Of a stretch of 36,299 bases of DNA, positions 1 to 36,299 are shown in pieces. Numbering within the stretch: position 1 is the first letter of the stretch; each line of letters begins with the position of its first letter. Both the position numbers and the translations under genes were made by a program. Location of the stretch: the IMG/VR virus record IMGVR_UViG_3300042480_000715, positions 1 through 36,299 of that record, one strand, 5' to 3'. The notes below the pieces were generated by a model. The model worked only from the letters and a program-made list of their open reading frames with translations. It was not told the origin of the DNA and did not search any database. The stretch is from a virus.

Positions 1-20
1 CATCGGCGTGTCGACTTGAC

Positions 21-45
21 AGGGGGCGCCCCAAAATTTTGAGGG
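21..45. repeat. GGGGCGCC element, copy 1
   Basis: GGGGGCGCCCC followed by a CCCAAAATTTTGAGGG imperfect stem. It is one of six GGGGCGCC copies at the ends of leftward gene groups (also near 1851, 3166, 4672, 6792 and 7626). The role is unknown; a transcript-end or protein-binding element is inferred. Confidence 0.5.
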
Positions 46-52
46 AAGAGAG

Positions 53-76
53 GAGCAGTTTTAAAACATGCTCAGG
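53..76 (-). repeat. Post-stop hairpin family, copy 1
   Basis: GAGCA, an 11-nt loop, then TGCTC and AGG. It lies 19 nt past the stop codon of the 95-511 gene. The same 24-nt layout recurs at 587, 728, 1226 and 4692 with a constant 21-nt span from GAG to CTC. On the minus-strand RNA all five copies can pair (see findings). Confidence 0.6.
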
Positions 77-94
77 TTTATTAGTAGCCCCCTA

Positions 95-511
95 CTAAAT
101 TTCTATACGGTCAACACTGGATGATAAATAAGTTACGCCGTCAGGGTATGAGACTGAATCAAAATCAATATCATGAATTAGATTCTGTGCCTCTTCTTCA
201 TTACGTGCATTGACTGTAATTGAATATTGAACTTCAACTTCAAGTTCGAATTCTTTTGACAATTCGAATCCGCAAATGTCTGCAATTTCTTGTGCAGTAG
301 ACTCATCGATTGTTCCGTTTTCCATTGCTTCCAAGGTCCACTCTTGCATTTCGTTTTGCATACGTGAACGCTCTGCAGCCTCGCCATATGAACGTTGGGT
401 TACCTTTTGGATGTGCTCTTCAAGTTGATGAATGCGTTCTTTGTTTTGCACAAGAGTGGTTTCTAAAAACTCTCGTGTCATGTAGTGATTGTCGATTACT
501 GGTTGGTCCAT
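95..511 (-). CDS. Hypothetical phage protein with N-terminal coiled coil
   Basis: 138 residues, function not recognised. Residues 10-60 are rich in Glu, Gln and Arg with heptad-like spacing and should form a helical coiled coil. The last 50 residues alternate acidic and hydrophobic residues and look like a small alpha/beta domain. The ATG follows an AAAGAGG ribosome-binding site. A strong minus-strand promoter lies at 544-573, so this gene is probably its own transcription unit. The hairpin repeat at 53-76 follows the stop codon. Other frames over this stretch have no ribosome-binding site. Confidence 0.75.
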   Translation of the reverse strand: MDQPVIDNHYMTREFLETTLVQNKERIHQLEEHIQKVTQRSYGEAAERSRMQNEMQEWTLEAMENGTIDESTAQEIADICGFELSKEFELEVEVQYSITVNARNEEEAQNLIHDIDFDSVSYPDGVTYLSSSVDRIEI

Positions 512-543
512 GGGGGCCTCTTTCTGTTTGTTGGTTTACATTA

Positions 544-573
544 ATTGTACTAGGTACCACTGACAATTGTCAA
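544..573 (-). promoter_or_regulatory. Promoter of the 95-511 gene, TGTCAG type
   Basis: On the minus strand TTGACA, 18 nt, TACAAT. TGTCAG (560-565) sits exactly 10 nt upstream of the -10 box, as in four other leftward promoters. The -35 box overlaps a perfect 12-bp palindrome CAAGGGCCCTTG (571-582), a possible operator. Confidence 0.7.
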
Positions 574-586
574 GGGCCCTTGCGGG

Positions 587-610
587 GAGCAGTTTTGATA
601 CATACTCAGG
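587..610 (-). repeat. Post-stop hairpin family, copy 2
   Basis: GAGCA, 11-nt loop, TACTC, AGG. On the minus-strand RNA the arms GAGUA and UGCUC pair with one U-G wobble. This copy lies in the 512-766 gap and does not directly follow an identified gene. No convincing ORF with a start codon was found at 613-724. Confidence 0.55.
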
Positions 611-727
611 TAGTTACACTTCTTGCAGTTGGTGTGAACTGGCTCTATAGTATTTCTATGATCGCCCTAATCAGCCTGGCGAATCTCCACTCTATTTATT
701 TAGCCACGCATTTCTGTGGTCGTGGTT

Positions 728-751
728 GAGTAGTTTAGCGACATACTCAGG
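728..751 (-). repeat. Post-stop hairpin family, copy 3
   Basis: GAGTA, 11-nt loop, TACTC, AGG, 16 nt past the stop codon of the 767-1189 gene. The fourth stem pair is T-A here and C-G in copies 1 and 5, a compensatory change. Confidence 0.6.
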
Positions 752-766
752 TCGTTTATTATCTAA

Positions 767-1189
767 TTATAGATAACGGGCAACGGCTTGATAAGTTGAT
801 GTGGAAACTGTTTCCTCATCTGTCATCTTTAGTATGCGAATAGCGTTAGAGATTTCCTCTTTCTGCTCACGATAGTTATAGATAGACATTGACTCAAAAT
901 CCTTTACAGGCTCTTTAGGCAAGTCTGCTTCTGATACTGTCAGGTCGAAGTCAATGTTGAGTTGATTGTTCCAAGAACGGAAGTTAGTACGGAAGTTTTC
1001 TGCCTTCTTGATGTTGGCAATAGCATAAGCAGTAACTTCCTTCTTATACTTTTCCATAGCCTTTTGGTGCTTTGCTTCGTTGGCTTCTTGTGATGTGTAG
1101 TCAAGTTCTAACTTAGCAAGTGCTTGCTCTAGTGCCTTGATTACCTTTGGTGTTGCGATTTTAACTGAGATTGCTTTCTGTCGTGCCAT
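767..1189 (-). CDS. Hypothetical helical phage protein
   Basis: 140 residues, not recognised. The N-terminal 70 residues are Lys/Glu/Ala-rich and predicted long helix (coiled-coil character). The rest is mixed charged, with no Cys or membrane segment. The ATG follows AAAAGGAAC at good spacing. It lies in the leftward arm between copies of the hairpin repeat. Composition matches the neighbours, so it is probably a native early gene. Confidence 0.75.
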   Translation of the reverse strand: MARQKAISVKIATPKVIKALEQALAKLELDYTSQEANEAKHQKAMEKYKKEVTAYAIANIKKAENFRTNFRSWNNQLNIDFDLTVSEADLPKEPVKDFESMSIYNYREQKEEISNAIRILKMTDEETVSTSTYQAVARYL

Positions 1190-1225
1190 TGGGTCTGTTC
1201 CTTTTCTGTTAGTTGGGGGGTGGTT

Positions 1226-1249
1226 GAGCAGTTTTTATTCATACTCAGG
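1226..1249 (-). repeat. Post-stop hairpin family, copy 4
   Basis: GAGCA, 11-nt loop, TACTC, AGG, 15 nt past the stop of the 1264-1428 gene. It pairs fully only in the minus-strand RNA (one U-G wobble). Confidence 0.55.
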
Positions 1250-1263
1250 AATTAGTAATTAGA

Positions 1264-1428
1264 TTACTTAGCCGTCCAAGTTGTGTAACGGGCTGAGCCA
1301 TTTACATCTAACTTAACACGAACATTTCCGTTAGCCTGTGGTTCGATTGCTACGATTGTTCCTGTTACCTTTGACTTCTGTGTTGTGTAGAGGTCTCCGA
1401 CTTTGTATGTTGCTGTTGCTACTGACAT
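1264..1428 (-). CDS. Small phage protein, YxxGDLxTT family
   Basis: 54 residues, function unknown. The ATG at 1428 follows AAAAGGAAATAC. The sequence has a YKVGDLYTTQKSKVTG core followed by alternating hydrophobic residues, consistent with a small all-beta (SH3-like) fold. It is a clear paralogue of the next gene upstream (1532-1702), which has YQIGDLFTTSKTGVTG at the same place. The promoter is at 1471-1500 (TTGACA, 18 nt, TATACT). Confidence 0.75.
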   Translation of the reverse strand: MSVATATYKVGDLYTTQKSKVTGTIVAIEPQANGNVRVKLDVNGSARYTTWTAK

Positions 1429-1470
1429 TGTATTTCCTTTTCTGTTAGAGGGTTGTTTTCGTTATACCTA

Positions 1471-1500
1471 AGTATAACATTTTGCCTGTAAAAATGTCAA
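1471..1500 (-). promoter_or_regulatory. Sigma70-like promoter of the 1264-1428 gene
   Basis: On the minus strand TTGACA (1500-1495), 18 nt, TATACT (1476-1471). It leads to a leader with ribosome-binding site and the ATG at 1428. Confidence 0.75.
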
Positions 1501-1531
1501 ATCGAAATCTGACATTTCTCACATTTTGAGA

Positions 1532-1702
1532 TTACTTAGATGTCTTGACCATAGCCAGACGGCGTGAGCCATTTGCTAGGACGAGTGAAACTCTAGTAAC
1601 CTTATTAGACATTGGCTCGAAACCTGCGATACGACCTGTAACGCCTGTCTTGCTTGTTGTGAACAAGTCACCAATTTGGTATGTGTATCCGTGTAGTGTC
1701 AT
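1532..1702 (-). CDS. Small phage protein, paralogue of the 1264-1428 gene
   Basis: 56 residues. The frame is open upstream to 1810, but the ATG at 1702 has the ribosome-binding site GAAAGGCAAG and begins the region alignable to its paralogue, so the longer start is rejected. It shares YxxGDLxTTxKxxVTGxI and a basic C-terminus with the neighbouring gene. A probable promoter lies near 1741-1767 (TATACT -10) with a CRP-like palindrome further upstream at 1796-1811. Function unknown; a tandem duplication of a small beta-fold protein is inferred. Confidence 0.7.
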   Translation of the reverse strand: MTLHGYTYQIGDLFTTSKTGVTGRIAGFEPMSNKVTRVSLVLANGSRRLAMVKTSK

Positions 1703-1795
1703 TTGGGTCTTGCCTTTCGTTGTGGGGGTTAATTGCTTATAGTATAATTTTAGCAGAAAAATGTCATAAATACAAATCTTAGTGACATTTTTTAG

Positions 1796-1811
1796 TGTGT
1801 CCTTAATCACA
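1796..1811. promoter_or_regulatory. CRP/GlxR-like palindrome
   Basis: TGTGT-CCTTAA-TCACA, one mismatch from TGTGA-N6-TCACA. It lies about 70 bp upstream of the likely start of transcription of the 1532-1702 gene. Confidence 0.45.
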
Positions 1812-1850
1812 TTTTTTATGCGTGTCGTGACTTGACAAATGACTGGTCAG

Positions 1851-1886
1851 GGGGCGCCCTGCATTTTTGGCAGGGGATTTATTTAA
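1851..1886. repeat. GGGGCGCC element, copy 2, with strong stem
   Basis: GGGGCGCCCTGC, T-rich loop, GCAGGGG, then ATTTATTTAAAT. CCCTGC pairs perfectly with GCAGGG over a 7-nt loop. It is at the 3' end of the leftward group 1883-2983 and resembles copies at 3166 and 6792. Confidence 0.5.
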
Positions 1887-1954
1887 ATACCAGAACTACC
1901 ACTAATAGACAATAAAACTATTAACATCATTAGTAAATAGAACCAAGGACTCAT
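1883..1954 (-). CDS. One-helix membrane micro-protein
   Basis: 23 residues starting MSPWFYLLMMLIVLLS, almost all hydrophobic, so a single membrane helix. The ATG directly abuts the TAA of the gp88-like gene (TAAATG), suggesting translational coupling. It is short enough to be chance. A second membrane micro-gene in the identical arrangement at 6821-6910 supports it. Function unknown. Confidence 0.4.
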   Translation of the reverse strand: MSPWFYLLMMLIVLLSISGSSGI

Positions 1955-2680
1955 TTACTTTTTACTCGCACTAAATATGATATCACTCTTAGAGTATACA
2001 CACAATGAGCAAGAAACGCAAGCCGAGCCCTGCTTAGAAATAAGTGGAATCTGTTTATTATTTTCAGGACACTTAGCACCAGGTCTATTTGTTAATTCTT
2101 TCATGTCAGCCTGGCCAATAGCAAAATTCTTAGCAAGGTATGCAAGACGAATGCCATGATCGGTTTTAAGTCCAATACCAATAGACTTATTCTCACTGTC
2201 TGTTGAATAGTATAGTGATAGATTATCAATATTTTTAAGCATTACGGCTGCAGACTTAACACGTGTATATACCCAAAATTGAATATCAGGATTGTTAAGG
2301 ATGACATGCTTCCATGCGAATGTATAAGTATCATTAAAGAAATCTCCGTCCCAGTGAATGCGGAAGAGTAGGGGTGCGTCTTTCTTTACACAGTCTGCAC
2401 GAAAATCGTTAATCATATCAGTTAACAATTCTTCTATAGTATCATGGTCTGCGTCTTTGACTAGGTCCCAATTATGTAGTAGGTTAGCCTTTACTCCTTT
2501 GAAGAGTTTTTCAAGTTTTCCTGCATAGCAAACGCTTTCACAAACACTAGTGGCACCAGGGCACGAGAAAGCCTTTCCAGCAGGTAGTCCAAATGTGTTA
2601 GCGATTGTTGCGGTTTTTCCATTAGGTGAGACGGCATTAGCGACCTTTCTGTCAAATGATCTTTTTAGTTTAGTAGTCAA
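1955..2680 (-). CDS. gp88-family phage protein
   Basis: 241 residues. The N-terminus carries the family hallmark, a Cys-rich segment around residues 39-51 (CPGATSVCESVCYAG), and the C-terminus has CVSCSLC. The spaced Cys residues suggest metal or Fe-S binding. Similar proteins are widespread in actinobacteriophages and are named after mycobacteriophage gene product 88; their activity is not known to me. The start is a TTG overlapping the upstream zinc-ribbon gene by 11 nt, and the ribosome-binding site is weak, so expression probably depends on coupling. It is the third gene of the leftward operon that starts at 2983. Confidence 0.75.
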   Translation of the reverse strand: MTTKLKRSFDRKVANAVSPNGKTATIANTFGLPAGKAFSCPGATSVCESVCYAGKLEKLFKGVKANLLHNWDLVKDADHDTIEELLTDMINDFRADCVKKDAPLLFRIHWDGDFFNDTYTFAWKHVILNNPDIQFWVYTRVKSAAVMLKNIDNLSLYYSTDSENKSIGIGLKTDHGIRLAYLAKNFAIGQADMKELTNRPGAKCPENNKQIPLISKQGSACVSCSLCVYSKSDIIFSASKK

Positions 2681-2837
2681 GGCCTAGGCTCATTTCTAGT
2701 GCGATGTCTTCGTTATAGGTTGCAGACATTTCTTCAAGCAAGCAATGTGTGCACTTATCTTCATAGTCATCAACGGCATTTTCTTTGCATGAAGGGCAGG
2801 TTGTTGCGTAGTACTCATCTAGTGCGTAGTCGTTCAT
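2670..2837 (-). CDS. Small zinc-ribbon protein
   Basis: 55 residues from the ATG at 2837, which has an AAAGGAG ribosome-binding site; the longer open frame to 2885 lacks one. Two Cys pairs, CPSC and CTHC, about 14 residues apart, form a typical zinc ribbon. The C-terminus is acidic. It overlaps the upstream gene (ATGA) and the downstream gp88 gene by 11 nt, so the three are co-translated. A nucleic-acid or protein adaptor role is inferred only from the fold. Confidence 0.7.
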   Translation of the reverse strand: MNDYALDEYYATTCPSCKENAVDDYEDKCTHCLLEEMSATYNEDIALEMSLGLDY

Positions 2838-2983
2838 AGGGGGTCTCCTTTGTATTTCTTTAATTGTATCATTTCGGACTGACATTTCCTACGGTTATAG
2901 GATTTCTTTGAAGGCACGGCTGAGGCAGCATTAGAACGCCTTAGTTCCATGAGTCTGCGTAATTCTTCAGGTGTTTTCTTCAT
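2834..2983 (-). CDS. Small basic phage protein, leaderless
   Basis: 49 residues beginning MKKTPEELRRLMELRR, strongly basic, of a type I have seen as short ORFs in actinophages; function unknown. It has no ribosome-binding site. The ATG lies 6 nt after a -10 box (TAAGAT, 2990-2995) with a TTGACA -35 box 18 nt further up, so the mRNA should begin at or next to the start codon. Its stop overlaps the next start (ATGA). A TGTCAG-N10-TACAAT motif (2863-2884) lies inside it and may be an internal promoter. Confidence 0.6.
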   Translation of the reverse strand: MKKTPEELRRLMELRRSNAASAVPSKKSYNRRKCQSEMIQLKKYKGDPL

Positions 2984-2989
2984 AAGTTA

Positions 2990-3019
2990 ATCTTAGCAGA
3001 CTTAGGGTAAAAATGTCAA
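2990..3019 (-). promoter_or_regulatory. Leaderless promoter of the 2983-1883 operon
   Basis: On the minus strand TTGACA (3019-3014), 18 nt, TAAGAT (2995-2990), 6 nt, ATG (2983). A CRP-like palindrome lies at 3030-3045. Confidence 0.7.
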
Positions 3020-3029
3020 ATCTTGATCG

Positions 3030-3045
3030 TGTGATTAAAATCACA
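3030..3045. promoter_or_regulatory. CRP/GlxR-like palindrome, perfect
   Basis: TGTGATTAAAATCACA matches TGTGA-N6-TCACA exactly. It is centred about 54 bp upstream of the leaderless start at 2983. Confidence 0.6.
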
Positions 3046-3051
3046 AAAAAA

Positions 3052-3078
3052 TTTTCCCAGCCAAAAATTCTGGGAAAA
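3052..3078. repeat. 9-bp perfect stem-loop
   Basis: TTTTCCCAG and CTGGGAAAA separated by 9 nt. There is no T-tract outside the stem on either strand, so it is not a clear terminator. It lies in the 2984-3198 gap, which also holds a promoter, a CRP-like site and DnaA boxes. Confidence 0.45.
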
Positions 3079-3132
3079 AAAATGCTCCTTCTTAAAGAAA
3101 TTATATATAGGTTACTCGTGAGTAGATTGAAG

Positions 3133-3152
3133 TTATCCACAGGTTATCCCCA
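3133..3152 (+). other. Two adjacent DnaA boxes
   Basis: TTATCCACA (3133-3141) is a perfect DnaA-box consensus; TTATCCCCA (3144-3152) is one mismatch away, 2 bp further. The group lies just before a CCCGAACGGGGCGCCC element. The same pairing of DnaA box and element recurs at 4640-4680. Origin or regulatory function not established. Confidence 0.5.
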
Positions 3153-3158
3153 GACACA

Positions 3159-3192
3159 CCCGAACGGGGCGCCCATTTTTTTTCAGGGAATT
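3159..3192. repeat. GGGGCGCC element, copy 3
   Basis: CCCGAACGGGGCGCCC, T-run, CAGGG, AATTTATTTATT, ending at the stop codon of the 3199-3444 gene. CCCG-AA-CGGG is palindromic. Confidence 0.5.
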
Positions 3193-3198
3193 TATTTA

Positions 3199-3444
3199 TT
3201 AATCGTCATCATCTTCAATAAAAACATAAAACGGAATTGTATCAGTATAACTATACAACACAACTTCTTTTTCACCAAACTCGTTTTGAGTTTCTACTGA
3301 ATAGTTATCTCCTGTTGAATCACTTTCTAAATAAATAACTTCAACAATGTCATCATTAACTTTTATTAAATCGCCAATCATTAACTGGCTTGGTGTTAGA
3401 TCATCAGCGTGTATTAAATCCATAGCAATCATTGTATCAGACAT
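3199..3444 (-). CDS. Hypothetical acidic phage protein
   Basis: 81 residues. MIGDLIKVNDDIVEVIYLES and later alternating hydrophobic residues suggest a small beta-barrel. It ends in a run of acidic residues (EDDDD). Function not recognised. It is the last gene of a six-gene leftward operon (4427 to 3199) with abutting or overlapping ends; its ATG directly follows the TAA of the upstream gene. Confidence 0.7.
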   Translation of the reverse strand: MSDTMIAMDLIHADDLTPSQLMIGDLIKVNDDIVEVIYLESDSTGDNYSVETQNEFGEKEVVLYSYTDTIPFYVFIEDDDD

Positions 3445-3723
3445 TTACTCTTCCTCATCTACTGGGTCAATGAACCATGATAAGTGGTGTTGGTCTACAA
3501 TAGCATGAGCAGGGGCATGGCTCATACCCTTATAGAATACGCCTTCAGGCATAGCAATAAATCGGTCATAGTCCTCATCATAGTATGCGTCAATAGCGTC
3601 AATACAAGGCTGAACCATGCTTAGTGGTACGGGTGGATAGTGATTACCCTGTAAGTGATACGCTATCTGCGTTTCTAAATCTAATACGCTATCTGCTAAT
3701 CCAATTGCTGTTACGCTTCCCAT
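3445..3723 (-). CDS. Conserved small phage protein
   Basis: 92 residues. Features include LQGNHYPPVPLSM, AIDAYYDEDYDRF and a C-terminal HHLSWFIDP. I have seen this pattern in unnamed actinophage proteins, and its function is unknown. It is acidic, without Cys or membrane segment. Its start overlaps the previous stop by one base (TAATG), fifth gene of the 4427-3199 operon. Confidence 0.7.
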   Translation of the reverse strand: MGSVTAIGLADSVLDLETQIAYHLQGNHYPPVPLSMVQPCIDAIDAYYDEDYDRFIAMPEGVFYKGMSHAPAHAIVDQHHLSWFIDPVDEEE

Positions 3724-3941
3724 TATCGTGTTACCACCATTCCTGTTGTGTAGAAAGTTTTTGTGTGTAACTTACCTGAAGGTTCAGATAAATTAACTAC
3801 TCTGTATTCTTTAGCGTCACCATAGTCAATAAAACTATTAAAGACATTTACTGCGTCAAGGGCATTAGAATAGCGTCCAACCCAAAGTGTATTGGTGTCA
3901 CTATCGTTAGTGCTAGTTACTGAGTATAGGTATTCGTTCAT
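3723..3941 (-). CDS. Hypothetical phage protein
   Basis: 72 residues. Contains DYGDAKEYRVVNLSEPSGK and a basic C-terminus; it looks like a compact alpha/beta fold of unknown function. The ATG overlaps the preceding TAA (TAATG) and has a good AAGGAG ribosome-binding site inside the upstream gene. Fourth gene of the operon. Confidence 0.7.
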   Translation of the reverse strand: MNEYLYSVTSTNDSDTNTLWVGRYSNALDAVNVFNSFIDYGDAKEYRVVNLSEPSGKLHTKTFYTTGMVVTR

Positions 3942-4093
3942 TAGTTATTCTCCTTAGTGATAAATAATTGGTGTGGATTACAATCGCAAGACTCTGTATC
4001 AAAGTCCTCACCCTGTGCCCAAAATTGCCAACCTTGCCCGTAGCATTGTTCGCAATTCTCAATTTCTGTGTATAGTGTTTTCATCTTAGCCAT
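3941..4093 (-). CDS. Cys-rich micro-protein
   Basis: 50 residues: CEQC near residue 14 and CDCNPH near residue 36 form a four-Cys, possibly zinc-binding set. Function unknown. The ATG overlaps the upstream TAA by one base and the stop overlaps the next ATG, so it is embedded in the operon. Confidence 0.6.
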   Translation of the reverse strand: MAKMKTLYTEIENCEQCYGQGWQFWAQGEDFDTESCDCNPHQLFITKENN

Positions 4094-4215
4094 TAGATAG
4101 CCCCTTCCTGAAATAAACCTATTTCTAGGTCTAGCAATTCTTTATCTGTTGCCTGAGACAAGTCTATCCAACCTGCCCCCTCATTGTCAATTCTAAAAAT
4201 TTCTATGTATCCCAT
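4093..4215 (-). CDS. Micro-protein, unknown function
   Basis: 40 residues: MGYIEIFRIDNEGAGWIDLS followed by an acidic helix. No family recognised. It starts 2 nt after the TAA of the 4218-4427 gene and ends overlapping the next start. Its position in a tightly packed operon is the main support. Confidence 0.55.
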   Translation of the reverse strand: MGYIEIFRIDNEGAGWIDLSQATDKELLDLEIGLFQEGAI

Positions 4216-4217
4216 TA

Positions 4218-4427
4218 TTAGTCTCCAATTCTTACTGCTAGGACACGATAAGTATCCTTTAAGTTAAGTGGTGCTGAGTAGTGGGGACGAACCTGAACAA
4301 GATAACTTTCGCAACCCTCATACCATACATCAGACTTTTCGGCTGAGATAATTTCTCCCTTTAGTGTGCGAGAGTGATAAGTTTTTCCTACAAGTAGGTT
4401 TTCTATTGTATAGACATTTGCTGACAT
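4218..4427 (-). CDS. Hypothetical phage protein, first gene of operon
   Basis: 69 residues, mixed alpha/beta, one Cys, not recognised. A good ribosome-binding site (GAAAGAGG) precedes the ATG. Two candidate promoters lie upstream: a TGTCAG-N10-TAGGAT type at 4460-4481 and a TTGATA-17-TAGACT type at 4544-4572. It heads the six-gene leftward operon running to 3199. Confidence 0.7.
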   Translation of the reverse strand: MSANVYTIENLLVGKTYHSRTLKGEIISAEKSDVWYEGCESYLVQVRPHYSAPLNLKDTYRVLAVRIGD

Positions 4428-4459
4428 TTGCCAACCTCTTTCTTTTTGTTGATAATTCT

Positions 4460-4481
4460 ATCCTACCATAGGGGTCTGACA
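4460..4481 (-). promoter_or_regulatory. TGTCAG-N10 promoter
   Basis: On the minus strand TGTCAG (4481-4476), 10 nt ending ATGG, TAGGAT (4465-4460). Nearly the same block is found at 6367-6388. Confidence 0.5.
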
Positions 4482-4543
4482 TTTTCGGTTAGACACGCCG
4501 TAAGCGAATAGACTTTCTTTTATTTATTTTTTCTTACTATGTA

Positions 4544-4572
4544 AGTCTAGCCTATTAGACATAAATTATCAA
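4544..4572 (-). promoter_or_regulatory. Sigma70-like promoter
   Basis: On the minus strand TTGATA, 17 nt, TAGACT. The transcribed leader (TTACATAGTAAGAAAAAAT) resembles the one after the promoter at 6491-6519, suggesting duplication of the control region. Confidence 0.55.
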
Positions 4573-4613
4573 GTTACTAGGGAGTAAGTCCAAATAGTGA
4601 GACGCTCAAGCCA

Positions 4614-4629
4614 TGTGATAAAACTCACA
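4614..4629. promoter_or_regulatory. CRP/GlxR-like palindrome, perfect
   Basis: TGTGATAAAACTCACA matches TGTGA-N6-TCACA. It lies upstream of the promoter at 4544-4572. Confidence 0.55.
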
Positions 4630-4639
4630 CAAGCAGGCC

Positions 4640-4648
4640 TGTGGATAA
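4640..4648 (-). other. DnaA box
   Basis: TGTGGATAA, the exact complement of TTATCCACA, about 1.5 kb from and opposite to the boxes at 3133-3152. It precedes the same CCCGAACGGGGCGCCC element. Confidence 0.45.
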
Positions 4649-4664
4649 CTTTGTGGACGACACG

Positions 4665-4690
4665 CCCGAACGGGGCGCCCCAAAAAATTG
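4665..4690. repeat. GGGGCGCC element, copy 4
   Basis: CCCGAACGGGGCGCCCC followed by AAAAAATTGGG. The first 16 bases are identical to copy 3. Confidence 0.5.
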
Positions 4691-4691
4691 G

Positions 4692-4715
4692 GAGCAGTTT
4701 TAGATCTTGCTCAGG
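4692..4715 (-). repeat. Post-stop hairpin family, copy 5
   Basis: GAGCA, 11-nt loop, TGCTC, AGG, 9 nt past the stop codon of the 4724-5728 gene. Same geometry as the other four. Confidence 0.6.
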
Positions 4716-4723
4716 ATTTTTTA

Positions 4724-5728
4724 TTATCTCCAAATTAACTTTTTGTTAATTTTTTTGCAAGTAAACTTTTTTCCACCTGCTAATTTTGTAGCATTTAACT
4801 TTTTGCAAGCAGTTCCATTAACCAAATCTCTTTTTTCTTTCATAGCCTGTGCTTGTGCTTCTAGTATTCTTTTGTCGTTAATTTCTTTATCAACCTGTGC
4901 ACACACAATGACAGCCTCTGCATGAGTCATTTTGTTTTTTGTTGTGTCATTAGTGCAGAACCAAGTTGGGGCTAACTTTTTAGCCAAATCTGCAGCATCT
5001 GCATCGGCTTTTGCCTTTGCTTCTGCTTCTTGCTTGGCTTTAAGTTCTGCATCAGCCTTTGCTTTTGCTTCTGCATCTGCTTTAGCCTTTGCTTCTGCAT
5101 CAGCCTTTGCTTTAGCCTCTGCTTCTTGCTTAGCCTTTAGTTCTGCTTCTGCTTTTGCTTTAGCATCTGCTTCTGCTTTGGCTTTTGCATCTGCAATTGC
5201 TTTTGCTTCTGCCTGAGCCTTTGCTACTGCTTCAGCCTGTGCTTTTGCTACTGCATCTGTTTGTGCTTTTTCTGCAACATCATCTTTGTGAGTAACAAAA
5301 TTCATTGGAAATGTTTGCACAACAGAAGCCTTGCCAGTACTTCTCCAAAACTCAATTTCTGTTTGTAGTCTAATAGGCAATTTTGCTTTATCAAAAGAGT
5401 ACAATGTCCACTTAGTATTCTGAGCCCAAGTCTTTGGTGAATAGTGTGTGTCAATCCCTGAGTATGGTGTACTAAGTTCCTTGCTACTAATTTTAAAACC
5501 TTCTGCATCTATTAAATTAAAATGAAAACTAGCAACAGTTCCGTCTGAAACTAAAATTACAGAAAAAGGAATTTCTATTGTACGCCACCTAGAATTATAA
5601 GTTTCTGCAGGAAGTTCATAGGTTGTTGTTAGCACTGGTGTTACAAGTTGATAAGATGAACCATTCGCACTAGCAGACGAGATTGGAATAAGCAAAAGTG
5701 TTAAAATAAATGCTATTAGTTTTCTCAT
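4724..5728 (-). CDS. Secreted Ala/Lys/Glu-rich helical protein
   Basis: 334 residues from the ATG at 5728, which overlaps the upstream TAA and follows AAAAGGAAA. Residues 1-22 are a signal peptide (MRKLIAFILTLLLIPISSA). A beta-rich domain follows to about residue 155. Then about 100 residues of repeats such as AEAKAKADAEAKAKADAE form a long TolA-like helix. The C-terminus holds CTND and a module with two Cys, many Lys and a final Trp (GGKKFTCKKINKKLIW). I associate that module with secreted proteins of freshwater actinobacteria, which points to the host. A phage gene exported by the host could act at the cell envelope (superinfection exclusion or lysis); this is inferred. Confidence 0.7.
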   Translation of the reverse strand: MRKLIAFILTLLLIPISSASANGSSYQLVTPVLTTTYELPAETYNSRWRTIEIPFSVILVSDGTVASFHFNLIDAEGFKISSKELSTPYSGIDTHYSPKTWAQNTKWTLYSFDKAKLPIRLQTEIEFWRSTGKASVVQTFPMNFVTHKDDVAEKAQTDAVAKAQAEAVAKAQAEAKAIADAKAKAEADAKAKAEAELKAKQEAEAKAKADAEAKAKADAEAKAKADAELKAKQEAEAKAKADADAADLAKKLAPTWFCTNDTTKNKMTHAEAVIVCAQVDKEINDKRILEAQAQAMKEKRDLVNGTACKKLNATKLAGGKKFTCKKINKKLIWR

Positions 5729-5910
5729 TATGCTATTTCCTTTTCTTTTACGCAAGCGTCATAGAATTTACTTTCATCAAATCTAGGATTGTCAGAAGCA
5801 AACCACTCACTGAATTCAAAAACTAATTGGTCAAAATCATTTGAGTCAATGTCATCAACAAATTTATTTAGAATTTTTGCAGTTTCTACATAGTCTTTTC
5901 GTGTCATCAT
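5728..5910 (-). CDS. Small conserved phage protein (MTRKDY type)
   Basis: 60 residues starting MMTRKDYVETAKILNKF and containing DNPRFDESKFYDAC near the C-terminus. This layout is common in short phage and plasmid ORFs of unknown function; it is mostly helical and acidic. The ATG overlaps the preceding stop (TAATG), and its own stop overlaps the start of the secreted-protein gene. Confidence 0.7.
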   Translation of the reverse strand: MMTRKDYVETAKILNKFVDDIDSNDFDQLVFEFSEWFASDNPRFDESKFYDACVKEKEIA

Positions 5911-6116
5911 TACGCAACCACCTTAAGAATTGCATAGGACCCGTTTTTGTTGATGTCCTCAATTGTTGGAAGTATTGCAGGCACTAGAAGGTCCTTTAGC
6001 ATTCCTTCAAGCATAGCAATTAAATCTGCGTGAGGGATAGCAAGTGCTTGCTTAGCGATTGGATGTGTTTCGTCAAATTCTGTAACGAAGTTTAGAGAGT
6101 GTTTAATTTCTACCAT
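5910..6116 (-). CDS. Hypothetical phage protein
   Basis: 68 residues from the ATG at 6116, which has AGGAAAAC upstream; the open frame to 6179 has no ribosome-binding site. It begins MVEIKHSLNFVTEFDETHP and has an amphipathic helix (ADLIAMLEGMLKDLLVP). Not recognised. Second gene of the 6333-4724 operon. Confidence 0.65.
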   Translation of the reverse strand: MVEIKHSLNFVTEFDETHPIAKQALAIPHADLIAMLEGMLKDLLVPAILPTIEDINKNGSYAILKVVA

Positions 6117-6135
6117 TTTTTTAGTTTTCCTATTC

Positions 6136-6333
6136 TTAGTTTGAGTTAGTAAGTACACGAGTGCCACGAATTGTGCCACTAAGTCCGAGAGTATCGCAAG
6201 CGATTTTTACAGATACGCCAACGGGTAATTGTGTTGGGTATTGTGATACGAATTGAGCAACGGCACCTTTAGAGGCTAGGTTGATTTTTTTGACAGAACC
6301 ATTAAAGGTTTCTAGTGTTACAGTGTAAGTCAT
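6136..6333 (-). CDS. Hypothetical phage protein, first gene of operon
   Basis: 65 residues: MTYTVTLETFNGSVKKINLA and following alternation suggest a small beta-rich fold. The ATG follows GAAAGGAAG. Upstream lie a TGTCAG-N10-TAAGAT promoter element and a composite array of two 19-bp repeats with a perfect CRP-like palindrome between them (6398-6451), so this operon is probably regulated. Confidence 0.7.
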   Translation of the reverse strand: MTYTVTLETFNGSVKKINLASKGAVAQFVSQYPTQLPVGVSVKIACDTLGLSGTIRGTRVLTNSN

Positions 6334-6366
6334 TTAGTGACTTCCTTTCGTTTAATTGATAAGACT

Positions 6367-6388
6367 ATCTTACCATTGGGGGCTGACA
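6367..6388 (-). promoter_or_regulatory. TGTCAG-N10 promoter
   Basis: On the minus strand TGTCAG (6388-6383), CCCCCAATGG, TAAGAT (6372-6367). There is no recognisable -35 hexamer at the usual place. Confidence 0.5.
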
Positions 6389-6397
6389 TTTTGGCTA

Positions 6398-6451
6398 CTT
6401 ATTTGCTAAGGCTCATTGTGATTTGTATCACACTTATTTGCTTAGGCTCAT
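6398..6451 (-). promoter_or_regulatory. Composite operator array A
   Basis: Two copies of ATGAGCCTWAGCAAATAAG (6416-6398 and 6451-6433 on the minus strand), 35 bp apart, flank a perfect CRP-like palindrome TGTGATTTGTATCACA (6417-6432). The same parts recur in the opposite direction at 7784-7848. Confidence 0.65.
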
Positions 6452-6490
6452 TAGCCAATTTGTCCTTTATTTAGTTTTTCTTATGTAGTA

Positions 6491-6519
6491 AGACTATCAG
6501 AGAAACCCTGAAAAGTCAA
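6491..6519 (-). promoter_or_regulatory. Sigma70-like promoter
   Basis: On the minus strand TTGACT (6519-6514), 17 nt, TAGTCT (6496-6491). GACACGCCG lies just upstream of the -35, as also at 7697 in the opposite orientation. Confidence 0.55.
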
Positions 6520-6545
6520 ATCGACACGCCGTCTATTTTGTGTGA

Positions 6546-6665
6546 TTAGCGACACATTACGCAGGTTTCCCACGCAGTCACACGCTCACACTTTGAGCAC
6601 TTAACATAGCCAAGCCATTCAGCCATTTGAGGGGTGTTTCCCTGTTCGAAAATTCTATTAGTCAT
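6546..6665 (-). CDS. Zinc-ribbon micro-protein
   Basis: 39 residues, MTNRIFEQGNTPQMAEWLGY then CSKC and, near the end, CVMC. Two CxxC pairs 12 residues apart make a minimal zinc ribbon. The ATG has a leader AGAAAGGGTCAAAATG like those at 7233, 7478 and 7917. It is expressed from the promoter at 6715-6743. Confidence 0.65.
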   Translation of the reverse strand: MTNRIFEQGNTPQMAEWLGYVKCSKCERVTAWETCVMCR

Positions 6666-6714
6666 TTTGACCCTTTCTAGTTTGAGAACCTTTCTCAACT
6701 TTCTTTATACTAGA

Positions 6715-6743
6715 AGTATAGCAGAAGAAACCCCAAAAGTCAA
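6715..6743 (-). promoter_or_regulatory. Sigma70-like promoter
   Basis: On the minus strand TTGACT (6743-6738), 17 nt, TATACT (6720-6715). A perfect CRP-like site is centred about 75 bp upstream of the expected start. Confidence 0.7.
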
Positions 6744-6774
6744 GTTTAGACACGCACAAAACGGACATTTTTGA

Positions 6775-6823
6775 TGTGATTTGCGTCACAGGGGGGCGCC
6801 TTTTTTTGCAGGGAATTTATTTA
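6775..6823. promoter_or_regulatory. CRP-like palindrome joined to GGGGCGCC element (copy 5)
   Basis: TGTGATTTGCGTCACA (6775-6790) runs directly into GGGGGGCGCC (6791-6800), then T7, GCAGGG and AATTTATTTATT up to the stop codon of the 6821-6910 gene. The same junction occurs at 7610-7634. Confidence 0.55.
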
Positions 6824-6910
6824 TTCCGTTACGAATAAATAAAACCCATAGAATAAACAGATCATAGAAAACCAAAATAAAGCATTACCATTTACAAAAA
6901 AGTCAATCAT
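6821..6910 (-). CDS. One-helix membrane micro-protein
   Basis: 29 residues: MIDFFVNGNALFWFSMICLF and more aromatic/hydrophobic residues, a single membrane helix. The ATG abuts the TAA of the upstream gene and has GGAGAAATAA as ribosome-binding site. Function unknown. Confidence 0.5.
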   Translation of the reverse strand: MIDFFVNGNALFWFSMICLFYGFYLFVTE

Positions 6911-7057
6911 TTATTTCTCCATTACACTAGCGATTACATCAAAATCTTTTTCTGAAAGTAAAACAGAGGCACATCCCCAAAGACCTGCCAACCATTGGTC
7001 ACCATACTTTTCTTTAGCAAGGTTTATTGCTAATTCTCTTTTTTGGTCTTTATTCAT
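6911..7057 (-). CDS. Hypothetical small phage protein
   Basis: 48 residues: MNKDQKRELAINLAKEKYGD followed by QWLAGLWGCASVLLSEKD. Helical, not recognised. The ATG overlaps the stop of the 7054-7233 gene (ATGA), and the stop abuts the micro-protein start at 6910. Confidence 0.6.
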   Translation of the reverse strand: MNKDQKRELAINLAKEKYGDQWLAGLWGCASVLLSEKDFDVIASVMEK

Positions 7058-7233
7058 TTAGAGACCTTCCAATCTGTCCACATTGGTAGACGTTCTGGGT
7101 CAGTATCGTTATACCAACGCTCAATGTTTTGTTCACAATCTTGGCAGAAAGTAAATTGCTCATCTCCTACATTTGAGATAGCAGATTTCATAGGGTTGTG
7201 CTCTACGCACTTTTTATTTTCTAATGTTATCAT
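7054..7233 (-). CDS. Small CxxH/CxxC protein
   Basis: 59 residues from the ATG at 7233 (GAAAGG 9 nt upstream); the alternative TTG at 7242 sits directly on the ribosome-binding site. C9-x2-H12 and C30-x2-C33 could bind zinc. It ends WTDWKVSK. Second gene of the 7478-6821 group. Function unknown. Confidence 0.65.
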   Translation of the reverse strand: MITLENKKCVEHNPMKSAISNVGDEQFTFCQDCEQNIERWYNDTDPERLPMWTDWKVSK

Positions 7234-7280
7234 TTTTGACAACCTTTCTTTTTTGTTAGTTATTTTTTATTAAGTTTTTA

Positions 7281-7478
7281 TTAGTAACCGATAATTTCGG
7301 TACCATAGATTTCTACGGCTTGATAGACACCCATCACGCCTTTATAGTCACGACATCTACGGCAGATACTATCCCATCCGTCCATGCGATTTGAGCAGAA
7401 TACGCAGATGTTATCTGTTACGCAAATGTTTTTTTCAATGAGGAAACTCATTGTGTCGATTTTATTAGTGTTAGTCAT
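7281..7478 (-). CDS. Small zinc-ribbon protein
   Basis: 65 residues with CVFC and CRRC about 11 residues apart (zinc ribbon), then a hydrophobic tail. The ATG follows GAAAGGTTAGGTCAAA. It is first in the leftward group 7478-6821 and is driven by the TGTCAG-type promoter at 7539-7560. Function unknown. Confidence 0.65.
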   Translation of the reverse strand: MTNTNKIDTMSFLIEKNICVTDNICVFCSNRMDGWDSICRRCRDYKGVMGVYQAVEIYGTEIIGY

Positions 7479-7538
7479 TTTGACCTAACCTTTCTTTTTT
7501 CGTTAAATAACCTTTATTTAACTTTCTTTATACTAGTA

Positions 7539-7560
7539 AGTATAACAGGTACCACTGACA
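7539..7560 (-). promoter_or_regulatory. TGTCAG-N10 promoter of the 7478 group
   Basis: On the minus strand TGTCAG (7560-7555), TGGTACCTGT, TATACT (7544-7539). The stretch TTGTCAGTGGTACCT is identical to the promoter at 544-573. Confidence 0.6.
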
Positions 7561-7593
7561 AATACGAGGGTATAAAAGGGATAAATCGGACAT

Positions 7594-7634
7594 TGTGATG
7601 TACCACACATGTGATCTACACCACAGGGGGCGCC
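7594..7634. promoter_or_regulatory. Two CRP-like sites and GGGGCGCC copy 6
   Basis: TGTGATGTACCACACA (7594-7609) and TGTGATCTACACCACA (7610-7625) stand head to tail; each has a perfect first half and a degenerate second half. The second runs into GGGGGCGCC (7626-7634). They lie between divergent promoters. Confidence 0.45.
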
Positions 7635-7714
7635 ATATAGGGGGCGGCCCCAAATGTCCGAATTGTCCTATATGTACCGTGGTATATATCACACACGACA
7701 CGCCGTGCTAGGAC

Positions 7715-7743
7715 TTGACTTTTAAGACTAACTATGTTATTAT
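7715..7743 (+). promoter_or_regulatory. Rightward sigma70-like promoter
   Basis: TTGACT (7715-7720), 17 nt, TATTAT (7738-7743). GACACGCCG lies upstream, as in leftward promoters of this arm. Confidence 0.6.
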
Positions 7744-7783
7744 ACTAGTATAAGAAAAATTAAATAGAGATAAATAAAGGTCA

Positions 7784-7848
7784 ATGAGCCTAGCAAATAA
7801 GATAACGAAATGTTATATGAGCCTAGCAAATAAGTGACCTAAATCACA
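7784..7848 (+). promoter_or_regulatory. Composite operator array B
   Basis: ATGAGCCTAGCAAATAAG at 7784-7801 and 7817-7834 (33 bp apart), followed by AGTGACCTAAATCACA (7833-7848), one mismatch from the CRP-like consensus. It is the mirror of array A (6398-6451) and lies upstream of the promoter at 7859-7887. Confidence 0.65.
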
Positions 7849-7858
7849 CCCACAGCCC

Positions 7859-7887
7859 TTGATTTTGCAGGGGATAAATGCTAAGAT
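7859..7887 (+). promoter_or_regulatory. Promoter of the rightward micro-gene operon
   Basis: TTGATT (7859-7864), 17 nt, TAAGAT (7882-7887); the leader then carries GAAAGGTGGTCAAA before the ATG at 7917. Confidence 0.6.
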
Positions 7888-7916
7888 TATTACATACAAA
7901 AAGAAAGGTGGTCAAA

Positions 7917-8114
7917 ATGACTACATTAACAAATACATACAAGGGTCTATCACTAGACCAAAAAATCGCTATTGCTGCTCAAATGGTAGTAGATGGAAAA
8001 ACAGTATCTTTTAGAGGTGCTAGTGCAGATACCTATAACAAGGTTATGTTACTTGCTAATAGAATTAAGCAAGAATTAGAATTCCCACTATGCCCATGTG
8101 AGGAGTGTAACTAA
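7917..8114 (+). CDS. Hypothetical small protein with Cys tail
   Basis: 65 residues from the ATG at 7917, which has the leader GAAAGGTGGTCAAA; the ORF opens at 7878 but lacks a ribosome-binding site there. Helical body (KIAIAAQMVVDGK, NKVMLLANRIKQELEF) and C-terminal CPCEECN, a possible metal site. First gene of a six-gene rightward operon ending at the terminator 8949-8979; its stop overlaps the next start (TAATG). Confidence 0.7.
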   Translation: MTTLTNTYKGLSLDQKIAIAAQMVVDGKTVSFRGASADTYNKVMLLANRIKQELEFPLCPCEECN

Positions 8115-8233
8115 TGAACCCTTTTACATATATCCAAGATTGGCTAGATGAAAATGCTGATTATGCCCCTATAGGTGCTTTTATTGGTTTAGGTATAGCC
8201 ATAGCACTAGCCTTTATTTTAGGGGGTAACTAA
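8114..8233 (+). CDS. Membrane micro-protein
   Basis: 39 residues: a short acidic amphipathic start (DWLDENADY), then one membrane helix (GAFIGLGIAIALAFILGG). Start and stop overlap the neighbouring genes by one base each. Function unknown; holin-like or envelope role possible. Confidence 0.6.
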   Translation: MNPFTYIQDWLDENADYAPIGAFIGLGIAIALAFILGGN

Positions 8234-8322
8234 TGAGCCTACCCCTTATTATCCTAGCCATGTCAGTGCTAGGTACTATACTAGTACTTATCCCTACTAT
8301 ACTAGATAAGAGTGAATACTAA
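8233..8322 (+). CDS. Membrane micro-protein
   Basis: 29 residues: MSLPLIILAMSVLGTILVLI, then a short charged tail. One membrane helix. Embedded between TAATG overlaps on both sides. Function unknown. Confidence 0.55.
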   Translation: MSLPLIILAMSVLGTILVLIPTILDKSEY

Positions 8323-8426
8323 TGCACATATACCTATGCTCCATATGTAGTACCCTAGCAATAGTAACTATGAAAGATAAACAAATAACAATTAACCCAT
8401 GTACATGTACAAAAGAAAAGAGATAA
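8322..8426 (+). CDS. Cys-rich micro-protein
   Basis: 34 residues with CSIC near the start and CTC near the end, possibly one zinc site. The ATG overlaps the preceding TAA. Position in the tight operon is the main support; function unknown. Confidence 0.5.
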   Translation: MHIYLCSICSTLAIVTMKDKQITINPCTCTKEKR

Positions 8427-8429
8427 CAA

Positions 8430-8600
8430 ATGACAACATGCAAAGTGTATAACTGTGAATCAACAGAGTTAGTTTATAGTGGAACAGATGCCTTTATGCT
8501 AGGCATACCAACAGAACAGATTTGTTACTCATGTGCTAATAAGTATGCACATGTATCCCGTATTGTCGAGGCTTGGAAAGCAGAGGTTTCTATTGTTTGA
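8430..8600 (+). CDS. Small zinc-finger-like protein
   Basis: 56 residues with Cys at 4, 9, 32 and 35 (CKVYNC and CYSC), a likely zinc knuckle, followed by a helix. The ATG has AAAAGAGATAACAA upstream. It overlaps the next gene's TTG start by 8 nt. Function unknown. Confidence 0.6.
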   Translation: MTTCKVYNCESTELVYSGTDAFMLGIPTEQICYSCANKYAHVSRIVEAWKAEVSIV

Positions 8601-8883
8601 TTTTTTAACTACACCATTTGATTGGTTTGCTAATATAGTACAGTACTCACTTATATTTATGGCTATTATTATATTAGTTTTAACTATAGGTGCAGTAGTT
8701 GCTATACCTATTGGATTAAAACTATTAGGTGTTGCATTTGCTAAGACTATTGTATTAGAAACATCTAAAATAGTTAAAGATTTAGGTATTGCTAACATAG
8801 ATTTACGAAGCACAAAAGAGGCCCAAAAGATGAAGTCCTACCTAGATCGCAAGGTGGTGCCGATACTAAGTAAATCGAGTTAG
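8593..8883 (+). CDS. Single-pass membrane protein
   Basis: 96 residues from the TTG at 8593, preceded by AGAGG at 6-nt spacing; an ATG start at 8533 would lie deep in the upstream gene. A long hydrophobic segment (residues 15-50) is followed by a charged helical cytoplasmic-type tail (EAQKMKSYLDRK). Function unknown. Last gene of the operon before the terminator. Confidence 0.6.
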   Translation: MFDFLTTPFDWFANIVQYSLIFMAIIILVLTIGAVVAIPIGLKLLGVAFAKTIVLETSKIVKDLGIANIDLRSTKEAQKMKSYLDRKVVPILSKSS

Positions 8884-8948
8884 GCGTACGGGTACTAATC
8901 GTTTAGTGCCTACTAGTACTAACTAGATAATTATCCTATACTAAGAGA

Positions 8949-8979
8949 GGTAGTGAGTTATGTGCTCACTATCTTTTTT
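8949..8979 (+). terminator. Intrinsic terminator
   Basis: GGTAGTGAG (8949-8957), 7-nt loop, CTCACTATC (8965-8973), T6. Ends the 7917-8883 operon. Confidence 0.85.
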
Positions 8980-9071
8980 GGTCTTTCTTTCTAAATACAT
9001 GTATCATACATCTGGACAAAATATTCAGATTTTAGCCTATTTAGGTTTTGAAAAATTATTCAGAATTGTGA

Positions 9072-9083
9072 TATAATGGATTC
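9072..9083 (+). promoter_or_regulatory. Leaderless extended -10 promoter
   Basis: TGA-TATAAT (-10 at 9072-9077) and 6 nt to the ATG at 9084. A TTGAAA -35 box lies 18 nt upstream of the -10. Confidence 0.7.
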
Positions 9084-9176
9084 ATGACAGAATCAACCTA
9101 TGATGGACCAATGTGCTGCGAAGCCTGCACATGCACAACATCTCACAGTTCAAAGCCACCAGTAATAGAGGACTAA
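9084..9176 (+). CDS. Cys-rich micro-protein (CCxxCxC)
   Basis: 30 residues, MTESTYDGPMCCEACTCTTS and a short tail. It has no ribosome-binding site, but the ATG lies exactly 6 nt after TATAAT, so leaderless translation is expected. The CCxxCxC motif recurs in the next gene and at the C-termini of two large fibre proteins. A metal-binding or disulphide role is possible; function unknown. Confidence 0.55.
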   Translation: MTESTYDGPMCCEACTCTTSHSSKPPVIED

Positions 9177-9177
9177 T

Positions 9178-9345
9178 ATGGGGATCCTAGACAATTTCGA
9201 AAATGCCTGGGATATAGATTTTCAATTTGAATCTAAGCCTATACCATCTACTGATAATATGGGAAGACCAACCGAAGACTCTTCTTTGGCTGTAAAATTA
9301 TTTTCAGAAACCTGTTGCACCGAATGTAGTTGCAAAAATGGATGA
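9178..9345 (+). CDS. Small protein with CCxxCxC tail
   Basis: 55 residues: an acidic, aromatic N-terminus (MGILDNFENAWDIDFQFES), then C-terminal CCTECSCKNG. It starts one base after the previous stop. The shared Cys motif with its neighbour and with the fibre proteins at 14415 and 26372 is the only clue to function. Confidence 0.55.
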   Translation: MGILDNFENAWDIDFQFESKPIPSTDNMGRPTEDSSLAVKLFSETCCTECSCKNG

Positions 9346-9505
9346 AGAACAAAAATTAACTCCAGAGCAAGCACAAGCAATCTTATTATTTCAGATTGAG
9401 CAAAAACTAAGGATTAACATTGCAAAACAAGTAGAGCAAAAATTTCACGGTACTTATCATGGTGCCTCACACGACATAGCAAGTTTTATCCGTAATATGG
9501 CTTAA
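9338..9505 (+). CDS. Small helical protein
   Basis: 55 residues: MDEEQKLTPEQAQAILLFQI followed by a helix and a His-containing C-terminus (FHGTYHGASHD). The ATG overlaps the upstream gene by 8 nt. Its stop overlaps the convergent 2OG-oxygenase gene. Function unknown. Confidence 0.5.
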   Translation: MDEEQKLTPEQAQAILLFQIEQKLRINIAKQVEQKFHGTYHGASHDIASFIRNMA

Positions 9506-10083
9506 GGGTAATTAGACCCATCATGTTGTTCAACATCACCAAATAACTCTGGGTTTAATATAATTGGGCTATCAACAGATCCTCTAACAAATGCAGTAGA
9601 AAAATATCTAACAACATCGTTATTGACTTTTCTTGGACCATGCAATATATTACCACCATGCAAGATCAAAGATCTAGCCTTTGGCTTATGGATAATTCCA
9701 AGTTCTGGATATTCTATTTCTCCACCTAGATAATCATCATTATAATATATAACGATTCCATAACGAATATAATAATCTAAATCTTTAATCCAATAATCTC
9801 TATGTGGCTGCATAGGTTCTTGGTCAAAAGATCTTTGCAGCACAACATTTCCAAAATAGGCAAATTCATAAAAAAGGCTATTTAGGTTTTCATTTATTTC
9901 ATTAAAGAACTTTGGTAACTCTCCAGGTTTTTGTTTTCCATAAAAGAAAGTACCTTCTTGCTCTTTATCCCACCAGGCAGACTCTTCAAGGTTTTTACAA
10001 TACTCTAAAACCTTTTCTTGCTGTTCAACTGTTATAAAGTCTTCAATCTCATAAATATCGGGGGAGAGAAGGTTAGCCTTCAT
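9502..10083 (-). CDS. 2OG/Fe(II) oxygenase, prolyl-hydroxylase-like (no. 1)
   Basis: 193 residues. The double-stranded beta-helix core has the iron ligands H94-x-D96 and H148 and the 2-oxoglutarate-binding R159, with the family block YYNDDYLGGEIEYP and HKPKARSLILHGG. Such enzymes (2OG-FeII_Oxy_3/P4Hc type) hydroxylate protein side chains, often proline, using O2, Fe(II) and 2-oxoglutarate. It is the only one of nine in the window on the minus strand, downstream of two small genes with which it overlaps. Substrate unknown; a phage structural protein is inferred from the other eight. Confidence 0.85.
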   Translation of the reverse strand: MKANLLSPDIYEIEDFITVEQQEKVLEYCKNLEESAWWDKEQEGTFFYGKQKPGELPKFFNEINENLNSLFYEFAYFGNVVLQRSFDQEPMQPHRDYWIKDLDYYIRYGIVIYYNDDYLGGEIEYPELGIIHKPKARSLILHGGNILHGPRKVNNDVVRYFSTAFVRGSVDSPIILNPELFGDVEQHDGSNYP

Positions 10084-10279
10084 TTTCTTCGACTAATTCC
10101 CACATACGAATATCAACAAACCCATAACGAGATAGATCTGCTAACTCTTGTGTGTCTGCTTCAATAACAAGTCGGATATTTGCCTCAATGTCAAAACCTG
10201 GTTTGTACTCCGTCTTGGCGTTCTCTAAATAGGTCTCTTTAACCTTTTCAAGAATCGGACGATATTGATACTTAGCCAA
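10073..10279 (-). CDS. Hypothetical small phage protein
   Basis: 68 residues: MAKYQYRPILEKVKETYLEN, then a beta-type stretch (IEANIRLVIEADT) and an acidic end. Not recognised. It overlaps the oxygenase gene by 11 nt and the upstream gene by 8 nt, so the genes are co-transcribed. Confidence 0.65.
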   Translation of the reverse strand: MAKYQYRPILEKVKETYLENAKTEYKPGFDIEANIRLVIEADTQELADLSRYGFVDIRMWELVEENEG

Positions 10280-10457
10280 TTACTTTGGCCTCTTGTAATT
10301 TATCGTAAATGTTTCCCATCATAAACACAAGGCTTGGCTGACTCTGGTCAATCTGTGCCTTTAGTGCGGTTTCTTCCAAACCAGCCTGGAGTCCAAGTGC
10401 TAGGTTATCTCCGTTAATGCTGGCCATCATAATTTGTACTGCTTCGTCTTTTGTCAT
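10272..10457 (-). CDS. Conserved small phage protein (MTKDEAV type)
   Basis: 61 residues from the ATG at 10457 (AAAAGG 7 nt upstream); the ATG at 10463 is too close to it. Sequence features: QIMMASINGDNLALGLQAG and QIDQSQPSLVFMM. I have seen this type in other phages without a known role. Helical, soluble. Confidence 0.65.
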   Translation of the reverse strand: MTKDEAVQIMMASINGDNLALGLQAGLEETALKAQIDQSQPSLVFMMGNIYDKLQEAKVIG

Positions 10458-10720
10458 ACCCATTCCTTTTCTTGGTCGTAAGTTACAGAGTACTCCCCTG
10501 TAAATATCTCTGCATAAGAGATGATATCTCTATTATACCGTATAACGGTTTCTTTGCCAACTTTATCGCATACATACTTCATACCCTGGACTAATGGCTC
10601 AAACTTCATCTCCTGCCCTGCTAGGGCATTATTTAGGGTATCCAGGTAACGTTCCTTTCCATAACGTTTAGATACAAATGCTTGATCAACATAATCAAAC
10701 CTTGCTTGTGCATCATTCTT
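10454..10720 (-). CDS. Out-of-frame continuation of the DHH-like gene
   Basis: 89 codons open in the -1 frame after the A5 run at 10723-10719. Protein-like sequence includes ARFDYVDQAFVSKRYGKERY and EMKFEPLVQGMKYVCDKVGK. No ATG, GTG or TTG occurs in this frame before codon 38 (ATG 10609), and that ATG touches its own AGGAG. Reading 168 codons from 11223 and slipping back one base at AAA would give one 256-residue protein. It could be a programmed -1 frameshift, an indel, or a separate gene of 51 residues from 10609. Confidence 0.5.
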   Translation of the reverse strand, partial: KNDAQARFDYVDQAFVSKRYGKERYLDTLNNALAGQEMKFEPLVQGMKYVCDKVGKETVIRYNRDIISYAEIFTGEYSVTYDQEKEWV

Positions 10721-11223
10721 TTTGCAATGTCCGAATTGTCTATTATGTACCTTGTTGCAAAATGATCCATCCGTGTAGACCAGTTTCGCATGTTATCGCT
10801 GTATTTCTCCATGTTCTTGAGAGTTGAGTCAGCGAAAGCCATGCGTATAAGGTCTTGTTCGGACAGATCAGCCTCTATTGCGAACGAAATCAAAAAAGCG
10901 GTTGCGAAGGGAAACTTGTCGCTATATGTCGAGACATTAAAATGAACATTTGGATTGAACGACTCGACTGACATATTGTCATCTATTAAACGCATATGAT
11001 TTCCGAGAGATACAAACTCTTGTCGATTCATATCGCAATCGACGAACAAACATTCTTCTGGATTTATCCCGTCGGCGAGACATAAAAGATTCTTGTCGTA
11101 TGAACCTACTATTTTCGAACCGTTAAAACGCTCTAATAGTTTTGCGGACATAAAACCATCCATGTCGGGAGATATAATTAAATTCTTAGAATGCTCCAGC
11201 GTACTGAGTATGTCTGTTTTCAT
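10633..11223 (-). CDS. DHH-like phosphoesterase, apparently frameshifted
   Basis: 196 residues as read without a shift. Near the N-terminus IISPDMDGFMSAKLLERF resembles the DxD motif of DHH phosphoesterases (RecJ/oligoRNase type), and LFVDCDMN fits the next motif. The last 28 residues after the A5 run (RMMHKQGLIMLIKHLYLN) look unlike a natural domain, while the -1 frame continues plausibly. A CGGACATT repeat (10726-10740) is embedded beside the slip site. Likely acts on nucleotides or short nucleic acid; moderate certainty. Confidence 0.6.
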   Translation of the reverse strand: MKTDILSTLEHSKNLIISPDMDGFMSAKLLERFNGSKIVGSYDKNLLCLADGINPEECLFVDCDMNRQEFVSLGNHMRLIDDNMSVESFNPNVHFNVSTYSDKFPFATAFLISFAIEADLSEQDLIRMAFADSTLKNMEKYSDNMRNWSTRMDHFATRYIIDNSDIAKRMMHKQGLIMLIKHLYLNVMERNVTWIP

Positions 11224-11240
11224 TTGGTATAAACGTCCCT

Positions 11241-11252
11241 TATAATAATGTT
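11241..11252 (+). promoter_or_regulatory. Leaderless promoter of the holin-like gene
   Basis: TATAAT (11241-11246), 6 nt, ATG at 11253. Confidence 0.6.
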
Positions 11253-11519
11253 ATGACTGTGCAAGACTGGGCTTCCCTAATCGTAGCGATACTTACAATT
11301 GTATCATCAATAGCATTTGGAATCAAGTGGCTTGTCAAACATTATCTAAGCGAACTTAAGCCAAATTCTGGATCATCACTAAAAGATCAAATGTCAAGAT
11401 TAGAGTTGGCTGTTCAAGAACAAAAAATTAATTCCGAAGAATCACGAGATCGCCAAGAAAGAAAACTTGACGACTTGTATAGAATTCTAATTCAGCATAT
11501 TTCTGACTCTAAGAAATAA
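11253..11519 (+). CDS. Holin-like membrane protein
   Basis: 88 residues: a short N-terminus, one membrane helix (ASLIVAILTIVSSIAFGIKW, residues 7-26), then a charged coiled-coil tail (SRLELAVQEQKINSEESRDR) ending in Lys. Size and layout fit a phage holin or lysis accessory, though the lysin gene lies 9 kb away at 20206. Translation is leaderless. First rightward gene of the late region. Confidence 0.55.
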   Translation: MTVQDWASLIVAILTIVSSIAFGIKWLVKHYLSELKPNSGSSLKDQMSRLELAVQEQKINSEESRDRQERKLDDLYRILIQHISDSKK

Positions 11520-11712
11520 TTTGCTATATACTATATATAAAGATAGTTTTTAAAACTATAAAGATAGTTCTTTTTTCTTATATATTTAAAGTATACACTA
11601 TCCCTAACCTGGCTAAAATAGACTTATGGTAACAAATCGGACATTCCCTATTATAACAATTTGATAACTTTAAATATCATGTCCGTTTTGTCTATTATGG
11701 TATAATTTATTG

Positions 11713-11769
11713 TTGGCTAATACCTTGGTTTGTCCTATACCCACCGACCATGGTATTAGTCAATTTTTA
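11713..11769 (+). ncRNA. Possible short hairpin RNA
   Basis: Transcription from TATAAT at 11701-11706 would begin near 11713 and immediately meet CTAATACC-T-TGG paired with CCA-T-GGTATTAG (11717-11759) with a 19-nt loop, then TCAATTTTT. This has the shape of a roughly 55-nt terminated RNA or an attenuator. Purely structural evidence. Confidence 0.35.
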
Positions 11770-11772
11770 TGG

Positions 11773-11784
11773 TATAATCGCAGT
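11773..11784 (+). promoter_or_regulatory. Leaderless extended -10 promoter
   Basis: TGG-TATAAT (11773-11778), 6 nt, ATG at 11785. Confidence 0.7.
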
Positions 11785-12180
11785 ATGCCTATACACTCTT
11801 CTCTTGCTTTTGGTGCCGATCCAGTCACTATGCAATGGAGCGTTGTTAGAGGAGATACTGGAACTCTGAGAGTAGAGTTTTATGAAGATAATGAAGTAGA
11901 TTATTACGATACTACTGGATGGATTTTTAGAGCAACTGCTTATGATCAATCTGGTAATGTTTTAGATGCCCTGGATTGTGAGCCTGGAGAAGGTTTTGTA
12001 GATATTACAGCCTACCCTTCAGTTACAAAAAACTGGGGATTAAAATACTCATCTATCGTGGCTCAATTGCCATTTGATTTACAAGTAATAATTCCACAAG
12101 AGATTGAAGACACTGTTTGGACTCCTGTTATTGGAACCATTCAAGTATTAGGCGATGTTACACCAGGGGGTACACTATAA
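11785..12180 (+). CDS. Fibre/baseplate protein with RGD-type N-terminal domain
   Basis: 131 residues, from the ATG placed 6 nt after TATAAT; the TTG start at 11710 would include the hairpin and is rejected. The N-terminal stretch MQWSVVRGDTGTLRVEFYED resembles the starts of the 13335 and 21433 products, a beta-sandwich attachment domain by inference (compare BppU-like N-domains). No Cys-rich tail. It overlaps the next gene by one base (TAATG). Probably a small structural protein at the tail tip. Confidence 0.6.
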   Translation: MPIHSSLAFGADPVTMQWSVVRGDTGTLRVEFYEDNEVDYYDTTGWIFRATAYDQSGNVLDALDCEPGEGFVDITAYPSVTKNWGLKYSSIVAQLPFDLQVIIPQEIEDTVWTPVIGTIQVLGDVTPGGTL

Positions 12181-12575
12181 TGGCAGTTATTAAGATTGTT
12201 CCAATGCCAGGCGCAGTTGGAGACAAGGGAGACGAAGGAGCCGTAGGCCCTCAAGGTCCACAAGGAGCACAAGGTTTACAGGGACCCGCAGGTGCTGACG
12301 CACTATGGTCTTACAATGGTGAATACAACCCAGGTGCAGGATATGCAGTTGGAGATGTTGTAACATACGAAGGACAACTTTGGTATCGCAAGCATCCTAA
12401 TGGTGGAAACGTTGGAGACACACCATCAGAAGGATTTATTTGGGATTTACTTGCAGCAAAAGGTGCAGATGCTGAACTACCAATTGGTGTTAACTCATCC
12501 TTTACTATTGGAAATCAAACTTTTAATATTGTAAATGGAATTATTACATCTATTGATGTAAACATTCAAGCATAA
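12180..12575 (+). CDS. Collagen-like protein with chitin-binding-type domain
   Basis: 131 residues. Residues 10-39 are Gly-X-Y collagen repeats (GPQGPQGAQGLQGPAG). Residues 42-91 match the carbohydrate-binding CBM5/12 (ChtBD3) pattern, with WSYNGEYNPGAGYAVGDVV and LWYRKHPN. The C-terminus is a short beta tail. The protein should trimerise and bind surface glycan, so it is a likely receptor-binding fibre. The ATG overlaps the upstream stop. Prolines in the repeat are mostly in position X, not Y. Confidence 0.75.
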   Translation: MAVIKIVPMPGAVGDKGDEGAVGPQGPQGAQGLQGPAGADALWSYNGEYNPGAGYAVGDVVTYEGQLWYRKHPNGGNVGDTPSEGFIWDLLAAKGADAELPIGVNSSFTIGNQTFNIVNGIITSIDVNIQA

Positions 12576-12583
12576 TAACGTGA

Positions 12584-12595
12584 GATAATAACTCC
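12584..12595 (+). promoter_or_regulatory. Leaderless extended -10 promoter
   Basis: TGA-GATAAT (12584-12589), 6 nt, ATG at 12596. Confidence 0.6.
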
Positions 12596-13327
12596 ATGGC
12601 TGTTTCTAAATCTATGGATTTTCCAGGTGCAAAAAAATCTTCTTATGCTGCACAAGTAGAACAAAGTCAAGCATCTCCTACTGTGGATAATGCTCTTTCA
12701 TTTCTTCCAGTCCCTGGCCCAGTAGGACCACAGGGACCCGCAGGTAGAGACGGTAGAGATGGAAAAGAAGGACCTGAAGGACCAGAAGGAAAGCCAGGAC
12801 AAAAGGGTGATAAAGGTCCAGCAGGAAAAGATGGAGCAAGTTCTTTATCTTCTTCAGGACAACAAGCAGGATGGGCATCATACACAAACACTATTGACAA
12901 ACCAACAAAACTCGGAGTATCTCAAGGAAACGATGGATGGGTAACGCTTTTGTTAGACACAAAGGACAAATCACAAAATGAGACATACCTTCCTAAAGGT
13001 TGTACTAGCCTTTGGAATAGTCATCAAAGAGCCCTTAACTTTCACGGTATCAAAGAAGGCTCCCAAGTATTCGTAACATACAACTTTGAACTAACTACCT
13101 ATACGGCTAATACTGAGGTTTGGCTAAGGACATATTTTGCAAGTAAGGATCAGGAGTTTGTTCAGTTTGTAGGATCACTTAAGTATCAGAACGTCTACAA
13201 CCTTTCAGTTACTCAAAATATATTTATCGAAGACAAGGCTATGTGGGGCAACGGAGCAGTACCTCAAATTAGAACAGACTTTGATGCCTCCGTAATTCTC
13301 AATTCTGTATACGTCAGCGTGGTATAA
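12596..13327 (+). CDS. Collagen-like tail fibre with globular head
   Basis: 243 residues. N-terminal attachment region to about residue 38, then Gly-X-Y repeats at residues 40-82 (GPAGRDGRDGKEGPEGPEGK), then a 160-residue beta-rich C-terminal domain, the usual design of trimeric phage fibres with a receptor-binding tip. The start is 6 nt after a -10 box with no ribosome-binding site. Antisense ORFs over the repeat are artefacts. Confidence 0.75.
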   Translation: MAVSKSMDFPGAKKSSYAAQVEQSQASPTVDNALSFLPVPGPVGPQGPAGRDGRDGKEGPEGPEGKPGQKGDKGPAGKDGASSLSSSGQQAGWASYTNTIDKPTKLGVSQGNDGWVTLLLDTKDKSQNETYLPKGCTSLWNSHQRALNFHGIKEGSQVFVTYNFELTTYTANTEVWLRTYFASKDQEFVQFVGSLKYQNVYNLSVTQNIFIEDKAMWGNGAVPQIRTDFDASVILNSVYVSVV

Positions 13328-13334
13328 TAAAACC
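13323..13334 (+). promoter_or_regulatory. Leaderless extended -10 promoter
   Basis: TGG-TATAAT (13323-13328) overlaps the stop of the previous gene; 6 nt to the ATG at 13335. Confidence 0.7.
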
Positions 13335-13799
13335 ATGGCATTTCCAGCAACCTATGATTTTAACTACTATAAGGGTGATACCTTTGAATTTCGTATCTAC
13401 CCGAAAAAGAACGATGGAACGGTTTTTGACCTAAGTACTTTCTATATTCCAACAAACTATGCCAACACACCAGACGATGTAACAGATACTGTTGCTCCAT
13501 ATGATAGTGCTCAGTTTACAATATCAAATGTTCGTGGCTCCACTGGTCTTGCTACAGGAATGCCACTTAAATGTTTTGCCAGAGTGTCAGATGACAACAC
13601 ATTCGTACAGTGTGCAATTAGACCAGCAGAAGGAAATCAACTGATTGCTGGAACAGAATATGTGTATGACGTTGAAGTTAAAAAGCCATCAGGATTGTCT
13701 GGCACTGGAAGTTATGAAGTTGTCCAGACATTGCTTACTGGAAAAATAACAATTACAGATCAGGTTACAGGCGCAACGTCTGCAACATCAGGTGCTTAA
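13335..13799 (+). CDS. Tail/fibre-associated beta protein
   Basis: 154 residues. The start (FNYYKGDTFEFRIYPKKNDG) matches the xGDxxxFRV pattern of the 11785 and 21433 products. A beta-sandwich is likely, ending in a Thr/Ala/Ser-rich tail. Leaderless start. The stop overlaps the next ATG (TAATG), so the next gene is coupled to it. Confidence 0.6.
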   Translation: MAFPATYDFNYYKGDTFEFRIYPKKNDGTVFDLSTFYIPTNYANTPDDVTDTVAPYDSAQFTISNVRGSTGLATGMPLKCFARVSDDNTFVQCAIRPAEGNQLIAGTEYVYDVEVKKPSGLSGTGSYEVVQTLLTGKITITDQVTGATSATSGA

Positions 13800-14395
13800 T
13801 GGCAGACATCCTTTTATCAAATGACGACCTAACAGTCTTTGGTGGACCAGAAACAATTAGTCTTGATTTAGATATAGGACCACAGGGTGATCGTGGAAGC
13901 ATTATCGTGGGATCAAATGGAAATCCACAAGATGCAAATGTTAATGCTGCAATAGTTCAAAGCCTTCAAGCATTAGATATTGCAATTGACTATAATCCAG
14001 CATCTGCAACATATAAGACAGTTTTTCAAAGAGTAGCAACAGCAACAGGAACACAATGGACGACAATGTTCAACCTAAAAACAAACTACTATTCTTCAAT
14101 TAAAGAGGAAGTTGCTGTTAATGGAACATTAGAAATAACACCAATAAATGTTGCAGATATTTACGGATCATCTGGTGTGACAGCAGCAACATCAAATGCC
14201 TTCAATATCCAGTACTCAGTATCCTCACCAGACTCTGCTGGTCCTTTAGCAACAACTCTTTTAATAAAGCCACTAATAACTAGTCAAGGCTTTTTGGCAC
14301 TACCACTTGAAATAAAGGGTGTAGAATATATTGATGACGCTTGGCAGCCTATGGCTGGTCCAAAGCGTGTTCATTTATTTATTACGGTGGTATAA
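13799..14395 (+). CDS. Putative fibre protein with short collagen-like stretch
   Basis: 198 residues. Residues 27-35 (GPQGDRGSI) are a very short Gly-X-Y element; the remainder is beta-rich and aromatic-poor, with no family recognised. Its position between fibre genes suggests a structural role. The promoter-like TGG-TATAAT for the next gene overlaps its stop codon. Confidence 0.6.
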   Translation: MADILLSNDDLTVFGGPETISLDLDIGPQGDRGSIIVGSNGNPQDANVNAAIVQSLQALDIAIDYNPASATYKTVFQRVATATGTQWTTMFNLKTNYYSSIKEEVAVNGTLEITPINVADIYGSSGVTAATSNAFNIQYSVSSPDSAGPLATTLLIKPLITSQGFLALPLEIKGVEYIDDAWQPMAGPKRVHLFITVV

Positions 14396-14409
14396 TGACA
14401 AGAGGTGAT
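14391..14409 (+). promoter_or_regulatory. Extended -10 promoter and ribosome-binding site
   Basis: TGG-TATAAT (14391-14396) followed by AGAGGTGAT (14401-14409), which serves the GTG start at 14415. Here the spacing does not fit a leaderless start in frame. Confidence 0.5.
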
Positions 14410-14414
14410 TTATA

Positions 14415-16574
14415 GTGGCAGCAGAAAATATTGACAAAACCCCTACGGGTACTGGGCCTTTTAACACCAAAATGCCAGGACTCGGAGATCCTGCCGATAT
14501 CCAAGCAGCATTAAGACTTTATCACTATGGATCAGACACTTATGATGCAGCAGCACAAACCCCAGGCCCTCTCCCAATCCCCTCAATTGCAAACTACCTT
14601 AAAACTCTTACAGATGCAATCGCTGCTGAAACAGCAGCACGTGTTGCTCATCAAAACAAGACAACAGATGTCCACGGTATAGCAAATACTGCAAATCTAG
14701 CATCACAGGCATATGTAATTAATGCTCTAGAAGGTGCTACAGCAGAATATCCAAACCTTGCAGGAGATGGCCTTGAATGGAACGGTATCGATGAAAGATT
14801 TGATCTTGATCCATCTCTACTAAATAATAATACTGTAGTAGTAAAGACATCTGCTTTTACTTTAGATCCCCTCGATGTTAATAAAACAATTTTTTTACAA
14901 ATGTCATCCCCAACAAACTTGTCTATCCCGCTAAATTCTGCTGTTAATATACCAATTGGATATAAATATAATTTAGTTGAAATTGGTTCAGCAAGAACAA
15001 CTTTTGTTCCAGCATCTGGAGTAACTGTTGGAAGTAAGAACTCACAACTATTTTTAGATGGAACTTACAGTAAAGGAACTCTTGTAAAGATTGCAACAGA
15101 TAGTTGGGTTTTGTATGGAGATGTTTATGAAGGCGTTGCAGTAGCACCTACACCAGCACCTACACCTGCTCCAACCCCAGCACCTACTCCAGCACCAACT
15201 CCTGCACCTACATCTACACCAACACCAACACCAACTTCAGGAACTCCTACTCCTACACCAACACCAACTTCAGGAACTCCTACTCCTACACCAACACCAA
15301 CTTCAGGAACTCCTACTCCTACACCAACACCAAGTTCAGGAACACCAACACCTACTCCAACACCAACTGCAATAATTGTTCCAACTCCAAGTCCAACACC
15401 AAGTTCAGGAACACCAACACCTACTCCAACACCAGGACCAACAGTCTGGTACTGCACATCAAATTATACTGAAGAGGCAGGAGGACAGTTTGAATGGGAT
15501 AGCAATATAACTGGATCTGTTTGTGGCGTTTCTGCTGTTGCATGTTCTACAGTTTCATACCCTGCACCACCAACTATTCCAAACTGTGTAACACCAACAC
15601 CAACACCAACACCAACTTCTGCAACAAGTCAATGGTATTGCTCTACAAGAGAAAATGATGGAACTACTGCTAATTACACAAGCGACACCAATAATACTAG
15701 TTGCAATAGCGTTGCTGCAACAATATGTGTTTATGGACCAGCAGGAACATCATATCCAGCATTCCCTGCATTCCCATGCAGTGGCACACCAACACCTGCG
15801 CCAACGCCTTCACCAACACCTACTCCAACGCCAACGGCCTCTCCTTGTAATCCAGACTGGAGTTTAATCCCTCAGTCACAATGTGCTGAATGTGGATTAG
15901 TATGGAATGCATCACTTGGTGAATGTGTTAGTACAGGAACACCAACACCAACACCAACTCCAACACCAACTCCAACTCCGACTTCAACAACAACCCCAGC
16001 ACCTACACCAACACCTACAAACAGTTTGTGTACAGATCCTTCAATTCTTAACCAATCACAATGCCAGGCTTGTGGATATTATTACAGCACAACATTTGGA
16101 GAGTGTTCTGCAACTCCATGGAATGGCACACCAGCACCAACTCCGACACCAACACCGACACCAACTCCTACTCCAACTCCTACTCCAACTCCAACTCCAA
16201 CTCCAACTCCAACTCCAACTCCAACACCAACACCAACACCTACTCCAACACCTACTCCATGTGCACAATTCTTCTGTGCAGCATACGGAGAATATATTTG
16301 TGTAGGAGATTTCTGTCCAAGCAATACACCTGCTCCAACCCCAGCACCTACACCTGCTCCAACCCCAGCACCTACACCTGCTCCAACCCCAGCACCTACA
16401 CCTGCTCCAACCCCAGCACCTACACCTGCTCCAACCCCAGCACCTACACCTGCTCCAACGACTGCTCCAACACCAGCACCTACACCAACACCAACATCAG
16501 CATGCACTGGATGTATTAGAAATTATTGCTATGAGCCTTGCCCATCATGCTGTAATGGCGATTGCGGATGCTAG
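14415..16574 (+). CDS. Giant Pro-Thr repeat fibre protein with Cys-rich modules
   Basis: 719 residues, GTG start with AGAGGTGAT upstream. Residues 1-115 are an attachment region including [13 protein letters not shown], as repeated in the 24735 adhesin. Residues 120-240 are a beta domain homologous to the adhesin's C-terminus (compare [13 protein letters not shown] and WVLYGDV). From residue about 244, long (PT)n and (PA/PT)n stretches separate five Cys-containing modules (for example [29 protein letters not shown]). The end is [20 protein letters not shown] plus CGC, nearly identical to the tail of the 26372 product. Pro and Thr residues are prime sites for hydroxylation and O-glycosylation, and the next operon encodes such enzymes. 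Secreted-mucin-like; likely a virion surface fibre. Confidence 0.75.
15140..16500 (+). repeat. Pro-Thr coding tandem repeats
   Basis: Blocks of ACACCAACACCAACT-type hexanucleotide repeats and a 24-nt unit CCTGCTCCAACCCCAGCACC(TACA) (16330-16460). They encode PTPT and PAPT runs and create spurious ORFs in all other frames. Copy number probably varies. Confidence 0.85.
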
Positions 16575-16575
16575 T

Positions 16576-16607
16576 CTATAGTGTATAATTGAATAAAACA
16601 ACTATAG
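16576..16607 (+). promoter_or_regulatory. Promoter flanked by inverted repeat
   Basis: TATAAT (16584-16589) lies between CTATAGT (16576-16582) and ACTATAG (16601-16607), a possible operator or 5' hairpin for the modification operon; AGAAGGAG precedes the ATG at 16620. Confidence 0.5.
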
Positions 16608-16619
16608 AAGGAGACATAA

Positions 16620-16859
16620 ATGTCAGAAGAACTAACTCCTTGGCAAAGATATAAACAAAATTTAGGAGAAACCAGGCCTTGGGATATTGTAAACCCTTCA
16701 ACAGAATGGGCACCTGCCGAGGTAGCAGAAGAAAGATACTCTATATGTAAAGCATGTCCAGAACTAATTAAATTAACAAAACAATGTAAAAAATGCGGAT
16801 GTTTTATGGTAGCAAAAACAAAACTACAAGGGGCAGTATGTCCATTAGGGAAATGGTAA
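16620..16859 (+). CDS. DUF6171-like Cys-rich protein
   Basis: 79 residues. C-terminal half: CKACPELIKLTKQCKKCGCF and CPLGKW, the pattern of the small phage/bacterial family DUF6171, with six Cys able to bind zinc or an Fe-S cluster. The N-terminus carries TPWQRYKQNLGETRPWD. Strong AAGGAG ribosome-binding site. It is the first gene of the operon with a 2OG oxygenase, radical SAM enzyme, glycosyltransferase and epimerase; an adaptor or carrier role is possible but untested. Confidence 0.7.
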   Translation: MSEELTPWQRYKQNLGETRPWDIVNPSTEWAPAEVAEERYSICKACPELIKLTKQCKKCGCFMVAKTKLQGAVCPLGKW

Positions 16860-16860
16860 T

Positions 16861-17532
16861 ATGGAAAAAATATTTTGGGAAAATGATAAAGGAATAATTT
16901 TTAACAAGTATAGAGCAATAGAAAGAACTGAGATTGCTCCTGGAATAATGTGTTATGAAAATGTAATACCCGAAGAAACTTTTAAAACTGTTGTTGTTGA
17001 TCTTGAAGAAGGAATGCAATCAGCGAGAATAGAATGGCTTGCAGCCCAGGTAAAAACTGGAGTTGGAGATTCTGTAGAGTCAAACGTAGACACAAAGTCA
17101 AGAGACACACAAACTATTAACATTCCGTATTCAGAAATAGAAAAAGACGATTACTCAGATATTGGAGCAGCATTTTACACTTCTATGGCTAATCTTTTTT
17201 TAGAAAATTTAGTTCCTTTAGAAATTAATTATCAAAATAATTACGGCATAGGTTGTTCATGGCATGACTCTTATCAAATATTAAAGTATGGAGTAGGTCA
17301 AAAATTTACAAATCATATAGATGATCATCCAGACTACCATAGAAGAGTATCAACCCTATATTATCTTAACGATAACTATTCTGGAGGAGAATTAAATTTT
17401 CCAAGATTTAATCTTTCTTTTAAGCCTAAAGCAAATCAGATGGTTATATTTCCTTCTACCTATGTTTACAATCATTCAGTATCTCCTGTTACTGAAGGAG
17501 AAAGATATGCAGTGGTTAGTTGGCTTAGATGA
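16861..17532 (+). CDS. 2OG/Fe(II) oxygenase, prolyl-hydroxylase-like (no. 2)
   Basis: 223 residues. Iron ligands H152-I-D154 and H205, 2OG-binding R215; core block LYYLNDNYSGGELNFPRF and SFKPKANQMVIFPS. N-terminal 130 residues are the usual helical support. It lies directly after the Pro-Thr fibre gene and its stop overlaps the radical SAM start (ATGA). Candidate substrate is a proline or other side chain in the neighbouring fibres (inference). Confidence 0.88.
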   Translation: MEKIFWENDKGIIFNKYRAIERTEIAPGIMCYENVIPEETFKTVVVDLEEGMQSARIEWLAAQVKTGVGDSVESNVDTKSRDTQTINIPYSEIEKDDYSDIGAAFYTSMANLFLENLVPLEINYQNNYGIGCSWHDSYQILKYGVGQKFTNHIDDHPDYHRRVSTLYYLNDNYSGGELNFPRFNLSFKPKANQMVIFPSTYVYNHSVSPVTEGERYAVVSWLR

Positions 17533-18464
17533 TAAAATTAGTTCAGTTAGACCCTAATGGTCTATGCAATCTTGGATGTTGGTTTTGTCCAGTAGCATAT
17601 GAAGAAAACCCAGTCATTGGGCGAGGCACCATGCCTATTGAGACAATTAGATCTGTTATTGAGCAATTAAAAAATGGTGTTGGAGATTTTGTAGATCCAT
17701 CATTTTCTTTTATTTATACAGCACACTATAATGAAGTTCTTCTTTATAAACACTTTAGAGAAATGCTTGACTTATTTAGAGAGCATGGACTTAGAACAAT
17801 GGTTCTTACCAATGGCTCTCCACTAACAAAAGACAAAATGGATATTATCAAAGAATACAGCGATGTTGTTGATATAATTCATTTTAATACCCCGTCTGCC
17901 GACGCTACCACTTGGGCAAAAATGACGGGCAAACCTGAAAAAATGCATCAAAGAGTTATGGATAATATTAGATACGCAATAGATAACTTTCCACATCAAA
18001 GAGTTTCAATGCAGGTAAACGGAATAAATGAAACTTCTCTTGGCTACATGGAGTTGTTAGAAAATGCTCCTGCAATAGACTTAAATGATAATACTGGAGA
18101 TACGGCTACTGCTGTAAAACAAATGAAAGAATCTTTTCCAGAAATAAGCATATATGCAAATACTTCTTTGGTTGATAGAGCAGGATATCTAGATACCCGT
18201 GGAATAATGAAAAACCAGATAACTGGCAAAGGAAGTGTTGTTGGTTGTAACAATATGGGCAGCAGACCAGACACCTGGATTCACATAAACGCTAACGGCG
18301 CTGTGTTTCTTTGCTGTAATGACTATGATTTTGAAACGGTATTTGGAAATGTAAATGATACTCCAATAAAGGAAATTTGGGAAAGTCAAGAAAGAAAGGA
18401 CATGATCAAGCATTCATATGAGAACTTTTGTACAACTTGTATTCATGCTATATGGAAAGAATAA
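17529..18464 (+). CDS. Radical SAM/SPASM-type enzyme
   Basis: 311 residues. CNLGCWFC (C13, C17, C20) is the CxxxCxxC site of the [4Fe-4S]-SAM cluster. The C-terminal region carries C240, CC at 262-263 and C301-x2-C304, the Cys pattern of a SPASM domain binding auxiliary clusters. SPASM enzymes typically modify peptides or proteins (sactipeptide, mycofactocin, anSME types). It overlaps both the oxygenase and the glycosyltransferase genes, so these three are translated together. Substrate unknown; the Cys- and Pro-rich fibre proteins are the obvious local candidates. Confidence 0.8.
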   Translation: MIKLVQLDPNGLCNLGCWFCPVAYEENPVIGRGTMPIETIRSVIEQLKNGVGDFVDPSFSFIYTAHYNEVLLYKHFREMLDLFREHGLRTMVLTNGSPLTKDKMDIIKEYSDVVDIIHFNTPSADATTWAKMTGKPEKMHQRVMDNIRYAIDNFPHQRVSMQVNGINETSLGYMELLENAPAIDLNDNTGDTATAVKQMKESFPEISIYANTSLVDRAGYLDTRGIMKNQITGKGSVVGCNNMGSRPDTWIHINANGAVFLCCNDYDFETVFGNVNDTPIKEIWESQERKDMIKHSYENFCTTCIHAIWKE

Positions 18465-19378
18465 TGAAAAAAAGCATCTTTATTCAAATAACATCTTATC
18501 ATGACTATGAACTTGAGAAGACTATAAGAAATGCTATAGATAAGTCATCAGGAGAAACAGAACTAGTTTTTGGTGTGCATTCAATTTTTTATGAAGACAA
18601 TTCTTGGATTGAGCCAGTAAGAAATATTGCTAATGTTAAGTTAATTGAAAGCAAAGCCCCAGAAAATCTTGGAATGGGGCTTGGTCGAGCCATCGCTCAT
18701 GATTTGTATAATGGAGAAGACTACTACTTTCAAATAGATGCTCATAGCAGGTTTGATCAGAACTGGGACACATTCTTAATAAACGAAATAGATACTCACA
18801 AAGGTAATGGATTTAAAAAGCCCTTAATTAGTCAGTACCCAAAGCCATTCTGGTACGAAGGCGATACAGAAAAAGTAAATCAACATAAAGAGGTCGTTAC
18901 TCAATTTTATTGGAAAGATAAAGAAAGATTTAAACACAACAGAATGCCAATGCAGGGCACTGTTTTAAATCCAGAAGGAAACATATTTTCCATCTCTGTA
19001 TCTGGAGGGTCTATTTTTACAGAAGGAGAATTCATAAAGCCAAACAAACTAATATTTGCTGACGGTGAAGAAATATTTATGGCAGCAAGAGCATATACTA
19101 GCGGATATGACTTCTTTGTTCCAAGCGAGATGTTTATGTATCATCTTTATTACGGCACAGAGGGTAAAAACGCAAGAAGGACTGTATACCCAGACTGGCC
19201 AGAACAAACAGCAGAACTAAATAAAATATCTGTTGACGAAATTAGGTTTGTATTAAGTGGAGAAGGAATAGTCGGAGAAGGAAGACTTGGAACAGAAAGA
19301 ACTTTATCTGAATACGGAAAGTTTTGTGGACTTGACTTTGTTAACGGAGAAATTTTAGACAATTATTATGAGTTCTAA
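18464..19378 (+). CDS. GlcNAc-transferase-like glycosyltransferase (GT60-like)
   Basis: 304 residues from the ATG at 18464 (TAATG overlap); the upstream ORF extension is rejected. FIQITSYHDYELEKTIRNAI, NLGMGLGRAIAHDLYNGED and FQIDAHSRF (DxH metal motif at 92-94) match the GlcNAc family (PF11397), which includes the Dictyostelium Skp1 hydroxyproline GlcNAc-transferase. Predicted to transfer HexNAc from a UDP-sugar to hydroxyproline or Ser/Thr in protein. The link to prolyl-hydroxylase-like neighbours and a Pro-Thr fibre is striking. Confidence 0.78.
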   Translation: MKKSIFIQITSYHDYELEKTIRNAIDKSSGETELVFGVHSIFYEDNSWIEPVRNIANVKLIESKAPENLGMGLGRAIAHDLYNGEDYYFQIDAHSRFDQNWDTFLINEIDTHKGNGFKKPLISQYPKPFWYEGDTEKVNQHKEVVTQFYWKDKERFKHNRMPMQGTVLNPEGNIFSISVSGGSIFTEGEFIKPNKLIFADGEEIFMAARAYTSGYDFFVPSEMFMYHLYYGTEGKNARRTVYPDWPEQTAELNKISVDEIRFVLSGEGIVGEGRLGTERTLSEYGKFCGLDFVNGEILDNYYEF

Positions 19379-20159
19379 AGTATTAGTAACTGGGTCTCGT
19401 GGGTATGTAGGAACTGCAACAAAAGAGTTGTTGGAAGATTACGGATATGAAGTAGTTGAAATAGATAGAAAAATTAATAAAGACACAAGGCTAATATTTA
19501 AGCACATTAAGCCAAATACTCTATCTTACATAATTCATCTATCTGCTAAAAAGTCTATTCAAGATTCTATAAAATATCCACTTTCATATTATATGAATAA
19601 TCTTTTTTCAACATTTATTATCGGAATGACCTCTAGATTTTTTGATATCCCAGTTGTATTTGCTTCCTCAGCAGCAGTCTATAATCCTTATAATCCATAC
19701 GCCAAGTCAAAACTTTTAGAAGAGAAGATCTTAAAGTCTTTATGCAAAAAACTTGTTATATTAAGATATTTTAACATTGTTGGAAAATCTAGTAAAACAA
19801 AAGACGATCAAAGTGGAAACATATTTTCAATAATTAACAAAGATCCAAACATAAGAATAAACAGCATCTCTTCAACAAGAGACTATGTTCATGTTTTAGA
19901 TATAGCAAAAGCCAATGTCTTATCTATTGAGTACCTTAAAGATAATGACTTTTTGCTTACAGATATTTTTACTGGAAACCAGTTTACTATGATTGATGTG
20001 GTAAATGAGTACAAGGCTAATGGTGTTATTATTAATTATACCGTTTTGCATTTGCCAGACCTAACGGTTCTACCAGAAATAGATAACAGAGACCTTCTTG
20101 GATGGTTTCCTTCTTACACTTTCTCAGATGGCGTTAAGTCAGAGATTAGTTTTAGATAA
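19368..20159 (+). CDS. GalE-like UDP-sugar epimerase
   Basis: 263 residues, shorter than classical GalE (about 330). Extended SDR fold: TGSRGYVG nucleotide-binding motif (8-15), SSAAVY (100-105), catalytic Y111-AKS-K115, then ILRYFNIVG and RDYVHVLDIA typical of UDP-glucose/GlcNAc 4-epimerases. The start overlaps the glycosyltransferase gene by 11 nt. It probably supplies UDP-Gal or UDP-GalNAc for the neighbouring transferase. A bidirectional terminator follows. Confidence 0.8.
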   Translation: MSSKVLVTGSRGYVGTATKELLEDYGYEVVEIDRKINKDTRLIFKHIKPNTLSYIIHLSAKKSIQDSIKYPLSYYMNNLFSTFIIGMTSRFFDIPVVFASSAAVYNPYNPYAKSKLLEEKILKSLCKKLVILRYFNIVGKSSKTKDDQSGNIFSIINKDPNIRINSISSTRDYVHVLDIAKANVLSIEYLKDNDFLLTDIFTGNQFTMIDVVNEYKANGVIINYTVLHLPDLTVLPEIDNRDLLGWFPSYTFSDGVKSEISFR

Positions 20160-20162
20160 TAA

Positions 20163-20200
20163 AATACCCCCAAGGATTTCTCCAAGGGGGTATTCTTTTT
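20163..20200. terminator. Bidirectional intrinsic terminator
   Basis: AATACCCCC paired with GGGGGTATT (20163-20194), inner GGA/TCC pairs, then TC and T5 on the plus strand. It separates the convergent epimerase and lysin genes. Confidence 0.9.
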
Positions 20201-20205
20201 ATATA

Positions 20206-20769
20206 TTACTTAGGAAATTTAGCCATCCAGTATTTGGTTCTTGGAGTGATGCCCTTCCATGAGGACCAATCGTCTCCACCATTTGTCATGTAGTATGCAA
20301 TCTCTGCATTCTTGACGGGATTGAATAACTCAGCGTTAGACTCAAGATCAAACTTAGTCCTACGATCAGGACCAAGGTTGTCGATCATATTAATTTGGAA
20401 CATACCATAAGACGAGTCTCCAGTCTTGTGGTTTCCGTTAAATGCTAATGGTCGTCCATTAGATTCCTTCTTGGCAACTGCCCAAGCCACAACAAGGTCT
20501 TTCCCCTTGAAGCCAACTAGCGAAAGCAGTTCCTTTAGTTCTAAATCAGTTAGAGAAACCTTATTTTCAAAACTCTCTAACTTTTTTGCCTTAGAAACCA
20601 AAAAAACCTCTTTCGAGGTGGTTTCCGATGTCTGAGCCTGTTCAAGGCTAAGATTGTTCTTAGTATCAAGACCTGAATCAGCATTGGCTCCGTTCGACAA
20701 AACAGTTACTAATGCTACGATACTGAGTGTGCTAATGATCTCTTTGTTTCTTTCGATAAATTTAATCAT
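20206..20769 (-). CDS. Secreted lysozyme/transglycosylase-like lysin
   Basis: 187 residues from the ATG at 20769, which has a perfect AAGGAGG; the ORF opens at 20838 without a ribosome-binding site. Residues 8-30 are a signal peptide or signal anchor (IISTLSIVALVTVLSNGANA). Residues 85-187 have a lysozyme-like fold: AWAVAKKESNG with the probable catalytic E102, then SSYGMFQINM and a Trp-rich end. It should cleave peptidoglycan, as an endolysin with its own export signal or a virion-associated lysin. It is the only minus-strand gene in the late region. Confidence 0.72.
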   Translation of the reverse strand: MIKFIERNKEIISTLSIVALVTVLSNGANADSGLDTKNNLSLEQAQTSETTSKEVFLVSKAKKLESFENKVSLTDLELKELLSLVGFKGKDLVVAWAVAKKESNGRPLAFNGNHKTGDSSYGMFQINMIDNLGPDRRTKFDLESNAELFNPVKNAEIAYYMTNGGDDWSSWKGITPRTKYWMAKFPK

Positions 20770-20858
20770 AGTTTCCTCCTTAGAAAACAATAACACCCTG
20801 GTAGGTGTTACTACCAAGTATAGCATGAGATTTTTCAAAAAACAACTTTAGAGGGTGG

Positions 20859-20871
20859 TATAATAAAGATT
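20859..20871 (+). promoter_or_regulatory. Leaderless extended -10 promoter
   Basis: TGG-TATAAT (20859-20864), 7 nt, ATG at 20872. Confidence 0.7.
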
Positions 20872-21420
20872 ATGCCACAATATGCATCTAACTATCCTAA
20901 TTCGCTTTCATACCCTATTGCCTCAGATCCCGTAAATGTACACGGAGATTTCAAGGTATTGGTAGATGCGTTAAATAATATTCTTCCCCCATTAGGATAC
21001 GGAGCAGCATATATTGATGTTAGAAATACCACAAACGCAGCAATTTCTCAGGGTACTCCAGTTTTTATTAGCGGAAGTGTTTCTGGAAAATCATTAGTTG
21101 AAAAATATAATCCATCAAGTGTTTCCCATAATCCAGATGTTCCAATTCTTGGTTTGGTAAAAAATGATATTGCAACAAACACCAACGGGCTTGTTATTGT
21201 CTCTGGAGTTATTCAAATGAATACAACAAATTTAGGTCCTGCTGGAACAAAAATTTATGTAGATAATAATGGGGCCCTTGTTGCAGGCCGTCCATCTACT
21301 GGACCAGCAAGATATATAGCAGTCGTTGCAATTCAAGCAACCCTTGCACTTGGAGGAATGTTAATTGTTCAGACAAAAGGCAACGGTACTTGGGGAGCAC
21401 TCAAAGACGGATTGTCGTGA
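20872..21420 (+). CDS. Tail-fibre/capsid-decoration-like beta protein
   Basis: 182 residues. Repeating beta motifs such as VFISGSVSGK, ILGLVKNDIATNTNGLVIVS and GTKIYVDNNGALV are typical of phage structural proteins and fibre repeats. No Cys. Leaderless start. First gene after the lysin; the following three genes are also structural-looking. Confidence 0.6.
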   Translation: MPQYASNYPNSLSYPIASDPVNVHGDFKVLVDALNNILPPLGYGAAYIDVRNTTNAAISQGTPVFISGSVSGKSLVEKYNPSSVSHNPDVPILGLVKNDIATNTNGLVIVSGVIQMNTTNLGPAGTKIYVDNNGALVAGRPSTGPARYIAVVAIQATLALGGMLIVQTKGNGTWGALKDGLS

Positions 21421-21432
21421 TATAATAACATT
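21421..21432 (+). promoter_or_regulatory. Leaderless extended -10 promoter
   Basis: TGA-TATAAT (21421-21426), overlapping the preceding stop; 6 nt to the ATG at 21433. Confidence 0.7.
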
Positions 21433-21822
21433 ATGGCTACCTTCAGAAATCAACCCACAGACTCTTATGCGCTAGGTTCAGCACCACCAGAAATTCGTTG
21501 GACTGTTGTTCGTGGAGATTCTGCAGCATTTCGTGTTTATGTAACCAATGATGCTAGAGAGCCACTTCTTCTTGATGATTGGGAAGTTGCTATGGATATT
21601 TATCGTCCTTCAACTGATGAGGTTGTTGTTTCTTTATCCCCTGAGCCAATTGAGTTTCAGGACACAGAAGGAAGTTTTACTGTAAACCTTACATCCTCTC
21701 AATCAGAACTTCTTGAGACAGGAGATATCTTCGACATCCAACTCACAGAACTTCTATCAGAAGGCAGAGTTTGGACGGTAGCCAAAGGGTCAATGGTTAT
21801 CCTTGAAGATGTAACTCAGTAA
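21433..21822 (+). CDS. Fibre/baseplate protein with RGD-type domain
   Basis: 129 residues. PPEIRWTVVRGDSAAFRVYV aligns with the 11785 product (MQWSVVRGDTGTLRVEF), and the total length is alike. A beta-sandwich attachment domain is inferred. The stop overlaps the next start (TAATG). Confidence 0.6.
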   Translation: MATFRNQPTDSYALGSAPPEIRWTVVRGDSAAFRVYVTNDAREPLLLDDWEVAMDIYRPSTDEVVVSLSPEPIEFQDTEGSFTVNLTSSQSELLETGDIFDIQLTELLSEGRVWTVAKGSMVILEDVTQ

Positions 21823-22067
21823 TGCCAACAAACCTAACCCCATTATCACAAGAATTTTACAGAACAACCCATAGGCTTGCTCATACACAGATTCAAGATC
21901 TTGATGTCAAAAGAATAAAGATCGATCACTTCCAGCCAAAGGCTAGGGTTCAAGAGGTTTTGCCGTTTAGAGTTCAGTTTATAAATGTAAGTGTGTTTGG
22001 ATACTCTAAAACAAATCCACCTCCAATTCCTCTTCAAGTTATTGGTTATAGTAACTATATTCTTTAA
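21822..22067 (+). CDS. Hypothetical small virion-region protein
   Basis: 81 residues: LTPLSQEFYRTTHRLAHTQI, then a basic segment and a hydrophobic end (PIPLQVIGYSNYIL). Not recognised. Coupled to the upstream gene by TAATG. Likely structural by position only. Confidence 0.55.
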   Translation: MPTNLTPLSQEFYRTTHRLAHTQIQDLDVKRIKIDHFQPKARVQEVLPFRVQFINVSVFGYSKTNPPPIPLQVIGYSNYIL

Positions 22068-22088
22068 TAGTACTATTAAAAGGGATGA

Positions 22089-22100
22089 TATAATCACTAC
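22089..22100 (+). promoter_or_regulatory. Leaderless extended -10 promoter
   Basis: TGA-TATAAT (22089-22094), 6 nt, ATG at 22101. Confidence 0.7.
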
Positions 22101-22547
22101 ATGGCCAAAGTATCAATTCCATCAGTTAAGGCTCTATTCCAAACAGGAGATAGACCTACTCAAGAAAACTATGAAGATTTAATCGATACCGCTTCCGCTC
22201 AAGCAACAGACTTGGGTTCAGCAGGTAACAATGAAAACACAATCACTGGTATTGAGAACGTAACTGTTGTTGATAACTTTGACGCTACAGTTTGGCGAAT
22301 GGTCAAGTATATTGTTTCAATATCAAAGACCACAGCAGGGGACAACAAGTTCTATGCAACCGAACTTACAATTCTCGTTGACGGTACAAATGTAAATGTC
22401 AGCGAATACGGAACAATCGACAATGATGGGAATATTGGCACCATTAATGTCTCTCGCACTGGAAATACCGTGGCCTTAACAGTCACTCCAGACCCAGCGA
22501 TCAAGCCAGTCACAGTTCGTTTCGCACGAATTGGACTTAAGGCATAA
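22101..22547 (+). CDS. Tail-fibre protein with beta head domain
   Basis: 148 residues. After a 50-residue helical start, residues 55-148 form a beta domain (AELTILVDG-like region FYATELTILVDGTNVNVSEY) shared with the C-terminus of the 22566 fibre (SKVLLTLDSSDNIAITEYG). This domain is common in phage tail-fibre proteins. Leaderless start; the ribosome-binding site of the next gene follows its stop. Confidence 0.65.
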   Translation: MAKVSIPSVKALFQTGDRPTQENYEDLIDTASAQATDLGSAGNNENTITGIENVTVVDNFDATVWRMVKYIVSISKTTAGDNKFYATELTILVDGTNVNVSEYGTIDNDGNIGTINVSRTGNTVALTVTPDPAIKPVTVRFARIGLKA

Positions 22548-22565
22548 TAAAAGGAGATATAAAAA

Positions 22566-24191
22566 ATGGCAACAGTAAATAAAGATTTTAAGATTAAGAG
22601 TGGACTCGTCGTTGAAGGCCTACAAGGTACAATCAACGGTGAGGTAATTCTTACAGAAAATGCAGGAGATCAATACATTCTTGATTTGATTGGTGGAGAA
22701 ACACTAGTCAAGTCAGTATCAAACCAGTTTGATGTTTCAGCAGGTGGAGAACTTTCACTTGATCGTACAGTGGTAGATGCTTATTATGATGAAGCAGGTT
22801 CAGCAGACGCAGCAGAAGCAGCAGCAAACTCTTACACAGATGGAAGAGAAGCAGCAATTACAACTGCTTACGAAGCATACGCTGATCAAGCAGAAGTAGA
22901 TGCTAAAGCATATACAGACACTCGTGAAACTGCAATCACAACTGCTTACGAGGCATACGCTGACACAGCAGAGCAAGATGCTAAAGACTACGCAGATGAC
23001 TTGATCAATGATGCATCAAACCTTTCAACAGAGGTTTGGTCAGCATACAAGACAGCAACAGAAATTAGCGTTGCTCAGACAGCAGCAGAGGCTTACACAG
23101 ACACTCGTGAAACTGCAATCACAACTGCTTACGAGGCATACGCTGACCAAGCAGAGGTAGATGCTAAGGCTTACACAGACACTGAAATTGCAGCACTTGT
23201 AGATTCAGCACCAGCACTTCTTGATACACTCAATGAGTTGGCAGCAGCAATTGGAGATAATCCAAACTATGCAACAGACCTTGCTACATCAGTAGGAACA
23301 AAGGTTTCAAAGGCTGGCGACACAATGACAGGTGCTTTGACACTTTCAGGTGCACCAACAAGCAACCTACATGCAGCAACAAAGGCATATGTTGATTCAG
23401 CAGAATCAAATGCAATTTCAACAGCATCATCAGATGCTACCTCAAAGGCTAATGCAGCACAGGCTGCAGCAGAGGCTACAGCATCATCGGATGCTACCTC
23501 AAAGGCTAACGCTGCACAAGCAGCAGCAGAAGCAACTGCCTCAGCAGATGCAACTTCAAAGGCAAATGCAGCACAAGCAGCAGCAATCGCACACGCAGAT
23601 GCACTTACAACAGATGATGTAGCAGAAGGAACAACACAGTACTTCACAGATGCTCGTGCTAAGTCTTCAGCAGCAAGTCTTTTGACTGGTGCTTCACTTA
23701 CAAACATTACAATCACAGGAACAGGTGCAGGACTTACTATTACCGCAGAAAACGGTGTAGCAGATTCTACAACAACTGATCTTGCAGAAGGTACAAACCT
23801 TTACTTTACAGATGCTCGTGCTCGTACTGCAGTAGATGGAACAAATCGTTCATTTACTTCAGTTGAGTTAAACTCAGTTGCTAAGCAGGTCGCAGCAACA
23901 CTTTCAGCACCAACAGCAGGAATCCAAGTAGCACACGCCTTCGCAAAGGCTGACTACCGTTCAGCAGAATACCTTGTAAAGGTTGCCTACGGAGCACATA
24001 CTGAAATATCAAAGGTCCTTTTGACACTTGACTCTTCAGATAACATTGCAATCACTGAATACGGAATTGTTGGAACAAATGGCTCAGCGTCATCAATTTC
24101 AGCAGGTATTTCAGGAGCAAACGTACAACTACAGGTAACAACCACAAACAATAACTCAACAGTTACTGTTATGGGAACACTTCTAGTTTAA
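22566..24191 (+). CDS. Long coiled tail fibre
   Basis: 541 residues, good AAAAGGAG ribosome-binding site. N-terminus MATVNKDFKIKSGLVVEG is shared with the 24227 product. The middle has repeats TRETAITTAYEAYAD and SSDATSKANAAQAAAEATA (Ala-rich coiled coil), and the fibre motif AGDTMTGALTLSGAPTSNLH followed by ATKAYVDS seen in phage fibres. Late repeats EGTTQYFTDARAK / EGTNLYFTDARAR follow. The last 90 residues repeat the beta head of the 22101 product. A trimeric side fibre is the natural reading. Confidence 0.78.
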   Translation: MATVNKDFKIKSGLVVEGLQGTINGEVILTENAGDQYILDLIGGETLVKSVSNQFDVSAGGELSLDRTVVDAYYDEAGSADAAEAAANSYTDGREAAITTAYEAYADQAEVDAKAYTDTRETAITTAYEAYADTAEQDAKDYADDLINDASNLSTEVWSAYKTATEISVAQTAAEAYTDTRETAITTAYEAYADQAEVDAKAYTDTEIAALVDSAPALLDTLNELAAAIGDNPNYATDLATSVGTKVSKAGDTMTGALTLSGAPTSNLHAATKAYVDSAESNAISTASSDATSKANAAQAAAEATASSDATSKANAAQAAAEATASADATSKANAAQAAAIAHADALTTDDVAEGTTQYFTDARAKSSAASLLTGASLTNITITGTGAGLTITAENGVADSTTTDLAEGTNLYFTDARARTAVDGTNRSFTSVELNSVAKQVAATLSAPTAGIQVAHAFAKADYRSAEYLVKVAYGAHTEISKVLLTLDSSDNIAITEYGIVGTNGSASSISAGISGANVQLQVTTTNNNSTVTVMGTLLV

Positions 24192-24226
24192 TAAAAAATA
24201 AAAATAGTTGGAAGAGGGAGCAGTAA

Positions 24227-24676
24227 ATGGCAACAGTCGATAAAGACTTCAAGGTCAAGAATGGATTAGTCGTAACTAACGGCGGTACATTCGGAGATGC
24301 AGTAACAGTAGGAGCACCAACTCTTGCTGATCATGCAGCAACTAAGGAGTATGTCGATAACCGATCAATGGCTGTTGGCTCAACTGCTCCTTCTTCACCA
24401 ACTAACGGAACACAGTGGTTAGATACTTTAACAAATAGAGTTAATTTTTATTACAATGGAACTTGGTATACCCAAGCAACTATTGATGATACAAATAATT
24501 TACCACAGCACATTCACGATACCGCAATTGATGGAACTGGCTTCATAGTATCCCAGTTCTATGAAGGTGGATCATTCAATAGCCCATTGGGTGTAGGTTT
24601 GGATGCAGGTGGCCCCTCTACAACAGAGTGGACAGTTGTATTCGATGGCGGTAGTGTAGTAGATAACTTCAATTAA
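24227..24676 (+). CDS. Short tail-fibre protein
   Basis: 149 residues with AGAGGGAG upstream. The start MATVDKDFKVKNGLVV matches the 22566 fibre, and GAPTLADHAATKEYVDNR is the same fibre motif. Then a small domain with TPTNGTQWLDT-like sequence (SSPTNGTQWLDTLTNRV, FYYNGTWYTQ), common at fibre ends. No glycosylation-type repeat. Confidence 0.68.
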   Translation: MATVDKDFKVKNGLVVTNGGTFGDAVTVGAPTLADHAATKEYVDNRSMAVGSTAPSSPTNGTQWLDTLTNRVNFYYNGTWYTQATIDDTNNLPQHIHDTAIDGTGFIVSQFYEGGSFNSPLGVGLDAGGPSTTEWTVVFDGGSVVDNFN

Positions 24677-24680
24677 AAAA

Positions 24681-24734
24681 TTGATGTTATAATAAGATAA
24701 GTTAATGGGCAGCCCCCATAAGGAGAATATATAA
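24681..24734 (+). promoter_or_regulatory. Promoter with structured leader
   Basis: TGT-TATAAT (-10 at about 24687-24692), then a leader with GGGCAGCCCCC and AAGGAG before the ATG at 24735. Confidence 0.5.
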
Positions 24735-26339
24735 ATGGCAACAAGAATGCAACAGCGCAGAGGTACTGCAGCACAATGGACGGCTGCAAACCCAATTCTA
24801 GCAGCAGGTGAGATCGGTTTTGAAACCGACACAAGTAAGTTTAAGATGGGTAATGGCTCATCTACATGGTCAGCATTACAGTACTTTGCTAATGCATCAG
24901 AACTAGCAGCCATCATCGGTGGCGACATGCCAGCACTTCTCAATTCTCTTGATGAGTTGGCACAAGCGATCAATGATGATCCACAATTTTATCTAACAAT
25001 GGGAACAAACCTAACAAACCACCAAAATGATACAACTATGATTCACGGTATTGTTGACACTGCTCTTCTTGCAACAACAGGAGATGTTAATACAGCAGCA
25101 ACAGGAGCAGCAGTAGCACTAGCAGCACACGAAGCAGATACAACAAATGTTCACGGAATTGCTGACACATCATTGCTACTAACTACAGCACATGAATCAG
25201 ACACAACAAACATTCATGGAATTGCAGATACTTCACTTCTAGCAACTACAGCAAATGTTGCAACTGCCTTATCTTCTGCTAGTTCAGCACTTACAGCACA
25301 CGAAGCAGACACAACAAATGTTCACGGCATTGCAGATACTTCAGTTCTAGCAACTGTTACAAATGTATCAACCGCTAAGTCAGAAGCAATTGCAGATGCT
25401 GCAACAGCAGCAGATGGCAAGGTATCAACACATAATTCAGACACAACAGATGTTCACGGTATTGGAGATACATCACTTCTAGCAACAACTTCAGACATTA
25501 CAGCACATAACCTAGAAACAGAAAATGTTCACGGAATTGCTGATACATCTGTTCTTGTAACACAGACACAACTTACAGATGCAGTTAACGGAGCAGTTGT
25601 AGACCAATCAACACTTGCTGGTGTTGGAATTGACTGGAATGCAACTTCAGAAGCATTTGATATTGATTCAACTGTAGCAACCAAGACATATGCAGATGAT
25701 GCAGTTTCAACACACAACTCTGACACAACAAATGTCCATGGTATTGCAGACACATCACTTCTTGCAACAACTGCAGATGTGGCAGCAGTTACAAAAACCA
25801 CACTAGGACTTGGAAATGTTGACAATACATCAGATGCTGACAAGCCAGTTTCAACAGCAACTGTAACAGCAATCGCAACAGCAAAGTCTGAAGCAATTGC
25901 AGAAGTAACAGCAGTTATTGATGGTGCACCAAACGCACTTAACACCCTTAACGAACTTGCTGCAGCACTTGGCGATGACGCTAACTTTGCTTCAACAGTT
26001 ACAGCATCACTTGCAGCAAAGGTAGATTCATACACACCAATTACACAAAAGACAGCATCTTATACTCTATCAACGCTAGATCACAGAGATGATTTAATTG
26101 AAATGAATTCAGCATCAGCACTTACATTAACAATTCCGCTAAATTCATCAATTGCTTACCCAGTAGGAACATCTTTAGATATTCTTCAAACTGGTGCAGG
26201 TCAAGTAACGATTGCTGGAGCAGCAGGAGTTACCGTAAATGCAACACCAGGTCTTAAGTTGAGAACTCAGTGGTCATCTGCAACTCTTTTCAAGAGAGCA
26301 GAAAACACATGGGTTGTCTACGGCGATTTGACAGCGTAA
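24735..26339 (+). CDS. Mtd-N-type adhesin with HGIADTS repeats
   Basis: 534 residues. Residues 1-50 (QQRRGTAAQWTAANPILAAG, IGFETDTSKFKMGNGSSTW) match the N-terminal domain of the Bordetella phage major tropism determinant family. The middle carries about seven VHGIADTSLLATT-like repeats spaced by Ala/Thr-rich segments. The C-terminal 100 residues are a beta domain shared with the 14415 fibre (TIPLNSSIAYPVGTSL, WVVYGDL). A trimeric receptor-binding fibre is likely. No adjacent reverse transcriptase or variable repeat was seen. Confidence 0.75.
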   Translation: MATRMQQRRGTAAQWTAANPILAAGEIGFETDTSKFKMGNGSSTWSALQYFANASELAAIIGGDMPALLNSLDELAQAINDDPQFYLTMGTNLTNHQNDTTMIHGIVDTALLATTGDVNTAATGAAVALAAHEADTTNVHGIADTSLLLTTAHESDTTNIHGIADTSLLATTANVATALSSASSALTAHEADTTNVHGIADTSVLATVTNVSTAKSEAIADAATAADGKVSTHNSDTTDVHGIGDTSLLATTSDITAHNLETENVHGIADTSVLVTQTQLTDAVNGAVVDQSTLAGVGIDWNATSEAFDIDSTVATKTYADDAVSTHNSDTTNVHGIADTSLLATTADVAAVTKTTLGLGNVDNTSDADKPVSTATVTAIATAKSEAIAEVTAVIDGAPNALNTLNELAAALGDDANFASTVTASLAAKVDSYTPITQKTASYTLSTLDHRDDLIEMNSASALTLTIPLNSSIAYPVGTSLDILQTGAGQVTIAGAAGVTVNATPGLKLRTQWSSATLFKRAENTWVVYGDLTA

Positions 26340-26371
26340 TACAAAATTCAATAAGAAATTAGGAGATACAA

Positions 26372-27310
26372 ATGGCAGCAGGTAAGAAGATAGGTAAAAA
26401 GTCCCAAGCGTCAAATGACTTTTTGGAGCCTTTAGCACCAACAGGTGTTTCAGCAGCAAATGTAGGAACAGGAAGAGCATTTAATAATGGTGCAGCCACT
26501 GTTTCTTTTTCTTTACCAGCACTTTCTCCTGCTGCCACATCTTTTACAGTAACAGCAAGCACAGGACAGACAGCAACTGGAGCATCATCTCCATTAACTG
26601 TAACTGGAATTGCTTCGTCAGCAACACCAACATTTACAGTAACAGCGACTAACGCTGCAGGAACTTCTGCTGCATCTGCTGCATCTGCTGCAATAACTAT
26701 TACAACAGTACCAGCAACTCCTTCAGCACCAGTTGCTACAGCAGGAGTAGATCAGGATACAGTTACTTGGACAGCACCAGCAAATGGTGGATCTGCGATA
26801 ACTAGTTATACCTGGGCATCATCAGATGGAAAGGGAGCCACAACAGCAGGAACTTCGGCATCACCTACCCAAGAAGCAAATACAGCACAGACATATACAG
26901 TTTATGCAACAAACGCTAATGGTAACTCTGCAGTGTCACCAGCATCTAATAACGTAACTACTATTGCTCCGTTCTTCCCATTCTTCCCATTCTTCCCTCC
27001 ATTTTTCCCACCATTCTTTCCGTTCTTCCCATTCTTCCCCCCATTCTTCCCACCGTTCTTCCCGTTCTTCCCACCATTCTTCCCACCATTCTTCCCGTTC
27101 TTCCCACCGTTCTTCCCACCATTCTTCCCATTCTTCCCACCATTCTTCCCATTCTTCCCGTTCTTCCCATTCTTCCCACCGTTCTTCCCATTCTTCCCGT
27201 TCTTCCCACCGTTCTTCCCACCAACCTTCTCTAGCAGTGGTTGTTCAGGATGTATCAGAAGTTATTGCTGGCAAGCATGTCCTGGTTGCTGCGGTAGTTG
27301 TGGATGCTAA
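26372..27310 (+). CDS. Fn3-domain fibre with Phe-Phe-Pro repeat and Cys tail
   Basis: 312 residues, AGGAG ribosome-binding site. After a basic start, two fibronectin-III-like domains fill residues about 22-197 (for example VATAGVDQDTVTWTAPANGG). Residues 200-283 are only Phe and Pro in FFP/FFPP units, about two dozen FF pairs. The end, CSGCIRSYCWQACPGCCGSC plus GC, is nearly the tail of the Pro-Thr fibre at 14415. A Phe/Pro rod of this length is unusual. The Pro residues are candidate hydroxylase substrates; the Cys tail could crosslink or bind metal. Structural/virion location inferred. Confidence 0.7.
   Translation: MAAGKKIGKKSQASNDFLEPLAPTGVSAANVGTGRAFNNGAATVSFSLPALSPAATSFTVTASTGQTATGASSPLTVTGIASSATPTFTVTATNAAGTSAASAASAAITITTVPATPSAPVATAGVDQDTVTWTAPANGGSAITSYTWASSDGKGATTAGTSASPTQEANTAQTYTVYATNANGNSAVSPASNNVTTIAPFFPFFPFFPPFFPPFFPFFPFFPPFFPPFFPFFPPFFPPFFPFFPPFFPPFFPFFPPFFPFFPFFPFFPPFFPFFPFFPPFFPPTFSSSGCSGCIRSYCWQACPGCCGSCGC
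26965..27225 (+). repeat. Pyrimidine-rich TTCTTCCCA repeat tract
   Basis: Near-tandem TTCTTCCC(A/G) units encoding FFP/FFPP. The coding strand is almost all C and T. All other frames over it are artefacts. Confidence 0.85.
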
Positions 27311-27315
27311 TAAAT

Positions 27316-27346
27316 ATGTTATACTATACTAAAGGAGATCTAAACT
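27316..27346 (+). promoter_or_regulatory. Promoter and ribosome-binding site
   Basis: TGT-TATACT followed by AAAGGAG before the ATG at 27347. Confidence 0.5.
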
Positions 27347-27775
27347 ATGTACGCAATAATTGTTAAAGATACTGAAGATACCTATGATGTAATCTCAGCA
27401 CTTAGAACTACGGAGGAAGTAAGAGCCTCTCTTGATTCTGAGTGGGATAAAGGTCTTCCTGTAGTTGGTATGAACATAACAGACCATAAGGCAACAGCCA
27501 CAAAAGGCTCAACATGGAATGGGACATCATTTGATGGAACTGCAAACGAAGGCTTTTTAGCACTATCACAAGCAGAAAAAGACTCATACAAGCAGTATGC
27601 CTTCCTGTGTGAAAACAAGATTATTCACAGAATGAGTATTGACTCTGATAATGAGAAGGCAGAACTTTATGATGCAGCCTTTTCTGGCGAAGTTTTCTTG
27701 GTAAAGTGTGCTTTTGCAGTTAATGGAACAAAGGTTTCATACAATCAAGTAACCAGAGAAATCTCACCAGTTTAA
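27347..27775 (+). CDS. Hypothetical late protein
   Basis: 142 residues beginning MYAIIVKDTEDTYDVISALR, with ATATKGSTWNGTSFDG and FLALSQAEKDSYKQYAF; C-terminal beta strand pattern. Not recognised. One gene after the FFP fibre and before the hydroxylase cluster; a fibre chaperone or small virion protein is possible. Confidence 0.55.
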   Translation: MYAIIVKDTEDTYDVISALRTTEEVRASLDSEWDKGLPVVGMNITDHKATATKGSTWNGTSFDGTANEGFLALSQAEKDSYKQYAFLCENKIIHRMSIDSDNEKAELYDAAFSGEVFLVKCAFAVNGTKVSYNQVTREISPV

Positions 27776-27782
27776 TAAAAAA

Positions 27783-27816
27783 TATCTAGACAATTGTTTT
27801 GTGATATAATATAATC
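27783..27816 (+). promoter_or_regulatory. Promoter of the hydroxylase cluster
   Basis: TAGACA, then TGA-TATAAT and an overlapping second TATAAT; the leader carries AAAGGAATAGGG before the ATG at 27849. It probably drives the packed genes up to 35586. Confidence 0.55.
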
Positions 27817-27848
27817 ACAACTAAAACAAAGGAATAGGGAAATAATTT

Positions 27849-28562
27849 ATGACAACTTATGATGAAAATGAGACCCCTTGGTTTACTAAGGATAGATCAG
27901 AAACTGCAGTAAACAGATATCCATCAAGAACTATTGAAAACAATGTTTTAGTTGAAAACCCAGCATTAGGAATCAATCTATATAGAAACGTATTTTCAAA
28001 AGAAGACTCTGAAAGATACATAAAGATTCTAGAGTCAAATCTTGGCGGGAATGGTAAATATAAATGGTCAGAAGCAAAAGTAACTAATTCTGATGTTCCA
28101 ATTAAGAAGGCCAGAGATGCAGTAGACTTTAGATTTAAGCAAGAAAACTTAGGGCCAAGAGATGAACATAATTCTGAACTTATTGATCTTCATGAAGAAA
28201 TTTATCAAAAGTTAAAGTTGTGCGTTGATGATTATGCTAGATATTGGGGTATCAATGTTGTATATTATGAGGCATTTAACTTTGTAAAATACGAAGGACA
28301 AGGAACTCACTTTAACATACACGCAGACCACGGCCCAATGTACAACTGTACAGTGTCTGCTGTTATCTACATTAATGAAGACTATGAGGGTGGCGAAATT
28401 AGATTTCCAAGAATGGACAACTACACACATGCTCCAAAAATAGGAGATATTGTTCTCTGCCCATCAAACTATATCTATGAACATGCTTCATTGCCTATGA
28501 AAGAGGGAACAAAGTATTGTGTTGTCGTAATGACAGACATTAATGAACTAGGACACAAGTAG
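27849..28562 (+). CDS. 2OG/Fe(II) oxygenase, prolyl-hydroxylase-like (no. 3)
   Basis: 237 residues. H158-A-D160 and H212 bind iron; the 2OG site is K222, as in collagen-type prolyl 4-hydroxylases. Core block VIYINEDYEGGEIRFPRM. It is close in sequence to the 29340 product (shared EAFNFVKY, HADHG/HHDHG and YNCT). First gene of the downstream modification cluster; its stop overlaps the GTG of the next gene. Confidence 0.88.
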   Translation: MTTYDENETPWFTKDRSETAVNRYPSRTIENNVLVENPALGINLYRNVFSKEDSERYIKILESNLGGNGKYKWSEAKVTNSDVPIKKARDAVDFRFKQENLGPRDEHNSELIDLHEEIYQKLKLCVDDYARYWGINVVYYEAFNFVKYEGQGTHFNIHADHGPMYNCTVSAVIYINEDYEGGEIRFPRMDNYTHAPKIGDIVLCPSNYIYEHASLPMKEGTKYCVVVMTDINELGHK

Positions 28563-29329
28563 TGTCTTTAATCGCCAAGTTTAGATCCTTCAGGCCCTGG
28601 TTAGATAAAGAAAACATTTCTACACCAGTCCCAACACAAAAAGAAATGCCAGATTGGTATAAAGACGCAGACAGATTTGCTAAAATGCCAAACGGAGAAT
28701 ACTACAAAGCACCAAAAGAGGTTTGTCCATTTCCTAAAGAAGGCACAACAGATGATTATGGGAAGATACCTACATGGAAAGCATGTCCTGCAATTATGGA
28801 TGCGTTTGCAACTGGATATGTATTTAAAACTCCTTGTGACCTAACATTTGCTAAAAATTCTCAGGGTATAATTAATGTCACAATTGATGACCCCAAGTAT
28901 AAAGACTTTTGTACACAAAGACCACCAATGCCACAGTTCGAACATCCTAAAGGGTATTACCAATACCATTTTGCATGGAGTTCACCATGGGGTCTAGAGT
29001 TACCAGAAGGATATAGCGCATTATTTATGACACCAATGAATAGGTTTGATCTTCCGTTTATGAACACAACTGGAGTTGTAGACTCTGACAAAGTTCATCT
29101 TCTTGGAAGTTTCCCATTTTTTATAGCAGAAGGCTGGGAAGGAACGCTTCCTGCTGGAACCCCATACATGCAGGTACTTCCATTTAAAAGAGAAAACTGG
29201 GAACACGAGATAGAGATTTTAGGACAGTCTGAGATATATGGTAAAATGGTAGATAACGCAAAATTCTATCGGCAACCTGATGGAGGAGTGTACATTAAAA
29301 AAGTTTGGTCCCGCAGAGAATATAAATAA
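28562..29329 (+). CDS. Cupin-like phage protein of unknown function
   Basis: 255 residues, GTG start overlapping the previous TAG. KEMPDWYKDADRFAKMPNGE, CPAIMDAFATGYVFKTPCDL and LPAGTPYMQVLPFKRENWEH resemble conserved proteins in marine and freshwater phages. The PAGTP motif and beta-rich C-terminus also occur in the DUF6065-like 30023 product. Such proteins often accompany 2OG oxygenases; function unknown. A strand-rich jelly-roll is inferred. Confidence 0.6.
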   Translation: MSLIAKFRSFRPWLDKENISTPVPTQKEMPDWYKDADRFAKMPNGEYYKAPKEVCPFPKEGTTDDYGKIPTWKACPAIMDAFATGYVFKTPCDLTFAKNSQGIINVTIDDPKYKDFCTQRPPMPQFEHPKGYYQYHFAWSSPWGLELPEGYSALFMTPMNRFDLPFMNTTGVVDSDKVHLLGSFPFFIAEGWEGTLPAGTPYMQVLPFKRENWEHEIEILGQSEIYGKMVDNAKFYRQPDGGVYIKKVWSRREYK

Positions 29330-29339
29330 GGAGAATACA

Positions 29340-30023
29340 ATGCAGACATGGACAGAAAAAGAAGATCTTGGCAATGGAATTATTTGCTATAGAGGCGTAA
29401 TTAAAAAAGAGTTTGATGTAATAAACAGACTTGAGGCCAATCTAGGATCAGTTGCTGGATATGGAGAGTTGTCAGCAGAAGGAAAAAGATACCACTGGAT
29501 GCCAGCATACGTAGGATATCAACAACTTATGCCAGACTATAGGGACTGCGTTGACTTTAAGTTTAAGAAAACAGATATAGAATTAGATAAAAGCCAAGAC
29601 TCACTAAATCTTCAAGCATTATGGCAAGACATCTATGACGCACAGTTTGCAGCAGTAGAAGATTACAGAAGAGACTACAACATCATGCCACTTAAATATT
29701 GGGAGGCATTTAATTTTATTAAGTATGGCCCAGGCCAACACTTTAAAGAGCATCACGATCATGGATATTCTTACAACTGCACTCTTTCTTTGGTCGCATA
29801 TGTAAATGATGATTATGATGGTGGAGAACTATTCTTTAGATTGCAGGGTTTAAATATTAAGCCAAAGGCTGGGGATCTTTATGTATTCCCATCTAACTTT
29901 ATGTACCCTCATCAAGCAATGCCAGTACACTCTGGTACAAAGTATTCAATCGTTACTATGCTAGATTACAGCAAAAAGTATCATACACCAGACATGTATG
30001 ATTCAAAATGGGATCAAGAGTAA
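29340..30023 (+). CDS. 2OG/Fe(II) oxygenase, prolyl-hydroxylase-like (no. 4)
   Basis: 227 residues from the ATG at 29340 (AAGGAG upstream); the ORF extension is rejected. H138-H-D140, H191 and K201. Core block AYVNDDYDGGELFFRLQG and NIKPKAGDLYVFPS. Paralogue of no. 3, probably by duplication with the cupin-like gene inserted between. Lys in the 2OG site again fits P4H-type chemistry. Confidence 0.88.
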   Translation: MQTWTEKEDLGNGIICYRGVIKKEFDVINRLEANLGSVAGYGELSAEGKRYHWMPAYVGYQQLMPDYRDCVDFKFKKTDIELDKSQDSLNLQALWQDIYDAQFAAVEDYRRDYNIMPLKYWEAFNFIKYGPGQHFKEHHDHGYSYNCTLSLVAYVNDDYDGGELFFRLQGLNIKPKAGDLYVFPSNFMYPHQAMPVHSGTKYSIVTMLDYSKKYHTPDMYDSKWDQE

Positions 30024-30739
30024 TGCTAAATATTTCAGTAGAAAAAATGCAAGGTAGTAACTTTGAGATTAGTCCAATGTCAATTAAAAGAGATTGGATG
30101 GACGAAACCTCAGACAATCATGCATATAGATGTTTTCCAGTAACACAGGCAAATGTCATTGGATGGAACCTTTCTTGCACAGAAGATATTGAGTTTGAGT
30201 GGGACGGAATAACTGATCAAACAGATCAACATGTAACAATATTTAGTCCGACAGGCTCTTATGCTGGAAGAGGACAGGCCTCCATAAGTTTAAACACTAG
30301 TTTGGTTTTTAGAACAGATCCCAACATTAGCATTTGGACAATTAATCCAGTAAATTATTTTAGCGAAGACTTTGAAACTTTGTCTAACTTAGTTAGCACA
30401 TCTTTTTATCCTAATCCACTTCCATTAGCAATTAAAGCAAGAAAAGCAAATCAAAGAGTGGTCATAAAAGCAGGAACTCCAATAGCAACTATTATTCCGA
30501 TATCTCTAACAAATCTAAATAACACAACCATAGAACTTGTTGAGTATAAGGATGAAGACAGATCAAAAGAAAATGCAAATAGGGCCTATGGTGAAGCAGC
30601 ACAAGAAGTTAATAAATCTGGACAATGGACAGACTGGTATAGAGATGCTGTTAATGAAAAGGGAGAAAGTCTAGGCTCTCATGAAGTAAAAGCATTAAAA
30701 CTTTCAGTTAAAAATAATATGAATGGTGATACAATATGA
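30023..30739 (+). CDS. DUF6065-like protein
   Basis: 238 residues from the ATG overlapping the upstream TAA; an in-gene ATG at 30008 is less likely. HAYRCFPVTQANVIGWNLSC is the DUF6065 hallmark (Cys-Pro, Ala-Asn, Gly-Trp), and KAGTPIATIIPISL recalls the 28562 product. Beta-rich. Function unknown; in this phage it stands between two hydroxylase genes and overlaps the next by ATGA. Confidence 0.6.
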   Translation: MLNISVEKMQGSNFEISPMSIKRDWMDETSDNHAYRCFPVTQANVIGWNLSCTEDIEFEWDGITDQTDQHVTIFSPTGSYAGRGQASISLNTSLVFRTDPNISIWTINPVNYFSEDFETLSNLVSTSFYPNPLPLAIKARKANQRVVIKAGTPIATIIPISLTNLNNTTIELVEYKDEDRSKENANRAYGEAAQEVNKSGQWTDWYRDAVNEKGESLGSHEVKALKLSVKNNMNGDTI

Positions 30740-31410
30740 ACATGGACGAATATAAGGTAGTACAAAGAAAGCCATCAATCACACCCTCTGGCTGGTTCGG
30801 TGATGGCAAAGAAATGATCGTTGAGTTAGAAAACTTTATGACAGAACAAGAAATAGAGTTTTTAGAAAAGGCTGCAAAGTCATTGACGATTTGGGATGTT
30901 ACTGAAAGCCATGTAAATGAAAATGGAACAGTCGTTTATGATTCAGACTACTGGAAAGATAGGGTTGCAACTAGTCCTACATTAGATAAAAACGATCCAT
31001 CAATTGCACCAATAATTGCAGGACTGTTTGAAAGACTAAAGCCAATCGTCGAAGAGTTTTATAAGGTAAAGGTTACTCCTACTGGAACAACTATCGTTAG
31101 ATGGCTTCCAGGGCAGTTTCAGAAGCCTCACGCAGACAAAGAACTGCATGAAGGTCCAGATGCAGGACTTCCAAATGATTTTCCAAATTACGACCTTTCA
31201 AGCCTTTTCTATTTAAACGAAGACTATGAAGGCGGAGAGTTATACTTTCCAAATCAGGGTGTTCAGTTTAAGCCAAAGAAGGGTGCTGCTTATTTTTTCC
31301 CAGGGGATATGAATTATATTCACGGAGTAACAGAAATTAAGAGTGGTATTAGATACACCTGTCCATTCTTTTGGGAAATTACAGAGCATACAGGAGACAG
31401 AAAGCCATGA
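30736..31410 (+). CDS. 2OG/Fe(II) oxygenase, prolyl-hydroxylase-like (no. 5)
   Basis: 224 residues. H132-A-D134, H196 and R206. Core block FYLNEDYEGGELYFPNQG and FKPKKGAAYFFPGD. Like several others in this cluster it is joined to both neighbours by ATGA overlaps. R at the 2OG position separates it from nos. 3, 4, 6 and 9. Confidence 0.88.
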   Translation: MNMDEYKVVQRKPSITPSGWFGDGKEMIVELENFMTEQEIEFLEKAAKSLTIWDVTESHVNENGTVVYDSDYWKDRVATSPTLDKNDPSIAPIIAGLFERLKPIVEEFYKVKVTPTGTTIVRWLPGQFQKPHADKELHEGPDAGLPNDFPNYDLSSLFYLNEDYEGGELYFPNQGVQFKPKKGAAYFFPGDMNYIHGVTEIKSGIRYTCPFFWEITEHTGDRKP

Positions 31411-32279
31411 CAGAGCCTCTCAATGTAATTGAAGTATACCCAAAGATTTTTGTATATAAAGGTCTTTTTAAAGACATTCATAAGACCTATAGTCTTTTGA
31501 AGGAGTCACAAGGAGAAGAAGATGGACTATTTAGTCCATGGTCACCATGGTCAAGGTTTGGCGAATACATTAATCCAATTTTTAGAACATATCATGATAA
31601 TTTAAAAATAGATCATGTTGAAAAAGTAGCAACCTCAACAGAAAAACAAGAAGAGCACAAGCAAGTTCTTTTAGAAATTCTTAATAATTTTATGATAGCA
31701 ACAAAAGACTATATTGCAAAGAACAATGTTGATTTTGATGAAAACAGACTTATCCCAGACATCAAAGATGAAAGAGGGAACGATGTTAAGGAGTGGGAAT
31801 ACACAGGACCATCTATAGCAAGATATAAGATAGACATTGAAGACCCACTAGCAATGACATACCACACAGACTATATAAGAGAGCCAATAGTAAGCCCAGG
31901 ACATAAGTTTGCAATTACTGCTTTAACATACTTTAACGATGACTATGAGGGTGGAGAAATTGACTTTATAGCAAATGGTGAGGCATATATGTATAAGCCA
32001 GAGGCTGGAGATCTTCTTGTTTTCCCATCAGGACATCCAGAATTTTTGATGTCTGAAGAGTCTATCTATCTTCATGGAGTTATGCCTGTAAATCACAATT
32101 CGAAGTACCTTTCAAGAATGTACTGGACAAAGTACTCTGTCGGTGCCCCAGAGTGGTTTGAAAATGAAGAAAAGTTTGGTAAAGAAAAGTGGCAAGAAAT
32201 GCAACAAGATATTATGCAAAAGTTTAGAGATGACAATCCAAACAGAAATAATGCTGACAAAGAAAGAAGGATAAAATGA
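31407..32279 (+). CDS. 2OG/Fe(II) oxygenase, prolyl-hydroxylase-like (no. 6)
   Basis: 290 residues from the ATG at 31407 (ATGA overlap). The longest of the set. H153-T-D155, H223 and K233. Core block TYFNDDYEGGEIDFIANG and YKPEAGDLLVFPSG. Extra N-terminal helical region and a charged C-terminal tail (about 50 residues). Substrate specificity may differ from its neighbours. Confidence 0.87.
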   Translation: MTEPLNVIEVYPKIFVYKGLFKDIHKTYSLLKESQGEEDGLFSPWSPWSRFGEYINPIFRTYHDNLKIDHVEKVATSTEKQEEHKQVLLEILNNFMIATKDYIAKNNVDFDENRLIPDIKDERGNDVKEWEYTGPSIARYKIDIEDPLAMTYHTDYIREPIVSPGHKFAITALTYFNDDYEGGEIDFIANGEAYMYKPEAGDLLVFPSGHPEFLMSEESIYLHGVMPVNHNSKYLSRMYWTKYSVGAPEWFENEEKFGKEKWQEMQQDIMQKFRDDNPNRNNADKERRIK

Positions 32280-33022
32280 ACCTAGATAACAAAAAAAGAA
32301 TAACAAAGGATATTGTTGTTTATGAAAACTTTATTGATGCAGACACTGCTGCTAAACTTGTAAAGGTTTTAGATAAGCATGCAGAACTTGGATTAATTAC
32401 ATGGATGCCAATATCATTCTATGAGTCTTATTCTTCAGTATTGCCACAAGACAATGATGAGCATGTAGAGAATGAGAAACTGCCAAGCGATATATTCTCA
32501 CAAATTAAGCAAGGAATTATTGATGCTGTTGCAAGTGTTCACGATCTTGATCCAAAAATAATTTCTCAAATTGGGTACCACACACAGAAGTGGGAACCAG
32601 GAGCCTATGCAAGAAAGCATTCTGACAACACAGACGAGCATGGCCACTCTGGTGCTTTTACAAGAAGTAGATATGCAGCATTTTTATATTTGAACGATGA
32701 CTTCGAAGGTGGCATGTTGCAGTTCCCAGATCAAGAGATAAGCCTTCAACCTAAAGTTGGAATGCTTGCTGCATTTGACGGGGGATTTAACAATATGCAC
32801 GAAGTAACTCTTATAACCAGTGGGGTTAGATATACCATCGGCTCATTCTGGGATGATAGAGAAGAGTCTGATTACCCTCAAGAACTAAGAGATGCCTGGG
32901 CTGCAGAAATGAAAGAGACCAGAGCAAAGCAAGAAATTGAAAGAGCAGAATGGCAAGAGTTGCTAAAGCAGGGATGGAAACTTGATGCTGACGGAAACAA
33001 GTATAAGGTTGAGGATCTATAA
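32276..33022 (+). CDS. 2OG/Fe(II) oxygenase, prolyl-hydroxylase-like (no. 7)
   Basis: 248 residues. H115-S-D117, H175 and R185. Core block LYLNDDFEGGMLQFPDQE. The segment after HxD is His-rich (NTDEHGHSG). The last 50 residues form a charged helix (EMKETRAKQEIERAEWQELL) absent from most of the set, perhaps a docking arm. The next gene starts directly at its stop codon. Confidence 0.87.
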   Translation: MNLDNKKRITKDIVVYENFIDADTAAKLVKVLDKHAELGLITWMPISFYESYSSVLPQDNDEHVENEKLPSDIFSQIKQGIIDAVASVHDLDPKIISQIGYHTQKWEPGAYARKHSDNTDEHGHSGAFTRSRYAAFLYLNDDFEGGMLQFPDQEISLQPKVGMLAAFDGGFNNMHEVTLITSGVRYTIGSFWDDREESDYPQELRDAWAAEMKETRAKQEIERAEWQELLKQGWKLDADGNKYKVEDL

Positions 33023-33685
33023 ATGGAAGTATTTTTAAAAAAAGAGTTTGACGATGCTGGCTATAGTACTGAAGTCTTTCATGATCATGTTTTGTTTGTA
33101 AAAGATTTTTTGCAACCAGAAGAACTAGAAACTATTTTAGAAATAATTGATACCACCCCTAACGAAGACTGGGCTATAGAGTATACAAAAAATCTTGCTA
33201 GATTCTGTATGGAAAAGTTTGGCAGAGATGATGTAGATAACCTGGTCGCAGAAGGTAAATTTGAAATTACCCAAGGCTGGGAAGATAAGAATCTAAATAT
33301 TACAACTAAACAAATAAGCACAACTCTTCAAGGTAGACTGGGGAAACTACTAGAACTAGCAGACCCATCTTTAGAACTTGCTGGATTTGGAACACTTCAA
33401 AGAATGCAGGCTGGTGTTGAGTTAAAGGCTCATACAGACCAACACACAGATCCATCCATTAGATATGCTGCTATACTATACATTAATGATGACTATAAGG
33501 ATGGAACTTTGTTCTTTAAGAATAAGGAAGATTCAGACTTAAGGCCAAAACCAGGAACATTGCTTATTTTCCCAGGAAACGAAGAATATGAGCATGGAGT
33601 AAGGTTTGTAGGAGAAGGACCCATAAGATATGTTACCGTAGGATTTATGAAAGTAACAGGTTTTTATGAGAAAAATAAATACTAA
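33023..33685 (+). CDS. 2OG/Fe(II) oxygenase, prolyl-hydroxylase-like (no. 8)
   Basis: 220 residues. H137-T-D139, H191 and R202. Core block LYINDDYKDGTLFFKNKE, with the usual GGE changed to DGT, and RPKPGTLLIFPGNEEYEHG. TAAATG junction with the previous gene. The altered loop may change the substrate pocket. Confidence 0.86.
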   Translation: MEVFLKKEFDDAGYSTEVFHDHVLFVKDFLQPEELETILEIIDTTPNEDWAIEYTKNLARFCMEKFGRDDVDNLVAEGKFEITQGWEDKNLNITTKQISTTLQGRLGKLLELADPSLELAGFGTLQRMQAGVELKAHTDQHTDPSIRYAAILYINDDYKDGTLFFKNKEDSDLRPKPGTLLIFPGNEEYEHGVRFVGEGPIRYVTVGFMKVTGFYEKNKY

Positions 33686-33696
33686 GGAGATATAAA

Positions 33697-34326
33697 ATGG
33701 ACAGAGAAATACTTGAAGAAAAGGTTTATTATTACACAAACGTAATAGAAGACCCTAAGAAACTTGTTGATGCAATTGAGAACGACAACAAGGATGAATG
33801 GGGCGAGTGGATGGCATGTAGTGGCCAGCACTATGTCTATGGAACAGATAAAACTATTGCATTAACTGCAGAGGCTGATGAAAAAGATAAGTACATCTAC
33901 AATACTTTACAAAAGGCGTTTGATGATGTTGCAAGAGATTACGCAAAGGCTCAAGGTATCACGGATGAACCAAAACTGTTTCCTCAGTATCCAATCAAGA
34001 AGTATCAGGCAGGAACATACATGGGTGCTCACTTTGATCAGCAAGAGGGAGATGAGAGACTAAAGGTTTCTTTCGTAATGTATCTTAACGATGATTATGA
34101 AGGCGGAGAACTATCTTTCACTATTGCTTCCCCAGACGGTGTTTTGCAACACTCAAGCCCAGAAGCAGATTTTGAAGAAGCAAAGCACAATGGAAACTAT
34201 ACTTTTGCTATTAAGCCAAAGGCTGGAAGCATTATTGTATTCCCACCATCACCACCATATCATCACACTGCCCACCTAGTTAAAAGCGGTGAAAAGATTA
34301 TGGTTCCTCAACACTGGATTCACTAG
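33697..34326 (+). CDS. 2OG/Fe(II) oxygenase, prolyl-hydroxylase-like (no. 9)
   Basis: 209 residues with AAGGAG ribosome-binding site. H112-F-D114, distal H193 (YHHTAH) and K200. Core block MYLNDDYEGGELSF; an insertion of about 25 residues (VLQHSSPEADFEEAKHNG) precedes AIKPKAGSIIVFPP. Fourth member with Lys in the 2OG site. Last oxygenase of the run. Confidence 0.86.
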   Translation: MDREILEEKVYYYTNVIEDPKKLVDAIENDNKDEWGEWMACSGQHYVYGTDKTIALTAEADEKDKYIYNTLQKAFDDVARDYAKAQGITDEPKLFPQYPIKKYQAGTYMGAHFDQQEGDERLKVSFVMYLNDDYEGGELSFTIASPDGVLQHSSPEADFEEAKHNGNYTFAIKPKAGSIIVFPPSPPYHHTAHLVKSGEKIMVPQHWIH

Positions 34327-34327
34327 T

Positions 34328-34921
34328 ATGACTCAGGGGTATCAAAATTTTAGTGATCAAGAACAGTTTGTTTTAAATTTACTTGATAACAAAAAAGAGG
34401 GATACTATGTTGAGTTAGGTGCTGCTCATTCAAAAAATGGAAGCAATACTTACAGACTTGAGAATGAGTTTGACTGGAAGGGCGTTTCTTTTGAAATTGT
34501 TCCAGAACTACATAAAGAGGTATCTGAAAATAGGAAAAATCCTTGTATTCTTGGGGATGCCACAAAGTTTGATTATATAAAATACTTTGAGGAAAACAAT
34601 TTTCCAAATCAAATAGACTATCTTCAGGTAGACATTGATGCTGGATATCAAACAGACGGACGACCTGCTGGAAATCACTATACAACTCTACACGGACTAA
34701 TTGCCGTGCCACTAAATAAGTATAGGTTTACAGTTATCACTTTTGAGCACGACTCAAACATGTACTGGAGAAATACAGCGATGCGTGATGCACAAAGAGA
34801 AATCCTTGACTCATTGGGCTATTCTTTAGTTGTTAGGCAAATACATGAAGACTGGTGGGTAGATCCAACAGCAATTGGCTTAGAAAAATATAGAGAGTAC
34901 TTTAAATGGGACACACTATAA
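34328..34921 (+). CDS. FkbM-like SAM-dependent methyltransferase
   Basis: 197 residues from the ATG at 34328, right after the previous stop; weak ribosome-binding site. GYYVELGAAHSKNGSNT (residues 26-42) is a SAM-binding glycine-rich loop, followed by FEIVPELHKEV, GDATKFD and YLQVDIDAG, as in FkbM-type enzymes that methylate sugars or small molecules. It could cap glycans made by the cluster. Exact acceptor unknown. Overlaps the SDR gene. Confidence 0.6.
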   Translation: MTQGYQNFSDQEQFVLNLLDNKKEGYYVELGAAHSKNGSNTYRLENEFDWKGVSFEIVPELHKEVSENRKNPCILGDATKFDYIKYFEENNFPNQIDYLQVDIDAGYQTDGRPAGNHYTTLHGLIAVPLNKYRFTVITFEHDSNMYWRNTAMRDAQREILDSLGYSLVVRQIHEDWWVDPTAIGLEKYREYFKWDTL

Positions 34922-35586
34922 ATAATAAAACAGCAATTGTCACAGGAGCAAGCAAAGGTGTTGGTTATGCAACAGTAAAACTTTTATCTGAAAACGGCTA
35001 TAGAGTTATTGCTGTTTCAAGAGATCTTTCTAAAGTTTCAGACTTAGTTGGGGACAATGTAGAAGTTTATCAAATGGATATCACAAATGCCAACGAACTA
35101 AAAAAGTTTTATGATCAATATAAAGACATAACTCTAGATCTGCTGGTAAACAATGCAGGAGGAGGTGCTGGACCAACCAGCATTATTAATGAAACAATGG
35201 ATAACTTTAGAAGAGCCTATGATATAAATGTCTCTGGCCCAATGTATCTTTCTCAACTTTTTGTTCCATGTATGAAAAAGTCAGAGTCCGCAACAATAAT
35301 TTTTGTTAGTTCTCTTGGTGGAAAGTATCCATACAGATCTGGAGGAAATTACACAAATGCTAAAAGAGGAATGATGGCTCTTGTAGATACCATGAGACTA
35401 GAATTTCCAGAGTACGGTATTAAAGTTACTGAAATTTGTCCAGGTACAATTGACACACAAGAAGAAAAAAGAGAGATTGCAATAACTGCTGAAGATATGG
35501 CTGAGTCTATAAGATGGGTAGCAAGTTTACCTAAACATGTTAACATAAATCATATAGAGATAAATCACATACTTAGTGGTAAATAA
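34906..35586 (+). CDS. Short-chain dehydrogenase/reductase
   Basis: 226 residues. Classical SDR: TGASKGVG (13-20), NNAG (82-85), S136, Y149-x3-K153. Reads 16 nt into the upstream gene. Probably NAD(P)-dependent oxidation or reduction of a sugar or lipid alcohol; in this setting a nucleotide-sugar-related role is inferred. Followed by an intrinsic terminator. Confidence 0.82.
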   Translation: MGHTINNKTAIVTGASKGVGYATVKLLSENGYRVIAVSRDLSKVSDLVGDNVEVYQMDITNANELKKFYDQYKDITLDLLVNNAGGGAGPTSIINETMDNFRRAYDINVSGPMYLSQLFVPCMKKSESATIIFVSSLGGKYPYRSGGNYTNAKRGMMALVDTMRLEFPEYGIKVTEICPGTIDTQEEKREIAITAEDMAESIRWVASLPKHVNINHIEINHILSGK

Positions 35587-35591
35587 TTACT

Positions 35592-35631
35592 AACTCTCAA
35601 CCTCTTATTTAGGGGAGAGTTTTGCTTTTTT
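35592..35631 (+). terminator. Intrinsic terminator
   Basis: AACTCTC (35592-35598) pairs with GAGAGTT (35615-35621), inner CTC/GGG region, then TTTGCTTTTTT. Closes the hydroxylase cluster. Confidence 0.8.
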
Positions 35632-35685
35632 GAAAACTCTGCTATACTTAACACTTAATCCGTTTTTGAAAGGACGATACATATT
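35632..35685 (+). promoter_or_regulatory. Promoter of the ribonucleotide reductase gene
   Basis: TATACT near 35643, then a leader with AAAGGACGA before the ATG at 35686. Confidence 0.5.
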
Positions 35686-36299
35686 ATGTCAGATTTTTTT
35701 AGTTTTAAACTTCCAGAGGACTTCGTAGAAAAGTACAAGAGCCAAGAAAGCCCATTTGGGTTTAAGGATGCAGCAGAAAACTCACTTGGAGAAATTACTT
35801 TTATTCGTACATATTCTCGAATGAAGGAAGATGGAACTAAGGAAAGATGGCATGAAGTTTGTCGTCGAGTAATCGAGGGTATGTATTCAGTACAAAAGAA
35901 TCATGCCAAAGAAAACCGTTTGCCATGGAATGACTACAAGGCTCAGAAGTCAGCACAAGAAGCATTCCAAAGAATGTTTGAACTAAAGTGGACACCACCA
36001 GGGCGAGGCATGTGGGCATTTGGAACTCCTATGACTATGGAGAAGAAGAACTCGGCAGCACTACAAAACTGTGCAATGGTATCTACAAAGGACCTTGACA
36101 AAAATGATCCAGGAGCACTATTTGCTTGGGTTATGGATGCTCTGATGCTTGGCATTGGTGTAGGGTTTGATACAGTGGGACAGGATAAGAATTTTTCAAT
36201 CTATGCCCCAACAGAACCAGAACAGGTGTTCGAAATTCCAGACACTCGTGAAGGTTGGGTAGAGTCAGTCAGACTTCTAATCAACTCATATTTGAGAGC
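35686..36299 (+). CDS. nrdJ: AdoCbl-dependent (class II) ribonucleotide reductase, partial
   Basis: First 204 residues; the gene runs off the window. FQRMFELKWTPPGRGMWAFG (94-113) and LQNCAMVS with C129 match the N-terminus of monomeric ribonucleoside-triphosphate reductases of the Lactobacillus type, where this Cys is one of the redox-active pair. It uses adenosylcobalamin to make deoxyribonucleotides, so it does not need oxygen. It has its own promoter and ribosome-binding site. Common in phages of soil and freshwater actinobacteria and cyanobacteria. Confidence 0.85.
   Translation, partial: MSDFFSFKLPEDFVEKYKSQESPFGFKDAAENSLGEITFIRTYSRMKEDGTKERWHEVCRRVIEGMYSVQKNHAKENRLPWNDYKAQKSAQEAFQRMFELKWTPPGRGMWAFGTPMTMEKKNSAALQNCAMVSTKDLDKNDPGALFAWVMDALMLGIGVGFDTVGQDKNFSIYAPTEPEQVFEIPDTREGWVESVRLLINSYLR

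Follow-up and report, generated by a model that had tools for sequence, protein, structure and literature searches.

A candidate O-glycosylation cassette with a radical SAM enzyme beside a proline/threonine-rich tail-fibre-like gene in an uncultured freshwater virus

Gene order downstream of a tail-fibre-like gene

We analysed positions 1–36,299 of the uncultured virus record IMGVR_UViG_3300042480_000715, a freshwater virus of bacteria; this whole stretch of 36,299 nt is here called the window. On the forward strand, the window encodes a tail-fibre-like protein of 719 aa (14415..16574), the putative substrate of the enzymes encoded downstream. It was recognised from its sequence and from PHROG matches of its N-terminal half (minor tail protein, 1e-10; virion structural protein, 2e-6). 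In its C-terminal half, PTPTP or PAPTP linkers alternate with small Cys modules (28 Cys), a Cys-rich tail forms the C-terminus, and the final 489 residues contain no Lys. A further fibre-like protein in the window, of the FFPPFFPP type, ends in a near-identical Cys tail (C[ST]GCIRxYCxxxCPxCC...CGC-stop; 16506-16574 and 27240-27307, respectively), and the remaining C-terminal halves of the two proteins differ.

The run that follows, also on the forward strand, starts 45 bases 3' of the fibre-like gene with the gene of a Cys-rich, DUF6171-like protein of 79 aa (16620..16859). This protein scores 26.3 bits against PF19668, just below the cut-off of 27, and matches phrog_13558 with 4e-16; it is probably metal-binding. 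One base after its stop, the gene of a P4H-like 2OG-Fe(II) oxygenase begins (16861..17532; PF13640 4e-20), whose stop overlaps via ATGA with the start of a radical SAM gene (17529..18464; PF04055 6e-13, PF13186 9e-13) that has a C-terminal twitch-type auxiliary-cluster domain. The radical SAM gene shares one base, in TAATG, with the gene of a GT60-family glycosyltransferase (18464..19378; PF11397, GlcNAc, 2.6e-35), and this gene in turn overlaps by 11 bases with that of a GalE-like NDP-sugar epimerase/SDR of 263 aa (19368..20159; PF01370 1e-23; TIGR01179 galE 6e-27, which is under the model's cut-off). Between convergent genes at the end of the run lies a terminator-like hairpin (20160..20195), seen in the sequence and listed by the terminator scan on the reverse strand only. 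The promoter scan of the window returned no more sites than were found in shuffles.

The first-pass annotation had described 16620-18464 as a radical SAM enzyme fused in translation to a P4H-like enzyme and a glycosyltransferase, preceded by a Cys-rich DUF6171-like protein. The preceding gene and both overlaps are present as described, but the region ends too early, as the glycosyltransferase and the epimerase continue the run to 20159. The fusion holds as translational coupling and not as a protein fusion in the window, though some related viruses, among them L069 and L088, do carry a real fusion of this radical SAM enzyme to another glycosyltransferase domain.

Outside the run, the window contains a GP88 gene (1955-2680, reverse strand), an SLT_3 lysozyme-like gene with Streptomyces-phage relatives (20206-20838, reverse strand) and an Mtd_N (tropism determinant) domain (24735-26339). 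From these genes, an actinobacterial host appears plausible.

Neighbourhoods of the radical SAM gene and linkers of the fibre-like proteins

A first scan for relatives of the radical SAM enzyme yielded 57 viral loci, and two further scans extended these to 120 loci from uncultured aquatic viruses, corresponding to more than 100 relatives. No relative was found by tblastn in 50,697 GenBank phage records, and the GenBank phage collection likewise contained no relative of the GT60 enzyme. A cellular origin was considered and set aside, as no relative turned up when 84,980 cellular genomes were scanned for patterns, although the two short patterns used have limited sensitivity and distant relatives can escape them. 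In the main clade, the gene order is fibre, a protein of about 140 aa, DUF6171, an optional P4H, radical SAM, GT60 and epimerase, and this order recurs over 52–100% identity. As the order recurs in 57 viral loci and the radical SAM gene is directly followed by GT60 in 67 of 120, the arrangement is not due to chance.

The other clades have different partners. A second clade has the radical SAM enzyme fused to, or encoded after, a domain of about 313 aa, right behind a poly-threonine protein. This domain has no match in Pfam; its AlphaFold model (pLDDT 90) identifies it by fold as GT-A (WbbM 2.5e-6, UGGT, glycogenin). We had suspected an HPAT/GT95-like identity, and this was dropped because the fold search gave GT-A only. 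Elsewhere, the partner is a GT2 (L070/71), a GDP-mannose dehydratase (L072/75) or a UDP-sugar dehydrogenase (L109, L117), or GT60 lies on the opposite side (L067, L068, L115). When radical SAM clusters are defined at 60% identity, 9 of 13 have a glycosyltransferase or nucleotide-sugar enzyme beside or near the gene; the four that lack an adjoining one are the jumbo-phage group, L112-114, L106 and L111. In the jumbo-phage clade (L076, L083, L095-L100), a class II ribonucleotide reductase immediately precedes the radical SAM gene; both belong to a conserved block, and no sugar gene lies nearby. One 206-kb record (G016) carries two diverged copies of this block about 146 kb apart, with poly-Thr proteins at least 60 kb from each.

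Thr/Pro-rich genes are concentrated one to five genes upstream of the radical SAM gene: they account for 57 of the 356 genes at these positions and for 8 of the 692 at other positions of these loci (Fisher 2e-20, although p-values here overstate independence because of the relatedness of the loci). The neighbourhood survey proposed in the first-pass annotation thus finds both Thr/Pro-rich fibre genes and glycosyltransferases recurring nearby. As a refutation of the idea, that annotation had named homologues that belong to nucleotide-sugar synthesis and are unconnected with fibres. This applies by half: some homologues lie beside nucleotide-sugar enzymes and have no adjacent fibre gene, but most lie beside both such enzymes and a fibre gene.

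The composition of the linkers follows the presence of the oxygenase. Where a P4H gene lies between fibre and enzyme, linkers are proline-rich (median proline fraction 0.29, n=21), whereas loci without P4H have threonine-rich linkers of the TTTTTAAP type (0.09, n=64; p=5e-8, indicative only given the relatedness of the loci). The association is also seen beyond the group to which the window belongs, for example with FFPPFFPP proteins in L017, L046 and L167. Exceptions exist in both directions: L042 and L135 have P4H but few prolines, and L070, L178 and L189 have PTP repeats without a nearby P4H. The fibre-like protein of L042 (3408-6401) has a C-terminus that looks like the Hint/intein type (...WFFVSGILIHNK). 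The P4H-like protein of the window clearly passes the curated cut-off of PF13640 (73 bits compared to 27), keeps the HxD...H...R/K residues and matches the bacterial P4H structures 3itq/5hv0 in the PDB (4e-9). Together with the tracking of proline-rich linkers, this makes it a predicted prolyl hydroxylase. Nine 2OG-Fe(II)-oxygenase-like genes are present in the 36 kb (9502-10083 on the reverse strand, 16861-17532 and others within 27849-34326), all with an intact HxD...H...R/K pattern. Seven of them are clustered behind the FFPPFFPP protein, with two small uncharacterised proteins interspersed. DUF6065-like proteins also occur among these oxygenases; one (30008-30739) matches PF19541 with 7e-32, and the other (28562-29329) matches only a PHROG without known function.

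The glycosyltransferase also passes its curated cut-off (PF11397, GT60; 123 bits compared to 21), with a QxDSH/QxDAH motif that is conserved in A3, and is predicted to be a polypeptide alpha-GlcNAc transferase. In mucin domains of T. cruzi and Dictyostelium, GT60 enzymes transfer alpha-GlcNAc onto Thr (PMC8724618, PMC6939170, PMC3769586), and on Skp1 a GT60 enzyme transfers it onto hydroxyproline after hydroxylation by PhyA (PMC6939170; PMC8724618). The T. cruzi mucin acceptor is KPPTTTTTTTTKPP, and the mucins contain about 50% Thr, 10% Ala and 9% Pro (PMC3769586); phage linkers without P4H have a mean composition of 44% Thr, 13% Ala and 10% Pro. The two linker types, P4H-associated and proline-rich or threonine-rich, thus mirror the two known types of GT60 acceptor.

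The association between GT60 and the radical SAM gene is not obligate. GT60 loci amount to at least 570 stretches. Of 25 radical SAM records examined, 18 carry GT60, whereas of 24 records selected because their GT60 locus has no radical SAM gene nearby, 23 lack a full-length one throughout the record (fragments are possible). This suggests that the radical SAM enzyme is a tailoring addition and not a requirement of GT60. Among GT60 loci, the GalE-like epimerase is more frequent with the radical SAM gene (26/47) than without it (5/45, p=7e-6), a comparison that is biased by an epimerase HMM built from radical SAM loci. The DUF6171-like gene recurs beside the radical SAM gene as well (31/47 compared to 21/45 without it, p=0.09). 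As it is present in GT60 loci that lack a radical SAM gene too, its product is not a dedicated substrate, and a role as RiPP precursor was rejected.

Relatives and candidate substrates of the radical SAM enzyme

The radical SAM protein has 311 aa, with the CX3CX2C motif starting at residue 13 (C13, C17, C20). Five Cys of the C-terminal domain (C240, C262, C263, C301, C304) are each kept in 125 or more of the 126 homologues compared. Twitch-type enzymes are defined by CX3CX2C plus a four-Cys site, with one Cys on each side of a beta-hairpin and two after a helix (PMC6231123). Based on the AF2 secondary structure and the alignment to BtrN, the Cys placement agrees with this definition and fits a single-cluster twitch domain, so that one BtrN-like auxiliary cluster is predicted. 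The SPASM identity given in the first-pass annotation is not borne out, as these five Cys, and not a seven-Cys motif, are what the C-terminal domain conserves among the 126 homologues. BtrN is also the nearest solved relative (2e-10 by profile, 1e-10 by fold), and the other top folds include both sugar-modifying (DesII, BlsE) and peptide-modifying enzymes (SuiB, CteB). Membership in a named NCBIfam radical SAM family was rejected because all matches, RiPP maturases included, score far below cut-off (DynA, 31.5 of 450 bits). For enzymes of this subfamily, sequence is a poor guide to function (PMC6231123).

We considered what the enzyme might act on. The first-pass annotation had proposed a RiPP-like modification of a virion protein, and its link to a fibre is retained, with Thr/Pro-rich genes one to five genes upstream. 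A RiPP-like maturase that forms thioether or other crosslinks in the fibre Cys modules could be expected from the Cys modules and conserved Cys tail of the adjoining fibre and from low-scoring matches to maturases of dynobactin, sactipeptides and cyclophanes, but we judge it improbable. Besides the missing seven-Cys motif, Pfam detects no RRE/PqqD, the N-terminal recognition element that serves as a criterion for RiPP-maturing SPASM enzymes (PMC6231123), in any of 16 family members. Fibres are no richer in Cys at loci that have the enzyme than at loci that lack it (46 and 41 per 1000, respectively, p=0.56), so that Cys crosslinking is not supported as its role; Cys-rich fibres also occur in GT60 records without a radical SAM gene, and L058 has both enzymes and no Cys after its T-rich stretch. 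The absent recognition element, the twitch-type Cys, the kinship to BtrN, the flat Cys density and the epimerase enrichment, in a neighbourhood of glycosyltransferases and nucleotide-sugar enzymes, make a sugar, in our view, a more likely substrate than a Cys-rich peptide.

Alternatively, the enzyme might act on the T/P-rich stalk polypeptide itself, for example by oxidation or epimerisation of Thr or Pro, and so prepare or follow glycosylation. The T/P-rich neighbours stay constant while the glycosyltransferases vary, several being unrelated, so that the polypeptide could be the common factor; the peptide and protein enzymes SuiB, CteB, EpeE and anSME also rank high in the fold list. We nevertheless regard this as unlikely, as the enzyme lacks a recognition element, GT60 and T/P-rich fibres exist without any radical SAM gene, and the nucleotide-sugar enzymes of L072, L075, L109 and L117 have no adjacent T/P-rich gene. 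A modification of host surface glycans for superinfection exclusion, and not of the virion, would be the usual reading for glycosyltransferases in pelagimyophage host-recognition clusters (PMC7029224), yet here it has a low probability: the GT60 literature describes this family as polypeptide glycosyltransferases, and the cassette goes together with T/P-rich genes, as does the P4H with the proline content of these genes. That these are unrelated auxiliary genes of cofactor or nucleotide metabolism, brought together by chance, might be suggested by the ribonucleotide reductase neighbour in the jumbo-phage clade. Given the synteny over 52–100% identity and the protein fusion of a glycosyltransferase to the radical SAM enzyme, this explanation is already disfavoured, and we consider it highly improbable.

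A proposed glycosylation scheme for the fibre-like protein

A phage glycosyltransferase gene is linked to a structural gene at this locus, which is the gene-level criterion for phage virion glycosylation. The genomic context gives good support to the fibre as the target of the cassette, and the cassette probably modifies this neighbouring protein, which is presumed to be part of the virion. In the O-glycosylation scheme that we propose for the proline/threonine-rich fibre-like protein, the P4H-like oxygenase would hydroxylate prolines of the PTPTP linkers, and the GT60 enzyme would glycosylate hydroxyproline and/or threonine with alpha-GlcNAc or a related HexNAc. The GalE-like epimerase would supply or interconvert the nucleotide sugar. 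The radical SAM enzyme, with its single predicted auxiliary cluster, may tailor a sugar through a radical reaction such as dehydrogenation or epimerisation, acting on it while nucleotide-bound or once attached. We hold this full scheme, including the radical tailoring of the sugar, to be somewhat better than an even bet, and our confidence in any particular radical SAM reaction is lower. P4H needs O2 and radical SAM enzymes are usually O2-sensitive, which counts against the combined scheme.

The closest parallels are the protist GT60 enzymes (T. cruzi TcOGNT, Dictyostelium Gnt2, and Skp1 Gnt1 with PhyA). They belong to the same family by the curated Pfam cut-off and use the same two kinds of acceptor sequence, Thr-rich and mucin-like or proline with a prolyl hydroxylase. 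In contrast, the phage enzyme is viral, lies in an operon-like run with a radical SAM gene, and has a presumed tail-fibre-like acceptor and a predicted activity. For mycobacteriophages, glycans are reported on structural proteins of the phage itself (Freeman et al. 2023, as presented in PMC12619734), which is what we propose for the present virus; as described there, they are found on capsid and tail-tube C-termini, whereas the present case would involve a mucin-like fibre with P4H and a radical SAM enzyme added. BtrN, a 2-deoxy-scyllo-inosamine dehydrogenase, shares the CX3CX2C motif, the four-Cys auxiliary site and the twitch placement, but acts on a free aminocyclitol and has about 16% identity to our enzyme over the structural alignment. 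A virus-encoded P4H is also known from PBCV-1, where the substrates are viral proline-containing peptides (Eriksson et al. 1999, as presented in PMC9301287); PBCV-1 is, however, an algal virus, and its treatment in PMC9301287 describes no GT60 or radical SAM partner. A further parallel is offered by the pelagimyophage host-recognition clusters, where aquatic phages carry radical SAM and glycosyltransferase genes in their tail-fibre region (PMC7029224). The parallel concerns gene types, and the cassettes were interpreted there as LPS modification or left unexplained.

In a Baltic study, prolyl 4-hydroxylase, galE and a radical SAM gene annotated as 'ahbD' were abundant among virus auxiliary metabolic genes, with the use of the viral hydroxylase termed cryptic and the ahbD inference speculative (PMC9301287). 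The cassette that we describe offers one candidate role for these abundant viral genes, namely a mucin-like sugar coat on tail fibres. More tentatively, and with rather less confidence than in the scheme as a whole, we suggest that a virus-specific radical SAM family, whose members are joined to a glycosyltransferase in a single protein in some phages, makes a radical change on the glycans, or on the glycosylated Thr or hydroxyproline, of a mucin-like stalk, in a P4H-GT60-radical SAM pathway unseen in cells and comparable to the glycosylation of protist mucins and Skp1. If the scheme is true, it would add a viral way of making polypeptide alpha-GlcNAc, and perhaps a new radical carbohydrate chemistry, and the sugar coat would influence adsorption, host range, fibre stiffness and protease resistance.
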